Shown: positions 1 through 64,000 of the stretch, piece by piece
Position numbering within the stretch: position 1 is the stretch's first letter
How the letters are laid out: each line of letters opens with the position of its first letter
Source of the DNA: Candidatus Pantoea gossypiicola
GTDB taxonomy: Bacteria > Pseudomonadota > Gammaproteobacteria > Enterobacterales > Enterobacteriaceae
DNA: 64,000 nucleotides
Direction of reading: 5' to 3'
Assembly (NCBI RefSeq): GCF_008632075.1
Contig: NZ_VWVM01000020.1
Coordinates: 1-64,000 of the forward strand
Notes under the pieces: generated by a model
Told to the model about the DNA's origin: nothing
Databases searched by the model: none
Seen by the model: only the letters and a program-made list of their open reading frames with translations
Position numbers and translations under genes: made by a program

Positions 1-74
1 AGCATGAAGTTGAAGATAAACAACTGTCGCTTCATGAGGTGTGAAGAGAGGGCTCTAAGAGTCCGAACTTAGTA

Positions 75-124
75 CGCCCCTATGGGGCGGAAAACAAAGC
101 CGCCTTCTATGAAGGCGGATTTTT
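75..124 (+). terminator. Tandem hairpins ending in a T-run
   Basis: Two adjacent hairpins, both with a TAT loop: CGCCCC/GGGGCG at 75-89 and CCGCCTTC/GAAGGCGG at 100-118, the second followed by ATTTTT. The second is a canonical intrinsic terminator for a gene that ends before the window. Nothing coding is recognisable in bases 1-74. Confidence 0.7.
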
Positions 125-183
125 ACTATCACTTAATCGCTGGATCTGGGTGAATCTGAAAGCGGCGAATAAACTTAAAGCGC

Positions 184-284
184 AGGGAACACGGGCAGAG
201 GAGGAAAGCGTCCCGCGCCACGGATGGCGCGGGCCGAGCGGCCAGGGATGGCTTAAGCGCCTTTCCGATCTGACCGTGTTCCCT
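184..284. repeat. Palindromic GGA-hairpin repeat, copy A
   Basis: The 101-bp element is bounded by a perfect 11-bp inverted repeat, AGGGAACACGG / CCGTGTTCCCT. Inside the closing stem comes GAGGAGGAAAG pairing with CTTTCC. The core folds into a 9-bp hairpin (CCCGCGCCA/TGGCGCGGG, loop CGGA) and a short hairpin (GCCA/TGGC, loop GGGA). A related copy lies at 40617-40792 and shares GGCAGAGGAGGAAAGCGTCC and CTTTCCGATCTGAC. GGA in a hairpin loop is the CsrA-binding signature, so a transcript would resemble a small CsrB-like decoy; that role is inference. It sits between two terminators. Confidence 0.8.
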
Positions 285-323
285 AAGCATTTTCGAACAT
301 ACCGCTAACCAAACCCGACGTAC

Positions 324-349
324 CAAAAAGGCCGCTTTCGCAGCCTTTT
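324..349 (-). terminator. Terminator of the MdfA-like gene
   Basis: Read on the minus strand, a 9-bp stem (AAAGGCTGC/GCGGCCTTT, one G-T pair) closes a GAAA tetraloop and is followed by a T-run. It lies about 100 bases after the stop codon of the exporter at 450. Confidence 0.7.
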
Positions 350-449
350 ATGATGCGAATAAAAGAGCTGGCTCAGGAAGCATACCCCCTGCGCAAAGAC
401 GCAAACCGCCATCCATGGCATGCTCAGCGCAGACGATTACGCAGCTTTG

Positions 450-1682
450 TTATAACGCTTCCAGCCTGCTGCGACGTTTGCGCTCACGCATAAACAGGGT
501 CACGAGACCAAACCACAGCACGCCGCTGATAAAGTTAATCAGACAGAACCACAACGTGCCGCCGCTGAAGTAGCCACTTTTCGCCAGTTCAATTCCCACC
601 GCCAGCGTCAGAATACTGATCATCCCCAGCATTGCCGCCACGCTGCCTTTGCCTTCGTCGCTGGCGTAAAGCGTCAGGCGATAGAGTCCGGCATTCACCA
701 TCCCCGCGCCAAAGGCGTAAAGGCTCAGGCCAGCCGTGATGAGCAGATAACCGTGGCTGTTGAGCAGGCTTGCCAGCAGCGCCAGGCTCAGGCCAATCAG
801 AATCGGCCAGGCGGCGAACTTCACCGGCTGTTCAATCGGCACCCGTCCGGCCAGCTTACTCAGCGTCAGGTTACCGGCAATCATCGCCAGAAACACCGGC
901 AACTGCAGCAGGGCATACTGCATGCGAGACAGACCTTCGTCATGCATCAGGATCACCGGTGACAGAGCGACCCAGGTGAGGATGGGGATAAACACCAGCC
1001 CGATAGCAAATGATCCGAACATCACCAGCCGGTCTTTCATCAGTCGGCCATAGTTACGCGCCAGATTCGGCAGGGCAATGGAGTGACTGCGATCGCCTGC
1101 AGTTTCGGGCATTACACGCCACAGCACCACCAAAGCCACCAGGCTGCAGGCGGCAAACAGCCAGAACATACTGCGCCAGCTGGCCACGGTGAGCCAGGCG
1201 GCACCGGCCAGTGGGCCTGCCAGCGGAGCCAGCAGCGCTACGTTGGCCATCAGCGCCATCATGCGCACCGCCAGCGCCTCATCAAAGGCTTCCTGAATCG
1301 CGGCATAGCCGACCGCGCCAATAAAGCAGAGACTGATGCCCTGAATAAAGCGCAGGCTGACAAATTCTTCAATCGAACTGACCCAGTGGGTCAGTATGCA
1401 GGCGACGGCAAAAAACAGGATGCCGGAAAGCATCACGGGTCGCCGGCCAAACTTATCGGAGAGTGGACCCAGCAGCCATTGCAGCACCACGCCACCAATC
1501 AGGTAAGCGGTCAGTGACGTAGATACCCATTCCGGGCCAACAGAGAACTCGCTGGTGACGATCAGCATGCCGGGCTGAATCATGTCGTGAGCGATATAGG
1601 TCGCAAACTCGAACAGCACTAACGCCAGAGGAAAAAGTAAAATTCGGCCGGTAAGCTGGCTGATGGGCTGGAAACGGGGCAT
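450..1682 (-). CDS. MFS multidrug exporter, MdfA family
   Basis: This is a 410-residue inner-membrane proton/drug antiporter of the major facilitator superfamily. The N-terminal half follows MdfA closely: LFEFATYIAHDMIQPGML holds the acidic residue in TM1 that is essential in MdfA (Glu26 there), LLGPLSDKFGRRPVML is motif A, and RFIQGISLCFIGAVGYAAIQ is the TM4-5 segment. Length matches E. coli MdfA (410). The ATG at 1682 has a GGAGG six bases upstream. It is transcribed alone, downstream of the pykA terminator; in E. coli lpxM occupies this place. Substrates cannot be read from sequence; MdtM is the closest alternative. Confidence 0.85.
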   Translation of the reverse strand: MPRFQPISQLTGRILLFPLALVLFEFATYIAHDMIQPGMLIVTSEFSVGPEWVSTSLTAYLIGGVVLQWLLGPLSDKFGRRPVMLSGILFFAVACILTHWVSSIEEFVSLRFIQGISLCFIGAVGYAAIQEAFDEALAVRMMALMANVALLAPLAGPLAGAAWLTVASWRSMFWLFAACSLVALVVLWRVMPETAGDRSHSIALPNLARNYGRLMKDRLVMFGSFAIGLVFIPILTWVALSPVILMHDEGLSRMQYALLQLPVFLAMIAGNLTLSKLAGRVPIEQPVKFAAWPILIGLSLALLASLLNSHGYLLITAGLSLYAFGAGMVNAGLYRLTLYASDEGKGSVAAMLGMISILTLAVGIELAKSGYFSGGTLWFCLINFISGVLWFGLVTLFMRERKRRSRLEAL

Positions 1683-1705
1683 CTTGCCTCCTTGTCAGAA
1701 AAGAA

Positions 1706-1730
1706 AACGCGACTGGCAGGCAGTCGCGTT
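1706..1730 (-). terminator. pykA terminator
   Basis: A perfect 10-bp stem (AACGCGACTG/CAGTCGCGTT) on the minus strand is followed by TTTTCTTTT, 37 bases after the pykA stop. Confidence 0.75.
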
Positions 1731-1766
1731 GTTAATTCTACACCGACAATGTAGACGGGGGCGCAA

Positions 1767-3209
1767 TTAATCCACGCGCAACACTCGAGTCGTGTTGGTG
1801 GTGCCGGTGGCACCCATCACATCACCCTGCGTCACGATGACCAGGTCGCCAGATACCAGGAAACCTTTATCACGCAGCAGGTTAACCGCGTCGTGTGCGG
1901 CCGCGACACCGTCATTGTTACTGTCGAAGAACACCGGCGTCACACCGCGATAGAGCGCGGTAAGATTGAGCGTGCGTTCATGGCGAGACATCGCAAAGAT
2001 CGGCAGGCCCGACGTGATACGTGAGGTCATCAGCGGAGTACGGCCCGACTCAGTCATGGTGATGATCGCAGTAACGCCCTGCAGATGGTTTGCAGCGTAC
2101 ATGGAAGACATGGCGATCGCTTCTTCAACATTGTCGAACTGCACATCCAGACGGTGCTTGGAGACGTTGACGCTTGGGATTTTCTCTGCGCCCAGGCAGA
2201 CCTTCGCCATCGCCGAAACGGTTTCTGCCGGATACTGACCCGCTGCGGTTTCCGCAGAGAGCATCACGGCATCGGTACCATCCAGCACGGCGTTCGCCAC
2301 GTCCATGACTTCTGCGCGGGTTGGCATCGGGTTCGTGATCATCGACTCCATCATCTGCGTCGCCGTAATGATGGTGCGGTTAAGCTGACGTGCACGACGA
2401 ATTAATGCTTTCTGAATGCCGACCAGTTCCGGATCGCCAATCTCTACGCCCAGGTCGCCACGCGCAACCATCACCACGTCTGATGCCAGAATGATGTCAT
2501 CCATCGCTTCCTGGCTGGCAACCGCTTCGGCACGTTCCACTTTAGCGACCAGCTTAGCGTCACAACCCGCTTCACGCGCCAGACGACGCGCCAGATTCAT
2601 ATCTTCGCCACAGCGTGGGAAGGAGACGGCCAGATAATCGACGCGGATCTTAGCGGCCGTGATGATGTCTGCCTTGTCTTTTTCGGTCAGCGCTTCAGCT
2701 GACAGGCCGCCGCCCAGCTTGTTGATGCCTTTGTTGTTCGACAGCGGGCCGCCCACGGTGACCTCGGTGAAGACTTTCGTATCCTGAACTTCCAGCACCT
2801 TCAGCTGTACGCGGCCATCGTCCAGCAGCAGGATATCGCCCGGCACCACATCTTCAGGCAGACCTTTGTAGTCGATACCGACGCGCTCTTTATCGCCTTC
2901 GCCTTTACCCAGGCTGGCATCCAGCAGAAAACGGTCGCCGATATTCAGGAAAACTTTGCCTTCTTTGAATGTCGAAACACGAATTTTTGGACCCTGAAGG
3001 TCGCCGAGGATAGCCACGTGGCGGCCCAGTTTTGCGGCAATCTCACGCACTTTATCGGCACGTAGCTGGTGGTCTTCTGGGGTACCGTGAGAGAAGTTGA
3101 GTCGTACAACGTTCGCACCGGCAGCGATGATTTTTTCGAGGTTATTATCACGATCGGTGGCCGGGCCGAGGGTTGTTACGATTTTGGTTCTTCTGAGACG
3201 TCTTGACAT
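1767..3209 (-). CDS. pykA: Pyruvate kinase II
   Basis: It converts phosphoenolpyruvate and ADP to pyruvate and ATP in the last step of glycolysis in the cytoplasm. The 480-residue length equals E. coli PykA, and the sequence is almost collinear with it from [20 protein letters not shown] to the C-terminus. The active-site segment [12 protein letters not shown] and the substrate-loop segment [10 protein letters not shown] are intact. I chose the ATG at 3209 because it begins the conserved N-terminus and has GGAG upstream; an in-frame ATG 18 bases earlier is less likely. A consensus CRP palindrome lies about 80 bases upstream. Confidence 0.97.
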
Positions 3210-3286
3210 CGAGGACTCCGTAAACATTTAAGCGTGTCCGGGTCTGTGGACACAGCATGGTTATCTATTCTATACGATCGACGGGT

Positions 3287-3314
3287 TGTGATACGACTCA
3301 CATTGTAAATGTGA
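3287..3314. promoter_or_regulatory. CRP site overlapping a second palindrome, pykA promoter
   Basis: TGTGATACGACTCACA (3287-3302) is a full-consensus CRP half-site pair with a 6-base spacer. Its right arm TCACA also starts a second 17-bp palindrome, TCACATT-GTA-AATGTGA (3298-3314). Both lie in the short gap between the hexR stop and the pykA start. The consensus match is seen; CRP control of pykA is inferred. Confidence 0.7.
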
Positions 3315-3316
3315 TG

Positions 3317-4195
3317 TTAATTTTTTTGCTGATCACTCTCTTCCCGAATGGTGTTCTTTTCGTAACGCGACGCTTTCAACGCCTCTTTCACGCGTTTCAG
3401 GTTTTCCCGGAAGGGGGCACCCCGTTCCAGGGTAAAACCGGTCGCCAGCACATCGATCACGGTTAACTGCGCCAGGCGCGACACCATCGGCAAATAGACA
3501 TCCGTATCTTCCGGTACATCAAGCACTAAAGCTATCGCTGCTTCATGGGCAAGGGGTGAATCGGGAGAGGTGATGGCAATAACGGTGGAACCGTTTACAC
3601 GGGCCAGGCGAGCCAGTTCTACCATATTTTTTGTGCGTCCAGTATGCGAAATGAGAACAAAAACGTCACCGGCTCGACTATTTATGCAACTCATGCGCTG
3701 GATCACAATATCGTCCGACCAGATAACCGGCAGGTTAAAGCGCAGGAATTTGGTAAAGGCGTCATGCGCCACGACCGCGGATGCCCCCAGCCCGAAAAAG
3801 GCGAGTTTGTCGGCCTGCGCAAGCAGGGTGACGGCCTGTTGCAACTGCGTGCTGTTTAGCTGATCGCGCACCCGCTGCAGTCCAGCCAACGCCGAGTCGA
3901 AGATCTTATGGCTGTAGTCCTCCACACTGTCGTCATCCTCCACACCCCGGCTGACCCAGCTGCTGCTTTTCACCAGGCTCTGCGCCAGCTGCAGTTTAAA
4001 GTCAGGAAAGCCGCGGGTACCCAGGCGATGGCAGAAGCGGTTTACGGTGGGTTCACTTACGCCGGCAACACCTGCCAGCGTCGCAATACTGGAGTGCATC
4101 GCCGTCTGGGGGGCAGCCAGAATCTGCCGGGCGACTTTCTGTTCCGCTTTGCTCAGCGCAGCGAACTGCGCCTCAATTTTTTCCAGCATATTCAT
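3317..4195 (-). CDS. hexR: RpiR-family transcriptional regulator HexR
   Basis: HexR represses central carbon genes such as zwf and eda and responds to 2-keto-3-deoxy-6-phosphogluconate. The protein (292 residues; E. coli 289) has an N-terminal RpiR helix-turn-helix at about residues 1-80 (VSEPTVNRFCHRLGTRGFPD) and a SIS sugar-phosphate domain at about 125-260 (LAFFGLGASAVVAHDAF, VLISHTGRTKN). The start at 4195 gives the family N-terminus MNMLEKI; an upstream in-frame ATG adds 14 unconserved residues. It is divergent from its expected target zwf. I did not find a clear HexR box (TGTARTWWWAYTACA) by eye. Confidence 0.93.
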   Translation of the reverse strand: MNMLEKIEAQFAALSKAEQKVARQILAAPQTAMHSSIATLAGVAGVSEPTVNRFCHRLGTRGFPDFKLQLAQSLVKSSSWVSRGVEDDDSVEDYSHKIFDSALAGLQRVRDQLNSTQLQQAVTLLAQADKLAFFGLGASAVVAHDAFTKFLRFNLPVIWSDDIVIQRMSCINSRAGDVFVLISHTGRTKNMVELARLARVNGSTVIAITSPDSPLAHEAAIALVLDVPEDTDVYLPMVSRLAQLTVIDVLATGFTLERGAPFRENLKRVKEALKASRYEKNTIREESDQQKN

Positions 4196-4559
4196 AAGCC
4201 GATGACCATTATCGCTTTTATCAATTTCAATTATCACTGTCGCAGGAGCCGATTAACAGCGACTATATCGCGTCAGCACCCGGCAAGCGCAACGGCTGGC
4301 AAGTCTGACACCCCTTTTTTCGGGATACTTTGACCGGTGCCAGATTTTTCTGACACCCGCAGACACAGAAAAAACCGGCAATCCGCACGTGTCATCACAC
4401 GCGTTTAGCGCATCCGGTACAGAGTTAATGCGGTAGACCCGGCGAGTCGGTTTACCTGGCGCGGGGAAAAAAGTACATTGTGCTGAAAGAAAATAATAAC
4501 CTGGACCCGGTGGCAGAGGATGCATCACCACCGGACTATCCTGCAACGAGGAGAGGAAA
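4196..4559. other. hexR-zwf divergent intergenic region
   Basis: The 364 bases hold no credible gene. It must carry both divergent promoters. A direct repeat TCTGACACCC occurs at 4304-4313 and 4349-4358. The zwf ribosome-binding site GGAGAGGAAA ends just before its ATG. No HexR or SoxS box was convincing by eye. Confidence 0.6.
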
Positions 4560-6035
4560 ATGGCGGTAACACAAACAGCCCAGGCATGCGATCTGGTGAT
4601 TTTCGGTGCCAAAGGCGATCTTGCACGCCGTAAACTGTTGCCTTCACTGTATCAGTTAGAGAAAGCGGGTCAGATCCACGAGGAAACCCGCATTATTGGT
4701 GTCGGCCGTGCCGAGTGGGATAAAGCGGAATACACCAAAGTGGTACGTGAAGCGCTGGAAACCTTCATGAAGGAGAAGATTGACGAAGCGCTGTGGGACA
4801 AACTCAGCAATCGTCTCGACTTCTGCAACCTCGATGTTAATGACACCACGCATTTCCCGAAACTGGGCAAGATGCTGGATCAGAAAAACCGCACCACCAT
4901 TAACTACTTTGCGATGCCGCCGAGCACCTTTGGCGCGATCTGTCAGGGACTGGGCACCGCGAAGCTGAATGCGAAACCGGCGCGCGTCGTGATGGAGAAG
5001 CCGCTGGGTACCTCACTGGAAACCTCTCAGGAGATCAACGATAGCGTTGGCGAATATTTTGATGAGAGCCAGGTATTCCGTATCGACCACTATCTCGGCA
5101 AAGAGACCGTGCTTAACCTGCTGGCGCTGCGCTTTGCAAACTCTATCTTCGTAAATAACTGGGATAACCGCACCATCGACCACGTGCAGATTACCGTGGC
5201 CGAAGAAGTAGGAATCGAGGGCCGCTGGGGTTACTTCGATAAAGCGGGTCAGATGCGTGACATGATTCAGAACCACCTGTTGCAGATTCTGACCATGATC
5301 GCCATGTCACCGCCGTCCGATCTCAGCGCCGACAGCATCCGTGACGAAAAAGTTAAAGTGTTGCGCTCGCTGCGCCGCATCGACCAGACCAACGTGCGTG
5401 AGAAAACCGTACGCGGTCAGTACACTGCGGGCTTTGTTCAGGGTAAAAAAGTGCCGGGCTACCTGGAAGAAGAGGGAGCCAATAAAACGAGCGCTACGGA
5501 GACTTTCGTCGCGATTCGTGTTGATATCGACAACTGGCGCTGGGCAGGCGTGCCGTTCTACCTGCGTACCGGTAAGCGTTTACCGACCAAATGTTCTGAA
5601 GTGGTGGTCTACTTTAAAAATCCTGAGATGAACCTGTTCAAAGATTCTTACTCAGAGCTGCCGCAGAACAAGCTGACCATTCGTCTGCAGCCGGACGAGG
5701 GCGTGGATATTGAGATCCTCAACAAAGTGCCTGGCCTCGATCACAAGCACAAGCTGCAGACTACCAAGCTGGATCTGAGTTACTCCGAGACGTTCAACCA
5801 GTCGCACCTTGCCGATGCTTACGAGCGTCTGCTGCTGGAGAGCATGCGCGGTATCCAGGCGCTGTTTGTGCGTCGCGATGAGGTGGAAGCCGCCTGGACC
5901 TATGTCGATTCCATTATCGAAGCCTGGGCAGCGGATGGTGACTCTTCCAAGCCGTATCAGGCTGGCACCTGGGGCCCGGTGGCCTCGGTAGCGATGATCA
6001 CCCGCGATGGCCGCTCGTGGAACGAGTTTGAATAA
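4560..6035 (+). CDS. zwf: Glucose-6-phosphate 1-dehydrogenase
   Basis: It oxidises glucose 6-phosphate with NADP+ to 6-phosphogluconolactone, the entry of the oxidative pentose phosphate pathway. At 491 residues it equals the E. coli enzyme. The nucleotide-binding loop [11 protein letters not shown] is at residues 15-25 and the substrate/catalytic motif RIDHYLGKE at about 175-183. The start has a strong GGAGAGGAAA. A terminator follows directly, so eda is not simply read through; edd, which separates zwf from eda in E. coli, is absent. Confidence 0.98.
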
Positions 6036-6050
6036 TCGCAGTGATGATGA

Positions 6051-6074
6051 AGCCCGCAACGCGGGCTTTTTTTT
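6051..6074 (+). terminator. zwf terminator
   Basis: AGCCCGC/GCGGGCT with an AAC loop, followed by eight T residues, 15 bases after the zwf stop. Confidence 0.9.
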
Positions 6075-6103
6075 GCCTTTGCACCGGGCCAGCGGATACG
6101 ACT

Positions 6104-6127
6104 AAAACTGAACTGCTGTTTCAAAAT
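6104..6127. promoter_or_regulatory. KdgR-like operator before eda
   Basis: AAAACTGAACTGCTGTTTCA and the following AAAAT resemble the KdgR box (AATRAAACAYTGTTTYATT type): the right half TGTTTCAAAAT fits well and the left half only partly. KdgR is encoded at 42416 in this window and is known to control eda/kdgA in relatives. Eye match only. Confidence 0.35.
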
Positions 6128-6248
6128 CGGCGCAGGAGGATAGACGCTCAGGAAGCGGATCATGTATGGTAGTGACGCAAATTACAGGGCAGGAGCCGAT
6201 GCTCCATGACCGGGCCACAATCCCGGTGTTATCAAGCAAGGGGAATTG

Positions 6249-6887
6249 ATGAAAAACTGGAAAACGAGTGCTGAACAGATTCTGACCACCGGACCTGTGG
6301 TGCCGGTCATCGTGGTGAATAAACTGGAACACGCTGTGCCGATGGCGAAAGCGCTGGTGGCAGGCGGTGTCAGAGTGCTGGAAGTGACGCTGCGCACGCC
6401 CGTCGCGATGGATGCATTACGTGCGATGATCAAAGAAGTGCCGGATGCGATAGTCGGGGCAGGAACGGTGATTAACCCACAGCAGTTGCAGGAAGTGACT
6501 GATGCCGGTGCGCAGTTTGTTATCAGCCCTGGCGTCACAGAATCGCTGCTGAAAGCGGCGGTTGAAGGGCCGGTTCCGTTGATTCCGGGCATCAGCACCG
6601 TTTCAGAGTTAATGACCGGTATGGACTATGGTCTGCGCGAGTTTAAGTTTTTCCCGGCAGAAGCGAATGGCGGCGTGAAAGCGCTTCAGGCGATTGGCGG
6701 ACCTTTCCCGCAGGTGCGTTTCTGTCCGACTGGCGGCATTTCTCCCGCCAACTACCGCGATTATCTGGCGCTGAAAAGCGTTCTCTGCATCGGCGGTTCC
6801 TGGCTGGTGCCCAACGACGCGCTGGAAGCGGGCGATTGGGATCGCATCACCCGTCTGGCTCGCGAAGCTATCGAAGGCGCGAAGTAA
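6249..6887 (+). CDS. eda: KHG/KDPG aldolase
   Basis: It cleaves 2-keto-3-deoxy-6-phosphogluconate to pyruvate and glyceraldehyde 3-phosphate, and also acts on 4-hydroxy-2-oxoglutarate. The 212 residues match the 213-residue E. coli enzyme. The Schiff-base lysine lies in [17 protein letters not shown] and the catalytic glutamate in VLEVTLRTP. The ATG at 6249, with GGGAA upstream, gives the conserved MKNWKTS; a TTG directly before it is not needed. With no edd nearby, its KDPG supply here probably comes from hexuronate/pectin breakdown through KDG kinase (inference). Confidence 0.97.
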
Positions 6888-6893
6888 GTCATG

Positions 6894-6915
6894 GCGGTGA
6901 GCGTCTGCTCACCGC
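6894..6915. terminator. Convergent hairpin between eda and purT
   Basis: A perfect 9-bp stem GCGGTGAGC/GCTCACCGC around GTCT lies between the facing stops of eda and purT. There is no T-run on the plus side, so termination strength is uncertain. Confidence 0.5.
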
Positions 6916-6921
6916 ACACCT

Positions 6922-8100
6922 TTATCCCTGAACCGCAACCGCCGCTGCGCTTGCCACTGCACGCGCAATAGCCTGCGTGGTGCTGTCACCGCTGGCCAGC
7001 GCCACGCCCAGGCGACGCTGTCCGCTGATCTCCGGCTTCCCAAACAGCCGAAGTTGCAGACCGGCCCCCAGTGCTGCTTCGACATTCACAAACTGCACAT
7101 TCTGGCTGGTCAGTTGCGGCAGGATAACGGCAGATGCCGATGGACCATACTGACGAATCCCGCCAATCGGCAGACCCAGGAATGCCCGCACGTGCAGCGC
7201 AAACTCTGATAAATCCTGTGAAATCAGCGTCACCATGCCGGTGTCGTGAGGACGGGGTGATACTTCACTAAACACCACCTCATCACCGCAGACAAACAGC
7301 TCAACGCCAAACAGGCCATAGCCGCCCAGCGCCTTCACCACCTGCGCGGCAACATCCTGCGCCCGCTGCAGCGCCAGGTCACTCATCTGCTGCGGCTGCC
7401 AGGATTCACGGTAATCGCCATCCTCCTGACGGTGACCAATCGGCGCACAGAAGTGAATGCCATCAACGGCGCTGATGGTCAGCAGGGTAATCTCAAAATC
7501 GAAGTTAACAACGCCTTCGACGATGACGCGACCGGCACCGGCGCGGCCACCCTGTTGGGCATAATCCCAGGCTTTCTCCAGCTGGCTGGCGTCGCGGATA
7601 AAGCTCTGGCCTTTGCCGGATGAACTCATCACCGGCTTTACAATGCACGGGAAGCCGATCTCTGCGGCGGCTTCATCGAAGCGCGCCTTGCTGTCAGCAA
7701 AGCGATAGCCAGAGGTCGGCAACGACAGCTCTTCAGCCGCCAGGCGACGAATGCCTTCACGATTCATGGTCAGCTTTGCGGCGCGGGCGGTCGGAACCAC
7801 GCGCTGGCCCTGCTGCTCCAGCTCAACCAGCGTATCTGTGGCGATGGCTTCAATTTCCGGCACCACAAAGTCTGGCTTCTCTTCGGCAATCAGCGCAGCC
7901 AGCGCTGCGCCATCCAGCATATTAATCACATGACTGCGATGGGCGACATGCATCGCCGGGGCATCGGCGTAACGATCAACTGCGATGACTTCCACACCCA
8001 GACGCTGACACTCCAGCGCCACCTCTTTACCCAGTTCACCTGAACCTAATAACATTACACGCGTCGCCGCCGGACGCAGCGCTGTTCCGAGAGTCGTCAT
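6922..8100 (-). CDS. purT: Formate-dependent phosphoribosylglycinamide formyltransferase
   Basis: PurT uses formate and ATP to convert GAR to FGAR in purine synthesis, bypassing folate-dependent PurN. It is a 392-residue ATP-grasp protein, the same length as in E. coli. An N-terminal GSGELGKE loop, the ATP-grasp lid region [17 protein letters not shown] and the metal-binding [13 protein letters not shown] segment are intact. It is convergent with eda and has a near-perfect PurR box in its promoter. Confidence 0.97.
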
Positions 8101-8139
8101 ACATTCCCCTAAGCAGTCAAAATTCGCGCGCCAGTATAA

Positions 8140-8155
8140 ACGAAAACGTTTGCGT
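8140..8155. promoter_or_regulatory. PurR operator of purT
   Basis: On the minus strand it reads ACGCAAACGTTTTCGT, which fits the PurR consensus ANGCAANCGNTTNCNT at every defined position. It is 40 bases before the purT start, where repressor binding would block transcription. Confidence 0.85.
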
Positions 8156-8267
8156 TCTCATCTTTCGTCCATCTGACACTGCTTTTTGCCGTACTTTTCC
8201 CGCTCTGACGTTTCCTGACATCCTTTTGGTCAGGATATCGGGCTGACATCTCAAAAAGGAGTGGATG

Positions 8268-8924
8268 ATGAACAACTGGTTGCAACAGATTCAGTCGGTG
8301 CTGACAAAGAAGGGCGGTGAAGGCAAATCGGGCGGCGGCTTAAGTGACATGCTGGCACCGGGTGCGTTGGGCGGTCTGGCCGCCATGCTGGTCTCCAGTA
8401 AGTCTTCACGCAAACTGCTGACAAAATATGGCGGTAAGGCGCTGATTATTGGTGGTGGTGCGGCCGCAGGTGCGGTGCTGTGGAACAAATACAAGCAGCG
8501 GATCAGCGAAGCGCACCAGAATGAACCTGACTTTGGCGTGGCCAGGACGCCAGTCGATCAGCGCGCTGAACGTCTGGTTACGGCGCTGGTGTTTGCCGCC
8601 AAAAGCGACGGACACATCGACGATCAGGAACGTGCCGCTATTGAGCAGAATATTCATCAGTCCGGTTATGGCCAGGATGCAGAACAGCTGATTCAGAAAG
8701 CGATGAACCGCCCGCTGGATCCGCAGTGGCTGGCCGCCGATGTAAAAAATGAGGAAGAGGCGCTGGAGCTTTATTTCCTGAGCTGTGCCGCTATCGACGT
8801 CGATCACTTTATGGAACGCAGCTATCTCTTCGCGCTGGGTGACGCGCTGAAAATTCCACAGGACGTCCGCGACGGCATCCAGCAGGATATTGAGGCTGAA
8901 AAAGCCCGTCTGACGGCCGGTTAA
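8268..8924 (+). CDS. yebE: YebE, DUF533 inner-membrane protein
   Basis: YebE is a 218-residue TerB-like/DUF533 protein of unknown function. It has a Gly-rich membrane-associated segment at about residues 25-75 ([20 protein letters not shown], then a hydrophobic stretch ending [10 protein letters not shown]) and a helical C-terminal domain with [19 protein letters not shown] and [19 protein letters not shown]. Of two adjacent ATGs I prefer the second, six bases from AGGAG and matching the E. coli M-NWLxQ start. In E. coli it is linked to the Cpx envelope response; I see no clear CpxR box here. Confidence 0.9.
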
Positions 8925-9050
8925 TCCTTTCTAAAGTCCGCTGACAGATCACAGGACGTGACTCGTCAGCGGCAGCTTCTCTCGTCATACCTGGCTTCCG
9001 GCTGCTGAAGTGTTACGCTTACAGATCATTACGTTCACGGAGACGGATGG

Positions 9051-11114
9051 ATGAAAGCACCCATCGCAAAAAAAATTCCCCATGAGATGACGCTGCATGG
9101 TGAGACGCGCGTTGACGACTACTACTGGCTGCGCGACGACAAACGTGAAAACAGCGAGGTTCTTGATTACCTGCGTGCCGAAAACAATTACGGCAAAAAA
9201 ATCATGTCATCGCAGCAGCCGCTGCAGGACCGGGTTTTAAAAGAGATTATCGATCGACTGCCTCCGGAAGATCACTCAGTGCCCTATGTGAAAAACGGTT
9301 ACCGCTATCAGAGCCGCTATCAAAGCGGTAATGAGTATCCGGCTTATTACCGCCAGCCTGCGTCGAGTGAGGAGTCTGGCGAGTGGATCCTGCTGCTGGA
9401 TGCCAACCAGCGCGCCTCGCACAGCGATTTTTACACGATGGGCGCGCTGCACATCAGTCCCGATAATCGGGTGATGGCGCTGGCCGAAGATTTCCTGTCG
9501 CGACGCCAGTACGGCATCCGGTTCCGCAACCTGGAGAGTGGCAGCTGGTATCCTGAAGTGCTGAGTAACGTCTCATCGAGCTTCGCCTGGGGCAACGACT
9601 CCCGCACCCTCTACTATGTGCGGAAACATCCGCAGACGCTGCTCTCTTATCAGGTGTGGCGACATGAACTGGGTATGCCGCAGTCGGAGGACAAGCTCGT
9701 CTACGAAGAGCAGGATGACACCTATCATCTCAGCGTGCACAAGAGCACCTCCAAGCAGTTCATCATGATTGCGCTCTACAGCACCAACACCAGCGAAATT
9801 CAGCTGATCGATGCGAACTTCCCCGATGCGCAGCCACATGTCTTTCTGCCGCGCCGTCGCGATCATGAATACAGCATCGACCATTACGAACATCAGTTCT
9901 TCATTCGTTCCAACCGCGAAGGCAAAAATTTCGGTCTCTACCGCAGTCGTTATCTGGATGAGTCACGCTGGGAAACGCTTATCCCGGCACGGGAACAAGT
10001 GGTGATGGAAGATTTCCAGCTGTTCCGTGACTGGCTGGTAGTCGAAGAGCGGCAGCGCGGCTTAACCAGCCTGCGTCAGATTAACTGGGCCAGTGGCGAG
10101 ACCAGCGGCATCGCCTTTGACGATCCGACCTATGTAACCTGGCTGGCCTACAATCCGACGCCGCGCACCAGCAAACTGCGCTACGGCTATTCGTCGATGA
10201 CCACGCCGACCACGCTGTTTGAACTGGATATGGATACCGGCGAACGCCGTATCCTGAAGCAGAGCCAGGTTAAAGGTTTTAACGCGGAAGATTACAAAAG
10301 CGAGCACCACTGGATCAAAGTCAGCGATGGCACTGAAGTGCCGGTGTCGCTGGTCTATCACCGTAAACATTATCAGCCCGGTCATAACCCGATGCTGGTC
10401 TATGGCTACGGCGCTTATGGCAGCAGCATGGATGCCGATTTCAGCGTCAGCCGTCTGAGTTTACTTGATCGCGGCTTTGTCTATGCGCTGATACAGGTGC
10501 GCGGCGGCGGTGAGCTGGGGCAGCAATGGTATGACGGCGGTCGCCTGTTGAACAAAATGAACAGCTTTACCGACTTTATTGAAGTCACGGATGCGCTGGT
10601 GACTCGCGGCATCGGCCACCCGGAACGGCTCTATGCGATGGGGGGCAGTGCAGGCGGTCTGCTCATGGGCGGAGTGATTAATCTGGCCCCTCAACGGTTC
10701 CACGGCGTCGTGGCGCAGGTGCCGTTTGTGGATGTGGTCACCACCATGCTGGATGAGTCGATTCCGCTGACGACCGGTGAGTATGACGAGTGGGGCAACC
10801 CCAACGATCCTGAGTACTACCACTACATCCGCCAGTACAGCCCCTATGACAACATTGAGGCGAAAGCTTATCCCCACCTGCTGGTCACCACCGGCCTGCA
10901 CGACTCACAGGTGCAGTACTGGGAACCGGCCAAGTGGGTGGCGAAGCTGAGATCGATGAAAACGGATAACAACCTGCTGCTGCTTTGTACCGATATGGAT
11001 TCCGGTCATGGCGGCAAGTCGGGACGTTACAAAGCCTACGAGGGCATCGCGATGGAGTATACTTTCCTGCTCGGACTGGCGCAGGGCACCCTGCCGCCAG
11101 CTCAGGATTACTGA
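9051..11114 (+). CDS. ptrB: Oligopeptidase B
   Basis: This cytoplasmic prolyl-oligopeptidase-family serine peptidase cuts short peptides after Lys/Arg. Of 687 residues, the first ~75 and an N-terminal beta-propeller (to about 400) precede an alpha/beta-hydrolase domain. The nucleophile elbow is [11 protein letters not shown] (serine at about residue 535), and the histidine of the triad is in [10 protein letters not shown] near residue 655. Its last 7 bases overlap the convergent exoX gene. Confidence 0.96.
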
Positions 11115-11779
11115 GACTCCGACAGGTATTTATTCAGCGCCTGCCGCAATGGCGGGCGCAGATCGCTGACATTATTCAGTACCCACTTCAGGTAGCCTGG
11201 ATCCTTTCTCGCAATCACCGCAATCGCCTGGCCGCGGTATTTGCCGAACGGCAGAATGTCGTCGCGCTGGGCCGCCGGTTGTGAACGCACAATCATCTCA
11301 GAAGCACCCCAGCCAGAGACCTCCATAATGCGAATCAGGAGCGCCGCTGTGACATAGCAATCATAGAGCGCCCGGTGGGCATGCAGGTCAGCGGGCGGCG
11401 TGACATCCAGCTTCAGCGAATGACGGAGTGCCTGGTTGCCATATTTAATGCCCGGCCAGAGCTGGCGCGCCAGCTGCATGGTGCAGATCCATTCACCGTA
11501 CATTTCCGGCAGCATCCGGCGATCAAAGCTGGCGTTATGGGCCACGTAGAAAGCACTGCCGTAATAGCGCGGGATCGCCTCTTCAATGGTCGGTTTACCG
11601 GCGACCATCGCTTCGGTGATGCGATGCACCGCCATCGCCTGACGGCTGATAGGGCGGTCGGGCAGGGTGAGATCGCTCATCGGATTCACAATCTGACCGT
11701 TGACCACATCGACGGACGCGACTTCCACCACGCCGCCCTGCAGACCGCAGGTTTCGGTATCGATAACGCGGAACATCAT
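11108..11779 (-). CDS. exoX: Exodeoxyribonuclease X
   Basis: ExoX is a DnaQ-family (DEDDh) 3'-5' exonuclease used in mismatch repair and UV tolerance. The 223 residues show Exo [10 protein letters not shown] near the start, Exo [15 protein letters not shown] at about 80, and Exo [14 protein letters not shown] at about 134-144, so the acidic catalytic set is complete. The start codon overlaps the holE stop (ATGA-type), which indicates translational coupling with the polymerase III theta subunit. It is convergent with ptrB. Confidence 0.95.
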
Positions 11780-12009
11780 TGCTTCATCTTCGGTTCATAA
11801 GGAAGGCGCGACAGGCTGAGTGACGCCTGGCGGTATTGCATCAGGCGCTGGCGAAACCAGTCACGCAGCGCTTCGGGTTGCTCCTGCGCCACCATTTCGG
11901 CGACGACCGGCATGTTATAGCGCTCTTTGAACGCCACGCCCGCTGCCGCTAAATCGACATTGATCTTGTCTTTCTCTTCCTGGGACAGCACGGCAAGGTT
12001 ATGGCTCAT
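11776..12009 (-). CDS. holE: DNA polymerase III theta subunit
   Basis: HolE binds the epsilon proofreading subunit in the polymerase III core. The 77-residue protein matches E. coli HolE (76) through [18 protein letters not shown] and [10 protein letters not shown]. The ATG at 12009 has GGAG upstream. A longer in-frame extension on this strand overlaps yobA antisense and is rejected. Its TGA overlaps the exoX start. Confidence 0.95.
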
Positions 12010-12159
12010 AATATTCTCCTGACGATAGCCGGCAAAAGTAATGTTTTCGGCGGTATGAATCAAGGATAAGGATCGCATCGCTGGCCTCGACAGTGCCAAT
12101 ACAGCAGCGTATCCTTTTGCCACGTTTATCGCCCTGGCGGCGGTTAAAAGGATGATATT

Positions 12160-12537
12160 ATGCAGAAAAAACCCATTTCCCGCAGGGTTATTGCGCTGGC
12201 GGCAACCGGACTGATGGCATTCAGCTCGCTGGCCGCAGCACATGCTCATCTCCAGTCTTCCGCACCCGCAGCTAAAGCGCAGGTGACGACATCCCCCGAT
12301 GCGCTGACGCTGAACTTCAGTGAAGATATTGAAGCGGCATTCAGCGGCGTTAATCTGCTGGACAATGCACAGAAACCCGTTGAGACGACCAAAGCCCGCG
12401 TTGAAGCTGACCAGAAAAACCGGCTGATTGTCGGCCTGTCTCACCCGCTGAAAGCGGGCAGTTATCAGGTCAACTGGCACGTGTTGTCGGTGGATGGACA
12501 TAAAACCGCAGGAAGCTATCGCTTTAGCGTGAAGTAA
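12160..12537 (+). CDS. yobA: CopC-like periplasmic copper-binding protein YobA
   Basis: The 125-residue protein has a signal peptide ending ...SSLAAAHA, so the mature form probably starts at a His (HAHLQSS), the N-terminal copper ligand typical of CopC domains. The family signature [18 protein letters not shown] and the C-terminal [17 protein letters not shown] are present. It is followed after 4 bases by yebZ (CopD-like) and then yebY, so these act as a copper uptake/handling unit. Divergent from holE. Confidence 0.93.
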
Positions 12538-12541
12538 GTCT

Positions 12542-13417
12542 GTGGCCACCCTCTGGATCCTGCTGCGCGGACTGCATTTCGCCGCCGTGATGCTGCTGAC
12601 AGGCAGCGCCTGTTACAGCGCACTACTGGCACCAAAACGTTATCGACCCCTGCTGGCGCGACGATTAAATCCGCTGGTGAAGGGGAGCGCCTGGCTGGCG
12701 CTGCTGAGTGCGCTATTGATGCTGGCCTGCCAGAATGTGCTGATGAGCGGTGACAGTACCAATCTTGCCGATTTAGACATCTGGCTGGCGGTGCTCGACA
12801 CACATTTTGGTGCGGTGTGGCAGTGGGAAATCATTTTCGGCGTTATGGGCATTGTCGCGCTATTACTGACCGGAAAGCTGCGTCAGCAAATGTTACTGCT
12901 GGCAGGCGTGTTGCAACTGGCCTGCATGGCCCTGATTGGTCATGCCGCGATGCGCGATGGAGTGCCCGGTCTGCTTCAGCAGATCAACCAGGGGATGCAT
13001 CTGATTGCAGCGGCGTTCTGGGTGGGTGGATTACTGCCGCTGCTGCTGTTGATGCGCGAGGCGCGCCAGATTGATCGCCGTACTGACGCGATTCGTACCA
13101 TGATGCGTTTTTCGCGCTATGGTCACCTGGCGGTAGCGTTAACGCTACTGAGCGGTGTGATAAATAGCGTGATGATCGCAGGCTGGCCACTGATGTGGCA
13201 CGATTCACGCTACATTGTATTGTTACTGTGCAAAGTACTGCTGGTGGCCCTGATGGTGCTGGTGGCGCTGATCAATCGATACTGGCTGGTGCCGCGCTTC
13301 CGCCTGGCGGGCAGCGGGACGCAGCAAAAATTTATCCGCATGACGCAGCTTGAACTGCTGCTGGCGTGTGGCGTGGTTGGGCTAGTGAGCGTATTTGCTA
13401 CGCTGTCACCAGCCTGA
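12542..13417 (+). CDS. yebZ: CopD-like inner-membrane protein YebZ
   Basis: A 291-residue polytopic membrane protein of the copper-resistance CopD family, with about eight hydrophobic segments. Histidines in membrane context ([39 protein letters not shown]) are the likely metal ligands. It starts with GTG four bases after the yobA stop, so the two are probably translationally coupled. Known role by family: copper import across the inner membrane with CopC. Confidence 0.9.
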
Positions 13418-13445
13418 ATGTAGTTTAAGAGAGAAAAGGGTAGTT

Positions 13446-13793
13446 ATGTTGCTGAAGAAAGTGATCCCCGCAATCCTGTTGTTATCCGTATGCGGCCAGG
13501 CGCTGGCGGCACAAATCATTACCGTCAGCCGCTTTGAGATCGGTAAAGAGAAGTGGCCGTTTAACCGTGAAGAAGTGATGCTGACCTGCGAGAAAGACGG
13601 TGCGATGTTCGCCATCAACCCGAGCACACTGATGCAATACCCGCTGAACGACATCGCCGACCAACTGTTCAAAAACAAGCAGGTGAAAGCACAGCCGATC
13701 AGTGTGATTCAGGCCGAAGACAAAGCGCATCCGGGCCAGATGATGAGTCTGCAGCCGATTGTTGAGCGCACTCAGGCGCTGTGCGGTAAATAA
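13446..13793 (+). CDS. yebY: YebY, DUF2511 exported protein
   Basis: A 115-residue protein with signal peptide (cleavage after QALA), then the family core [20 protein letters not shown] and [17 protein letters not shown], closely matching E. coli YebY. It is third in yobA-yebZ-yebY. In E. coli this group is linked to copper; the biochemical function of YebY is not known to me. ATG at 13446 chosen because it begins the signal peptide. Confidence 0.92.
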
Positions 13794-13924
13794 ACCTCCC
13801 GGGTGCAGCCTCGCGCTGCGCCCAATCCACGATTTTTTGCCGTTGCGATCACAAACTGATCCGGTTTATGGCCCTGATCCCTGCGTTTGCTGGCATTTCT
13901 ACCGCGCTGTTCTAACCTTAAATT

Positions 13925-14024
13925 GCAAGGCGACACTGCCTTCATAAATGCCAACTTTTAGCGCACGGCTCCCTGAGAGCCATTTCCCTGGACCGAATAT
14001 AGGAATCGTATTCGGTCTTTTTTT
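13925..14024 (+). ncRNA. sdsR: SdsR (RyeB) small RNA
   Basis: The sequence starts GCAAGGCGA, continues ATGCCAACTTTTAGCGCACG, then GAGCCATTTCCCTGGACCG and ends in the terminator hairpin GACCGAATA/TATTCGGTC plus seven T residues. These blocks match my memory of E. coli SdsR almost base for base, and its position after yebY is the expected one. SdsR is a sigma-S-dependent, Hfq-binding RNA that acts on mRNAs and on the antisense RNA SraC (RyeA). CTAACCT upstream could be the -10. In E. coli pphA follows directly; here an insert intervenes. Confidence 0.9.
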
Positions 14025-14035
14025 GTTTTTACGAT

Positions 14036-14299
14036 TTATAAATTTTTACGGTGATTGTTACTAACTATCCTGAAATCATAATATCCATTCCATACCATTA
14101 CGTATTTCTGACCGCTCATTCCGCGCACTTCGGCAAATACCTCCCATCTATGTATCCGGGTCATTACGTTGGTTAAAATCTTCATGACAAGCATGCCGTT
14201 ATTTATTTTGATGACGGGGACACAGTTACGATAATCAATCATTCGGTGCCCATTAAGTGAAGGTCTGTTCAGGGACACTACTCGTGCAGAGGAATGCAT
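14036..14299 (-). CDS. Hypothetical protein (doubtful)
   Basis: An 87-codon frame on the minus strand right after the sdsR terminator; its start region abuts the toxin gene's upstream region. It has no recognisable domain, signal peptide or strong ribosome-binding site. A shorter start at the internal MIDYRNC is possible. It may be a remnant or chance frame in A+T-rich DNA. Confidence 0.25.
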   Translation of the reverse strand: MHSSARVVSLNRPSLNGHRMIDYRNCVPVIKINNGMLVMKILTNVMTRIHRWEVFAEVRGMSGQKYVMVWNGYYDFRIVSNNHRKNL

Positions 14300-14404
14300 G
14301 ACTTTGTACTTAGCTGTCAGACGGATGGGGAGCTATCGGAGAATGATTGTTTTATCATCCTGTGGCACAATAAAGCAGCTATTATCATAAACGAGGGATC
14401 GAGA

Positions 14405-15079
14405 ATGATTTCAGGCACAGCAGCAAAACAGGAACCCGGACGTTACTACACATTTGAGTCAAGACTGCCTCACGGCGTTTTTTTTGAGATTCGCCCCGGC
14501 CATTTGCCCCGAAATGCCAGGCCCGTAACAGATGAAACCAGCGGTATGTGTATCGGTTATTCGGTCGCACAGGCTCCGGGGTTGTGGCAGATTTATGATG
14601 TTGAGGGGCGTTTTGTCAGGCTGGAAGAAGCGCCACTTGAAACACCTCTGATTGATCCCACGGATATTGCCCTGTTTGGCTTGGGTATTTTTCGTATCCT
14701 GCGTACAGGGCGGGTGCTGTTTGAATCAGGGGCACGTGCCGCTATTTATGCGAAGCTCAGTCAGTCCACTATATCCTTTCTGCGCAGCAGACTTAAAGTC
14801 GGGCTGCATGCACGCAACCTTAAAATGACTGAGGCTGCTGCAAAACACATGCATGAACCGGGGCGCTATGTCCCTCTGCAAATTCAGGAAAGAGCGATTC
14901 GCTATGGCAGGCGGATGGCAGATCCCCGCAAAGGTGAAGGTATGTTCAGATATGAGACCAGAATGTTTAAACTACGCTTTAATAAGCAAACAATGGAATA
15001 TGAATATAAAGAATACACACTCGAAGTCGTCGTGCGTGAGTCAGACTGGACGATATCGCATTTTAAATACATGGACTAA
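14405..15079 (+). CDS. Putative polymorphic toxin with C-terminal RNase-like domain
   Basis: A 224-residue protein. Residues 1-80 (RYYTFESRLPHG, GLWQIYDVEGRFVRLEE) are unassigned; 85-125 holds a hydrophobic linker (DIALFGLGIFRILRTGRVLF). Residues ~138-224 have the layout of small C-terminal toxin domains of polymorphic/CDI toxins: LKMTEAAAKHM, PGRYVPLQIQERAIRYG, RMADPRKGEG, YTLEVVVRESDWTISHFKY, with candidate active residues His148, Arg154, Arg211 and His219. I infer a BECR-type RNase. No PAAR, VgrG, Rhs or secretion signal is seen. The ATG at 14405 follows GAGG; an earlier in-frame ATG (14294) is less likely. A putative immunity gene begins 17 bases later. The DNA is A+T-rich against its neighbours. 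Confidence 0.6.
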   Translation: MISGTAAKQEPGRYYTFESRLPHGVFFEIRPGHLPRNARPVTDETSGMCIGYSVAQAPGLWQIYDVEGRFVRLEEAPLETPLIDPTDIALFGLGIFRILRTGRVLFESGARAAIYAKLSQSTISFLRSRLKVGLHARNLKMTEAAAKHMHEPGRYVPLQIQERAIRYGRRMADPRKGEGMFRYETRMFKLRFNKQTMEYEYKEYTLEVVVRESDWTISHFKYMD

Positions 15080-15096
15080 CTGACTGGAAAACTTGT

Positions 15097-15537
15097 ATGT
15101 TTGATTTACGCAATGAAGATTTCACATTTGTGATTTCTCCTTTTGAAAGAATCTCAGACGATGAGGCCGACCCGGTTGGGCATCTATGGGACTGGATCCA
15201 GTCCTGGATTGAGTTCTCTGTTAGCGGCCTCAAAATGCAGTTTCAAACTGAATTTACCATCGGCGAACTAAAGATTTTAAAGGATGAGTTTTTCGAACAT
15301 TACCAGGCAATCATCTCGCAGCGTGAATTAAAACCTTTTAATTTTCGCAGCGAACGCGGCCAACTCAATATGGTTATCAGAAAAGCGACGGGTAAAGATG
15401 GTGTTATAGTGGAGTTTGATATTCGCCCGGAACCACATGCCGACAGCGTACAGGTTAAAGGTGGTTTTGGCCTTGATGAAAGCTATTTCCCAGACATTTT
15501 GAAGCGACTAGATGAAATGATCCAATGGCAGAATTAA
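15097..15537 (+). CDS. Putative immunity protein (WapI-like)
   Basis: A 146-residue acidic cytoplasmic protein without signal or membrane segment. DPVGHLWDWIQSWIEFSVSG near residue 27-46, followed by alternating strand/helix pattern and a C-terminal LDESYFPDILKRLDEMIQ helix, recalls the WapI-type immunity family; this is recognition by eye. Its place 17 bases after the toxin-like gene, on the same strand, is the standard toxin-immunity arrangement. Confidence 0.55.
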   Translation: MFDLRNEDFTFVISPFERISDDEADPVGHLWDWIQSWIEFSVSGLKMQFQTEFTIGELKILKDEFFEHYQAIISQRELKPFNFRSERGQLNMVIRKATGKDGVIVEFDIRPEPHADSVQVKGGFGLDESYFPDILKRLDEMIQWQN

Positions 15538-15801
15538 GCCCTGGTTGTTTATCATTTTGTATAAAACTGCCGGGCGGTGGCTTATTCAGACCGGCTTTTT
15601 GGCCATTTAAAACATGGAGTTCCTGTAAGACTAACCGCCTGGACATTTTACGCGTATTTTACATTCTGAAAGGATGTTCTTTTAGATATTCTTTATCCTT
15701 GCAAAACATTGATGTCAGAATGGCTATGACACCCTGTCAGGAAGATGCTGTGGATAATACTGATGGAGTGTCGAAGTTGCATTTTATGGGGAATGGCTAA
15801 A

Positions 15802-15977
15802 ATGAAGGAAGTCATACTGTGGCTGATAAAATCTTTTTCTGATTGTGTTTTTTAGCAGTCATGGTGACAGGCTTATATTTTATTACACAGTTTATTCCTG
15901 AGCATGTGGCGCTTCCTTGCTTGGTATGGATAATCGCTGTTTCTTATGTATATGTGAAATTTTATTCAAGATGTTAG
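15802..15977 (+). pseudogene. Frameshifted small membrane protein gene
   Basis: The frame starts MKEVILWLIKSFSDCVF and stops at 15855. The +1 frame continues without a stop as LAVMVTGLYFITQFIPEH through two hydrophobic segments to FYSRC and a stop at 15977. The break falls in a run of six T (15848-15853); seven T would give one 58-residue, two-helix membrane protein. GGGGA lies ten bases before the ATG. It may be a real lesion, a slippage-prone phase switch or a sequencing error. It follows the toxin/immunity pair and could be linked to it. Confidence 0.5.
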
Positions 15978-16144
15978 TTGAATTGGTGTTTCGAAAAGAA
16001 TACTTAATTTATCCTGATAAAACCAATTATAAATAATGTGCTTAAAAAGAGTTTTTGGCTGCCATTTAGCGATTATATCAACGGGATACCTCTGATTGAA
16101 GCTAACAAAGCCTATCCGTTCATGAGATTCACTATCAGTCTTAA

Positions 16145-16207
16145 ATTCTCAATTCTCAATTCTCAATTCTCAATTCTCAATTCTCAATTCTCAATTCTCA
16201 ATTCTCA
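16145..16207. repeat. Tandem heptanucleotide repeat, 9 exact copies
   Basis: ATTCTCA is repeated nine times with no mismatch over 63 bp. Since 7 is not a multiple of 3, copy-number change would shift any reading frame through it. One frame does run through (16038-16244) giving FSILNSQ repeats, but it has no other coding signs. The rest of the ~850-bp interval 15538-16384 holds only the disrupted gene at 15802. Confidence 0.95.
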
Positions 16208-16384
16208 ATCGCCTTACTACTGCCAGCACAACCGTAGAAAATAGCCTTCCTACACGCCAACTCCACCCCAAAATTGACCTCAATCAACCTCTCCCAACAT
16301 CCTCCCCAGACCCCTCACCATGTTTACCCACCGTATAAAAACTCAGTCGTAACCTGCCCCGGTGATATTCAACCAGGATCTGTT

Positions 16385-16669
16385 ATGTTCTTAAAAAAAG
16401 TTATCCCATGTGTAATTGTAGCGCTGGCAAGTGCCGCAATGTCAGGCTGTGTGATGGCTGATGGGGGTCATCATCGTGGCCCATCTTCTGACTGGCATCG
16501 TCATCATGAAAACCGGCATAACGACACCAGCTGGAGTCAGCATGCCGGACCTGCTGCGCCAGCAAACAATGCTTCTCAGCATATGGGACCGCCGCCAGCG
16601 CCGGATAGTGCCGCACAGCATATGGGGCCGCCACCCGCTGACAGTGGCATCCACCGCTGGCACTCTTAA
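16385..16669 (+). CDS. Small His-rich lipoprotein
   Basis: The 94-residue product has a lysine-containing signal peptide MFLKKVIPCVIVALASA and a lipobox-like AMSGC with Cys at about residue 22, so it is probably lipidated. The mature part is polar and His-rich (GGHHRGPSSDWHRHHENRH), then has the repeated motif QHAGPAAP, QHMGPPPAP, QHMGPPPAD. The His content suggests metal binding; no family was recognised. The first residues resemble the start of YebY (LKKVIP). A terminator follows. Confidence 0.65.
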   Translation: MFLKKVIPCVIVALASAAMSGCVMADGGHHRGPSSDWHRHHENRHNDTSWSQHAGPAAPANNASQHMGPPPAPDSAAQHMGPPPADSGIHRWHS

Positions 16670-16709
16670 GACCGTTTGAGCAAGTAGTACGCAATCATAT
16701 GAAGCGACA

Positions 16710-16730
16710 GGGGGCTTTATTGCCCCTTTT
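16710..16730 (+). terminator. Terminator after the His-rich lipoprotein
   Basis: GGGGGC/GCCCC stem with loop TTTATT and a TTTT tail, 41 bases after the lipoprotein stop. Confidence 0.65.
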
Positions 16731-16965
16731 AACGCGCAATCTTTACCTGACTAAAATCGTACCGTAAGCGCGCTTTATCCGTCCCCGACAGAGAATGAGG
16801 AAGCGTTGCCGCTTAACAACACCATCCTGCGTCTTCACCTCAAAAACCGACCCCACTCGCAAAAGTCACAACAACTCTCGCAGCAAGCACCTAAACCTTA
16901 CCTGTCATCTTGTCATCATCTCCGTTTGGCTTATTCTTAATCTCCAGTCAAAAGGAGGAACGTTT

Positions 16966-17988
16966 ATGAAAGCGGCAATTGCTAATAGTGAACACCAGGT
17001 TGAAGTGGTTGAGAAGACGCTGCGTCCTCTCAAAACCGGCGAAGCGCGGCTCAGGATGGAATGCTGTGGTGTATGCCATACCGATTTACATGTGAAGAAC
17101 GGTGATTTTGGTGATAAGACCGGCGTCACGCTGGGCCACGAAGGGATTGGTATTGTCGAGGAGGTCGCGCCGGATGTCACCTCGCTCAAGCCGGGCGATC
17201 GTGCCAGCGTCGCCTGGTTCTTCAAGGGCTGCGGACACTGTGAATACTGTAACTCCGGTAACGAAACGCTCTGCAGGGACGTCATCAATGCCGGTTTTAC
17301 CGCCGATGGCGGCATGGCTGAAGAGTGCATCGTCGTTGCAGATTACTCGGTCAAAGTTCCCGACGGGCTTGATCCCTTTGCCGCCAGTAGCGTCACCTGC
17401 GCCGGTGTCACCACCTACAAAGCGGTAAAAGTATCAGAGGTCAAACCGGGGCAGTGGCTGGCAATTTATGGTCTTGGCGGACTGGGAAATCTCGCGCTTC
17501 AGTATGCGAAAAACGTCTTCAACGCCAAAGTGATTGCAATTGATGTCAGTGACGGACAGCTGGCGCTGGCGAAAGAGATGGGAGCCGATCTGGTCGTCAA
17601 CTCTGCCAGCGAAGATGCGGCACGCTTTATTCAGGAGAAAACCGGTGGGGCACATGCTGCTGTCGTCACAGCCGTCGCCAAAGCGGCCTTTAACTCGGCG
17701 GTGGACGCGGTCAGAGCCGGAGGTCGGGTCGTAGCAGTCGGACTGCCGCCGGAAGCAATGAGCCTGAATATCCCGCGACTGGTACTTGATGGCATTCAGG
17801 TGGTGGGATCGCTGGTCGGAACGCGCAACGATCTGGCTGAAGCTTTCCAGTTTGCGGCAGAAGGCAAAGTGGTGCCGAAAGTGACCAAAAGGAAGATTGG
17901 TGAGGTTAATGCCATCTTCGATGAGATGATTCACGGCAAAATCCGCGGCAGGATGGTGATCGATTTTACCGGTCAGTCTGCCAGTTAG
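16966..17988 (+). CDS. Zinc-dependent alcohol dehydrogenase (AdhP-like)
   Basis: A 340-residue medium-chain dehydrogenase that oxidises primary alcohols with NAD+. Catalytic zinc ligands are in [14 protein letters not shown] and GHEGIG; the structural zinc cysteines form [15 protein letters not shown] at about residues 89-103; the Rossmann loop is [14 protein letters not shown]. The true start is the ATG at 16966 after AAAGGAGGAA; the frame is open further upstream but uncoded-looking. It resembles E. coli AdhP. It stands alone, with a terminator behind it. Confidence 0.93.
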
Positions 17989-18010
17989 AACCTAATTGAG
18001 CGTCACTAAG

Positions 18011-18033
18011 GCCCGCGCATTGCGGGCTTTTTT
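18011..18033 (+). terminator. adh terminator
   Basis: GCCCGC/GCGGGC around GCATT with a T6 tail, 22 bases after the dehydrogenase stop. Confidence 0.9.
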
Positions 18034-18203
18034 ATGCCTGCACCGCCTGTTTCTGCCATGTGAATGCCTTAACGCCTGTTCGCCACAAACATTAATAAGC
18101 TCTGCTTTATGTTTCATTGTGTGATTTTCACTTGCACTTTACCGGTAACATTATAGTTTATGAGGGGAAGGCATGATTACACACAACCGAAGGAGGGTTA
18201 TTT

Positions 18204-18341
18204 ATGGCGAAGCATCACTTAATTAAATCCATTGAAATTGCTGCAATTGTACTGTTTGTCCTGATACTGGCGTATCTGGCTGTGACCGGTCTGATGTCAT
18301 CAACGGGCATGGATCACGCCTGGCCTTATCCCACTAAGTAA
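18204..18341 (+). CDS. Small membrane protein, 45 residues
   Basis: ATG at 18204 is preceded by a very strong AAGGAGGG. The product begins MAKHHLIKSIEIAAIVL and has a single transmembrane helix (residues ~9-30), then a short tail ending HAWPYPTK. No family is recognised. The ribosome-binding site and the isolated setting between terminated genes argue that it is real. Confidence 0.6.
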   Translation: MAKHHLIKSIEIAAIVLFVLILAYLAVTGLMSSTGMDHAWPYPTK

Positions 18342-18437
18342 CTAGGTGCGGCACCAGGGAAATTATAAATAATATAAATAGATAACCTTTCCCCTCTCGA
18401 ATGGGATAAACCCCGCTATCGCGAGGTTAATCAGAGG

Positions 18438-18623
18438 TTACACCAGACTTACTGACAGCAGCGTCAGCTCTTCAGTTTCCAGCGACAGGCTTTTTTTGGT
18501 TTCGAACATAAAGGTTTCAAGCGCCTCTTCAACATCATCGCCTTCTATAAAAGCGTGCGTCGTAACATGATTTTCACCTTTTGGCTTAATCACGTAGGAA
18601 ACAAACCACTTCTTCTTTTCCAT
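18438..18623 (-). CDS. Hypothetical 61-residue protein
   Basis: It starts MEKKKWFVSYVIK after AGAGGAAAAGC. The pattern of a beta strand, an acidic helix (EGDDVEEALETFMFE) and a final strand suggests a small folded cytoplasmic protein. No family recognised. It could form a unit with the gene at 18740-19000, which lies upstream on the same strand. Confidence 0.6.
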   Translation of the reverse strand: MEKKKWFVSYVIKPKGENHVTTHAFIEGDDVEEALETFMFETKKSLSLETEELTLLSVSLV

Positions 18624-18739
18624 GATGCTTTTCCTCTTCTGAAATTGGTAATGCCTCGTGGCGATAATGCCTTAACAAGCCGTTCTTTCGCAGGATCCTC
18701 AGCGGAACCTGCCTTTAAACGCAGCGTGGCCGACAAAGG

Positions 18740-19000
18740 CTAATCAAGCGGGGCAGGATGCAGCAGGTCAATTACGTCATCGATTTCATTGCTGGCTGCG
18801 TGGCGATCCAAGGCAACCGCGTAGTAACGTCCCTTACAGTAGTGCTTCGTGACCGCCACCCGATGGCCCGTATCGCTGTCAGCTTCACCGCCGTTCGGTG
18901 TTTGCAGATGGGGCGGGATTACCAGCTCACTTTCAAGTTGTTCTGCTTCAATGATCACCGCGCCACCGTCACTGGATAGCAGCAGATGCTGAATGCTCAT
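18740..19000 (-). CDS. Hypothetical 86-residue protein
   Basis: Its ATG at 19000 has AAGGAGAG at good spacing. MSIQHLLLSSDGGAVIIEAE suggests a small beta-rich cytoplasmic protein; the C-terminal half contains HRVAVTKHYCKGRYYAVAL. No transmembrane segment and no recognised family. Confidence 0.6.
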   Translation of the reverse strand: MSIQHLLLSSDGGAVIIEAEQLESELVIPPHLQTPNGGEADSDTGHRVAVTKHYCKGRYYAVALDRHAASNEIDDVIDLLHPAPLD

Positions 19001-19118
19001 GTTCTCTCCTTTGCATCAGATTGCTAACCGGGAAAGTGTAGTTCACCTCAGCAGGCGTGCTGACGAGAGCGCGTAATCAATGCCTGTGGAGGGCTGATTA
19101 ACGGCGTCAGAGGCAATA

Positions 19119-19141
19119 AAAAAGCCCCGAGAGGGGCTTTT
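19119..19141. terminator. Bidirectional terminator
   Basis: AAAAAGCCCC-GAGA-GGGGCTTTT, with A- and T-runs on both sides, 22 bases beyond the acyltransferase stop on the minus strand. Confidence 0.85.
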
Positions 19142-19162
19142 AAGAAATGAGTGGTCTGAAAC

Positions 19163-20305
19163 TTAGCTGGTCTGATCGGCCAATTTCGGCTTCAGCATGC
19201 GTTTACCCATCTGAATGCCGGGCTTCTCAACATACTTGTAGAGTAAAGAGGCCAGCGCATAGGTCAGTGGAATAGCAGAGACGCAGACGATCAGGAAGCG
19301 TGTCGCGTCGCTCTTAAACTCAAAGTCAGTATGAGTGAGCAGCTGGGCGATCAACGGGATCACAATCAGCAGGTGCAGCAGGTAGACCGAAAACGAGACG
19401 TCGCCCAGCCATGTGCTGAGTCGGTTGTTCAGTAGCTTACGCGGCAGGGCAATCAGCTGAGCCATCATGCTGCTCTGCGGGTATTGCCACAGAATCGCCG
19501 CCATACCAACGATCATCAGCGCCTCCATTATCACCTGCAGTTTGATCGCGTCCATGCCAATCGCCACGGTGACGACCGGGCCGAGCAGCGCATAGCCGAC
19601 ATAGAGCAGGGATTTACGGCGAATCGCTTCGGCCAGCAGCATTCCTGCCAGGAACATGTTCAGCTTAATCAGGATCATCGAAGGCATCTCAAACGCCTCA
19701 TAATAATCGGCCAGCACATACCGACCGGCGCAGCAGAGCGCCATGATGCCAATCAGCGAGGCGGCATAACCAAAGCGCAGCGTAACCAGCATGATGAACG
19801 GGAACAGCAGATAGAACTGCATCTCCAGCCCGATACTCCAGTCTGGCAGCACGGTGTTAAACCCATACTCGGGCAACATGCCGAACAGGAAGCTGAAGTG
19901 AGTCAGGATGTTAGCCAGCGACTGGTCGTTGTAACGCGACGACTCCGTGGCGGTGCCGGAATAGAAATGCGCAATGGTGTCACGCATCTCACCAAACCAC
20001 GGGCCATAAATCAGGGCAATGATTAACAGCAGATAGTAGAGCGGAGCGATACGGAAGAAGCGGCGGACCCAGAATTTCTTAATCGTCTCCGCGCTCTGCC
20101 ATGGCTCTTTCTGCTGGCGCTCGACGTAGTTTTTCGCCATCAGATAACCCGATAACAGAATAAACAGGTCGACCCCGATGCCCGGTGATGAAATCAGCGT
20201 GATATGGCAATGAACCAGTAAGCTGATATGGCCAACCAGTACCCAGAGAGAGGCAATGCCGCGTAATCCTTCCAGCTCCGTTGACCAACCTCGTGTTGCA
20301 GACAT
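19163..20305 (-). CDS. Membrane acyltransferase, family 3 (OafA/YrhL-like)
   Basis: A 380-residue integral membrane protein with about ten hydrophobic segments. The N-terminal ELEGLRGIASLWVLVGH carries the conserved R-G-x-A and catalytic-type histidine of acyltransferase family 3, and FILLSGYLMAKNY the second signature. Such enzymes O-acetylate surface polysaccharides or glucans. No polysaccharide cluster is nearby, so the substrate is unknown. Confidence 0.85.
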   Translation of the reverse strand: MSATRGWSTELEGLRGIASLWVLVGHISLLVHCHITLISSPGIGVDLFILLSGYLMAKNYVERQQKEPWQSAETIKKFWVRRFFRIAPLYYLLLIIALIYGPWFGEMRDTIAHFYSGTATESSRYNDQSLANILTHFSFLFGMLPEYGFNTVLPDWSIGLEMQFYLLFPFIMLVTLRFGYAASLIGIMALCCAGRYVLADYYEAFEMPSMILIKLNMFLAGMLLAEAIRRKSLLYVGYALLGPVVTVAIGMDAIKLQVIMEALMIVGMAAILWQYPQSSMMAQLIALPRKLLNNRLSTWLGDVSFSVYLLHLLIVIPLIAQLLTHTDFEFKSDATRFLIVCVSAIPLTYALASLLYKYVEKPGIQMGKRMLKPKLADQTS

Positions 20306-20505
20306 AACTTTTCCTCGTTTTTATCCGGCTTTTGGCGCTCACTAAGCCTTAAGGCAAAAGATATGTAAACGGGCCTTTACAAAAGTAAGAAGATTCCGAG
20401 CACGGAGATAAGGAAAAAATCAACTGCAAAAGGGCGGGAAAGCACGCAAAGGTAAGGGCGTACACGCGTACACCCTTGACCGGAATTACTGATTGAGATG
20501 AGCCA

Positions 20506-20835
20506 TCAGGCCAGCTTTAACAGGATCATGCCAGCCAGCAGAAGAGTCAGACCGGCCCAGCCTTTGCGGTTCAGTCGCTGGCCAAACAGCACCCATCCCG
20601 CCGCGACAGTGGCGATAATCCCAAAGCCGCCCCAGACCGCATAGGCAATCGACAGATCAATACCTTTGACTGCCTGGGCCAGTGCGCTGAATGCGAGCAG
20701 GACACAGCAGAGCGACAGCACGCCCTGCAGCGGTTTCTTAAACCCATCAGAATATTTAAGGAATATGTTGGCGGCAATCTCCAGCACGATAGCCAGTGCC
20801 AGCCAGGCGGCATGAACAAAATCAGCGATGACCAT
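20506..20835 (-). CDS. mdtI: Spermidine export protein MdtI
   Basis: MdtI is a 109-residue small multidrug resistance (SMR) protein with four helices. It works as a heteromer with MdtJ to export spermidine. The essential TM1 glutamate is in [20 protein letters not shown], and [15 protein letters not shown] and [10 protein letters not shown] match E. coli MdtI, which has the same length. Its start overlaps the end of mdtJ by 14 bases, so the pair is co-translated. Confidence 0.95.
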
Positions 20836-21172
20836 GATTAACCTCCGCTGATGATTGGGTGCCTGTCTTGATCAGCACAATCCCGACGATTAGCGTGACC
20901 AGACCGCAGATTTTCAGCGCTGACAGCGCTTCGCCAAACAACTGTACGCTGAATAACGTAATCAGCATGATACCAATCCCTTCCCACAGGGCATAAGCCA
21001 CGCCCAGCGCGATACGTTTGATGGCGAAACTCAGCAGAATATAGGAACAGGCAATCATGCCCAGCATCATCAGATAGCCTGAATGGCTGCCATTGAGGCT
21101 GGACCACTTCATGAAAAGGGTACCAATAATTTCAGTAACAATAGCGAGTGATAGTAAAACCCAGGCGCGCAT
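20822..21172 (-). CDS. mdtJ: Spermidine export protein MdtJ
   Basis: A 116-residue SMR protein, partner of MdtI. TM1 contains [18 protein letters not shown] with the conserved glutamate; [18 protein letters not shown] is the TM3 signature. First gene of mdtJI; a short upstream open frame (21251-21337) is in its leader, which suggests translation- or polyamine-linked control. Confidence 0.94.
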
Positions 21173-21250
21173 GGGTGCTCTCCAGCAACGATAAATGACG
21201 ACCTGCCACAGACAGGGCAGACTCAGAACAGTGTCGAAGTGGTGAGGGGA

Positions 21251-21337
21251 CTACAGGGCGTTACGCCAGTGCTGATCGGCGACGTTCCAGCCAGAAAGGA
21301 AGGTGGGGGTAAAATGTGACATGAACATTTTGCTCAT
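21251..21337 (-). CDS. Leader ORF upstream of mdtJI (MdtU-like candidate)
   Basis: On the mdtJ strand, ATG at 21337 opens a 28-codon frame starting MSKMFMSHFTPTF and ending DQHWRNAL, with its TAG 78 bases before the mdtJ ATG. A CTGCC/GGCAG hairpin lies between stop and mdtJ. E. coli mdtJI is reported to have a leader ORF (mdtU) required for spermidine-responsive expression. I cannot align the two here, and this frame lacks a clear ribosome-binding site, so identity is a proposal. Confidence 0.5.
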   Translation of the reverse strand: MSKMFMSHFTPTFLSGWNVADQHWRNAL

Positions 21338-21543
21338 AAAATTTACAACGCATCCACATTGTTGCTTCTCATCAGTGGACGGATAATGCCTCCGGTTAAA
21401 AACACGCCGGATTTATAGCATTCTGCACATCATGAAATCAACAGCAGATACTGCTTTATTTGACGCAGGTTAAGGTTTGATGGCTCGAAAAAGGAAAGCT
21501 AAGTAAAAGGATATATGGAAAAGAGGATGCGTTAAATCCTGCA

Positions 21544-21573
21544 TAAAAAAAGCCGGGCAACAGCCTGCCCGGC
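21544..21573 (-). terminator. betA terminator
   Basis: On the minus strand TGCCGGGCA-type stem (GCCGGGCA/TGCCCGGC, 8 bp) is followed by a T-run; it ends the betIBA operon. Bases 21338-21543 hold the mdtJ promoter region and nothing else I can name. Confidence 0.85.
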
Positions 21574-21598
21574 AATTTTTAAGTGACGTTGTCACGAA

Positions 21599-23281
21599 TC
21601 ACTCAGCGCGCATCGGCACGGTGCGAACCGGCGCATCACCTGCGACAAAGTAAGAGGCGGTACTGCGTGGCAGCGGATCGCGGCCACGAATCTTATCGGC
21701 AATCTTTTCACCAATCATGATGGTGGTGGCGTTGAGGTTACCGGTGATGATCAGCGGCATAATCGACGCATCAACGACACGTAAACCTTCCAGCCCATGC
21801 ACACGACCTTCGCCATCCACGACCGCCATCGGGTCGTTACCCATCTTACAGGTGCCGCACGGATGATAGGCGGTTTCGCCGTGGTTGCGCACGAATTCGT
21901 CCAGTTGCTCATCGGTCTGACAATCCAGACCCGGACTGATTTCACGGCCACGATATTTATCCAGCGCTGGCTGGTTGATGATCTGGCGCGTAATGCGGAT
22001 TGCATCGCGGAACTCATGCCAGTCCTGCTCGTGCGACATGTAGTTGAACAGAATAGCCGGATGACGACGCGGATCGCGTGACTTCAGGCGCACATGACCG
22101 CGGCTTGGCGAACGCATAGAGCCGACGTGACACTGGAAGCCGTGGGCATCAACGGCGTTAGACCCGTTGTAATTAATCGCGACCGGCAGGAAGTGATACT
22201 GAATGTTCGGCCAGGTAAATTCTTCACGGCTGCGGATGAAGCCGCCTGCCTCAAACTGGTTGCTGGCGCCGATACCGGTGCCGTTAAACATCCACTCTGC
22301 ACCGATTTTCGGCTGGTTCCACCACTTAAGGGCCGGATAGATAGAAACCGGCTCTTTACACTCATACTGGAGATACATCTCCAGATGGTCCTGCAGGTTC
22401 TCACCCACGCCCGGCAGATCGTGAACCAGCGGGATGTCGAATTGCTTCAGCAGCTCAGGCGAACCGACGCCAGAACGCTGCAGGATCTGCGGCGAGGCGA
22501 TAGCGCCCGCGCACAGCAGCACTTCACGGCGAGCGGTCACTTTGTTAATCGTATTGCTGTCGCCCTGCAGATACTCCACGCCAACCGCGCGCTTGCCGTC
22601 GAAGATGATGCGGTCGGTGGTGGCATGCGTAATGATCTTCAGGTTGGGGCGGCCTTTGGCCATGTCGAGATAGCCACGCGCGGTGCTGGAACGGCGTCCG
22701 TTTGGCGTCACGGTACGATCCATCGGACCGAAACCTTCCTGCTGGTAGCCATTCAGGTCGTCGGTGCGCGGATAACCCGCCTGTACACCTGCCTCAATCA
22801 TCGCTTCAAACAGCACGTTGTTGCCCGCTTTCGGCGTTGCCACACACACCGGGCCATCGCCGCCGTGGAAATCGTTCGGGCCGATGTCGCGGGTTTCCGC
22901 TTTACGGTAGTAGGGCAGGCAGTCCAGATAGCTCCAGTTCTCCAGGCCAGGTTCGCTGGCCCAGTTGTCCAGATCCATCGCGTTGCCGCGGATGTAGCAC
23001 ATGCCGTTAATCAGTGATGAACCGCCCAGGCCTTTGCCGCGACCACACTCCATGCGGCGGTTGTTCATGTAAGGCTCTGGCTCGGTTTCATATGCCCAGT
23101 TATAACGTTTGCCCTGCAGCGGGAAGGCAAGGGCCGCAGGCATCTGGGTGCGAAAATCAAAACGGTAATCCGGGCCGCCCGCTTCCAGCAGCAGGACGCT
23201 CACGTTGCTTTCTTCGGTAAGACGGGTCGCCAGAACGTTACCTGCGGATCCGGCTCCAATAATAATGTAATCAAATTCCAT
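21599..23281 (-). CDS. betA: Choline dehydrogenase
   Basis: BetA is a GMC-family, membrane-associated FAD enzyme that oxidises choline to betaine aldehyde and on to glycine betaine. The 560 residues (E. coli 556) start with the FAD dinucleotide fold [17 protein letters not shown] and contain the GMC signatures [20 protein letters not shown] and [17 protein letters not shown], plus HPCGTCKMG near the C-terminus. Last gene of betIBA, 23 bases after betB. Cytoplasmic osmoprotectant synthesis. Confidence 0.97.
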
Positions 23282-23304
23282 TCGTCGTTCCTCAGGTTAA
23301 GTGA

Positions 23305-24777
23305 TTAAAAGACAGACTGAAAACGCGTCAGCTCAACCTGCACGGACTTCACCTGGGTGTAGCTCTGCAGCGTCATCAGGCCATTCTCGCGGCCAATGCC
23401 GGAGTGCTTGTAGCCACCCACCGGCATCTCTGCGGCGGACTCGCCCCAGGTGTTGATCCAGCAGATACCGGCTTCGATCTGATGAATCACGCGGTGCGCT
23501 TTATTCAGGTCCTGCGTCACCAGTCCGGCGGCCAGACCAAATTCGGTGTCGTTGGCGCGGCGGATCACTTCTTCTTCGGTTTCATAGCTCAGGATCGACA
23601 TCACCGGCCCGAAGATCTCTTCACGGACAATCTTCATCTCATCACGGCAGTCGGTGAACACGGTTGGTGCCACCCAGGCACCCTGGTCGAAATCACCACC
23701 GGTCAGCCGTTTACCGCCGCACAGCACGCGTGCGCCTTCAGCAATGCCGGATTCGATGTAGCGCATCACGTTGTCGCGATGGCTGAAGCTGACCAGCGGA
23801 CCAAAGTTGGTAGCCGGATCACGCAGATCGCCTGCTTTAATACGGGCAACGCGTTCGCTGATTTTGGCCTCGAACGCCGCCTGCAGTTTTGCAGGGATAA
23901 AGACGCGGGTGCCGTTGGTGCAGACCTGACCGGAGCTGTAGAAATTCGCCATCATGGCGATGTCAGCGGCCAGATCGAGATCGGCATCATCAAAGATAAT
24001 CAGCGGTGATTTACCGCCCAGCTCCATGGTGACCTCTTTCAGCGTTGAACCCGCTGCATTGGCCATCACTTTTTTGCCGCTGACAACGCCGCCGGTAAAG
24101 GAGACTTTATCGATGCCAGGATGCTCAGTCAGTAGCTGACCCGTGACCGAACCGATGCCCGGCAGCACGTTGAATACGCCATCCGGCAGGCCCGCTTCGG
24201 TGTAGATTTCTGCCAGCTTCAGGGCAGTAAGCGGAGTCATTTCACTGGGTTTGAAAATCATCGCGTTACCCGCAGCCAGCGCAGGTGCGGATTTCCACAG
24301 GGCGATCTGAATCGGGTAATTCCAGGCACCAATGCCCGCTACCACGCCCAGGGGTTCGCGGCGGGTATAAACAAAGGAGGTTTCACGCAGGGGGATCTGC
24401 TGACCCTCCAGCGCCGGAACCAGACCTGCGTAGTACTCCAGCACGTCTGCACCGGTAACGATATCGACCGCTGAAGTTTCGCTGTAAGGCTTACCGGTAT
24501 CGAGCATTTCCAGCTCCGCCAGCTCATCATTACGCTCACGCAGGATATCGACGGCGCGACGCAGGATGCGTGAACGCGCCATGGCGGTCATCGCGGCCCA
24601 GATCTTCTGGCCTTTTCTGGCGGCAGCAACGGCGCGATTGACATCTTCCTGGCCGGCGGCATGAACCTCTGCCAGGACCTCGCCGTTGACCGGGTTAATC
24701 GTCTGGAACGTTTCGCCAGACGCTGCGGCAACATAAGCGCCATCGATGTAGAGTTTCTGCTCGGTGAATCGGGACAT
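23305..24777 (-). CDS. betB: Betaine-aldehyde dehydrogenase
   Basis: BetB oxidises betaine aldehyde to glycine betaine with NAD(P)+. The 490-residue length is that of E. coli BetB. The catalytic glutamate is in [13 protein letters not shown] and the nucleophilic cysteine in [15 protein letters not shown]; the cofactor loop is [12 protein letters not shown]. Middle gene of betIBA, 14 bases after betI. Confidence 0.97.
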
Positions 24778-24791
24778 GTTTTCTCCTTCCG

Positions 24792-25385
24792 TTATTCGTG
24801 CTCGCCAGCGAGTTGCTGACGGATGAATTGGGTGGTCAGTGTGAGGGCGATAGCGGGATCGAATGGCTTACCGCTCAGCGCGGCCCGCAGCCACAGACCG
24901 TCGATCAGGGCAGCCAGGCCGTGCGCGGCCAGGCGTGCTTTATCCAGCGGCAGTTCACGCCGGAATTCGACCACCAGCGTCGAGTAGAGCCGACGGCTGC
25001 TGACCCGCTCAAGGCGGTTAAGCTGGGGCTGATGCATGCTACTCGACCAGAAGTCGAGCCAGGCTTTCATCACCGCCGTGTGCACCTGTGTTTCATCAAA
25101 ATTTCCATCAACAATGGCACACAGCCGCTGTTCTGCGGAGGCATCGGCCAGCGGTTTCAGCCGCAACAGGACTGCCTCGCGTAGCTGACGCGTCACATCA
25201 CGCATCGTAGCTTCCAGTAAACCGTTCTTGTCCTTGAAGTAGTGACTGATGATGCCGGTTGAGACCCCCGCCCGCCGGGCGATCTGGGCAATCGTGGCAT
25301 CATTAATCCCCATTTCATTAATCGTGCTCAGGGTCGCATCAATCAGTTGCCGACGACGTATCGGCTGCATCCCTACCTTTGGCAT
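24792..25385 (-). CDS. betI: TetR-family choline-responsive repressor
   Basis: BetI represses bet genes until choline is present. The 197 residues have an N-terminal TetR helix-turn-helix ([24 protein letters not shown] region, residues ~28-52) and the ligand-binding domain with [12 protein letters not shown]. First gene of the operon and divergent from betT, with a BetI-type operator between them. Confidence 0.96.
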
Positions 25386-25429
25386 AGCTCCAGCTCCACC
25401 CTCAAATCGAACCCCTATTTAATCTTTTT

Positions 25430-25450
25430 TTGATTGCACGTTCAATATAA
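25430..25450. promoter_or_regulatory. BetI operator in the betI-betT gap
   Basis: TTGATTGCACGTTCAATATA contains the inverted halves TTGAT-T / TTCAATA around ACGT that characterise BetI operators. It is 45 bases before the betI start and 190 bases before betT, so one site could control both divergent promoters. Confidence 0.7.
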
Positions 25451-25639
25451 AAAGAAAATTTGTTAGGATGCTGTTTTTTAAATGTAGCGTAAGCGAAACG
25501 GCAATGAGTGCTAAAATAGGCTGGTTGTCATAGCGATTAACAGGAAGTGACAGAACGAAACAGAGCCGCACGGCCTGAAAACCGTGAGCGGCAAGACGTA
25601 TCCATTGCGTATTTTCAGGACATTAACCAGAGGTAATCG

Positions 25640-27670
25640 ATGAATAATCCACCTGCCGGTGAAAAAGACAGACTCAATCCCGTTGTATTTTATACCTCTG
25701 CCGGATTGATTCTGACGTTTTCACTTGTGACGATTCTCTACAGTGAACTGGCCGCGAGCTGGATCCTCAAGGCGGTTAACTGGGTTTCCGCCACCTTCGG
25801 CTGGTACTACATGCTGGCTGCCACGCTCTATATTGTCTTTGTGCTCTATATGGCCTGCTCACGCTTTGGCTCTATCAAGCTCGGGCCGGAGCACTCAAAA
25901 CCCGAATTCAGCGTGCTCAGCTGGTCCGCCATGCTGTTTGCCGCCGGGATCGGCATCGACCTGATGTTCTTCTCTGTCGCCGAACCGGTGACACAATATA
26001 TGCAGCCGCCGGAAGGAGCAGGGCAGACGCTGGAAGCCGCCCGCCAGGCGATGGTCTGGACGCTATTCCACTACGGACTGACCGGCTGGTCGATGTATGC
26101 GCTGATGGGCATCGCGCTGGGCTACTTCAGCTACCGTTATAATCTGCCGCTGACTATTCGTTCGGCGCTCTATCCCATCTTCGGTAAACGCATCTATGGC
26201 CCGATTGGTCACACGGTAGATATCGCAGCCGTGGTCGGCACCATCTTTGGTATCGCCACCACATTAGGGATAGGGGTCGTACAGCTGAACTACGGCCTGA
26301 AAGTGCTGTTTGATATCCCGGAAGGGCTGACCGCGCAGACCGCGCTGATTGTTCTCTCCGTAGTGATCGCCACCATCTCTGTGACGTCGGGTGTTGATAA
26401 AGGGATTCGTTTCCTTTCCGAACTCAACGTGATCATGGCGCTGGGCCTGATTCTGTTTGTGCTGTTCTTCGGCAACACCGAGTTCCTGCTGAATGCGCTG
26501 GTGCTGAACGTTGGCGATTACATTAACCGCTTCATGGGGATGACGCTCAATACCTTTGCCTTTGATCGTCCAACCCAATGGATGAACAGCTGGACGCTCT
26601 TCTTCTGGGCGTGGTGGGTGGCGTGGTCGCCGTTTGTCGGCCTGTTCCTGGCGCGTATCTCACGCGGTCGTACCATCCGTGAGTTCGTGCTGGGCACGCT
26701 GATTATTCCGTTCACCTTTACGCTGCTGTGGCTGTCCGTATTTGGTAACGCCGCGCTGTATCAGATCATTCACGGCAATACGGAATTTGCGCAGGAAGTG
26801 ATGAACCATGCGGAGCGTGGCTTCTACAGCCTGCTGGCACAGTATCCGGCGTTTAAACTCAGTGCATCGGTTGCCACCATCACCGGCATGCTGTTCTACG
26901 TGACCTCTGCGGATTCCGGCTCGCTGGTGCTGGGTAACTTCACCTCGCGGCTGAAAGACATCAACAGCGATGCGCCGAACTGGCTGCGCATCTTCTGGTC
27001 CGTGGCGATTGGGGTGCTGACACTGAGCATGCTGATGGCCAACGGTGTCACTGCCCTGCAGAACACCACGGTGATCATGGGACTGCCGTTCAGCTTTGTG
27101 ATCTTCTTTGTGATGGCGGGTCTGTTTAAATCGCTGAAGATTGAGGATCACCGCCGTGCCAGCGCCACGCGCGACACCGCGCCCTATCTGGCGCATGCGA
27201 CCGACCGCCTGACCTGGAAGAAGCGTCTGTCACGCCTGATGAACTACCCGGGTTCGCGTTATACCCAGCAGATGATGGAAAAGACCATTTTTCCGGCGAT
27301 GCAGGAAGTGGCGAAAGAGCTGGAACTGCGTGATGCCCGCGTCACGCTGGAAAGCGTCGAGGCAGATGAGGCGAACCCGATTGGCTATCTGGATCTGCGC
27401 GTCCATCTGGGCGAAGAGCAGGACTTCATCTATCAGGTCTGGCCGCAGCAATATTCGATTCCGGGCTTTACCTATCGCGCCCGCAGCGGTAAGTCGACCT
27501 ACTATCGACTGGAAACCTTCCTCATGGAAGGCAGCCAGGGTAACGACCTGATGGATTACAGCAAAGAGCAGGTGATCATCGACATACTGGATCAGTATGA
27601 GCGACACCTGAACTTTATCCATCTCAACCGTGAAGCGCCGGGCAGCAATATCAGCTTCCCGAGCGTGTAA
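25640..27670 (+). CDS. betT: High-affinity choline transporter BetT (BCCT family)
   Basis: A 676-residue proton-coupled choline importer with twelve membrane helices (to about residue 500) and a long cytoplasmic C-terminal domain (about 500-676) that confers osmotic control in BetT. The BCCT signatures GIGIDLMFFSVAEP and TLFFWAWWVAWSPFVGLFLA, with the tryptophan cluster for the quaternary amine, are present. Divergent from betIBA; supplies the substrate for BetA and BetB. Confidence 0.97.
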   Translation: MNNPPAGEKDRLNPVVFYTSAGLILTFSLVTILYSELAASWILKAVNWVSATFGWYYMLAATLYIVFVLYMACSRFGSIKLGPEHSKPEFSVLSWSAMLFAAGIGIDLMFFSVAEPVTQYMQPPEGAGQTLEAARQAMVWTLFHYGLTGWSMYALMGIALGYFSYRYNLPLTIRSALYPIFGKRIYGPIGHTVDIAAVVGTIFGIATTLGIGVVQLNYGLKVLFDIPEGLTAQTALIVLSVVIATISVTSGVDKGIRFLSELNVIMALGLILFVLFFGNTEFLLNALVLNVGDYINRFMGMTLNTFAFDRPTQWMNSWTLFFWAWWVAWSPFVGLFLARISRGRTIREFVLGTLIIPFTFTLLWLSVFGNAALYQIIHGNTEFAQEVMNHAERGFYSLLAQYPAFKLSASVATITGMLFYVTSADSGSLVLGNFTSRLKDINSDAPNWLRIFWSVAIGVLTLSMLMANGVTALQNTTVIMGLPFSFVIFFVMAGLFKSLKIEDHRRASATRDTAPYLAHATDRLTWKKRLSRLMNYPGSRYTQQMMEKTIFPAMQEVAKELELRDARVTLESVEADEANPIGYLDLRVHLGEEQDFIYQVWPQQYSIPGFTYRARSGKSTYYRLETFLMEGSQGNDLMDYSKEQVIIDILDQYERHLNFIHLNREAPGSNISFPSV

Positions 27671-27675
27671 GCCAG

Positions 27676-27708
27676 GCCCGTCAGCAGTGTGCTGGCGGGC
27701 TTTTTTTT
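27676..27708 (+). terminator. betT terminator
   Basis: GCCCGTCAGC/GCTGGCGGGC stem (one G-T pair) with loop AGTGT and eight T residues. Confidence 0.9.
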
Positions 27709-27804
27709 GCCATCGGCTGAGTGCAATGCTCCGTGGCCTGCCGATATCGACTATCTTTAGGGCTTTGCTGGCCTGATGCCTGAAGGGTATAGACAGGGAG
27801 TCAT

Positions 27805-29166
27805 ATGGGAAAAATATTCAGTACGTTTCTGCCGCTCTACACCACCACGCTGCTGATGCTGCTCGGTTCCGGTCTGCTGACCACCTATGTCTCTCTACGG
27901 CTGGCCACCGAGCAGGTTAACGGCGCGCTGATTGGTGCAATTATCGCGGCAAACTATATCGGGCTGGTCATTGGCGGCAAGGTGGGGCACAACCTGATCG
28001 CCCGCGTCGGCCATATCCGCGCCTACGTCGCCTGCGCCGGGATCATTACCGCCTCTGTAGTGGGTCACGGCCTGACGGACTTTATTCCGCTGTGGGTCTT
28101 TCTGCGTCTGATTATCGGACTCTGCATGATGTGCCAGTACATGGTGCTGGAGAGCTGGCTCAACGATCAGGCGGAATCGTCGCAGCGTGGCATGATTTTC
28201 GGCTTATATATGGTCGCCACCTACCTTGGACTCAGTGGCGGACAGGTGATACTGAGCCTGCAGACCGGATTTGGTGTAAGTACGCTGCTGATTGTCGCAC
28301 TCTGCTTCGCGCTTTGTCTGGTACCCATCGCGCTGACCACCCGCACCCATGTCAGGCCGATGACACCCGCACCCATGGAACTGGGCTATTTTATCCGCAC
28401 CATCCCCAAACTGCTCGGCACCACGCTGGTCACCGGCATGGTAATTGGTGCCTTCTACGGTCTGGCACCGGTTTATGGCAGCAGCAAAGGCTTCACCACC
28501 AGCCAGACAGGCTATTTTATGAGTCTTACGATTTTTGCCGGGCTGGTGTCGCAGTTTCCGCTGAGCTGGCTTTCTGACCGTTACGATCGTCAGCGACTGC
28601 TGTTTATCATCGCGATGCTGTTCGCCGTCATCTGCGTCCCGCTGATCCTGCTGCCGCATCTGACGTTTGACTGGATGATCGGCATCGCCTTTGCCGCCAG
28701 CATGATGCAGTTCGCGCTCTATCCATTGCAGGTGGCGCTGGCCAATGATCAGGTTGCCGCCGAGCGCCGCGTATCGTTAACCGCCTGTCTGCTGATGGCG
28801 TTTGGTATAGGTGCCAGTATCGGCCCGCTGGTGGTGGGTGCGCTGATGCAGCCGCTGGGCAGCAATATGCTCTATCTTTTCTTTGCGCTCTGTGCGCTGG
28901 TGATTGGCGGACTCAGTTTTGTCCGTGCGCCAGGTCCGCTTCCCACAACCGAAGTGCCGCTGCCACATGTGGTCATGCCTGACAGTCTGGCGACCTCGCC
29001 ACTGGGTGCTGCACTGATTCCGACGCTGGAAGAGGAGGTGATTCAGGCGTCAATGGGCGGGCAGGAGCCGGAAGAAAAGAGCGATGAAGATGCTGAAACG
29101 GCTGACGAAGAGGTGTTGCCCGATGCTCATCCAGGTGATGTTCGCGAAGATCCGCGTCATAAATAG
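27805..29166 (+). CDS. MFS transporter, YcaD-like
   Basis: A 453-residue major facilitator with about twelve membrane segments. IAANYIGLVIGGKVGHNLI and RLIIGLCMMCQYMVLESWLN are typical of the YcaD-like subgroup, and PLSWLSDRYDRQRL is the mid-protein motif A copy. A hydrophilic, strongly acidic tail (about residues 405-453, EEEVIQASMGGQEPEEKSDE region) is unusual for an MFS protein. Substrate unknown. GGGAG before ATG 27805. Confidence 0.85.
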   Translation: MGKIFSTFLPLYTTTLLMLLGSGLLTTYVSLRLATEQVNGALIGAIIAANYIGLVIGGKVGHNLIARVGHIRAYVACAGIITASVVGHGLTDFIPLWVFLRLIIGLCMMCQYMVLESWLNDQAESSQRGMIFGLYMVATYLGLSGGQVILSLQTGFGVSTLLIVALCFALCLVPIALTTRTHVRPMTPAPMELGYFIRTIPKLLGTTLVTGMVIGAFYGLAPVYGSSKGFTTSQTGYFMSLTIFAGLVSQFPLSWLSDRYDRQRLLFIIAMLFAVICVPLILLPHLTFDWMIGIAFAASMMQFALYPLQVALANDQVAAERRVSLTACLLMAFGIGASIGPLVVGALMQPLGSNMLYLFFALCALVIGGLSFVRAPGPLPTTEVPLPHVVMPDSLATSPLGAALIPTLEEEVIQASMGGQEPEEKSDEDAETADEEVLPDAHPGDVREDPRHK

Positions 29167-29312
29167 CCGCGACAGGGCAGCAAGTTGTTCGCCCCTCTCT
29201 GCGGGATTAAATGCATGATGTCCTGATCTGGCTCACTTCTGTCCGGTCGCTGGCTCGACATCCGGGCCAGCAGCGGCGATGCTGGGTAACCCGCTTCTTC
29301 AGGAGTCACGCC

Positions 29313-29525
29313 ATGCTGGAACTGCGCCCTAACTGTGAACGCTGCGACGTCGATCTGCCGCCATCCTCTCTGGCGGCACGTATCTGCTCGTTTGAATGCA
29401 CTTTCTGCGCTGACTGCGATGAGCATTTCGCGCATGTTTGTCCCAACTGCGGTGGTGAACTGGTGCGCCGTCCGGTGCGTCCGGCAGAAAAGCTAGAGAA
29501 ATATCCGGCTAAAATGCGCAACTGA
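29313..29525 (+). CDS. DUF1272 zinc-ribbon-like protein
   Basis: A 70-residue protein starting MLELRPNCERCDVDLPP after AGGAG. Paired cysteines (CERC, CSFECTFCADC, CPNCGG) indicate two zinc-binding knuckles; this layout is that of the DUF1272 family. Function not known. The upstream in-frame extension lacks a ribosome-binding site and is not used. Confidence 0.85.
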   Translation: MLELRPNCERCDVDLPPSSLAARICSFECTFCADCDEHFAHVCPNCGGELVRRPVRPAEKLEKYPAKMRN

Positions 29526-29813
29526 TCTCAAATGACGACGAATACATCAGGGGCAGAATAGCCTGCGTGACCCAATGTCGTTATGATGAATTTCGTCCCT
29601 GACAGAGCTACCACCTTAACTGAGTGCCGGAGATAAGCGCCGGGAGGGACGCACTTTTCAGACGCGTTAAATTTCTCATCCACCGACAGCGTGACGCCTT
29701 TGCTGGCAGCCTTCGTTGCACTCTGCTTTCTATCTCCTTCCTCTTGTTCATGCTCTTCATGGTCAGCACTTATACTCTCAGGATATTTTCGGCACAGAGA
29801 GGCACATGCACTG

Positions 29814-30461
29814 ATGTATTATCACGTCCTGAATGGCGCAGAGTGGCGACGGATCTGGGTGGTGGGTGATATTCATGGCTGTCGCCGTGAACTGGATGCG
29901 CTGTTGCAGCAGCATCAGTTTAATCCACAGCAGGATTTACTGATTTCGGTTGGCGACATCATCGATCGCGGGCCAGACAGTCTGGGCTGTCTGGTCCTGC
30001 TGGACGAGCCGTGGTTTCGCTGCGTGCGTGGGAATCATGAGGAGATGGCGCTGTCCGCGTTACAGGGTCAGGATATGGCGCTCTGGCGGATGAACGGCGG
30101 CGACTGGTTCTTCCGGCTGCGGAGCGCGGCGTTAATCGTGGCACGTCATGCGTTGCGGCGCTGTGGTGAACTGCCGCTGATACTGCATCTGCAATTGGGT
30201 GAGCGCACTGTTGTGATTGCCCATGCGGATTATCCGGCCCGTGAATACGCGCTGAATAAGCCACTCGACTGGCAAAAGGTGGTCTGGAGCCGTCAGCGGC
30301 TGGAGGGTATGGCGTCAGGGGAGCAGGCGGGCATCCGTGGCGCAGATGCCTTTTACTTTGGTCATACACCGCTGAAACAGCCGCTGACGATTGCCAATCT
30401 GCATTACATTGATACCGGCGCAGTGTTTGGCAATCATCTGACGATGCTGCAACTCAAGTGA
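29814..30461 (+). CDS. pphA: Serine/threonine protein phosphatase PphA
   Basis: A metallophosphoesterase-type protein phosphatase, linked in E. coli to misfolded-protein signalling through Cpx. The metal and catalytic motifs VGDIHGCRRE, VGDIIDRGPD, RGNHEEMA and the late GHTPLK plus IDTGAVFG are intact over 215 residues (E. coli 218). I used ATG 29814 because upstream in-frame sequence is not conserved. Convergent with rsmF, one base between stops. In E. coli it is beside sdsR and yebY; here it is 15.8 kb away. The 288 bases before it show no other gene. Confidence 0.92.
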   Translation: MYYHVLNGAEWRRIWVVGDIHGCRRELDALLQQHQFNPQQDLLISVGDIIDRGPDSLGCLVLLDEPWFRCVRGNHEEMALSALQGQDMALWRMNGGDWFFRLRSAALIVARHALRRCGELPLILHLQLGERTVVIAHADYPAREYALNKPLDWQKVVWSRQRLEGMASGEQAGIRGADAFYFGHTPLKQPLTIANLHYIDTGAVFGNHLTMLQLK

Positions 30462-30462
30462 C

Positions 30463-31890
30463 TCAGCGGAACAGGCGTCCGTCGCGCACCAGTTCGCGGG
30501 GATAGCTGTTCTTGATGCGGCTGCCGACTTTCTTCGCCAGCCCCAGCGGCTGCTGCTGCCAGGTAACAATCATCTCATTGTTTGCCGGGGCGGTTTCCGG
30601 ATAGATATCGCGCCCGCGATACCACTCTTCTGCTTCGGCCGCCGTGAGCTCAAAGGTCTGCGTCGCATCAGGTTGCGCAAGTGCTATCACCGCTTCATGT
30701 TGCCAGCGATAGCCTTTAGGAAAGGTTTCTGCCAGCTTCAGGCCAATGCGCGAGAAGCGCACTTTGCCCAGCAGCGGGGTGACGGCTTTAGGGAACAGCC
30801 AAATCTCTTTATCACGCTGCCAGAGTTCCAGCGAGTCATTCCATTTTAGAGAGACTGCGGCGGCGGCCTGTACGATCTCACTTTCCAGCTGACGGCTGAG
30901 ATGGGAGAAGGGCAGCTTACCCACTTTGTAGCCCGGCAGCGGTAAAGGCTCGACTGATGCCGTTTTACGCAGACGCGCCACGAAAAAGCCTTCGCTGTCG
31001 AACATCTGCGGGAAGACATGCAGATAGCCCTCGGGCGTCGCGGCCTGATCACCACCCTCAAACAGCCTGTCGAGCGGCACGACTTCAACCGCGTCCGGAT
31101 AGCGCTGCAGCAGCCAGTCAATCACCTGCTGATTCTCAATCTGATTCAGGGTGCAGGTTGAATAAACCAGTGTGCCACCGGGTTTGAGTGCGTGAAAGGC
31201 ACTGTCGAGCAGATCGCGCTGGGTCGCGGCGATCTCTTTGGTACTCGCCAGCGACCAGTTTTTCAGTGCATCCGCATCTTTACGCATCACGCCTTCGCCG
31301 GAGCAGGGGGCGTCCAGCAGGATGGCATCAAACTGTTCCGGCAGGGCTGGCCCGAAGACCCGCGCGTCAAAGTGCGTCAGGGCACTGTTGCTGACGCCGC
31401 AGCGGCTGATATTAGCGTGCAGCACCTTGACCCGGCTGGAGGAGAATTCGTTTGCCAGGATTACGCCCTGATTGCCCATGCGCGCCGCAATCTGGGTAGT
31501 TTTGGAACCCGGTGCCGCCGCCATATCCATGACGGCGCTGACCTGTGGCTGAGCATCAAACAGGGCGGTTACGGGTAGCATGGAGCTGGCTTCCTGGATG
31601 TAAAACAGGCCGCTGAGATGTTCAGCCACGCTGCCCAGCGGCAGGCTCTCATCTTCCCGGCTGATCCAGAATCCCTCTTCGCACCACGGCACCGGCGTCA
31701 GCTGCCACTCATACCCGGCGGTCTGGCTCAGGAAGTCAGCCACGCTGATCTTCAGGGTGTTGACGCGAATACTGCGGCGCAGGGGTTGCTGACTGTAAGC
31801 GATAAACTGCGCGAAGCTCGCCTCATCGGGCAGGCTCTGACGCATTAACGAGAGAAAATCGGCGGGGAAAAGCGAAGAAGCATCTGACAC
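30463..31890 (-). CDS. rsmF: 16S rRNA m5C1407 methyltransferase
   Basis: RsmF uses S-adenosylmethionine to methylate C1407 of 16S rRNA. The SAM-binding [19 protein letters not shown] and the two cysteines of the NSUN-type mechanism ([14 protein letters not shown] and [11 protein letters not shown]) are present; a C-terminal RNA-binding region follows. A GTG at 31890 gives 475 residues and an N-terminus like E. coli RsmF (479); an ATG 39 bases upstream is the alternative. A terminator separates it from yebT. Confidence 0.92.
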
Positions 31891-31933
31891 GGGCACATTC
31901 CAGTTAAGGCAAAGGCGGCAGTGTACCATGAGG

Positions 31934-31960
31934 AAAGAAAACGGGCAGCCAGGCTGCCCG
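31934..31960 (-). terminator. yebST terminator
   Basis: On the minus strand CGGGCAG/CTGCCCG is followed by TTTTCTTT, 14 bases after the yebT stop. Confidence 0.8.
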
Positions 31961-31974
31961 TTTGAGAGTGTGAA

Positions 31975-34614
31975 TTAGCGCGGAGACGGAATCGCCGTTC
32001 CCCAGTTACGCCACTCTTTCGGCGCTTCGTCCTGCAGCAGGAAGTGTTTATCCGGCGTCGCCTGCGGAGCCAGCGGCACCGTTGGCGGGGTGGCAAACTG
32101 AATACCGCCGCGAATAAACTGCTGGAAGGTCCCGGTTTTCACCACGCCGCCCACCAGACCGAAGTCGAGGTTGTAGCCGGACGCCAGCCAGAACACCGAG
32201 TTATTCCGCACCAGATGCTGATACTTCTTACTGATGCGCAGGGCGATCTGCACGCGGTCCGCCATATTTCCCAGTGACGTGCCGGTGACGGTACCCACTT
32301 CCACACCCCGGAACAGCACCGGCGTACCCAGCGACAGCGAACCCGCCTCAGTGGCATCAACATAGATGTTCAGGCCATTGAGGTAGCGCGAATCGGTAAT
32401 GGTGCTCTCCTGCAATTCAAAGGTGCGTGCGGCACCGCCTTTGCCCGGATCAACGTTGACGTACGGCTGTAACAGGGTCTCCAGATGATTCACGCCGGTA
32501 GCGGAAATCTCCGGTGAAACCACCGAGAACCGGCTGCCGAGGCGGGCAAAATCATTCACATACTCAGGGTAAAGCACAGCTTTTGCCACGACCTGATTGT
32601 TATCTTTGCTTAACGACAGTGATTCCACCTGACCGACGTTGATACCCAGATAACGAATCGGCATCCCGGCAGAGAGTTTGCTGGCGTCATAGGTGTGCAG
32701 CGTAATCTGACTGCCCACCGCGCGGGCGGCGGTTTCAGAGGAGTAGAGCATGCGTTTGGCCCCTTTCACCGACTGCGCACCACTCATATTGTCGAAGCTG
32801 ATTGCGCCTTTCAGCGCACGGTTAAGCGGCGAAGCCTGCACTGTCAGGCCGCTGCCGTTAAGACTGACGCGTGCGCCACCCTCAGCCCAGAACACGCTTT
32901 CGCTGGTCAGCAGCTTGCGATATTCCGGCCGAATATGCACCGCGATATCAAACGCGTCAGCGCGCGGCGTCACTTTGACAATCTCGCCCACCTGGAATTT
33001 ACGGTAAAGCACGACCGAACCGGCCTGCACGTCAGGCAGGCTGTTGGCGGTCAGCATCAGCGTCGTGGACGGGCCATCACCAGTGATCCCTTCGTCCGCT
33101 TTTTCAGCATCGGCAAACAGCGGATAGGCCGTTTTCGGCTCGCCTTTTTTGCCAGGCTCCAGCCGGATGCCGCCATCCACCCACTCACGGGCGCTGGCAC
33201 CTAATACCTGCATGCCATCCAGACCAAACTTCACATCGAGGCGGCTGTTGACGATAAATTTGCTGTCGCCATGCACCAGATTGCGATTTTCAGGATTGAC
33301 TGCCACCACGAAGTTGACGCCATTTTCATCCAGTGAACGCGACATCACCTGACCAATCTGCATGCCATGCAGCATCAGCGGCTGGCCCTGATCGATACCG
33401 TAGCTCTCTGGTGCGCTGAGTTTGACCGTGAGCACGTTGGGTTTCTGCAGCAGGGTCTCATTCGACGCCAGCACGGTGTAGTGCTGCTGCGGCTCGCCTT
33501 CACCCGGCACCAGCTCCAGCGTGTTACCGGTCAGCAGTGCGCTGAGGTTGGTATCGGTCAGGCTGATTTTCGGGCTGTGCATCTCGATGCGGGTACCGCT
33601 GCGCATCAGGCCGACCACAGAAGGATCAATCGTCAACTCGCCGGTCACCTTACCGCCATCCAGCAGGTTCAGTTTGGTCAGCGTACCGACCTCCAGGCCC
33701 TGGTACATCAGCGGCGTGCTGCCGGCCTTGAGATTTTTACCGTTGGGCAGATCAAGCGTAATCTGTACGCCGCGCTGGCTGTGCGCCAGATCGGGATAGA
33801 GCCGGTAGTTCTGCTCCGCTTTGGCGGTTTCTGCCCCCTGCGGTGAGTCAAACGCAATCGCACCATTAACCAGCGCCGCCAGACTCTCCAGCTGGACTTT
33901 AGCCCCGCTCAGGCTGACGTCCGCATTGACGCCCGACACGTTCCAGAAGCGGCTGTTGGTCTTCACCAGATTGATAAAGCGACGGTCAATCAGCACATCA
34001 ATCGCCACGCCATCGGCTTTATTATCAATACTGTAGTCATAGACCCGGCCAACCGGGATCTTGCGATAGTATACCAGCGAGCCAGTGTTGAGTGAGCCGA
34101 GATCGGGCGCATGCAGATGGATCATCAGTTCGCCGGTATTCACCCGGTATTTAGGCTGCGTATCCAGTGCGGTAAAGGCTTCGCTGGGTTTACCTTTACC
34201 CGGCATCATCCCGATGTAGTTACCGCCGACCAACGCATCCAGACCCGATACGCCCGCCAGTGAGGCTTTGGGCGTCACCAGCCAGAACTGCGTATCCTCA
34301 CGCAGCGCGTCGCGCATGTCGCTTTTGATGCTGGCTTTAATCTGGATGCTGCGATAATCGTCGCTGAGATTAATACCCTGCACGGTGCCCACTTCCACGC
34401 CCTGATAACGGATCGGGGTGCGACCCGGCACGATACCATCTGCCGTCTGGAAATTGATGGTAATGGTGGTGCCGCGCTCCTGATAATTGGTCCAGAGCAG
34501 CCAGCAGGCGATCAGCATCGCAATGACCGGCAGCAGCCAGAAGGGCGAAATTTTGCGCTTATTACGCAGCGTTGCGTTAGTCGGTGTAGTCGGCGTTTCC
34601 TGTTGCATGTGCAT
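31975..34614 (-). CDS. yebT: MCE-domain lipid-transport protein YebT (LetB)
   Basis: LetB forms a long periplasmic tube of stacked MCE rings that moves lipids between inner and outer membranes. The 879-residue protein (E. coli 877) has one N-terminal anchor helix ([20 protein letters not shown], residues ~22-41) and then repeated MCE units recognisable by recurring G-V-E-V-G-T-V motifs ([58 protein letters not shown]). The start MHMQQETP at 34614 mirrors E. coli. It overlaps yebS by 38 bases. Confidence 0.95.
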
Positions 34615-35821
34615 CCCAGAGCAGGCGGCTGTCCAGCCACTCAACAGACATAATGGTCAGGATGACGGCCGCGCCAAAAAACAGCGCAGCCGGTCCCATG
34701 GTAAAAGCCAGCAGCTGATCACGGTTGACCAGCGACATGGTTAACGAAATGACAAACAGATCGAGCATGGACCAGCGGCCAACCCAGGTCACAAACCGCA
34801 GCAACCGGATACGGGTCCTCAATCCCTGTTCACAGCGAAAATGAATGCTGAGCAGCAGCGTCAGCATGACCAGCACCTTAGTGAACGGCACCAGAATACT
34901 GGCGATAAAGACAATCGCTGCCACCGGAATGTTGCCTTCACCCAGCCCCAGGATGCCAGAGAAGATGGTGTCCTCGCGCCGTGAACCATTCAGGTAAACC
35001 ACGGAAATGGGCATCAGATTCGCGGGAATCAGCAGGACAATTGAGGCGATTAGCGCGGCCCAGGATTTTTGCAGGCTGTGGCGGCGTCGGAAGTCGAGCG
35101 GCGTATGGCAGCGCGGGCAGCGGCCCCGTTCGTCCGGTATGCTGGTGTTGTGACAGTTCAGACAGACCTGCATATCGTCACGTGCCATATTGCCGGGGCT
35201 TTGCGGGTAAAAATGCTCCCACAGCTGCTCCATATTCAGGTGGATCAGCGTCAGCACGCTCAGCACCGTCAGGGCGATATAAGCCCCGAGACCGTAGCCA
35301 ATTTCCAGCGAAGCATAGTCCTGCACTTTAATCGACGCCACGGCAATACCGATCAGATAGATATCGAGCATCACCCACTCTTTGAGCTTCTCCAGCATCA
35401 GCAATACTGGTCGCAGATTCATACCGAGCCGATTGCCGATGCCGAGATAACAGATGCCGGCCACCAGCGTCACCGGCGCACCGATGGTGCAGAACGCCAC
35501 CATTGAGGCCGTCAGCACATCACCCTGCTGGGTCATCTGAATCACCCCTTCCAGCACGCTGGCATTTATGCGCATACCCAGCAGGCGGATATCCACCAGC
35601 GGCAGGGAGAAAGCAAAGGGCATTAACACGATCATGGTGGCGGCCATCGCCATAAGACGGGTCATGGACCAGTCGCGACCACTGAGAATCTCGGCGTTGC
35701 AGCGCGGGCAGTGTGCCGACTGATGCGATTTCACATCCGGTAAGGAAAAAAGGGTATCGCATTGCGGGCAACGCTGATAACGTGCGTGAGGCAATGTCTG
35801 GCTGATAGCGTGAATTTTCAT
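34577..35821 (-). CDS. yebS: PqiA-like inner-membrane protein YebS (LetA)
   Basis: LetA is the inner-membrane partner of LetB in lipid transport. The 414-residue protein has two zinc-ribbon modules (CPQCDTLF...CPRC near residues 18-45, and [19 protein letters not shown] near 210-230), each followed by four membrane helices. ATG 35821 gives the conserved start MKIHAISQ; a TTG four codons upstream is not needed. Overlapping yebT implies translational coupling. Confidence 0.93.
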
Positions 35822-36035
35822 AGGGTGATGCAATTTTCGCTCTTCAGAGGGAACAGATATCGGTCATTAAGACATTGTCTGTGTGCCTGTCTCGGGCATC
35901 ACGCTTCGATCCACAGAATGCTAAGGGTATAGCAACTAACGCTATGATTCACCTTGTGGCTCTGGATATTTAAAACTTATTTTTAACGAACGGTCTCTAT
36001 TGCCCCGTTCAGATGTCATTGGTAACGGTCAAATA

Positions 36036-36536
36036 ATGAACAAAACTGCCTTTTACGCCGATTTGAATCGGGATATGCGCGCCTTGCTGGCGGGAGAAAC
36101 GGCGTTCCTCGCCGCGATGGGAAACTTTAGCGCGCTGCTGTACGAACGTCTCGATGGCGTGAACTGGGCAGGTTTCTACCTGCTGACGGAAGCCGATACG
36201 CTGGTGCTTGGCCCGTTCCAGGGTAAAATCGCCTGTGTGCGCATTCCGGTCGGTAAAGGTGTGTGTGGCACGGCGCTGGCAGAAGAAAAAGTGCAACGCG
36301 TTGATGATGTGCATGCTTTCCCGGGCCACATCGCCTGTGACGCTGCCAGTAATGCTGAAATTGTGATTCCTCTGAAAGTGAATGGCACTGTGGTTGGGGT
36401 GCTGGACATCGACAGCGTTGAGTACAATCGCTTTGACAGCGACGACGAATCGGGGCTGGTCACACTGACTGATGGGCTTTGTGAAGTGCTTGCGAACAGC
36501 GACTTAGAAAAATATCTGCAGCTGACGCGCAGCTAA
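36036..36536 (+). CDS. msrC: Free methionine-(R)-sulfoxide reductase
   Basis: A GAF-domain enzyme of 166 residues that reduces free Met-R-sulfoxide. The three family cysteines lie in GKIACVRIPVGKGVCGTAL and GHIACDAASNAE; DIDS follows. ATG 36036 yields the conserved N-terminus MNKTAFYADLNRD. Divergent from yebS. Confidence 0.94.
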   Translation: MNKTAFYADLNRDMRALLAGETAFLAAMGNFSALLYERLDGVNWAGFYLLTEADTLVLGPFQGKIACVRIPVGKGVCGTALAEEKVQRVDDVHAFPGHIACDAASNAEIVIPLKVNGTVVGVLDIDSVEYNRFDSDDESGLVTLTDGLCEVLANSDLEKYLQLTRS

Positions 36537-36632
36537 TCGACTGGATCACATGGCATTTAGCGATGTTGTCATTATAATGTCGCCTGTTCATGCCTGCGCT
36601 GGTCGGCAAACCCGTTGTAATCAGGAAATTTC

Positions 36633-37334
36633 ATGGAAAATCAACCTAAGTTGAATAGCAGTAAAGAAGTCATCACTTTTCTGGCGGAGCGCTTTCCGCA
36701 CTGCTTTAGCGCTGAAGGTGAAGCGCGTCCGCTCAAAATCGGTATCTTTCAGGATCTGGTCGAGCGTGTTCAGGGCGAAATGGGTCTGAGCAAAACGCAG
36801 CTGCGTTCCGCGCTGCGTCTTTATACGTCAAGCTGGCGTTATCTGTACGGCATTAAAGCCGGTGCGATTCGTGTCGATCTCGACGGCAACGCCTGTGGCG
36901 TGCTGGATGAACAGCACGTTGAGCATGCCCGCAAGCAGCTGGAAGAAGCCAAAGCGCGCGTTCAGGCGCAGCGTGACCAGCAGCGTGCTGCACGTCGTGA
37001 AGCGGGTGAAAGTGAAGAGGGTGCCGCACCGCGTCGTCCACGCAAGCCCGCGGCACGTAAGCCTGCAGAAGGCGATGCAGCACGTAAACCACGTCCGCAG
37101 ACGACTGCTCCGCGTGCGACTGCCTCACAGCATCGCAAGCCAGCCCCACGTCCGGAGCAGGAAGCCCGTCCCATCACTGATACCTCAACTTTGCAACCCG
37201 GCCAGAGTATTAAAGTTAAAGCAGGCAAAAGTGCGATGGACGCTACCGTTCTGGAAGTCTCTAAAGACGGCGTTCGGGTCCAGCTCGCTTCCGGCATGGC
37301 AATGATTGTGCGCGCAGAACACTTGCAGTTCTGA
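36633..37334 (+). CDS. proQ: RNA chaperone ProQ
   Basis: ProQ is a global RNA-binding protein that stabilises sRNAs and mRNA 3' ends. The 233 residues have the FinO-like domain at 1-120 ([37 protein letters not shown]), a basic Arg/Ala/Pro linker (about 120-180) and a Tudor-like C-terminal domain ([20 protein letters not shown]). It is followed 19 bases later by prc; co-transcription is the usual arrangement. Confidence 0.97.
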
Positions 37335-37353
37335 AACGGAGGCTAACCCCGGC

Positions 37354-39393
37354 ATGAACACCCTTTTTAAAGTTGGACTTATTGCGGGCCTGCTGTTAGC
37401 AGGCCCAACCTTCGGCGCAGAGAATATTACCCGCGCCGATCAGATTCCCCAGCTTCACGAAGACCCGCAGGATCCGACGGTCAGTGAGCGCGTCACGTCG
37501 CGCTTTACCCGTTCCCACTACCGCCAGTTCGATCTGGATCAGAACTTTTCCGCGAAAATTTTTGATCGCTATCTGAACATGCTCGACTACAGCCACAATG
37601 TGCTGCTGGCGTCCGATGTGGCGCAGTTTGCCAGCAAAAAAACCACCGTCGGCGATGAGCTGCGCAGTGGCAAGCTGGATCTCTTTTACGATATTTATAA
37701 TCTGGCGCAGAAACGCCGTTTTGAGCGCTATCAGTATGCGCTGACGGTGCTGGCGCGTCCGATGAATTTCAGTGGCAATGACACTATCGACATCGATCGC
37801 GCCAAAGCGCCCTGGCCGAAAGATCAGGCTGAGCTGAATGCGCTCTGGGATGCCAAGGTCAAATATGACCAGCTGAGCCTGAAGCTGGCGGGTAAAACCG
37901 ACCAGGAGATTCGCGACGTTCTGACCAAGCGTTATAACTTCGCGATTCGCCGTCTCGCCCAGAGCAACGGTGAGGATGTTTTCCAGCTGGTGATGAACGC
38001 CTTTGCCCGCGAAATCGATCCGCACACCAGCTACCTGTCGCCACGTAACACCGAGCAGTTTAACACCGAGATGAGCCTGTCTCTGGAAGGGATCGGTGCC
38101 GTGCTGCAGATGGATGACGACTACACCGTCATCAACTCGATGGTTGCGGGTGGACCGGCAGCGAAAAGCAAAGCCATCACGGTGGGCGATCGCATCGTCG
38201 GCGTCGGTCAGCCCGGCAAGCCGATGGAAGATGTGATTGGCTGGCGTCTGGATGACGTGGTGGCGAAAATCAAAGGACCGAAAGGCAGCAAAGTGCGCCT
38301 TGAGATCCTGCCTGCCGGTAAGGGTACCAAAACCCGCACCGTGACGCTGACGCGTGAGAAAATCCGTCTTGAAGATCGCGCTGTCAAAATGAGCATCAAG
38401 AATGTCGGTAAACAGAAAGTGGGCGTGCTCGACATTCCTGGCTTCTATGTTGGTCTGACCGATGACGTGAAAGTCCAGCTGCAGAAACTGCAGAAACAGA
38501 ACGTCGACAGTGTGGTGATTGACCTCCGTACCAATGGCGGTGGTGCGCTGACCGAAGCGGTCTCACTTTCCGGCCTGTTTATTCCGAGTGGTCCGGTGGT
38601 GCAGGTTCGCGACAATAATGGTCGGGTACGTGAAGACAGCGATAATGACGGCGTGGTCTACTACAAAGGTCCGCTGGTGGTGCTGGTTGATCGCTTCAGC
38701 GCTTCCGCCTCTGAGATCTTTGCTGCCGCGATGCAGGACTACGGGCGTGCAGTGATTGTCGGCGAGCCAACCTTTGGTAAAGGCACTGTTCAGCAGTATC
38801 GCTCGCTGAACCGCATCTACGATCAGATGCTACGTCCGGAATGGCCAGCTTTAGGCTCCGTTTCTTATACCATCCAGAAGTTCTATCGCATTAACGGCGG
38901 CAGCACACAGCGTAAAGGCGTCACGCCGGATCTGCTGATGCCAACCGGCGTTGAAGCGGCTGAAACCGGTGAGAAATTTGAGGATAACGCGCTGCCGTGG
39001 GACAGCATCAAAGCGGCAAACTATACCAAAACAGGTGATGTTAAACCGCTGGTTGCGCAGCTGACGAAGCAGCATGCTGACCGTATCGCTCAGGATCGCG
39101 AGTTCCAGTACATTATGAAGGACATTGCCCGTTACAATGCCCTGAAAGATAAGCGCAACATCGTGTCACTTAACCTTGCTCAGCGCGAGAAAGAGAACCA
39201 CGAAGATGATGCGTCACGACTGGAGCGAATCAACGCGCGCTATCAGGCCGAAGGCAAAAAACCGCTGAAAAACCTGGATGAGCTGCCGAAAGATTATAAA
39301 GAACCGGATCCCTATCTCGACGAGACGGTGAAGATCGCGAACGATCTTGCGCAACTGGAGAAATCACAGCCAGATGCGCCAGCGGCGAAATAA
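37354..39393 (+). CDS. prc: Carboxy-terminal protease Prc (Tsp)
   Basis: A periplasmic tail-specific protease that degrades misfolded and ssrA-tagged proteins, trims FtsI and, with NlpI, controls murein endopeptidases. The 679 residues (E. coli 682) have a signal peptide (cleavage near TFGA-EN), a PDZ domain at about 235-320 (SLSLEGIGAVLQMDDDYT), and the Ser-Lys dyad: serine in DRFSASASEIFAAAMQDYG and lysine in GEPTFGKGTVQQY. ATG 37354 chosen with GGAGG at ten bases. Confidence 0.97.
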   Translation: MNTLFKVGLIAGLLLAGPTFGAENITRADQIPQLHEDPQDPTVSERVTSRFTRSHYRQFDLDQNFSAKIFDRYLNMLDYSHNVLLASDVAQFASKKTTVGDELRSGKLDLFYDIYNLAQKRRFERYQYALTVLARPMNFSGNDTIDIDRAKAPWPKDQAELNALWDAKVKYDQLSLKLAGKTDQEIRDVLTKRYNFAIRRLAQSNGEDVFQLVMNAFAREIDPHTSYLSPRNTEQFNTEMSLSLEGIGAVLQMDDDYTVINSMVAGGPAAKSKAITVGDRIVGVGQPGKPMEDVIGWRLDDVVAKIKGPKGSKVRLEILPAGKGTKTRTVTLTREKIRLEDRAVKMSIKNVGKQKVGVLDIPGFYVGLTDDVKVQLQKLQKQNVDSVVIDLRTNGGGALTEAVSLSGLFIPSGPVVQVRDNNGRVREDSDNDGVVYYKGPLVVLVDRFSASASEIFAAAMQDYGRAVIVGEPTFGKGTVQQYRSLNRIYDQMLRPEWPALGSVSYTIQKFYRINGGSTQRKGVTPDLLMPTGVEAAETGEKFEDNALPWDSIKAANYTKTGDVKPLVAQLTKQHADRIAQDREFQYIMKDIARYNALKDKRNIVSLNLAQREKENHEDDASRLERINARYQAEGKKPLKNLDELPKDYKEPDPYLDETVKIANDLAQLEKSQPDAPAAK

Positions 39394-39409
39394 TCCGCTG
39401 CTGCCAGAA

Positions 39410-39436
39410 AAGCACCGCAGAGCGGTGCTTTTTTTT
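39410..39436 (+). terminator. prc terminator
   Basis: GCACCGC/GCGGTGC with loop AGA, followed by eight T residues. Confidence 0.9.
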
Positions 39437-39636
39437 GCACGCGGAAAAGTTTCCAGTAACCAATGATTAGGAATGGTTAACCCGTCTGCAGGCCGTGCCG
39501 CCCGGCAGACGTGTCAGAATGTAAAGTTATGTCTTTTTAGGCACTTAAACGTTAAGGTTGCTTGAAAAGCCGCCCAATGCTCATAGGATATGTATCCGCG
39601 TATAGGCGCGTGAACTACTGAGGAAGATTAACAAAA

Positions 39637-40518
39637 ATGATGCGTATTGCTCTTTTCCTGATGACCAACCTGGCTGTGATGTTGGTATTCGGGCTGATTC
39701 TCAGCCTGACAGGGATCCAGTCAAGCAGTGTTCAGGGCCTGATGATCATGGCAGGCCTGTTTGGCTTCGGCGGTGCGTTTGTTTCACTGCTGATGTCGAA
39801 GTGGATGGCGCTGCGTTCGGTTGGCGGTGAAGTGATTGAACAGCCACGCAATGAAACTGAGCGCTGGCTGGTGGATACTATTGGCCGTCAGGCCCAACAG
39901 GCGGGCATTGCGATGCCACAGGTCGCGATCTATCACGCACCTGATATCAATGCCTTTGCGACGGGTGCGCGTCGTAACGCCTCACTGGTTGCTGTCTCGA
40001 CCGGTCTGTTGCAGAACATGAGCCGTGATGAGGCGGAAGCGGTACTGGCACACGAAGTGTCGCATATCGCTAATGGTGACATGATCACCATGACGCTGAT
40101 CCAGGGTGTGGTGAACACCTTCGTGATTTTCGTTTCACGTATTCTGGCACAGATTGCGGCGGGCTTTATGTCCGGTAACCGTGATGGTGAAGAGAGCAGC
40201 AACGGCAATCCGCTGGTCTACTTCGCGGTGTCGATGGTGCTGGAGCTGGTATTTGGTATTCTTGCCAGCATCATCACCATGTGGTTCTCGCGTCATCGTG
40301 AGTTCCACGCCGATGCCGGTTCAGCGAAGCTGGTCGGTCGTGAGAAGATGATTGCGGCGTTGCAGCGCCTGAAAACCAGCTACGAACCGCAGGAGCCGAG
40401 CAGCATGATGGCATTCTGTATCAACGGTAAAGGTAAATCGTTCAGCGAGCTGTTTATGTCGCACCCGCCGTTAGATAAGCGTATTGAAGCACTGCGCAGC
40501 GGTCAGTATCTGAAGTAG
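39637..40518 (+). CDS. htpX: Membrane zinc protease HtpX
   Basis: HtpX is an M48 metallopeptidase in inner-membrane quality control, acting with FtsH. At 293 residues it equals E. coli HtpX. Two N-terminal membrane helices (residues ~4-55) precede the zinc site [12 protein letters not shown] (HExxH), further hydrophobic segments, and the third-ligand region [13 protein letters not shown]. In E. coli CpxR induces it; no clear box was identified here. Confidence 0.97.
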
Positions 40519-40537
40519 CGTTAAGCAGAGCAAATAA

Positions 40538-40559
40538 GGCGACCCTCGGGTCGCCTTTT
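40538..40559 (+). terminator. htpX terminator
   Basis: GGCGACC/GGTCGCC stem with loop CTCG and a TTTT tail, 20 bases after the htpX stop. Confidence 0.85.
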
Positions 40560-40616
40560 CTGTTTTAGAAATCAGCATCAGATTGAATCTGACAGCAATA
40601 TCTTAGCTCAACGAGC

Positions 40617-40792
40617 AGAGAACCCAGGCAGAGGAGGAAAGCGTCCCGACGCCTGGATAAAAACGCCGGGAGCGTTTTTAAACAACGCAAAGCGTTGGCC
40701 CGTTTACGGACGCACCTCAGGGATGAGGTGCGTAATGGTGCGGGACGACCGTCATGGATGACAGTCGTCTTTCCGATCTGACAGGGTTCCCT
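40617..40792. repeat. Palindromic GGA-hairpin repeat, copy B
   Basis: The 176-bp element has terminal inverted repeats AGAGAACCC / GGGTTCCCT and shares GGCAGAGGAGGAAAGCGTCC and CTTTCCGATCTGAC with copy A at 184. The longer core holds three hairpins with GGA in the loop: AAAAACGC/GCGTTTTT around CGGGA, GCACCTCA/TGAGGTGC around GGGA, and GTCA/TGAC around TGGA (extended past one mismatch by CGAC/GTCG). AACGC/GCGTT is a further hairpin without GGA. It fills most of the htpX-yebQ gap. CsrA titration by its RNA is inference. Confidence 0.8.
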
Positions 40793-40857
40793 GTGCAGGC
40801 TCGACCATACAGCGAATCGGGTCACATTCTGTCAGGAGTTCGCCTTTTTCACAGCTA

Positions 40858-42228
40858 TCAGGCGCGGGTCTGCGTCATGCGTGACACGCTCACCAGCGCC
40901 GCCACGGCGGCAAAGCTGCCCGCCAGCAGCAGCGAAACGTGCGTACCACGTTCATCAAACAGATTAAACATCAGCGCGACCAGCGCGGCTCCCATACTCT
41001 GGCCCAGCAGACGCGCAGTACCCAGCATGCCGCTGGCACCACCGCTGCGGTTACGCGGAGCAGAGGTGACAATCGTGTGGTTGTTGGGTGACTGGAACAG
41101 TCCGAAACCGGCACCGCACAGCATCATGCGCCAGATTATATCGCCATCATCCGGGTTTACCGGCAGCCAGGCGAGCAGGAACAGCCCCAGCGCGAACATC
41201 GCCAGTCCGATTCCCCCCAACAGCCCGGCATGTACCCGTTCAATCAGGCGGCCGGCAATCGGCGCAAATACCATCGTTGCCAGCGGCCAGGGCGTCAGCA
41301 ACAGACCGGTTGCCACCTCATTACGCTGCAGGACGTTCTGCAGAAAGAAGGGCAGAGAAACCATCGCCAGCATCTGAGCGCAGAACGAACAGACCGATGT
41401 CCCCATCGACAGGCTGAAAATCGGGATACGCAGCAGATCAACCGGCAGCAGCGGTACCGCCATGTTGAGCTGACGACGAATAAAGAACCAGCCAATGACC
41501 AGCAGCGCAACGACCTCGGAGAGCACCAGCAGATGATTTTGTCCCTGGGCAAAACCGCTCAGAGCGGAGATGATCAGGCCGAAGAACAGGGCGTTCATGA
41601 TCGCGCTGGGCACATCGAATTTTTGTGATGTGGCTTTCTGCGGGTTATCAGGCAGCGTTCGCAACGCCAGCCAGAGCGAAATGGCACCCAGCGGGACATT
41701 AATCAGAAACAGCCATTTCCAGCTGGCGACCGAGAGTATTGCTGCCGCTACCGTCGGACCAGCCGCAGTTGACACCGCCACCACCAGCGAGTTGATCGCC
41801 ATGCCGCGTCCCAGATAACGCTGTGGATAGATAATGCGTATCAGCGCGGTATTTACACTCATCAGCGCCGCGCCGCCTAACCCCTGCAGCACACGGGCAA
41901 AGGTCAGCATGGTTAGCGTGGTCGAAAAGGCGCAGAACAAGGATGTCGCAATAAACAGTGCCAGGCCCGCCTGATAGACGCGGCGATAACCCAGCATGTC
42001 GCCAAGAAACGAAAGTGACAGCAGCGAGACGATAATCGCAATCTGATAGGCATTTACAATCCAGATGGACTGCGCCGGGCTGGCATTCAGTTCACGCGAT
42101 ATGGTCGGTAACGCGACATTGGCAATTGCGCCGTCTAATACCGCCATGGTCAGTCCCAGCGCAATGGTGACGATAGCCATATAGCGCTGACGCGTGGGTA
42201 ATCCATCCTGAGGAGGAGAGAGTGTCAT
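40858..42228 (-). CDS. yebQ: MFS drug transporter, DHA2 family (YebQ-like)
   Basis: A 456-residue exporter with about fourteen hydrophobic segments. Motif C-type and DHA2 signatures are visible: LDGAIANVALPTISRELNAS in TM1 and GYRRVYQAGLALF after the first loop, ARVLQGLGGAALMSVNTALI in TM4. E. coli YebQ is 457 residues and lies at the same place between htpX and kdgR, which supports the name. Substrate unknown. Confidence 0.88.
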   Translation of the reverse strand: MTLSPPQDGLPTRQRYMAIVTIALGLTMAVLDGAIANVALPTISRELNASPAQSIWIVNAYQIAIIVSLLSLSFLGDMLGYRRVYQAGLALFIATSLFCAFSTTLTMLTFARVLQGLGGAALMSVNTALIRIIYPQRYLGRGMAINSLVVAVSTAAGPTVAAAILSVASWKWLFLINVPLGAISLWLALRTLPDNPQKATSQKFDVPSAIMNALFFGLIISALSGFAQGQNHLLVLSEVVALLVIGWFFIRRQLNMAVPLLPVDLLRIPIFSLSMGTSVCSFCAQMLAMVSLPFFLQNVLQRNEVATGLLLTPWPLATMVFAPIAGRLIERVHAGLLGGIGLAMFALGLFLLAWLPVNPDDGDIIWRMMLCGAGFGLFQSPNNHTIVTSAPRNRSGGASGMLGTARLLGQSMGAALVALMFNLFDERGTHVSLLLAGSFAAVAALVSVSRMTQTRA

Positions 42229-42415
42229 AAGTTAATTACTAAAGAGGGTGAATATCAACATGCTAATGAAATCAGCGCTGAAAAGCAGCGCCAGACCGGA
42301 TAAAAAACTGTCTTAAAATATGATCCAATGGTTAAAACATTGCTGCCGTCCTGTGCATCACTCTATACTGACAGTCCGTTCCATTTTTTTTGAAACAGGT
42401 TTAACAAGGTGCGCA

Positions 42416-43207
42416 ATGTCCTCTGCTGAAAATGATAAACAGCCCGATTCCGTCTCTTCGGTTCTTAAAGTATTCGGCATTCTGCAGGCGCTGGGTGAAG
42501 AGCGCGATCACGGTATAACCGAGCTTGCGCAGCGCGTGATGATGTCAAAAAGTACCGTCTACCGTTTCCTGCAAACCATGAAATCGCTGGGCTATGTGAC
42601 ACAGGAAGGTGAGAGCGAGAAGTACTCACTGACGCTGAAGCTGTTTGAACTGGGTGCTAAGGCGCTGCAAAACGTCGATTTGATCCGCAGTGCGGATGTG
42701 CAGATGCGTGAGCTGTCGCGTCTGACCAAAGAGACGATTCACCTGGGGGCGCTGGAAGAGGACAGCATTGTCTACATCCATAAAATCGACTCGCTTTACA
42801 ACCTGCGCATGTATTCGCGAATTGGCCGTCGCAACCCGCTGCATACCACCGCGATTGGTAAAGTCCTGCTCGCCTGGCGCGATCGTAGCGATGTTGAGGA
42901 GATTCTGCGGGATGTGGAGTTCAAACGCAGCACGGCCAATACGCTGCTGAGCGCGCAGGCACTGATTACGACGCTGGATCAGGTCAGAGCACAGGGTTAT
43001 GGCGAAGATAATGAAGAGCAGGAAGAGGGATTACGCTGCCTTGCTGTGCCGGTGTTCGATCGCTTTGGCGTAGTGATTGCGGGACTCAGTATCTCATTTC
43101 CCACCATTCGTTTTTCGGAAGATGCACGCCAGGATTATGTGGCGATGCTGCATCGGGCGGCGCGTACGCTCTCAGCCGAAATGGGCTATCACGACTACCC
43201 ATTCTGA
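42416..43207 (+). CDS. kdgR: IclR-family repressor KdgR
   Basis: KdgR represses pectin/hexuronate catabolism genes and is released by 2-keto-3-deoxygluconate. The 263 residues equal E. coli KdgR: N-terminal winged HTH (ITELAQRVMMSKSTVYRFLQ, residues ~30-50) and an IclR effector domain (about 85-263) ending MGYHDYPF. ATG 42416, with AAGGTG upstream, is chosen over an unconserved extension. A KdgR-like box lies before eda in this window. Confidence 0.96.
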   Translation: MSSAENDKQPDSVSSVLKVFGILQALGEERDHGITELAQRVMMSKSTVYRFLQTMKSLGYVTQEGESEKYSLTLKLFELGAKALQNVDLIRSADVQMRELSRLTKETIHLGALEEDSIVYIHKIDSLYNLRMYSRIGRRNPLHTTAIGKVLLAWRDRSDVEEILRDVEFKRSTANTLLSAQALITTLDQVRAQGYGEDNEEQEEGLRCLAVPVFDRFGVVIAGLSISFPTIRFSEDARQDYVAMLHRAARTLSAEMGYHDYPF

Positions 43208-43212
43208 ACAAC

Positions 43213-43233
43213 GCGGGCCATCCGGCCCGCTTT
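43213..43233. terminator. kdgR/yobH convergent terminator
   Basis: GCGGGCC/GGCCCGC with loop ATCC and a short TTTA tail between the convergent stops. Confidence 0.7.
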
Positions 43234-43237
43234 ATCA

Positions 43238-43474
43238 CTAGTTATCGATCACTTCTCCGCTTTTCTTCAGCAACGGACACTCCGTCACGCCCACCACGCC
43301 ACTGTCGGTATGCAGATACTGCGCGCTGATGACGCCGCGAGCGGTAAGATAGCTACACTGCAGGCCAAGTCCGGCGGCATTTTTAGTGCTGCCGGTTAAC
43401 ACGCCATAGCCGGTAAGCAGCATTGCCAGCCAGATCACCGCCAGCAAGCCTATTGTGCGAATAAACAGTTTCAT
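43238..43474 (-). CDS. yobH: YobH family small exported protein
   Basis: The 78-residue protein has an N-terminal hydrophobic segment (FIRTIGLLAVIWLAMLLTGYG) and the conserved GLQCSYLTARG and YLHTDSGVVGVTECPLLKKS with two cysteines, as in E. coli YobH. CAAGGAGG precedes the ATG. Function unknown. mgrB, expected next to it in E. coli, was not found between yobH and yebO. Confidence 0.9.
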   Translation of the reverse strand: MKLFIRTIGLLAVIWLAMLLTGYGVLTGSTKNAAGLGLQCSYLTARGVISAQYLHTDSGVVGVTECPLLKKSGEVIDN

Positions 43475-43686
43475 TGTGCCTCCTTGTGAAAGATAACTCA
43501 GCGCGCCACCTGGTGCTGCCGGTTATGATGATATCAGCATGCCTTGCTTTTCTGGCGGGATCGATCAGAGATAACTGAAACGGCAAATTCTGCATTGCTG
43601 TATCTCCCATTATCTTTTGCGATAGCTACAGGTAGAATAGGTGGTTGCCATGTTCTGGCGTTTACACTGAGTTTTACGAGGCAGTT

Positions 43687-43959
43687 ATGAATGAGTTAGC
43701 CGCAAATTCTGGCCCCCTGGTCAGCTATGGCCTGCTGGTCATTATTTTGATTGTGGCGTTTATCGCCTGGTTCTTTGTTAACCGGGCCAGCGTGCGCGCG
43801 GGTGAGCAAATCCGTTTACTGGAATCCTTACTGGAAGAGCAGAAGAAACAGAATCAGCTGCTGCGCCGTCTGATTGAGATGCAGCCTGGGGCAGAAAGTA
43901 AGAAAACCGAAGACGATCGGGAGAAGCGCGACTTTATCCGGTTAATCCCGGAACGTTAA
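43687..43959 (+). CDS. yebO: YebO family small membrane protein
   Basis: A 90-residue protein with one N-terminal membrane helix (about residues 12-34, ending FIAWFFVNRAS) and a coiled-coil-like stretch EQIRLLESLLEEQKKQNQLL, then a charged tail ending LIPER. It matches E. coli YebO. ATG 43687 has GAGG upstream. Function unknown. Confidence 0.9.
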   Translation: MNELAANSGPLVSYGLLVIILIVAFIAWFFVNRASVRAGEQIRLLESLLEEQKKQNQLLRRLIEMQPGAESKKTEDDREKRDFIRLIPER

Positions 43960-43977
43960 TCACAGCAGAGAGACGGA

Positions 43978-44982
43978 ATGGCCTGGAAAAATCCGTGGTA
44001 TGACAGCAGCAAAGCGCATCACACGCCAGAGGGATTCCGTAATCCTGAACCGGAACAGCGCAGGCCGGGTGATCTGAAACGCTGGCGCAGGGAGCGTAAA
44101 GCACAGGCGCTGCCGGCACCACCCCAGCAGGGTTATGCGGCGTTTACCAGGCAATGGTGGCAGCCCGCGGATATCAGCGGCAGTGACGATCGTATCTGGT
44201 GGCTCGGACATGCTGCCGTACTGTTACGGCTGAATGAACACTATATCCTGATCGATCCGGCACTCGGCTCACGCGCCTCGCCGCTGGCGTTTGCGGGACC
44301 ACAGCGTAAAACACCCGCGCCCATCAGCATCGCTGATCTGCCGCGGCTTGATATCGTGCTGATTTCACACAACCATTACGATCATCTGGATAAACCGACG
44401 GTGAAAGCGATTATCCGGCGTTTTCCGCAGGCGACCTTTATTGTGCCGCTGGGACTGGCGAAGTGGTGCAGGGCGCAGGGCGTGAAACAGGTGCACCAGC
44501 TCGACTGGTGGCAGCAGGTAACGCTCGGTGATCTCTGTTTTGATGCGGTGCCAGCCCGTCACTGGAGTATGCGAACGCCACGCGATCGCAACCGTTCACT
44601 CTGGTGCGGCTGGGTCGTGCGCTCTTCCTCCCTGCGTTTCTGGTTTTCGGGCGACAGTGGCTATAGCGATAGCCTGCTAGAGATTCCGGCCCGGCTTGGC
44701 CCGTTCAGCGTGGCTGCGTTGCCGATTGGCGCGTATGCACCCAAATGGTTCATGGCAAGCCAGCATATGGATCCCGATCAGGCGGTGGCGTTATGGCAGG
44801 CCGCAGGCAGGCCATTGACGCTGCCTGTTCACTGGGGCGTGTTTGAACTGGCCGATGAGTCGCTGGATGCGCCACCACAGGAACTGGCGAATGCGCTAGC
44901 GCGGGCAGATGAACATAATGGCCGCTTCGCTCCCTGGCGAATAGGCGAAGGTCGCAGTCTGAATAATTGCACCCAGGAATAA
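43978..44982 (+). CDS. Metallo-beta-lactamase-fold hydrolase (NAPE-PLD-like)
   Basis: A 334-residue soluble protein. The zinc motif ISHNHYDHLDKPTV (HxHxDH), ARHWSMRTPRDRN, the metal-bridging Asp in FSGDSGYSD, and the late LPVHWG give the ligand set of the NAPE-PLD/UlaG branch of MBL-fold hydrolases. Such proteins act on phosphodiesters or lactones; the substrate here is unknown. It begins 18 bases after yebO and may be co-transcribed. It is not between yebO and yobF in E. coli. Confidence 0.85.
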   Translation: MAWKNPWYDSSKAHHTPEGFRNPEPEQRRPGDLKRWRRERKAQALPAPPQQGYAAFTRQWWQPADISGSDDRIWWLGHAAVLLRLNEHYILIDPALGSRASPLAFAGPQRKTPAPISIADLPRLDIVLISHNHYDHLDKPTVKAIIRRFPQATFIVPLGLAKWCRAQGVKQVHQLDWWQQVTLGDLCFDAVPARHWSMRTPRDRNRSLWCGWVVRSSSLRFWFSGDSGYSDSLLEIPARLGPFSVAALPIGAYAPKWFMASQHMDPDQAVALWQAAGRPLTLPVHWGVFELADESLDAPPQELANALARADEHNGRFAPWRIGEGRSLNNCTQE

Positions 44983-44990
44983 TCCTAAAG

Positions 44991-45022
44991 CTCCCGGTAT
45001 AATTAAAAGCCGGGGGGTTTTT
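44991..45022 (+). terminator. Terminator after the MBL-fold gene
   Basis: CCCGG/CCGGG stem with a 12-base loop and a TTTTT tail, starting 8 bases after the stop. Confidence 0.7.
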
Positions 45023-45475
45023 ATCAGACATCAATTTTTCAAATCGAAAGTTAAATTCTTAATAAGTAAAACCCGCATCGTTGCTTTTATTTGGAGCAAG
45101 GCTAATGGCTGGCTCCTGCTTTTGGTGCACAAAAAGCGTTATTTGTACGAAATAAAAGGCGCTGTACAGGATTGACGTCAGATTTAGGATATCTTCAACC
45201 GTTACCGCTTCGCTTATTCATTTCGCCATTGCCATATTTGTGAAATATTAATTTCTTATGGTATCCATCGGATTGAACCTGGCAACATAGTCGGACGAGG
45301 GCGCTGACCGCGCGCTTACTTTATTCTCAGGCACAGTTGTAAACCCCACTGAACAGGCAATGTGAGCCTTCTGGCAAATATGTGCGCAGGCGCGCCAGTG
45401 CTTTAAAAATGGCTTGCCATTATTTTGGGGATATGTGATAACAATTCGTGGGTTAAACGAGGTACAGTTCTGTTT

Positions 45476-45608
45476 ATGCATGGCATCTTCAGTAAAGAAG
45501 TACGAGTAAAGACGTTGACGTTGAATACCGCTTCCTTGCCGAACCTTAATTAGTGCCTCATGCAGTAATGTCTCTGGTTTTTCTGTAGACAGCTTTCGGG
45601 CTAAATAA
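45476..45608 (+). pseudogene. yobF: yobF (DUF2527) remnant with two frame breaks
   Basis: Three frames carry successive pieces of YobF: MHGIFSKEV (from ATG 45476), SKDVDVEYRFLAEP (45505-45546) and ISASCSNVSGFSVDSFRAK ending at TAA 45608. Against the E. coli protein (as I recall it) each junction needs one inserted base. The nucleotide sequence is otherwise well conserved, and the end sits 21 bases before cspC as expected. Either the gene is broken or two sequencing deletions occurred. YobF is a heat-shock-related small protein in E. coli. The interval 45023-45475 holds the cspC/yobF promoter region and no other gene I can support. Confidence 0.75.
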
Positions 45609-45629
45609 ACATCTAAAGGAATTTGCAAA

Positions 45630-45839
45630 ATGGCAAAGATTAAAGGTCAGGTTAAGTGGTTCAACGAGTCTAAAGGTTTTGGTTTTATCACTCCTGCTGA
45701 CGGCAGCAAAGATGTGTTCGTACACTTCTCTGCTATTCAGGGCAACGGTTTTAAAACCCTGGCTGAAGGCCAGAGCGTTGAGTTCGAAATTCAGGACGGC
45801 CAGAAAGGCCCGGCAGCTGTTAACGTCACTGCTATCTGA
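45630..45839 (+). CDS. cspC: Cold-shock-family RNA chaperone CspC
   Basis: A 69-residue OB-fold nucleic-acid-binding protein, constitutively made, that affects stability of rpoS and stress mRNAs. RNP1 (KGFGFI) and RNP2 (VFVHF) are intact. [14 protein letters not shown] and the end PAAVNVTAI mark CspC rather than CspE. AAAGGA precedes the ATG. Confidence 0.97.
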
Positions 45840-45881
45840 TTCGACTCCGCCTCGGTGCATTGCATCCTGACACGGAATCTT

Positions 45882-45909
45882 AAAGCCCTGGCTCTACAGC
45901 CGGGGCTTT
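45882..45909 (+). terminator. cspC terminator
   Basis: AAAGCCC...GGGCTTT stem, extended by GGCT/AGCC, 42 bases after the cspC stop. Confidence 0.8.
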
Positions 45910-45976
45910 CTTTATGCTTCCGATGCGGAAACGTTAAGGTTACACTGCGCCGCGTTATCTGATGCCGGAGCACATG

Positions 45977-46786
45977 ATGTCCCTGATTTGCCCTCTTTGT
46001 CACTCTCCATTGACCCTCACCAACCGCAGCTGGTGCTGCGAAAACCGCCATCAGTTCGATCAGGCGAAAGAAGGGTATGTCAATCTGCTGCCCGTTCAGC
46101 ATAAACGGTCACGTGAACCGGGTGACAGTGCAGAGATGATGCAGGCAAGACGGGAATTTCTTGAGGCAGGCTATTATCAGCCGTTGCGTGAGCAGGTGGT
46201 CAGCCTGCTTGCGCCGGTGCTGAATCAGTCAGAGTGCAAAATCCTGGATATCGGCTGTGGTGAAGGGTACTACACTGCTGCACTGGCAGAGGCGGCTGAC
46301 AGAGATGCTCAGATTTATGGCCTGGATGTTGCCAGAATGGCCATCCGGCTGGCGGCTAAGCGCTATCCTGCCGTGCGCTTCTGTGTTGCCTCCAGTCAGC
46401 GCTTACCCTTTGCTGATCGCTCACTGGATGCGATTGTACGCATCTACGCACCCTGCAACGAAGCGGAGCTGGCCCGCGTGCTGAAGCCGGGTGGCCTGGT
46501 GCTGACGGTCACCCCAGGTCCGCACCATCTGCAGCAGTTTAAGGCACTGATTTACCGCGAAGTCCAGCTGCATGTGCCGGAACAGAAAGATTACCCCGGC
46601 TTCCGGCAGGTAGCTCAGCATGCCCTGCGTTACCCGATGGCATTAACCGGTACAGCGGCGACGACACTGCTGCAGATGACGCCATTTGCCTGGCGGGCGC
46701 GTGAAGACGTCTGGCAAACGCTACAGCAGAGTGAGCAGTTCAGCTGCGATGCTGATTTTACCCTGACGATGTGGCAGCGCGACTAG
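45977..46786 (+). CDS. rlmA: 23S rRNA m1G745 methyltransferase
   Basis: RlmA methylates G745 of 23S rRNA. The N-terminal zinc site [10 protein letters not shown]...CCENRH is at residues 5-24, the SAM loop [12 protein letters not shown] near 90, and [10 protein letters not shown] follows. The 269 residues equal the E. coli protein. I prefer ATG 45977, 7 bases from GGAG; two in-frame ATGs just upstream are possible. Its stop overlaps that of the convergent yobD. Confidence 0.93.
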
Positions 46787-47241
46787 CGCGCGTCGACCAG
46801 CGTATTGTAGATGCGCTCCAGGTCGTCGAGCTGCTGCACGGCAATCAGCAACCGGCGTTGTTCCAGCTGGATGACCAGAATGCCATCCTCAGAAAGATTC
46901 ATGCCCTGAATCCGCCGGTAATCGATCCAGACACCGGCGTAAAACAATCCCGCATTCTTCATCAGCAGCGTGGGTTTGCGCAGCCAGAAGAGCCAGAACG
47001 CCAGAAAACTCAGCACCATCAGCAGTGAGGTGGTGAGCTGTGGGCCATGATGACTGACATTGTTCCAGAGCAAAATCAGCAGCAGGCCGATGAAAATCAG
47101 ACTGTCGAGTTTATGCTGCCGGCGGAGTGTTACCCGTAAGCGGGTCGGCCCGTGCCGCCGTGGCAGAATCGCCTCATGGTAAACGGCAAATCCCATCAGG
47201 GCGGCGATACAACACGCAATCAACGCGTCAGTTAAAGACAT
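46783..47241 (-). CDS. yobD: YobD, DUF986 inner-membrane protein
   Basis: A 152-residue protein, as in E. coli, with three membrane segments and a conserved C-terminal [20 protein letters not shown]. It is downstream of manZ in the same direction but separated by a strong terminator. Function unknown. mntP, which lies between yobD and rlmA in E. coli, is absent here: the stop codons of rlmA and yobD share CTAG. Confidence 0.9.
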
Positions 47242-47295
47242 CACTTCTACCTCAAACAGGGTGAGCTCAGCCGGTTGTGGCTCAGCTCACCACGC

Positions 47296-47323
47296 TTAAA
47301 AGCCGGGAGCAGAAGCTCCCGGC
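47296..47323 (-). terminator. manXYZ terminator
   Basis: A perfect 9-bp stem GCCGGGAGC/GCTCCCGGC around a 4-base loop, with a TTTTA tail on the minus strand, just after manZ. Confidence 0.85.
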
Positions 47324-47332
47324 AGGATGACA

Positions 47333-48178
47333 TTACAGACCGAGCAGGCCGATCCAGTAACCAAAGATACCGATAGCAAAGAAGCCGACGATAATCCATA
47401 GCGCATTCACTTTGCGGCGTAACAGCCACATACAGCCAAAGGTCAGCAGCAGCGGCACAATGCCTGGCATCAGCTGATCGAGGATCGACTGTACCGTAGT
47501 GACGGTAGTTTTGCCGGTGGAGTCAGTAATGCGCGACACCACCAGCGGGATGTTGACGTGCGTCCACTTGTTGACCAGCGCCCCCATGACAAACAGCCCC
47601 AGAATCGAGGCGCCCTCCGTGAGCTTCTGCAGAAAACCGCCGCCCATGTCGCTGACGATGTCGATCCCTTTGCGATAGCCATACGCCACGCCGTAGTAGC
47701 GGGTCAGCAGGCGAGCCAGGTTAAACAGCACAAAGAACAGCAGCGGACCCAGCAGACTGCCGCTCATGGCGATACCGGCACCCAGTGCGGCAAACACAGG
47801 ACGTACCGTACCCCAGAAAATCGGGTCGCCAACCCCGGCCAGCGGTCCCATCAGCCCGACTTTCAGGCCGTTAATCGCACCGTCGTCGATAGGTGCGCCG
47901 TTGGCACGCTGCTCTTCCATTGCCATGGTGACGCCCAGTACCGGCGCGGCGACATAAGGATGGGTATTGAAAAACTCCAGATGACGTTTTATCGCCTGCC
48001 TGCGCTCATCGTTATTCTCAGGATAGAGACGGCGGATGACCGGCACCATTGAGAAGCAGAAGCCCAGCGCCTGCATACGCTCAAAGTTCCATGAACCCTG
48101 GAAAAGGTTAGAGCGCAGAAAGACGGCGCGGACATCACCGGGGGTCAGTTTCTTTTCAACTTTTGTCATATCAACCAT
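47333..48178 (-). CDS. manZ: Mannose PTS permease IID component
   Basis: Membrane subunit of the mannose/glucose/glucosamine phosphotransferase system. The 281 residues show FLRSNLFQGSWNFERMQALG, GLMGPLAGVGDPIFWGTVRP and GGGFLQKLTEGASILGLFVM, typical of IID. It forms the permease with ManY; phosphate comes from ManX. Third gene of manXYZ. Confidence 0.97.
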   Translation of the reverse strand: MVDMTKVEKKLTPGDVRAVFLRSNLFQGSWNFERMQALGFCFSMVPVIRRLYPENNDERRQAIKRHLEFFNTHPYVAAPVLGVTMAMEEQRANGAPIDDGAINGLKVGLMGPLAGVGDPIFWGTVRPVFAALGAGIAMSGSLLGPLLFFVLFNLARLLTRYYGVAYGYRKGIDIVSDMGGGFLQKLTEGASILGLFVMGALVNKWTHVNIPLVVSRITDSTGKTTVTTVQSILDQLMPGIVPLLLTFGCMWLLRRKVNALWIIVGFFAIGIFGYWIGLLGL

Positions 48179-48193
48179 GTGATCACCTGTTCC

Positions 48194-48997
48194 TTAATCG
48201 AGTTCGTTATCAAGATCGTTTGCGGTTGCAGCACCTGTAGGTGCTCCCGCCACACGGTTGTATTTCGGGCTGAGCTGAATGTAGAGCACCGCCATAACCA
48301 CGCCAATTACGCCCAGCGCCACCAGGTTGAAGTTGGTGAAGGCTGCGGTAACAAAGCCGAGGTAGAAGAACGGCATCAGATAGCCGGCGCGCATCATATT
48401 GATGACCATCGCGTAACCAACCACCACAATCATGCCGCCGGCGATATTCAGGCCGTTGGTGACCACTTCAGGAATGGAACTCAGTAGCGCATGAACGGCA
48501 CTGGTACCGACCGAAATCGCCACAATCAGCGCCGGGATGGCGATACGCATCGCCTGTAATAGCAGGGCAGAGACATGGATCCAGGAGATGGCCGTAAGGT
48601 TGCCTTTCTCGGCGGCTTTATCAGCCGCGTGCTGGAAGGCCACGGTCAGTGTACGCACGATAATGGTCAGTACCTGTCCGGCAGCGGCCAGCGGAATCGC
48701 CAGCGCGATACCGGCACCCACACTCTGACCCCCAGCGATGACCAGGATAGTCGAGATGATTGAGGCGAGGGCAGCATCAGGGGCAACTGCTGCACCGATG
48801 TTCATCCAGCCCAGCGCAATCATCTCCAGCGTACCGCCGATGATAATGCCGGTTTTCATATCACCCAGTACGATACCAATCAGCGTACAGGCCACCAGTG
48901 GACGGTGAAACTGGAATTCATCCAGAATCGACCCCATACCGGCAATACAGGCGACAATAAAAATCAAAATAATTTGTAGCGAGGTTATTTCCATCAT
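48194..48997 (-). CDS. manY: Mannose PTS permease IIC component
   Basis: The 267-residue sugar-channel subunit of the mannose PTS, with multiple membrane helices. IGIVLGDMKTGIIIGGTLEM and the AVAPDAALASIISTILVI stretch are IIC signatures. Lies between manX and manZ with short gaps (60 and 15 bases). Confidence 0.97.
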   Translation of the reverse strand: MMEITSLQIILIFIVACIAGMGSILDEFQFHRPLVACTLIGIVLGDMKTGIIIGGTLEMIALGWMNIGAAVAPDAALASIISTILVIAGGQSVGAGIALAIPLAAAGQVLTIIVRTLTVAFQHAADKAAEKGNLTAISWIHVSALLLQAMRIAIPALIVAISVGTSAVHALLSSIPEVVTNGLNIAGGMIVVVGYAMVINMMRAGYLMPFFYLGFVTAAFTNFNLVALGVIGVVMAVLYIQLSPKYNRVAGAPTGAATANDLDNELD

Positions 48998-49057
48998 ACT
49001 TCTTGTCCTCAGCAGGATAATCAGGAGCCCGGAAACGCAGGCGCAGAAGTGCTTCTG

Positions 49058-50020
49058 TTACGCGTTTACTTTCGCAATCAGATCCATCATTTTCAGTTTC
49101 TGGTCACTGGAAACTTTACGCACTTCCAGTTCAATATTACGTTCATTGAGTTTGCGGAATGCGGCGATATCTTTTTCATCTACCGAGACCGCATTATTGA
49201 CCTGGGTTTTCCCCTGGCGGAACGCCATACCACCGATGTTGACCGTTTTAATATCGACACCCTGTTCAACTACGCGCAGGACATCGGTAGGGTTGGTAAA
49301 CAGCAGCATGACGCGATCCTGACCATACTTCGGGTTGTTCCATACCCGGACCATTTTGTCGACATCCACCACATGAGCCGTCACGCCGGGCGGCGCGACC
49401 TGCGTCAACAGGGTTTTGCGCACATGATCGTTGGCCACTTCATCGCTGACCACGATAATACGCTGAACGTTTGTCTCTTTAGTCCAGCGCGTCGCGACCT
49501 GCCCATGAATCAGACGATCATCAATGCGCGCCAGCCCGATTTTCATGTGATCACCGGGGGCCATCGGCTTAGCTGGTTGCGCCGCCGCGGCCGGTTTCAC
49601 CGCAGACGATGCCGGTACTTCCTCTTTAGCTTTCAGGGCTTTAACCCCTTCACGACCGGTCTCCACCGCCACGGCGACCAGTTCGTCAAATCCGGGATCG
49701 TCATCGCGCGCCATCAGCGTTTCAACCAGCATCGGAATATTGACCCCGGCAATAACCTCATGGTGTTGCTTGTCGACAACAATGCGGCTGGCCGCATTGA
49801 ACGGACTGCCGCCCCAGGTATCGACCAGAAAAAGAACCCCCTTGCTGGTATCCAGTTCTGCCAGTCTTGCCTGATATTTTTCTATCAGCGTTTCTGCATT
49901 TTCACCGGGGACAAAGTCTATCCAGCCGATATTCTCCTGCTCGCCTAACAGCATTTCTGCTGTTTTCAGCAGTTGTTCCGCTGCCCAGCCGTGTGTACCA
50001 ATTACAATCGCAATGGTCAC
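49058..50020 (-). CDS. manX: Mannose PTS IIAB component
   Basis: The 320-residue cytoplasmic phosphotransfer protein. IIA domain (1-~130) begins AIVIGTHGWAAEQLLKTAEM with the phosphorylated His10; an Ala/Pro-rich linker (~136-155) leads to the IIB domain (~160-320) whose active His is in ARIDDRLIHGQVATRW. First gene of manXYZ. An Mlc/NagC-like palindrome and a CRP-like site lie upstream. Confidence 0.97.
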   Translation of the reverse strand: MTIAIVIGTHGWAAEQLLKTAEMLLGEQENIGWIDFVPGENAETLIEKYQARLAELDTSKGVLFLVDTWGGSPFNAASRIVVDKQHHEVIAGVNIPMLVETLMARDDDPGFDELVAVAVETGREGVKALKAKEEVPASSAVKPAAAAQPAKPMAPGDHMKIGLARIDDRLIHGQVATRWTKETNVQRIIVVSDEVANDHVRKTLLTQVAPPGVTAHVVDVDKMVRVWNNPKYGQDRVMLLFTNPTDVLRVVEQGVDIKTVNIGGMAFRQGKTQVNNAVSVDEKDIAAFRKLNERNIELEVRKVSSDQKLKMMDLIAKVNA

Positions 50021-50167
50021 GTGCTACCTCCGTTCGCTAGAGATGCTCATCTGAGTAAATGAACTGTATTGAGACATGTTTTGATTATCCGTTTAACCCG
50101 GTCATTCGACTTTCTGATATAGCGTCGAAAAAACAGGGGTTAACTTCATCAGGGCGGTAAAGTCGCG

Positions 50168-50213
50168 ATTTATTTTAGTGATCGAAAAAATAAATTTTGT
50201 GATGTCTGTCAGC
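50168..50213. promoter_or_regulatory. Mlc/NagC-like palindrome and CRP-like site
   Basis: ATTTATTTT (50168-50176) and AAAATAAAT (50187-50195) form an A+T-rich palindrome of the Mlc/NagC type (TTATTT...AAATAA), with a spacer one base off the usual. TGTGATGTCTGTCAGC (50198-50213) resembles a CRP site in 8 of 10 core positions. E. coli manX is controlled by CRP, Mlc and NagC, so the combination is sensible, though matched only by eye. Confidence 0.4.
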
Positions 50214-50294
50214 TATTCATCCCGTGAAGTGGCGCTTTACCTTTTTTATGCGCCCGATCATCCGTTATGCAGATTGTAAAAATAAGAAAATTTT

Positions 50295-50529
50295 TTGACG
50301 CAATTTACCGACCTGATACATTAACGTTCTGTTTATTGCTCAGGAGTAACGGGCTTCAGCCCACCTTTATGGATCGTCACCGACGTCGCTTAATCTGTTC
50401 TTTGCGCCTGCTGGCGCGTCACCCTTCGCCTCGCGGCGTTTTCATCGCTTTCCCGACTACCCGGATGTCACGCTTCGCTGCGCTGACAGGCACCGGCTCG
50501 ATCTGTTCCCTGTTCTGGAGTCATAAATA
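50295..50529 (+). promoter_or_regulatory. yoaE promoter and long structured leader
   Basis: TTGACG (50295) and TACATT (50317) with a 16-base spacer make a plausible sigma-70 promoter, implying a leader of about 200 bases before yoaE. The leader is rich in short inverted repeats (CGGGCTTCAGCCC, CTGGCGCGTC, CTTCGCTGCG). AGGAGTAAC...ATCGTCACCGACG is loosely like the two conserved loops of the yybP-ykoY Mn riboswitch, but the core does not match well enough to call. Confidence 0.4.
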
Positions 50530-52122
50530 ATGGAATTTTTATTCGACCCCTCAATCTGGGCGGGTTTACTGACGCTTATCGTGCTGGAAATCGTACTCGG
50601 TATCGATAACCTGGTATTTATTGCTATCCTGGCCGACAAACTGCCGCCAAAGCAGCGTGATAAAGCACGTTTGATAGGCCTGTCGCTGGCCCTGGTGATG
50701 CGTCTGGGCCTGCTGTCGCTGATCTCCTGGATCGTCACGCTGACCACGCCTCTCTTCAGCGTAGGCGGTTTCAGCTTTTCCGGACGCGATTTAATCCTGC
50801 TGTTCGGCGGTTTCTTCCTATTGTTTAAAGCGACCATGGAGCTACACGAGAGGCTGGAAAACCGTCAGCTTGATGGTTCCGCAAATCGGGGATATGCCAG
50901 TTTCTGGGCTGTGGTATTGCAGATTGTGGTGCTGGACGCGGTCTTCTCACTGGATGCGGTGATTACCGCCGTGGGTATGGTGAACCACCTGCCGGTGATG
51001 ATGACTGCCGTGGTGATTGCCATGGGTGTGATGCTGCTGGCGTCTAAACCGTTAACCAACTTTGTTAACGCGCATCCGACCGTGGTGGTGCTCTGTCTGA
51101 GCTTCCTGTTAATGATCGGTCTGTCGCTGGTAGCAGAAGGCTTTGGTTTCCATATTCCTAAAGGCTACCTCTATGCGGCAATTGGCTTCTCAATTCTGAT
51201 TGAGCTGTTCAACCAGATTGCACGTCGTAACTTTATCCGCCACCAGTCAAATCGTCCGATGCGTGAGCGTACCGCCGAGGCGATTCTGCGCCTGATGGGC
51301 GGCCGTAACCGTGCGCAGACGTCCAGCAATGGCAATAGCAGCAGTAACATCAGCACCAGTGAAGAGTCTGCGCTGACAGAAGCAATGCCGCAGGAAGCGT
51401 TTAAAGATGAAGAGCGTTACATGATTAATGGCGTTCTGACGCTGGCTTCCCGCTCGATTCGGAGCATTATGACGCCACGCGGTGATATCTCCTGGGTCGA
51501 TGCAAATCGTCCGGTGGATGAGATTCGCGGTCAGCTGCTGGATACGCCTCACAGCCTGTTCCCGGTCTGTCGGGGTGAACTGGATGAAATTGTTGGTGTG
51601 GTGCGCGCCAAAGAGCTACTGGTGGCGCTGGAGCAGGGTGTTGATGTGGCGACCTTCGCGGCGAATACACCGACCATTGTGGTGCCGGAGACGCTGGATC
51701 CAATCAACCTGCTTGGCGTGCTGCGTCGTGCTAAAGGTAGCTTCGTGATCGTCACCAATGAGTTTGGCGTGGTGCAGGGTTTGATTACGCCGCTGGACGT
51801 GCTGGAAGCGATTGCGGGTGAATTCCCGGATGAAGACGAAACGCCTGATATTGTTGCAGATGGCGATGGCTGGTTAGTGAAAGGCGGAACCGATCTGCAC
51901 TCGCTGCAGCAGTTACTTGACTTCCATGAGCTGGTCGATCCGACAGAAGATCACGCCTCGCTGGCGGGCCTGCTGATTGAGCAGAAAGGGCGGTTACCGC
52001 TTCCCGGCGAGGTGATTGATATCACGCCGCTGCACTTCCAGATTATCGACGCGACGGATTACCGTATCGATCTGGTGCGTGTCACCAAAGATAAACCGCA
52101 TGACGAAGAGGAAGAGGGTTAA
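50530..52122 (+). CDS. yoaE: TerC/CBS-domain membrane protein YoaE
   Basis: A 530-residue protein with an N-terminal TerC-type membrane domain (1-~240; [20 protein letters not shown] and [20 protein letters not shown] carry the paired acidic motifs), two CBS domains (~305-430; [20 protein letters not shown]) and a CorC/HlyC-type C-terminal domain (~440-530). TerC proteins are proposed to export or load metals, Mn included. A Ser/Asn-rich linker (about 260-280) is longer than I expect from E. coli YoaE (518). Confidence 0.92.
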
Positions 52123-52180
52123 CGCTTCACGTTGTTGCTAAGGCGCTGCCAGTCTCACCGGCCGCGCCGAATCTCTCTGA

Positions 52181-52213
52181 CAGCCGCTGCTGAAACGCCG
52201 CGGCTGTTTTTTT
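52181..52213 (+). terminator. yoaE terminator
   Basis: CAGCCGC/GCGGCTG with a 12-base loop and seven T residues, about 60 bases after the stop. Confidence 0.85.
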
Positions 52214-52258
52214 GTGTGCAGGGAGTCGGGCAAAGGCGATACGGCGCTGACGCGGCCG

Positions 52259-53821
52259 TTAACGGCGGGCATCAGCCTGATGCCGCGTCAGCCAGGCTGG
52301 AAAATCTTCCAGCGGCATCGGGCGGGCAAAATAGTAGCCCTGCAGATGATCCACCCCGCGTTCGCGCAGATAATCTGCCTGTTCAGCCGTTTCCACCCCC
52401 TCGGCCACCAGACTGATGTTCAGGCGCTGGGCCAGCGAAATCACCATATCCGTTACCGTGGCGTTAATGGCATCCGTACCGATAGCCGCCGTGAAAATCT
52501 TGTCGATTTTGAGCACGTCTGGCTGTAAATCTTTCAGGTAGGAGAGCGAGCTGTGACCGGTGCCAAAGTCATCAATCGCCAGCCGGACGCCAATCTCGTG
52601 CAGTTGTGCAATCACCGACTGATCGACGACCGGCAGGGCATCCCGCTCGGTCAGTTCCACCACCAGTTGCGGCACCGGACTGGCAGGCCACCACAGGTTC
52701 TGCAGATCTTCCAGAATGGCGCGGTCGCGGAAATGGCTGGCGGCAACATTGATGGCGATATGAAAGGCGGAATCATCGGGCAACTGCGGCAGCTGCCTTA
52801 CCACCTCGTTCAGCACAAAGCGCGTCAGGGGCTTGATCAGGTTCTGGCGCTCGGCCAGCGGAATAAAGACATCCGGTGTGATCCAGCCCTGGCGGGCGTT
52901 ATGCCAGCGCAGCAGCAACTCTATCCCGTCACACTCGCCGCTTTTGCTATTGATCAGCGGCTGGCAATAAACCATAAACTCACGGGCCGTAATGCCATAG
53001 CTGATTTGCCAGCTGAGGCTCATGCGATTTGCCGTCGCCAGCCAGATAATGTAGCCCATCAGCAGGCTTAGTAGCAGCGCCAGCGGCAGCTGTGAGGGCA
53101 GTGTCGCCAGCGCCAGCCGTGTCGGCGAAGGGCCATAGAGGGTGAGCGTAAACGGGTAGCGCAGCGAACCCTGCTCGTAGCTCACTTCGTCATCTGACGG
53201 CACCGTTGGCTCTATCAGCGGATTGCCATATTCCAGGCTCTCACCATTGACGTTAAATACGGCGCGTTCCACCCAAGGCAACTGGGGTTCCAGCAGGTAA
53301 TTACTCATCATTTCAATGTTGATGACCTGCAATATTCCCGACCGGTTATCCAGGCTTTTAGGCGTCCACAGCAGTAAAATTGGCGAGCCTTTCAGCAGAT
53401 ATTCATCGGTTGCCAGGGTCATACGCTGGCTGTTGAAGGCAAGGTCAGGATAAGTCTGGCTGAAAGGGATGTTGCGCGGGCCGTAAATACTGGAGCAGTA
53501 GAGCATGTCGTTTTCGACCAGCAGAATGGCACGTACCGTCTGCAGAGAAGAGATTTTTTCGATGAGCGGAAAACGCACGTCCTGACAGGGGGCACCCACC
53601 AGACCCAGCGTATTACTGGCTGAAACCTCCAGTGGTGAAAACATCCGATCAAACCGCATAATCGCTTTGTCGGCGAAATCCATCGCCTGCTGTTCAATAC
53701 GTGACTTCTCTTCGATATAACGAAAGGCCAGCGTTAATATCAGCACTACGGTGGCGATTGACAGTGCGATCAGCAAACGCTTGCGTCTGAATTGTCCAAC
53801 AAATTGCTGGGCCATAAACAT
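52259..53821 (-). CDS. yoaD: Cyclic-di-GMP phosphodiesterase with CSS sensor (PdeD-like)
   Basis: A 520-residue inner-membrane protein. An N-terminal helix, a periplasmic CSS-motif domain (cysteines in GAPCQDVRFP and LYCSSIYG; redox/disulfide-regulated in this class) and a second helix (~255-275) precede the EAL domain (~285-515). EAL reads GIELLLRW; INVAASHF, ELTERD, AIDDFGTGHSS, KIDK and AEGVE are intact, so activity is likely. The start ATG 53821 follows GGGAAGGTGG. E. coli homologue: YoaD (PdeD). Confidence 0.92.
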   Translation of the reverse strand: MFMAQQFVGQFRRKRLLIALSIATVVLILTLAFRYIEEKSRIEQQAMDFADKAIMRFDRMFSPLEVSASNTLGLVGAPCQDVRFPLIEKISSLQTVRAILLVENDMLYCSSIYGPRNIPFSQTYPDLAFNSQRMTLATDEYLLKGSPILLLWTPKSLDNRSGILQVINIEMMSNYLLEPQLPWVERAVFNVNGESLEYGNPLIEPTVPSDDEVSYEQGSLRYPFTLTLYGPSPTRLALATLPSQLPLALLLSLLMGYIIWLATANRMSLSWQISYGITAREFMVYCQPLINSKSGECDGIELLLRWHNARQGWITPDVFIPLAERQNLIKPLTRFVLNEVVRQLPQLPDDSAFHIAINVAASHFRDRAILEDLQNLWWPASPVPQLVVELTERDALPVVDQSVIAQLHEIGVRLAIDDFGTGHSSLSYLKDLQPDVLKIDKIFTAAIGTDAINATVTDMVISLAQRLNISLVAEGVETAEQADYLRERGVDHLQGYYFARPMPLEDFPAWLTRHQADARR

Positions 53822-54046
53822 CAGTATCCACCTTCCCAAAAAGCCAAAAAAAAGCAATAAATAACGGGGTTAGTATCGGCACGGCCAGGTCAATATTGAG
53901 GCCGGAATGCAGAAAAGCGGGTCTGGAAAGTTGCGCAGACCGGACGGCTGCGCGGAAAACACTCTACCGTTTAAACCTGCGCTGAGATAGCGCAGGATGC
54001 GGATTTTATTACGTTTGCATCTTATTTAAACAATTCAACGTTTCGC

Positions 54047-55411
54047 TTAATCACACTGAACTTTAATCGCCAGACCGCCACGGGAAGTTTCACGGTATTT
54101 CGCGTTCATGTCTTTGCCGGTCTCATACATGGTCTCAATAACCTTATCCAGCGAGACGCGGGGTTCACTGGTGCGACGGAGTGCCATACGCGCCGCGTTA
54201 ATGGCTTTAACCGAGGCGATAGCATTACGTTCAATACAGGGAACCTGAACCTGACCGGCCACGGGGTCGCAGGTCAGTCCAAGGTTATGCTCCATGCCGA
54301 TTTCAGCGGCAACGCACACCTGCTCCGGGCTACCGCCCAGTAGCTCAGCCAGACCGGCCGCCGCCATCGAACAGGCGACACCCACTTCACCCTGGCAGCC
54401 CACTTCCGCGCCTGAAATAGAGGCGTTCAATTTGTACAGCACGCCTATGGCACCCGAGGCGAGGAAATAGCGCAGGAAAATATCGGGCGTCACCGGCTCA
54501 ATAAAGTGATCGTAGTAAGCCAGCACCGCAGGCACGATACCGCAGGCACCGTTCGTCGGCGCGGTCACCACACGGCCACCCGCTGCGTTCTCTTCGTTGA
54601 CAGCCAGCGCAAACATATTGATCCAGTCGATCACAATCATTGGATCGCTGGAGTGTTTGGTGGAGGAGGTCAGCAGGCGACGCAGGGAGGCGGCTCGACG
54701 GGGTACGCGCAGCGGTCCTGGCAACACGCCTTCAGTATTCAGACCGCGGTCAATGCAGGCCTGCATGGTCTGCCAGATGCGGGTGAAATAGGCATGAATC
54801 TCGTCACGGCTGTGCAGTGCCAGCTCATTTTTCATCACCAGCCCCGACAGCGACAGACCGGTTTCGCGGCAGTGCGCCAGCAGATCTTTGGCGGAGTGAA
54901 ACGGCCAGGGGACAGAAACTTCATCCAGTGCCGACTGACCGAAGTGCTCTTCATCCACAATGAACCCACCGCCCACGGAGTAGTAGGTTTTCGACAGGAT
55001 CAGCAGATCGTCCGCGAATGCCAGCAGGCGCAGGCCATTTTCATGCAGTGAGAGGTTCTCACTGCGGAACACCATGCCGCCTTCGCGTGGGAAATCGACT
55101 TCATGTGTGCCTTTCGCCAGCAGCAGTCGCTCACGCTGTTCGACATCCTTAATAAATGCGGGGATGGCATCGATATCCACCGTGTCCGGCGATTCGCCAG
55201 CCAGCCCCATAATAATGGCGATATCCGTGTGATGCCCTTTGCCGGTCAGCGACAGAGAACCGTAAACATCCACGGCGATCCGGGTGACCTCCTGCAGCTT
55301 TTCCTGTTCGCACAGCAAGTCCACAAATTGTTTACCCGCTTTCATCGGGCCGACAGTATGCGAACTTGAGGGACCAATGCCCACTTTGAACATGTCGAAA
55401 ACACTAATCAC
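54047..55411 (-). CDS. sdaA: L-serine dehydratase 1
   Basis: Deaminates L-serine to pyruvate and ammonia using a 4Fe-4S cluster. Cluster cysteines are in NGACGIVPA, LTCDPVAGQVQVPC. The N-terminal FDMFKVGIGPSSSHTVGPMK matches the family. A GTG at 55411, 8 bases after GAGGAG, gives 454 residues exactly as in E. coli, which also starts with GTG; another GTG lies three codons upstream. Confidence 0.96.
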   Translation of the reverse strand: MISVFDMFKVGIGPSSSHTVGPMKAGKQFVDLLCEQEKLQEVTRIAVDVYGSLSLTGKGHHTDIAIIMGLAGESPDTVDIDAIPAFIKDVEQRERLLLAKGTHEVDFPREGGMVFRSENLSLHENGLRLLAFADDLLILSKTYYSVGGGFIVDEEHFGQSALDEVSVPWPFHSAKDLLAHCRETGLSLSGLVMKNELALHSRDEIHAYFTRIWQTMQACIDRGLNTEGVLPGPLRVPRRAASLRRLLTSSTKHSSDPMIVIDWINMFALAVNEENAAGGRVVTAPTNGACGIVPAVLAYYDHFIEPVTPDIFLRYFLASGAIGVLYKLNASISGAEVGCQGEVGVACSMAAAGLAELLGGSPEQVCVAAEIGMEHNLGLTCDPVAGQVQVPCIERNAIASVKAINAARMALRRTSEPRVSLDKVIETMYETGKDMNAKYRETSRGGLAIKVQCD

Positions 55412-55597
55412 AGGTGACACTCCTCACATTTATTCTCAGTCTGCCGGGGCAGTTTATGGCGCCCATAGTAATGGTCATGCACCGGAAAAGAGCAGCTTTT
55501 CGCATGAAATAAACTTATCAAAACAGATAAAAAAAATTATAGCGCAGCCCGACTGGGCGCTGACGGGCTTGAAGGGAGGAAACAGAGGAAAAAGGAC

Positions 55598-56161
55598 TCA
55601 GAAGGCGATCTGTGTACTCAGTGAACGGATAATCCCTGCTGTCATGCCCCACACCAGATAATCCTGATAGCGCGACAGCCAGACCGGATGGCGAACGCCG
55701 GCCCGATGCACCTCCAGCGCGCTGTAGCGGCTGAGCTGCAGTGCCTCGGCCAGCGGCATCTCGAAGGCACTGCTCACCTCATCCGGATTAATCGTCAAGC
55801 GCAGATCGGCCGGAATAATGCCCAGCACCGGTGTCACCTGAAAGCCGGTGCTGCTGGTGACGGCGGGCAGCGCGCCTAATATCTCGACCTGCTGCGGATT
55901 GATACCGACTTCTTCCTGCGCTTCACGCAGGGCGGTGGCGATCAGCGAGGCGTCGGTGTCATCCTGCATTCCGCCGGGAAAGGCGACCTGTCCGGCGTGT
56001 TTGCGCAGGGCGTGCGAGCGCTGCGTCAGCAACAGACCCGGTTCATGACGGGCGACAATCGGCACCAGCACCGCCGCATGACGTCCTGAAAGACGCTGCG
56101 TGCTGCGGGCCGGCTGCTGCAGCAGAAAACGGCTACGAAAAACCTCAAGCGTCAGTGCCAA
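55598..56161 (-). CDS. nudL: Nudix hydrolase NudL (CoA pyrophosphatase family)
   Basis: A 187-residue Nudix protein. The Nudix box is [24 protein letters not shown]-type (about residues 63-86) and the preceding [13 protein letters not shown] is the CoA-pyrophosphatase signature. I place the start at TTG 56161, directly after AGGAGG and inside the last codons of pabB, because it gives the conserved [10 protein letters not shown] start; the frame is open upstream but overlaps pabB. Coupled to pabB. Confidence 0.88.
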
Positions 56162-57524
56162 CTGAACCTCCTGCCTGTTCCAGCGCCGGTAAAATCCGGC
56201 TGACTTTATCGAGCGTCTCCTGATACTCCGCTTGCGGATCGCTGTCTGCCACCAGCCCGCCACCGGCGGCACAGTAGATCTGCTGACCTTCGGCGATCAG
56301 CGTGCGGATCGTGATGCTGGTGTCCATCCGGCCACACAGGCTGAGATAGCCGATACTGCCGCACCAGGCATTACGCCGCTGCGGCTCCAGTTCATCAATG
56401 ATCTCCATCGCCCGAATCTTGGGCGCACCGGTTATCGAGCCGCCAGGAAAACAGGCGCGCAGCAGATCCGTGGCCTGCAGGGTGTCAGGCAACTTCGCCC
56501 GCACCGTGCTCACCAGATGATGGACGGCGGGGAAGGGTTCAACCACAAACAGTTCAGGCACCGTGACCGAGCCGGGCTGCGCCACGCGACCAATATCGTT
56601 GCGCAGCAAATCGACAATCATCAGGTTTTCAGCCCGATCTTTCTCCGCATGGCGCAGTGCCTCAGCCTGTTGCGCATCCGCAACCGGATCGGCACAGCGT
56701 GGCCGGGTGCCTTTAATCGGTCGGGTTTCAATCTGGTTTTGATTCAGCGACAGAAAGCGCTCCGGCGACAGGCTGAGGATCGCACTTTCCGGCAGGCGCA
56801 GAAACGCGCTGAACGGCGCGCGGTTAGCCGCGTTAAGCAGAGTAAACGCCTGCCACTCATCACCCTGATAACTGGCCTGAAAACGCTGCGCCAGGTTAAC
56901 CTGATAACAGTCACCGGCCTGAATATAAGCCTGAACCGCGGCAAAGCGTGCGGCGTAATCGGCATAGCTCAGACTGGAGCGCCAGCCGCTGGTCAGTGAA
57001 AAGGGCACGACTTCACGTGCGGGCCACTGCGCCAGCCAGGTGGCGCGTGCTTCTGCGTTCTTCAGTGCCACCAGCGTCAGGCTTTGCTGATGATGATCGG
57101 CAATCAAGGCCCAGTCATAAATCCCCACCGCCATATCCGGCGTGGTGAGATCGGCCTGTGCCTGATGGGGCAGCGACTCAAACCGGCGGCCCAGGTCATA
57201 ACCAAACAGGCCCAGCGCACCGCCCTGAAACGGAAGGGCTTCGCAGACCGCAGGCGTCACGCCCTGCGCATCACACTGTTGCTGCACCAGCAGCAGGGGA
57301 TCTGCGGTCGATTCGGATGTGCCGGTTGCATCGCTGATAGTCGTGATGGGCCCGCGGGTCACCAGGGTGGCGCGGGGATCGGCGGTCAGAATGTCGAAGC
57401 GGTTGTCGCTATGGCTGGCCTGCGCGGAAGAGAGCAGCATCGCCCAGGGCAGATGGGCAAGGGTGGCAAAACGCTGTGTCAGCGCATCCGGGGTATAATC
57501 AAGCGTGAGGGTTTCAACAATCAT
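56145..57524 (-). CDS. pabB: Aminodeoxychorismate synthase component I
   Basis: With PabA, makes 4-amino-4-deoxychorismate for folate synthesis. The 459 residues (E. coli 453) carry the catalytic lysine in IKGTRPR, and [36 protein letters not shown] and [20 protein letters not shown] of the chorismate-binding domain. The end overlaps the nudL start by 17 bases. Confidence 0.96.
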
Positions 57525-57634
57525 CGGGCAGACAAATCAGAAAGCAAAGAGGCGGTCAGACTGACATATTTTTTCCCGACTGGCACCTGTTAGTTGCCCA
57601 TGGGATACTGTCCGCCCCAACGCAGGAGTAGAAC

Positions 57635-57829
57635 ATGTTTATTGGATTACCGGCTCTCTCACATGAGCAGCAACAGCAGGCCGTCGAACGTATTCAGGAG
57701 TTAATGACGGGTGGTTTATCGAGCGGTGAAGCGATCGCCCAGGTGGCGCAGGAAATCCGTCAGAATCACAAGGGCGAACAGATTCGGGCGTTATTCGACG
57801 ACGAAGATGACGAAAACGAAGAGGAATAA
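57635..57829 (+). CDS. yoaH: YoaH, UPF0181 family
   Basis: A 64-residue protein, [20 protein letters not shown], all helical with an acidic tail, as E. coli YoaH (59). Function unknown. Divergent from pabB; convergent with yoaB, 12 bases between stops. Confidence 0.93.
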
Positions 57830-57841
57830 CACCCGACATCC

Positions 57842-58186
57842 TTAGCGCGCAGCGATAATTTTAATTTCAATTTTGTATTTTGGATTTAGCAGCCCGGCCT
57901 GAACGGTGCAGCGCACCGGCGCATTGCCCGGTGAGACCCAGGCGTCCCAGGCTCGGTTCATGGCGGGGAAATCGGCTTTATCCACCAGAAACAGCGTCGC
58001 ATCCAGGATCTTACTTTTATCACTGCCGAGCCGGGTCAGAATGGTATCAATCACCGCCAGCGCATTGGCGGTCTGCGCTTCTGCGTCGGCATCCAGATTC
58101 TCAGGCACACTGGTATAGTAGATGGTGTCGTTGTGGATCACAGCTTCGGACATACGATGTTCCGGGTCAATGCGGGTAATACTCAT
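57842..58186 (-). CDS. yoaB: RidA/YjgF-family protein YoaB
   Basis: A 114-residue protein of the enamine/imine deaminase superfamily. Conserved APVRCTVQAGLLNPKYKIEI includes the substrate-binding Arg; SVPENLDADAEAQTANALAV lies upstream. ATG 58186 follows GGAGAAACC and gives the E. coli length exactly. An upstream extension is not conserved. Possible role in detoxifying 2-aminoacrylate from serine metabolism (inference; sdaA is 3 kb away). Confidence 0.93.
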   Translation of the reverse strand: MSITRIDPEHRMSEAVIHNDTIYYTSVPENLDADAEAQTANALAVIDTILTRLGSDKSKILDATLFLVDKADFPAMNRAWDAWVSPGNAPVRCTVQAGLLNPKYKIEIKIIAAR

Positions 58187-58262
58187 CGGTTTCTCCCTGG
58201 TTAAGTGCGCATTAGCCTGACACATTCCCGATATCGCTGTCACCCTTTACGGCCCTCTCGCC

Positions 58263-58622
58263 TTACAGGCAGCGTTGCACAATCGCCTGTCTGTCCGCCA
58301 TCACATCCGGGGACATCCGGAAGGTGGTGAAATATTTCACCTCCGCCCCTTTTCTATGGGGAGAGACATCCGCAAAAATTGAATCTTCCCAGGTAAAGAC
58401 GCTGATCTCGCTGCCAGCAGGCTGGGTGTGAGTGGTGTTATCCCGGGCAATAACGCTGGTGGTGGACCAGCCACGATAAATACAGTCGCTGAGCTGAGGG
58501 ACGGTACGGATGCTTTGACCCTGAAACACGGGTGGCTGCAGACGAGCCTGATCAGGAGTGGGAGCCTGGCAGCCGCACAGCAGCAGCACGCAAGCCAGAG
58601 AGCCGATGCGGTAATAGTTCAT
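58263..58622 (-). CDS. Hypothetical lipoprotein
   Basis: A 119-residue protein with a signal peptide and lipobox LLLCGC (Cys at residue 18), so it is probably anchored in the outer or inner membrane. The mature part contains CIYRGWSTTSVIARDNT and ends QAIVQRCL with two further cysteines. No family recognised; it is not YoaF, which occupies this place in E. coli. GGAGGCATGTT precedes the ATG. Confidence 0.75.
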   Translation of the reverse strand: MNYYRIGSLACVLLLCGCQAPTPDQARLQPPVFQGQSIRTVPQLSDCIYRGWSTTSVIARDNTTHTQPAGSEISVFTWEDSIFADVSPHRKGAEVKYFTTFRMSPDVMADRQAIVQRCL

Positions 58623-58964
58623 AACATGCCTCCGCCTGAGTCAGGCAGTCGGGTTAAGGCCATCTGCATAACACCGCCTGAACGGCAATGTTAAGCCAGT
58701 CTCAGCACGTCAGCCTACGGGTACCACATCCCAACGGTAAGCTGATTTAATCATTATAATCCGGGCAGTTATTTCCTCGCTGCGTTCCTCTGCATTTGAT
58801 AACTGCATCACACTGATGGCCTGGCTGAATTTAATAAGAGGTCACAAGTGACTCGCCAGCCTATGACGTTAACAGGCAGGCAAAGACACGGAATTGAAGG
58901 CGCTGATGGCTTAAAAATGGTATAAATCCGCCCAAAGATAACGCCACAGGCTGAGGATGAGAAC
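58623..58964. other. Intergenic region without a gene
   Basis: 342 bases between two divergent small genes. It holds the lipoprotein promoter on the left and that of the small membrane protein on the right; TTAATCATTATAAT at about 58747-58760 looks like a -10 region. No hairpin, repeat or credible reading frame was noted. Confidence 0.5.
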
Positions 58965-59132
58965 ATGGCGAATACGCAGTATCTGTTTTGGGTGATGGCT
59001 GGCGCACTGACGCTGCTGTTTATTGTTATTGCGGCGTTTGTGGGGTTATCCAAAGGCAGTAAGCAGGGCGTGATTACGTTTGCTGTACTGTTCGCCATTA
59101 TGCTGGCGGGCGCGCTTTACATACACCACTAG
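58965..59132 (+). CDS. Small two-helix membrane protein
   Basis: A 55-residue frame starting MANTQYLFWVMAG after GAGGATGAG. Two hydrophobic helices (residues ~5-27 and ~35-52) are joined by LSKGSKQG, so it is a hairpin inner-membrane protein. No family recognised. Strong start signals make it likely real. Confidence 0.65.
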   Translation: MANTQYLFWVMAGALTLLFIVIAAFVGLSKGSKQGVITFAVLFAIMLAGALYIHH

Positions 59133-59275
59133 CGCCAGGCAATCCGATCATTTTCAGACTGTTACAGTAATTTCTCGCCCTGCTCACATTTCAGGCGAAA
59201 AATGTGCGGCCTCAGGTGCCGGTTAACTATGCTCAGTTCAAATAGCAGCACTGCTATTTATCACCGGAGGTAATT

Positions 59276-59383
59276 ATGTCTGAACGTCCTGATTATGATG
59301 AACCGCTGCCAGATGATGCTGAGATCTATCCGGAAGATGAAGAAGAAGATGAGGAAGACGATCCGTCAGAAAAGGATGTTTAA
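59276..59383 (+). CDS. Small acidic protein, 35 residues
   Basis: ATG 59276 follows a textbook CCGGAGGTAATT. The product starts MSERPDYDEPLPDD and is dominated by Asp/Glu (PEDEEEDEEDD), ending SEKDV. Too short for most gene callers. Function unknown; possibly a nucleic-acid mimic or metal chelator, but nothing in the sequence decides this. Confidence 0.6.
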   Translation: MSERPDYDEPLPDDAEIYPEDEEEDEEDDPSEKDV

Positions 59384-59771
59384 GCGTCCGAAAGGGATCG
59401 CTGTCGGAATGTCTCTCTTCTGATTCAGCCTTACACCGCAAAACCGCCAGTTGTGCAGTTTTGCGGTTTCTCACTTCTAAAGCCTGCACCGATTCGCCTC
59501 TTTAAACGCTGTTTTATCTCTGAGTCTGCCAATCGATTTTTTCAGGTTTGCTGCTGAATACATTTCCTGATGCAGAGGTTCATTTTAATTATCACCAAAA
59601 TTGTTATTTTAATATATATTATACAAGTGCTATTTATTAAATTAACATCGATTGAAATTGTAAACTCGTTATTTATTCCTGTTTTGATTAACCGCATTTT
59701 GTCATCTTGCTGACGAAAAGCGGAGAGTAATAGTATGCCTGCCGCACACTAGCCTATTAAGCAGGGATAAA
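59384..59771. other. A+T-rich region upstream of the carbonic anhydrase
   Basis: 388 bases without a gene. From about 59580 the DNA is strongly A+T-rich (TTTTAATATATATTATAC, TTTATTAAATTAAC), which is typical of H-NS-bound, horizontally acquired promoters. It must hold the promoter of the downstream gene. Confidence 0.6.
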
Positions 59772-60509
59772 ATGAAACAATTAAAAATGTTAAGTCTGAT
59801 TATGGCATTTTCGTCTATCAGCGTAGCGGGTGCGGCAGAACCGCACTGGACGTACGAAGGTAAAGCCGGCCCGGAACACTGGAGTGAACTGACCAGCGAC
59901 TTCCATATCTGTCATGAAGGCAAATCTCAGTCGCCCATTAATATTACAAATCCGATTGAGGGACATTTACAGGCACTCGACCTGGCCTACCATACGTCAG
60001 CTGAAAAAATGATTAACAACGGTCACACGATTCAGGTAACCGTTGATGAAGAAGATGACTTTGTTCTGGACAGTGAAAAGTTCACTCTGCGTCAGTATCA
60101 CTTCCATACGCCGAGTGAAAACCAGATTAATGGAGAAACCTTTCCCCTTGAAGCTCACTTTGTACACAGCAAAGAGGATGGCGATCTGGCCGTTGTCGCG
60201 GTGATGTTTAAAGTCGGCAAAGAGAATCCGGCGCTGGCACCCTTGATTGCCGCGATGCCGAAAAAGGAAAATCAGCAGGTCAGCATTAATCGGCAGGTAA
60301 ATTTGCGCGATCTCTTCCCGGAAGATCTGCACTATTATCGCTTCAGCGGCTCCCTGACAACGCCACCGTGCAGCGAAGGTATTCGCTGGCTGGTGATGAA
60401 ACAGCCGGTCACGCTATCTCAGGCACAGCTCGACGCCTTTAAACAGGCGCTGAAAACTACCAATAATCGGCCAGTACAGCATCTCAATGGCCGTATGATT
60501 GTAGAGTAA
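59772..60509 (+). CDS. cah: Alpha-class carbonic anhydrase
   Basis: A periplasmic zinc enzyme that interconverts CO2 and bicarbonate. The 245-residue precursor has a signal peptide (cleavage after VAGA or GAA). The three zinc histidines are in QYHFHTPSENQ and LEAHFVHS, and the gate threonine in SGSLTTPPCSEGIRWLV; SQSPINI is the N-terminal signature. Cysteines near residues 47 and 199 probably form the usual disulfide. It is not part of this locus in E. coli; with the A+T-rich upstream DNA, transfer is likely. Confidence 0.93.
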   Translation: MKQLKMLSLIMAFSSISVAGAAEPHWTYEGKAGPEHWSELTSDFHICHEGKSQSPINITNPIEGHLQALDLAYHTSAEKMINNGHTIQVTVDEEDDFVLDSEKFTLRQYHFHTPSENQINGETFPLEAHFVHSKEDGDLAVVAVMFKVGKENPALAPLIAAMPKKENQQVSINRQVNLRDLFPEDLHYYRFSGSLTTPPCSEGIRWLVMKQPVTLSQAQLDAFKQALKTTNNRPVQHLNGRMIVE

Positions 60510-60578
60510 TCACCGCGCTTTCTGCCTCTCTGCGGTATCGATTCGCCAACAGGTTTATCGACACTGCCACTGCTCTTC

Positions 60579-60601
60579 AGGCGGCTATGAGCCGCCTTTT
60601 T
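60579..60601 (+). terminator. Carbonic anhydrase terminator
   Basis: AGGCGGCT/AGCCGCCT with loop ATG and a T5 tail. Confidence 0.85.
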
Positions 60602-60746
60602 AACGTCTGCCAGCGACGATTAAGCGTTTCTGATCCACACGTTCAGGCCAGTCAGAATCAGCTAACATTCTGATTAATATCCATTTTGCTTTGTTAATCC
60701 AATACTGACATAATTACAGTGTTTTTGCCGTTCTTAGTGAGGGTAT

Positions 60747-62663
60747 GTGGCAGACGATTTTGCAGTGGATGGCGCTCTGGCGCTGGCGATCCCAGGCTTT
60801 AAGCCGCGTGAAGCACAACGTGAGATGGCGGAGGCGGTATCTGAAGCCGTAAAACAGCAGGGTGAACTGGTGGTCGAAGCCGGAACCGGCACTGGCAAAA
60901 CCTATGCTTACCTGGCTCCCGCTTTGCGGGCCGGCAAAAAAGTGATTGTCTCCACCGGATCCAAAGCGCTGCAGGATCAGCTCTATGGCCGCGATCTGCC
61001 CACAATGATCAAGGCGCTGAAGTTCAACGGTAAAACCGCCTTATTGAAAGGGCGCTCCAACTATCTCTGTCTGGAACGTATGGAACAGCAGTCAATGGCG
61101 GGCGGAGACCTCACCGTGCAGGCACTGACCGATCTGGTCACGCTGCGCAACTGGTCATCGCAGACCGAAGATGGTGACATCAGCAGCTGCGCGGGCGTCA
61201 CCGAGGACAGCCCGGTCTGGCCACTGGTCACCAGCACCAACGATAACTGCCTTGGCACCGATTGCCCGCGCTATAAAGAGTGCTTCGTGGTCAAAGCGCG
61301 CAAGCGCGCCATGGACGCTGATGTGGTCGTCGTCAATCACCATCTCTTTCTTGCCGACCTGGTGGTGAAAGAGGGCGGCTTCGGTGAACTGATTCCCGAA
61401 GCGGATGTGATGATCTTCGACGAAGCCCATCAGTTGCCTGACATCGCCAGTCAGTATTTTGGTCAGCAGCTCTCCAGCCGTCAGTTACTCGATCTCGCCA
61501 AAGATATCATTACCGCCTACCGTACCGAAGTGCGCGATGCCCGGCAGTTGCAGAAATCCGCTGACCGCCTGGCGCAATGCGCGCAGGATTTCCGCCTGGC
61601 ATTAGGCGATCCCGGCTATCGCGGAAATCTGCGGGAACTGCTCAGCGATAATCAGATACTGCGTATGTTCACCCTGCTGGATGATGCGCTGGAGCTTTGT
61701 TACGACGTCATTAAACTCTCTCTGGGACGTTCAGCCCTGCTGGATGCCGCCTTTGAGCGGGCCGCACTATATCGTACCCGGTTAAAACGGTTACGGGCGA
61801 TTAACGAGCCGGGCTACAGCTACTGGTATGAATGCACTTCACGTCACTTTATCCTGGCGCTGACGCCGCTCTCGGTAGCGGAACGTTTTCGTGAGGTGAT
61901 GGATAACCGCAAGGCCGCGTGGATCTTCACCTCGGCCACCCTGGCGGTGGATGAGAACATGGCTCACTTCGCCGAGCGGCTGGGTGTGAATGCGGCAAAA
62001 AGCCTGATTCTGAACAGCCCGTTCAACTTTGCGAAACAGGCATTACTCTGCGTACCGCGCAATCTGCCTGAACCCAATCGTCCCGGCGGCGCGCGCCAGC
62101 TGGCTGCGATGATGAAGCCGCTGATTGATGCCAATAAAGGCCGCTGTTTCTTCCTCTGCACGTCGCACCTGATGATGCGTGAGCTGGCGGCAGAATTTCG
62201 CGCCTCGATGACGCTGCCGGTGCTGGTGCAGGGTGAAACCAGCAAAGGTCAGTTACTGAATCAGTTCATTGAGAAGGGCAATGCCCTGCTGGTGGCGACC
62301 AGCAGCTTCTGGGAAGGGGTGGATGTGCGCGGGGATGCCCTGTCGCTGGTGATCATCGACAAGCTGCCTTTCACCTCACCGGAAGATCCGCTGCTAAAAG
62401 CCCGAATGGAAGATTGCCGGATTCGCGGCGGCGATCCCTTTGCAGATGTGCAGTTGCCGGATGCGGTGATTACCCTGAAGCAGGGTGTAGGCCGTCTGAT
62501 CCGTGATACGGACGATCGTGGTGTGCTGGTCATTTGCGATCAGCGTCTGGTGTCACGACCTTATGGCGCGCTGTTTCTCAATAGCCTGCCGCCGACGCCG
62601 CGCACCCGGGACATTGCCCGTGCCATCGCCTTTATCCGCCAGCAACCCGAACCAGACGCGTAA
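60747..62663 (+). CDS. yoaA: XPD/DinG-family helicase YoaA
   Basis: A 638-residue 5'-3' DNA helicase of the iron-sulfur XPD family; in E. coli it works with HolC in replication-fork repair. Walker A is VVEAGTGTGKTYAYLAPAL, DEAH is in VMIFDEAHQLPDI, and the cluster cysteines are in SNYLCLERM, SSCAGVTED and NCLGTDCPRYKECF. The C-terminal helicase half ends with QGVGRLIRDTDDRG. GTG start at 60747, after GAGGG, matches the E. coli N-terminus; an overlapping ATG is out of frame. Confidence 0.95.
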   Translation: MADDFAVDGALALAIPGFKPREAQREMAEAVSEAVKQQGELVVEAGTGTGKTYAYLAPALRAGKKVIVSTGSKALQDQLYGRDLPTMIKALKFNGKTALLKGRSNYLCLERMEQQSMAGGDLTVQALTDLVTLRNWSSQTEDGDISSCAGVTEDSPVWPLVTSTNDNCLGTDCPRYKECFVVKARKRAMDADVVVVNHHLFLADLVVKEGGFGELIPEADVMIFDEAHQLPDIASQYFGQQLSSRQLLDLAKDIITAYRTEVRDARQLQKSADRLAQCAQDFRLALGDPGYRGNLRELLSDNQILRMFTLLDDALELCYDVIKLSLGRSALLDAAFERAALYRTRLKRLRAINEPGYSYWYECTSRHFILALTPLSVAERFREVMDNRKAAWIFTSATLAVDENMAHFAERLGVNAAKSLILNSPFNFAKQALLCVPRNLPEPNRPGGARQLAAMMKPLIDANKGRCFFLCTSHLMMRELAAEFRASMTLPVLVQGETSKGQLLNQFIEKGNALLVATSSFWEGVDVRGDALSLVIIDKLPFTSPEDPLLKARMEDCRIRGGDPFADVQLPDAVITLKQGVGRLIRDTDDRGVLVICDQRLVSRPYGALFLNSLPPTPRTRDIARAIAFIRQQPEPDA

Positions 62664-62707
62664 TTTTATGCTAAGATGCGCGCCGTTTTCTTTCTTCTGA
62701 GGTAGTC

Positions 62708-63406
62708 ATGTCAGCCCGAATTTTAGCGCTGGATACGGCGACAGAAGCCTGTTCAGCCGCCTTGCTGAATCAGCAACAGATTGATGCCCGATTTGAGATC
62801 GCTCCGCGCGATCACACCCAGCGTATCTTACCGCTGGTCGAGGAGCTCCTGCTGGCGCAGCAGCTGGAACTGAGCGATCTGGACGCGCTCGCCTTTGGCC
62901 GGGGTCCTGGCAGTTTTACCGGCGTGCGGATCGGTATTGGTATTGCACAGGGGCTGGCACTGGGCGCATCACTGCCGATGATCGCCGTTTCCACGCTGGC
63001 GACGCTGGCGGAAGGGGCCTGGCGTCTGCACGGAGCAACCCGGGTGTTAACCGCTATCGATGCGCGGATGGGCGAGGTTTACTGGGCCGAATATCAGCGT
63101 GATGAGCAGGGTGCCTGGCAGGGTGAAGCCAGCGAATGTGTGCTGTCACCTGAGGCAGCACTCGCCCGGATGCAGGCCCTCTCTGGTGACTGGATGACCG
63201 CGGGTACCGGCTGGCAGGCCTATCCGGCACTGCAGCAGGGTCACGATCTGACCCTGACCGCCAGTGATGTTACTCTGCCTGCGGCACAGGATATGCTGCC
63301 ACTGGCGACGCTTGCGCTGTCGCAGGGGAATACGCTGCTGCCGGAAACGGCGGAGCCGACTTATCTGCGCAATGACGTTGCCTGGAAAAAATTACCAGGC
63401 CGGTAA
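62708..63406 (+). CDS. tsaB: tRNA t6A37 modification protein TsaB
   Basis: TsaB, with TsaC, TsaD and TsaE, makes threonylcarbamoyladenosine at A37 of ANN-decoding tRNAs. The 232-residue ASKHA-fold protein starts with [16 protein letters not shown] and has [20 protein letters not shown] and [15 protein letters not shown]. It lies 44 bases after yoaA, probably one transcript. Essential in E. coli. Confidence 0.96.
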
Positions 63407-63466
63407 AATACACGCAACTTATTGTTATGCGTCCAGTCTAAGTCTTTACCTAACGGGAGATCGTCT

Positions 63467-64000
63467 ATGTCGTCAATGTGTGGTAAAGGGCTTTCAGGGC
63501 TGCTGCTGACCTGTGTGCTGGCGTTAACCGGTTGTGTCTCAATTCCTGACACGCTGCAGGGCAGCTCACCTCAGCCGCAGCAGGATCTGTCGCGGGTGAT
63601 GAGCGATCCTTCGCTCTTTGTCGGGCAGGAATCGCGCTTTGGCGGCAAGGTGGTGAATGTCACTAACCTGAACGGCAAAACCCGGCTTGAGATTGCGGCA
63701 CAGCCGCTGGATGAGAGCGCGAGACCGCGCCTCGGTGCGGCCTCGGTTGGCCGGATTTATGCTGACATTCACGGCTTTGTTGATCCGGTAGATGTCAGAA
63801 ACCAGTACGTTACCGTGCTGGGAACGCTGAAGGGCACGGAACAGGGTAAAATTGGTGAGGCTGATTACAAATTTGTGGTCATTGATGTGCGCGGTTATCA
63901 GCGCTGGCGCATTGCCCAGCAGGTAACAGCACCGCCACAGCCGATGGATCCCTGGATTTGGTATGGTCCGACCCGTCATCGTGGCGGATACTGGGGACCT
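63467..64000 (+). CDS. yeaY: Slp-family outer-membrane lipoprotein YeaY, partial
   Basis: The first 178 codons are in the window and the frame runs off the end. [20 protein letters not shown] leads to a lipobox ALTGC (Cys at about residue 23). The mature part has [40 protein letters not shown] and [12 protein letters not shown], characteristic of Slp/YeaY. It follows tsaB by 60 bases as in E. coli. Function: starvation/stress-related lipoprotein, not well defined. Confidence 0.92.

Follow-up and report, generated by a model that had tools for sequence, protein, structure and literature searches.

The repeat copies in the window

The window, which is the whole 64,000-nt stretch of DNA from Candidatus Pantoea gossypiicola that was analysed, carries a long repeat copy (copy B) between htpX (39637-40518, +) and a converging MFS transporter gene (40858-42228, -), the latter identified as EmrB-type by a match below the cut-off of the model. 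Copy B, a short-form copy (copy A), a diverged element and their parts are listed below.

184-284, +, copy A, short form, with hairpin 1 at 212-233 (loop CA-CGGA-TG) and hairpin 2 at 240-253 (loop CA-GGGA-TG)
373-465, -, diverged element with other outer arms, CA-TGGA-TG loop at 410-417; weak covariance-model match (27.4 bits, E 9.5e-4)
40551-40559, unstranded, left TCGCCTTTT, possible 9-nt target duplication, within the terminator-like hairpin and T run of htpX (GACCCTCGGGTC...)
40560-40839, +, probable whole element (copy B and its conserved flanks), ends placed by the possible 9-nt duplication
40617-40792, +, copy B, with outer segments common to copy A (repeat families D3 and D4)
40617-40648, +, 5' outer and middle stem arm of copy B (fold, blastn)
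40649-40658, +, hairpin 1 apex of copy B, GGA at 40655-40657; the core insert opens it, and the consensus A is missing here
40658-40734, +, core insert of copy B, one 77-nt unit; in other copies tandem, with 78-nt spacing
40659-40679, +, core hairpin of copy B, loop CGGGA (minimum-energy fold)
40710-40733, +, core hairpin of copy B, CsrA-type loop CA-GGGA-TG (fold and motif match)
40745-40768, +, hairpin 2 of copy B, CsrA-type loop CA-TGGA-TG (fold and motif match)
40769-40792, +, 3' middle and outer stem arm of copy B (fold, blastn)
40840-40848, unstranded, right TCGCCTTTT, possible duplication on the other side of copy B

The preliminary description of this DNA had held that copies A and B have their outer segments in common and that copy B has a longer, different core; this agrees with the shared repeat families D3 and D4, and the different core is an insert of about 77 nt that interrupts the first of the two apical hairpins in the short form. 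It had also counted four hairpins in copy B, three of them with GGA in the loop. The three GGA loops were recovered (CGGGA, GGGA and UGGA), and the count was corrected, as the minimum-energy fold contains five hairpins, the remaining loops being AAA and UUUA. The core hairpin at 40659-40679 does not have the full consensus because no A precedes its GGA. On either strand, the fold of copy B is more stable than all of 200 shuffles (z -6.7 and -8.7), and copy A likewise beats its shuffles on both strands (z -6.0 and -6.4). By eye, the flanks outside 40617-40792 are conserved across 41 copies of the source genome. Across the whole 64-kb window, CANGGATG is not enriched (12 matches against 11.6 expected); copies A and B account for four of the 12 matches, and the minus-strand element at about 373-465 for one more.

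Forms, arrangement and distribution of the element

Regarding the source genome, blastn returned 71 matches when copy B was the query and 65 for copy A, which merge into approximately 58 elements over the score threshold, fragments included. The short form consists of two apical hairpins. Copy B is an example of the long form, which contains the 77-nt core within the first hairpin, in tandem arrays of up to five units; each unit adds one further CsrA-type hairpin, and many source-genome copies have gained the core. These copies are mostly about 80-96% alike, by eye show at least three types of outer arms around the same inner hairpins, and have lost or lack hairpin parts in 6 of 44 cases; in copy B, hairpin 1 is opened.

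Copies less than 400 nt apart almost always stand in minus-plus order, back to back, with the GGA strands directed outward. This order was seen in 9 of the 12 clusters of the loop-masked set described below, the others being one ++, one -- and one -++. Paired copies occur at L333, L337, L363, L366, L389, L392, L406, L407 and L408, and in the source genome at L041, L045, L061, L062 and L064; copy A (+) and the element at 373-465 (-) in the window have the opposite order. Whole elements also stand in tandem, six of them at L326:1019-2259 with a spacing of about 227 nt and four at L332:834-1443 with a spacing of about 150-200 nt. At L151 and L190 of Gammaproteobacteria SCGC AG-212-F23, a GGATTACAGGATGTAATCC hairpin precedes GCGCCATGGATGGCGC, with GGA in both loops.

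Model R1, built from nine source-genome copies, detected the element in 9 of the 119 sampled genomes of the family, source included, and it also retrieves copies from Yersinia, among them one in Y. similis at E 3e-13. Search with R2 extended the distribution to 48 of 247 genomes of the order and to 67 of 370 genomes, or 57 of 273 genera, of the class. At the level of the phylum, 35 of 397 genomes matched, all 35 from the same class or closer, in a sample whose out-of-class share is not itemised. An exact pattern of hairpin 1 and linker placed relatives at least in Yersinia, Pantoea, Pectobacterium, Sodalis, Samsonia and Prodigiosinella, and at least in Morganella, Oceanisphaera, Stenotrophomonas, Marinobacter and other Gammaproteobacteria, a list of genera that is a lower bound from 80 of 118 stretches. 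Among 18 genomes searched more deeply, with the best 150 candidates scored in each, copy numbers ranged from at least 6 to at least 122 per genome.

Identity with YPAL/RU-2 and sites of insertion

The YPAL family of Yersinia palindromic repeats has reportedly been catalogued since 2006. Judged by its sequence, the present repeat is a member of the YPAL/RU-2 family, known miniature mobile elements inserted at terminators. By eye, the characteristic ends TTCAGACTGCTGACAAACCC ... CACTTTGTCAATAACCTCA of 41 source-genome copies match RU-2 as printed in PMC2759123, and the order of parts and the inner hairpins are also as in this 167-168 bp Y. pestis sequence; unlike YPAL/RU-2, the Pantoea copies carry other outer arms and the tandem core. 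The available part of PMC2229807 describes YPAL as mobile and intergenic, with inverted repeats in its interior, target sites of dyad symmetry and duplications of 3 to 26 bp. A long internal inverted repeat that folds to a stable hairpin is present here, as the folds of copies A and B and the covariation indicate. Target duplications of variable size at dyad symmetry, a feature by which YPAL/RU-2 is recognised, were observed as well: flanking direct repeats exceed the 95% point of the null in 6 of 44 source-genome elements, where about two are expected and most show none, and the three longest, of 31, 25 and 25 nt (a single mismatch in the third), extend across terminators. The TCGCCTTTT duplication of copy B is weak, its score equalling the 95% point of the null and not exceeding it.

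The element prefers the space between converging genes. By simple codon-scored gene calls, 30 of 36 element-bearing intervals of the source genome are convergent against 20 of 130 without an element, as are 37 of 65 against 55 of 276 in the named genomes and 22 of 73 against 5 of 41 in the loop-masked set. In the inspected copies, a terminator precedes the element, so that read-through transcription may be low. The preliminary description had proposed strand bias relative to neighbouring transcripts as a check, and this expectation failed: among copies next to co-directional genes, 41 are sense (4, 12 and 25) and 37 antisense (2, 18 and 17). For the tandem contexts of the source genome, the counts depend on the caller, a crude one giving 4 sense and 11 antisense and the codon-scored one 4 and 2. 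As orientation is unbiased, selection through the neighbouring gene is not supported.

Two other identities were considered and set aside. A plain CGTC-tagged REP is a palindrome of 20-40 bp with an unpaired CGTC tag, as described in passages of PMC3733652, whereas the present element exceeds 100 nt; GCGTC does precede hairpin 1, but it is paired in the consensus and the tag is missing in relatives. An autonomous element between the paired copies of L325 was rejected, as only small unconvincing frames are found there.

Conservation of structure and loops

The terminal palindromes had been described as differing in sequence while continuing to pair, and the alignment bears this out. Among 82 distinct rows, double changes occur at 39 of 43 pairs, and 92.5% of pairing cells are paired against 71.3% after shuffling. 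The covariation score is 0.541 against 0.160 and falls below 0.11 when the alignment is slid by 1-3 columns. None of 500 shuffles reaches the observed values of these three measures; model-fitted alignments favour the structure of the model, and these figures should be read with this in mind. In the outer arms, read on the GGA strand, G-U pairs outnumber A-C by 67 to 19 over 55 clusters (31 elements against 6, p 4e-5). The excess persists when arms are placed by Watson-Crick pairs only (48:15, 23 elements against 2; 25:6, 18 against 3) and is weaker when distinct column types are counted (13 against 9, 29 against 16); in the middle helix, distinct types show no excess of G-U over A-C (2 against 3, 5 against 6). 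The outer-arm asymmetry indicates that the selected structure is that of the GGA-bearing single strand, in the form of either RNA or single-stranded DNA, and disfavours a purely DNA-level symmetric palindrome. In alignment A5, a U-G wobble at the apical base (columns 36/125) is fixed in 72 of the 76 rows with letters on both sides.

While the outer arms and stems vary and still pair, the two inner hairpins keep a C-A-N-GGA-N-G loop. A pattern comprising hairpin 1 and the linker leaves hairpin 2 unconstrained and free of search bias; in 56 distinct segments downstream of its 82 matches, hairpin 2 has GGA in 51 and CANGGANG in 49. When the 23 nt around hairpin 2 were folded in isolation, 52 distinct segments gave a fold and only 25 of them had GGA in the predicted loop, because the stem is short; structure-aligned columns were therefore used. 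In 99 such rows, gathered by R1, which scores loops, and reduced from 123 by dropping opposite-strand and identical rows, the columns of hairpin 2 read C 90/91, A 89/91, N (G52 T26 A13), G 91/91, G 90/91, A 89/91, N (T44 C26 G11 A9) and G 87/89; identity between rows is 37% in the stem against 97% for the fixed letters. The two GGAs are 19, 20 and 21 nt apart in 4, 79 and 8 of 91 copies. In the 58 source-genome elements, the CsrA-type motif occurs 127 times in sense and 3 times in antisense.

A covariance model with both loops masked with N (R3), made from twenty diverse sequences, matched 37 of 40 genomes, all 40 of which were previously positive with R2. From 60 regions taken from the 150 best matches listed, 101 copies were reduced to 97 distinct ones by dropping opposite-strand and identical rows. 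GGA is present in 94 of these 97 in hairpin 1 and in 94 in hairpin 2, and exact CANGGANG in 81 and 91, respectively; among the 53 copies less than 75% alike, GGA is found in 52 and 51. Identity is 38% in the arms and 56% in the stem of hairpin 1, against 97-98% for A-G-G-A and 40-47% at the free positions. The seeds had GGA before masking, six of the 40 genomes had supplied some of them, and they account for at least two of the 97 copies; with seeds and genomes thus preselected, the masked test shows that the loops do not drive retrieval, and relatives without GGA may exist. Both the claim that the loop motif is kept while stems differ and the proposed comparison of GGA in loops and stems thus came out as anticipated, GGA staying in the loops across structure-aligned copies as stems and arms change. 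The stability of GNRA-type loops was rejected as the cause of GGA, since UGGA is almost as frequent as GGGA and the loops AGGA and CGGA are also seen.

Relation to CsrA and the Csr RNAs

Csr is a central post-transcriptional regulatory system whose sponges are generally taken to be a small number of dedicated sRNAs. The CsrA site is given as RUACARGGAUGU, mostly in six-nucleotide loops, with bridging of sites 10 to 63 nt apart (passages of PMC7652899), as A/UCANGGANGU/A (PMC6849547, in part) and as A(N)GGAX, in which N and X vary and N may be absent (PMC4005645, in part). The repeat has an A(N)GGAX loop on a C-G-closed stem in both the structure-aligned and the loop-masked copies, its two hairpins reproduce the fixed and free positions of the CsrA/RsmE site, and the GGA spacing of about 20 nt falls within the reported range of bridging by a CsrA dimer. 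Some Pantoea copies have the variant CCAGGACGG, which lacks N, as do two stem-loops of RsmZ. The loop consensus thus points to the CsrA/RsmA protein family as a probable partner. A CsrA gene was found in 66 of 67 element-bearing genomes against 65 of 80 from the same sample without a listed match (Fisher p 8e-4), although relatedness and genome size confound the comparison; the exception is a draft genome (G529) that has the element and no CsrA match. The source genome itself has csrA, CsrB over the cut-off and a CsrC-like match below it, the latter two elsewhere than the repeats, and Rfam gave no CsrB/CsrC match at gathering score at the window repeat.

CsrB, CsrC and RsmZ, as described in the passages available, bind CsrA/RsmE through hairpins whose A(N)GGAX loops are of the type seen in the repeat; they are single dedicated genes with many sites, whereas the repeat is dispersed and mobile. 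RrA, RrB and RrF of the E. coli rRNA operons come from between two terminators, have GGA loops and bind CsrA in vitro (PMC8144298, in part); unlike the repeat, they are not dispersed mobile elements, and the likeness noted here is one of description. The only described RNA matching the repeat family is Rfam Ysr224 (RF02770), which matches the strand opposite GGA. Its model matched 2 of 20 loci scanned (L126 and L236), and neither the window copies nor the other 18 relatives. Several Ysr224 copies are expressed in Y. ruckeri according to the accessible part of PMC12112432, which shows transcripts, but not of the GGA strand.

In the titles, abstract openings and passages of the open-access literature searched, nothing links the repeat to CsrA, and no published CsrA-binding experiment on it was found; literal repeat strings occur in PMC2759123 and in an unrelated mouse-cell paper. 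The published accounts of YPAL/RU-2, as far as their accessible parts go, describe no GGA loops, no CsrA and no spread beyond Yersinia and Erwinia carotovora, save three copies in E. coli. Thus, the family is a known mobile repeat, and a regular CsrA-type double site kept while the surrounding sequence turns over appears to be undescribed in this literature.

Proposed role and competing explanations

The explanation that we consider rather probable is that a mobile YPAL/RU-2 element at a terminator encodes, on its GGA strand, an RNA that folds with paired CsrA sites and is bound by CsrA. A YPAL/RU-2 miniature element would have inserted between converging gene ends at a terminator, and the selected form would be the single strand carrying the GGA motifs. 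As RNA, this strand would form a long stem, variable in sequence, with two C-A-N-GGA-N-G hairpins at its top, and with the GGAs approximately 20 nt apart, one CsrA dimer could clamp both; the 77-nt core, in up to five units, would multiply the CsrA-type hairpins in many source-genome copies. Transcription of the GGA strand and its binding by CsrA are inferred, as is the protein-binding RNA of the preliminary description. Within this explanation, a benefit to the element itself, through RNA stability or mobility, with CsrA titration as a by-product, is favoured and is the least certain part.

That the loops seem conserved merely because the copies are young, with no selection, might be suggested by the high similarity within the source genome (mostly about 80-96%), but it is scarcely credible, being contradicted by the cross-genome contrast between arms (38%), A-G-G-A (97-98%) and adjacent free positions (40-47%) and by compensatory change above all shuffles and slides. 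The structure could instead act as DNA. Some transposases target hairpin apices of single-stranded DNA, and a mobilising enzyme might recognise the loops in this form, the likeness to CsrA sites being coincidental; insertion near hairpin-forming terminators would suit such an enzyme, conserved letters of the linker and middle helix are unexplained by CsrA, and G-T wobbles are tolerated in DNA, so that single-stranded DNA gives the same strand asymmetry. This is nevertheless rather doubtful, as both loops have exactly the fixed and free positions of the CsrA/RsmE site, their spacing would suit a CsrA dimer, and no enzyme gene lies between the paired copies of L325, the sole case inspected.

The same loop consensus would also serve copies kept by the host because they tune Csr, acting in mRNA 3' ends as sponges or landing pads for CsrA. 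The location at gene ends, the multiplication of sites by tandem cores and tandem arrays, and at least 122 copies in one genome (best 150 candidates scored) agree with this, and E. coli RNAs from between two terminators bind CsrA (PMC8144298, in part). It is improbable, however, in view of orientation that is random relative to co-directional genes, the known mobile behaviour of the family, its presence in only 67 of the 370 class genomes sampled and, for sponges in 3' untranslated regions, the Ysr224 match to the strand opposite GGA. A sponge selected by the host accounts less well for the random orientation than does a role for the element itself. The CsrA-bound mobile element could be taken further: the repeats may be RNA-level parasites, widespread in Gammaproteobacteria, that dock on CsrA, the CsrA-clamped RNA being the mobile intermediate and high copy number shifting the Csr balance. 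Insertion by reverse transcription would agree with the strand-specific RNA structure, the orientation-blind insertion and the terminator-associated duplications of variable length. The extended proposal as a whole is unlikely. If dozens to more than 100 dispersed copies make CsrA-clamping RNA, CsrA titration would vary with the load of mobile elements; the YPAL family would gain a molecular partner, and the source of selection on RNA structure in bacterial miniature elements would become directly testable.

Other features of the window

In addition to the repeat, the window contains a TCAATTC tandem repeat (family D1) at 16135-16211, and Rfam matches were obtained for SraC/RyeA with SdsR/RyeB at 13887-14028, for RydB at 29595-29657 and for the cspA thermoregulator at 45456-45912.
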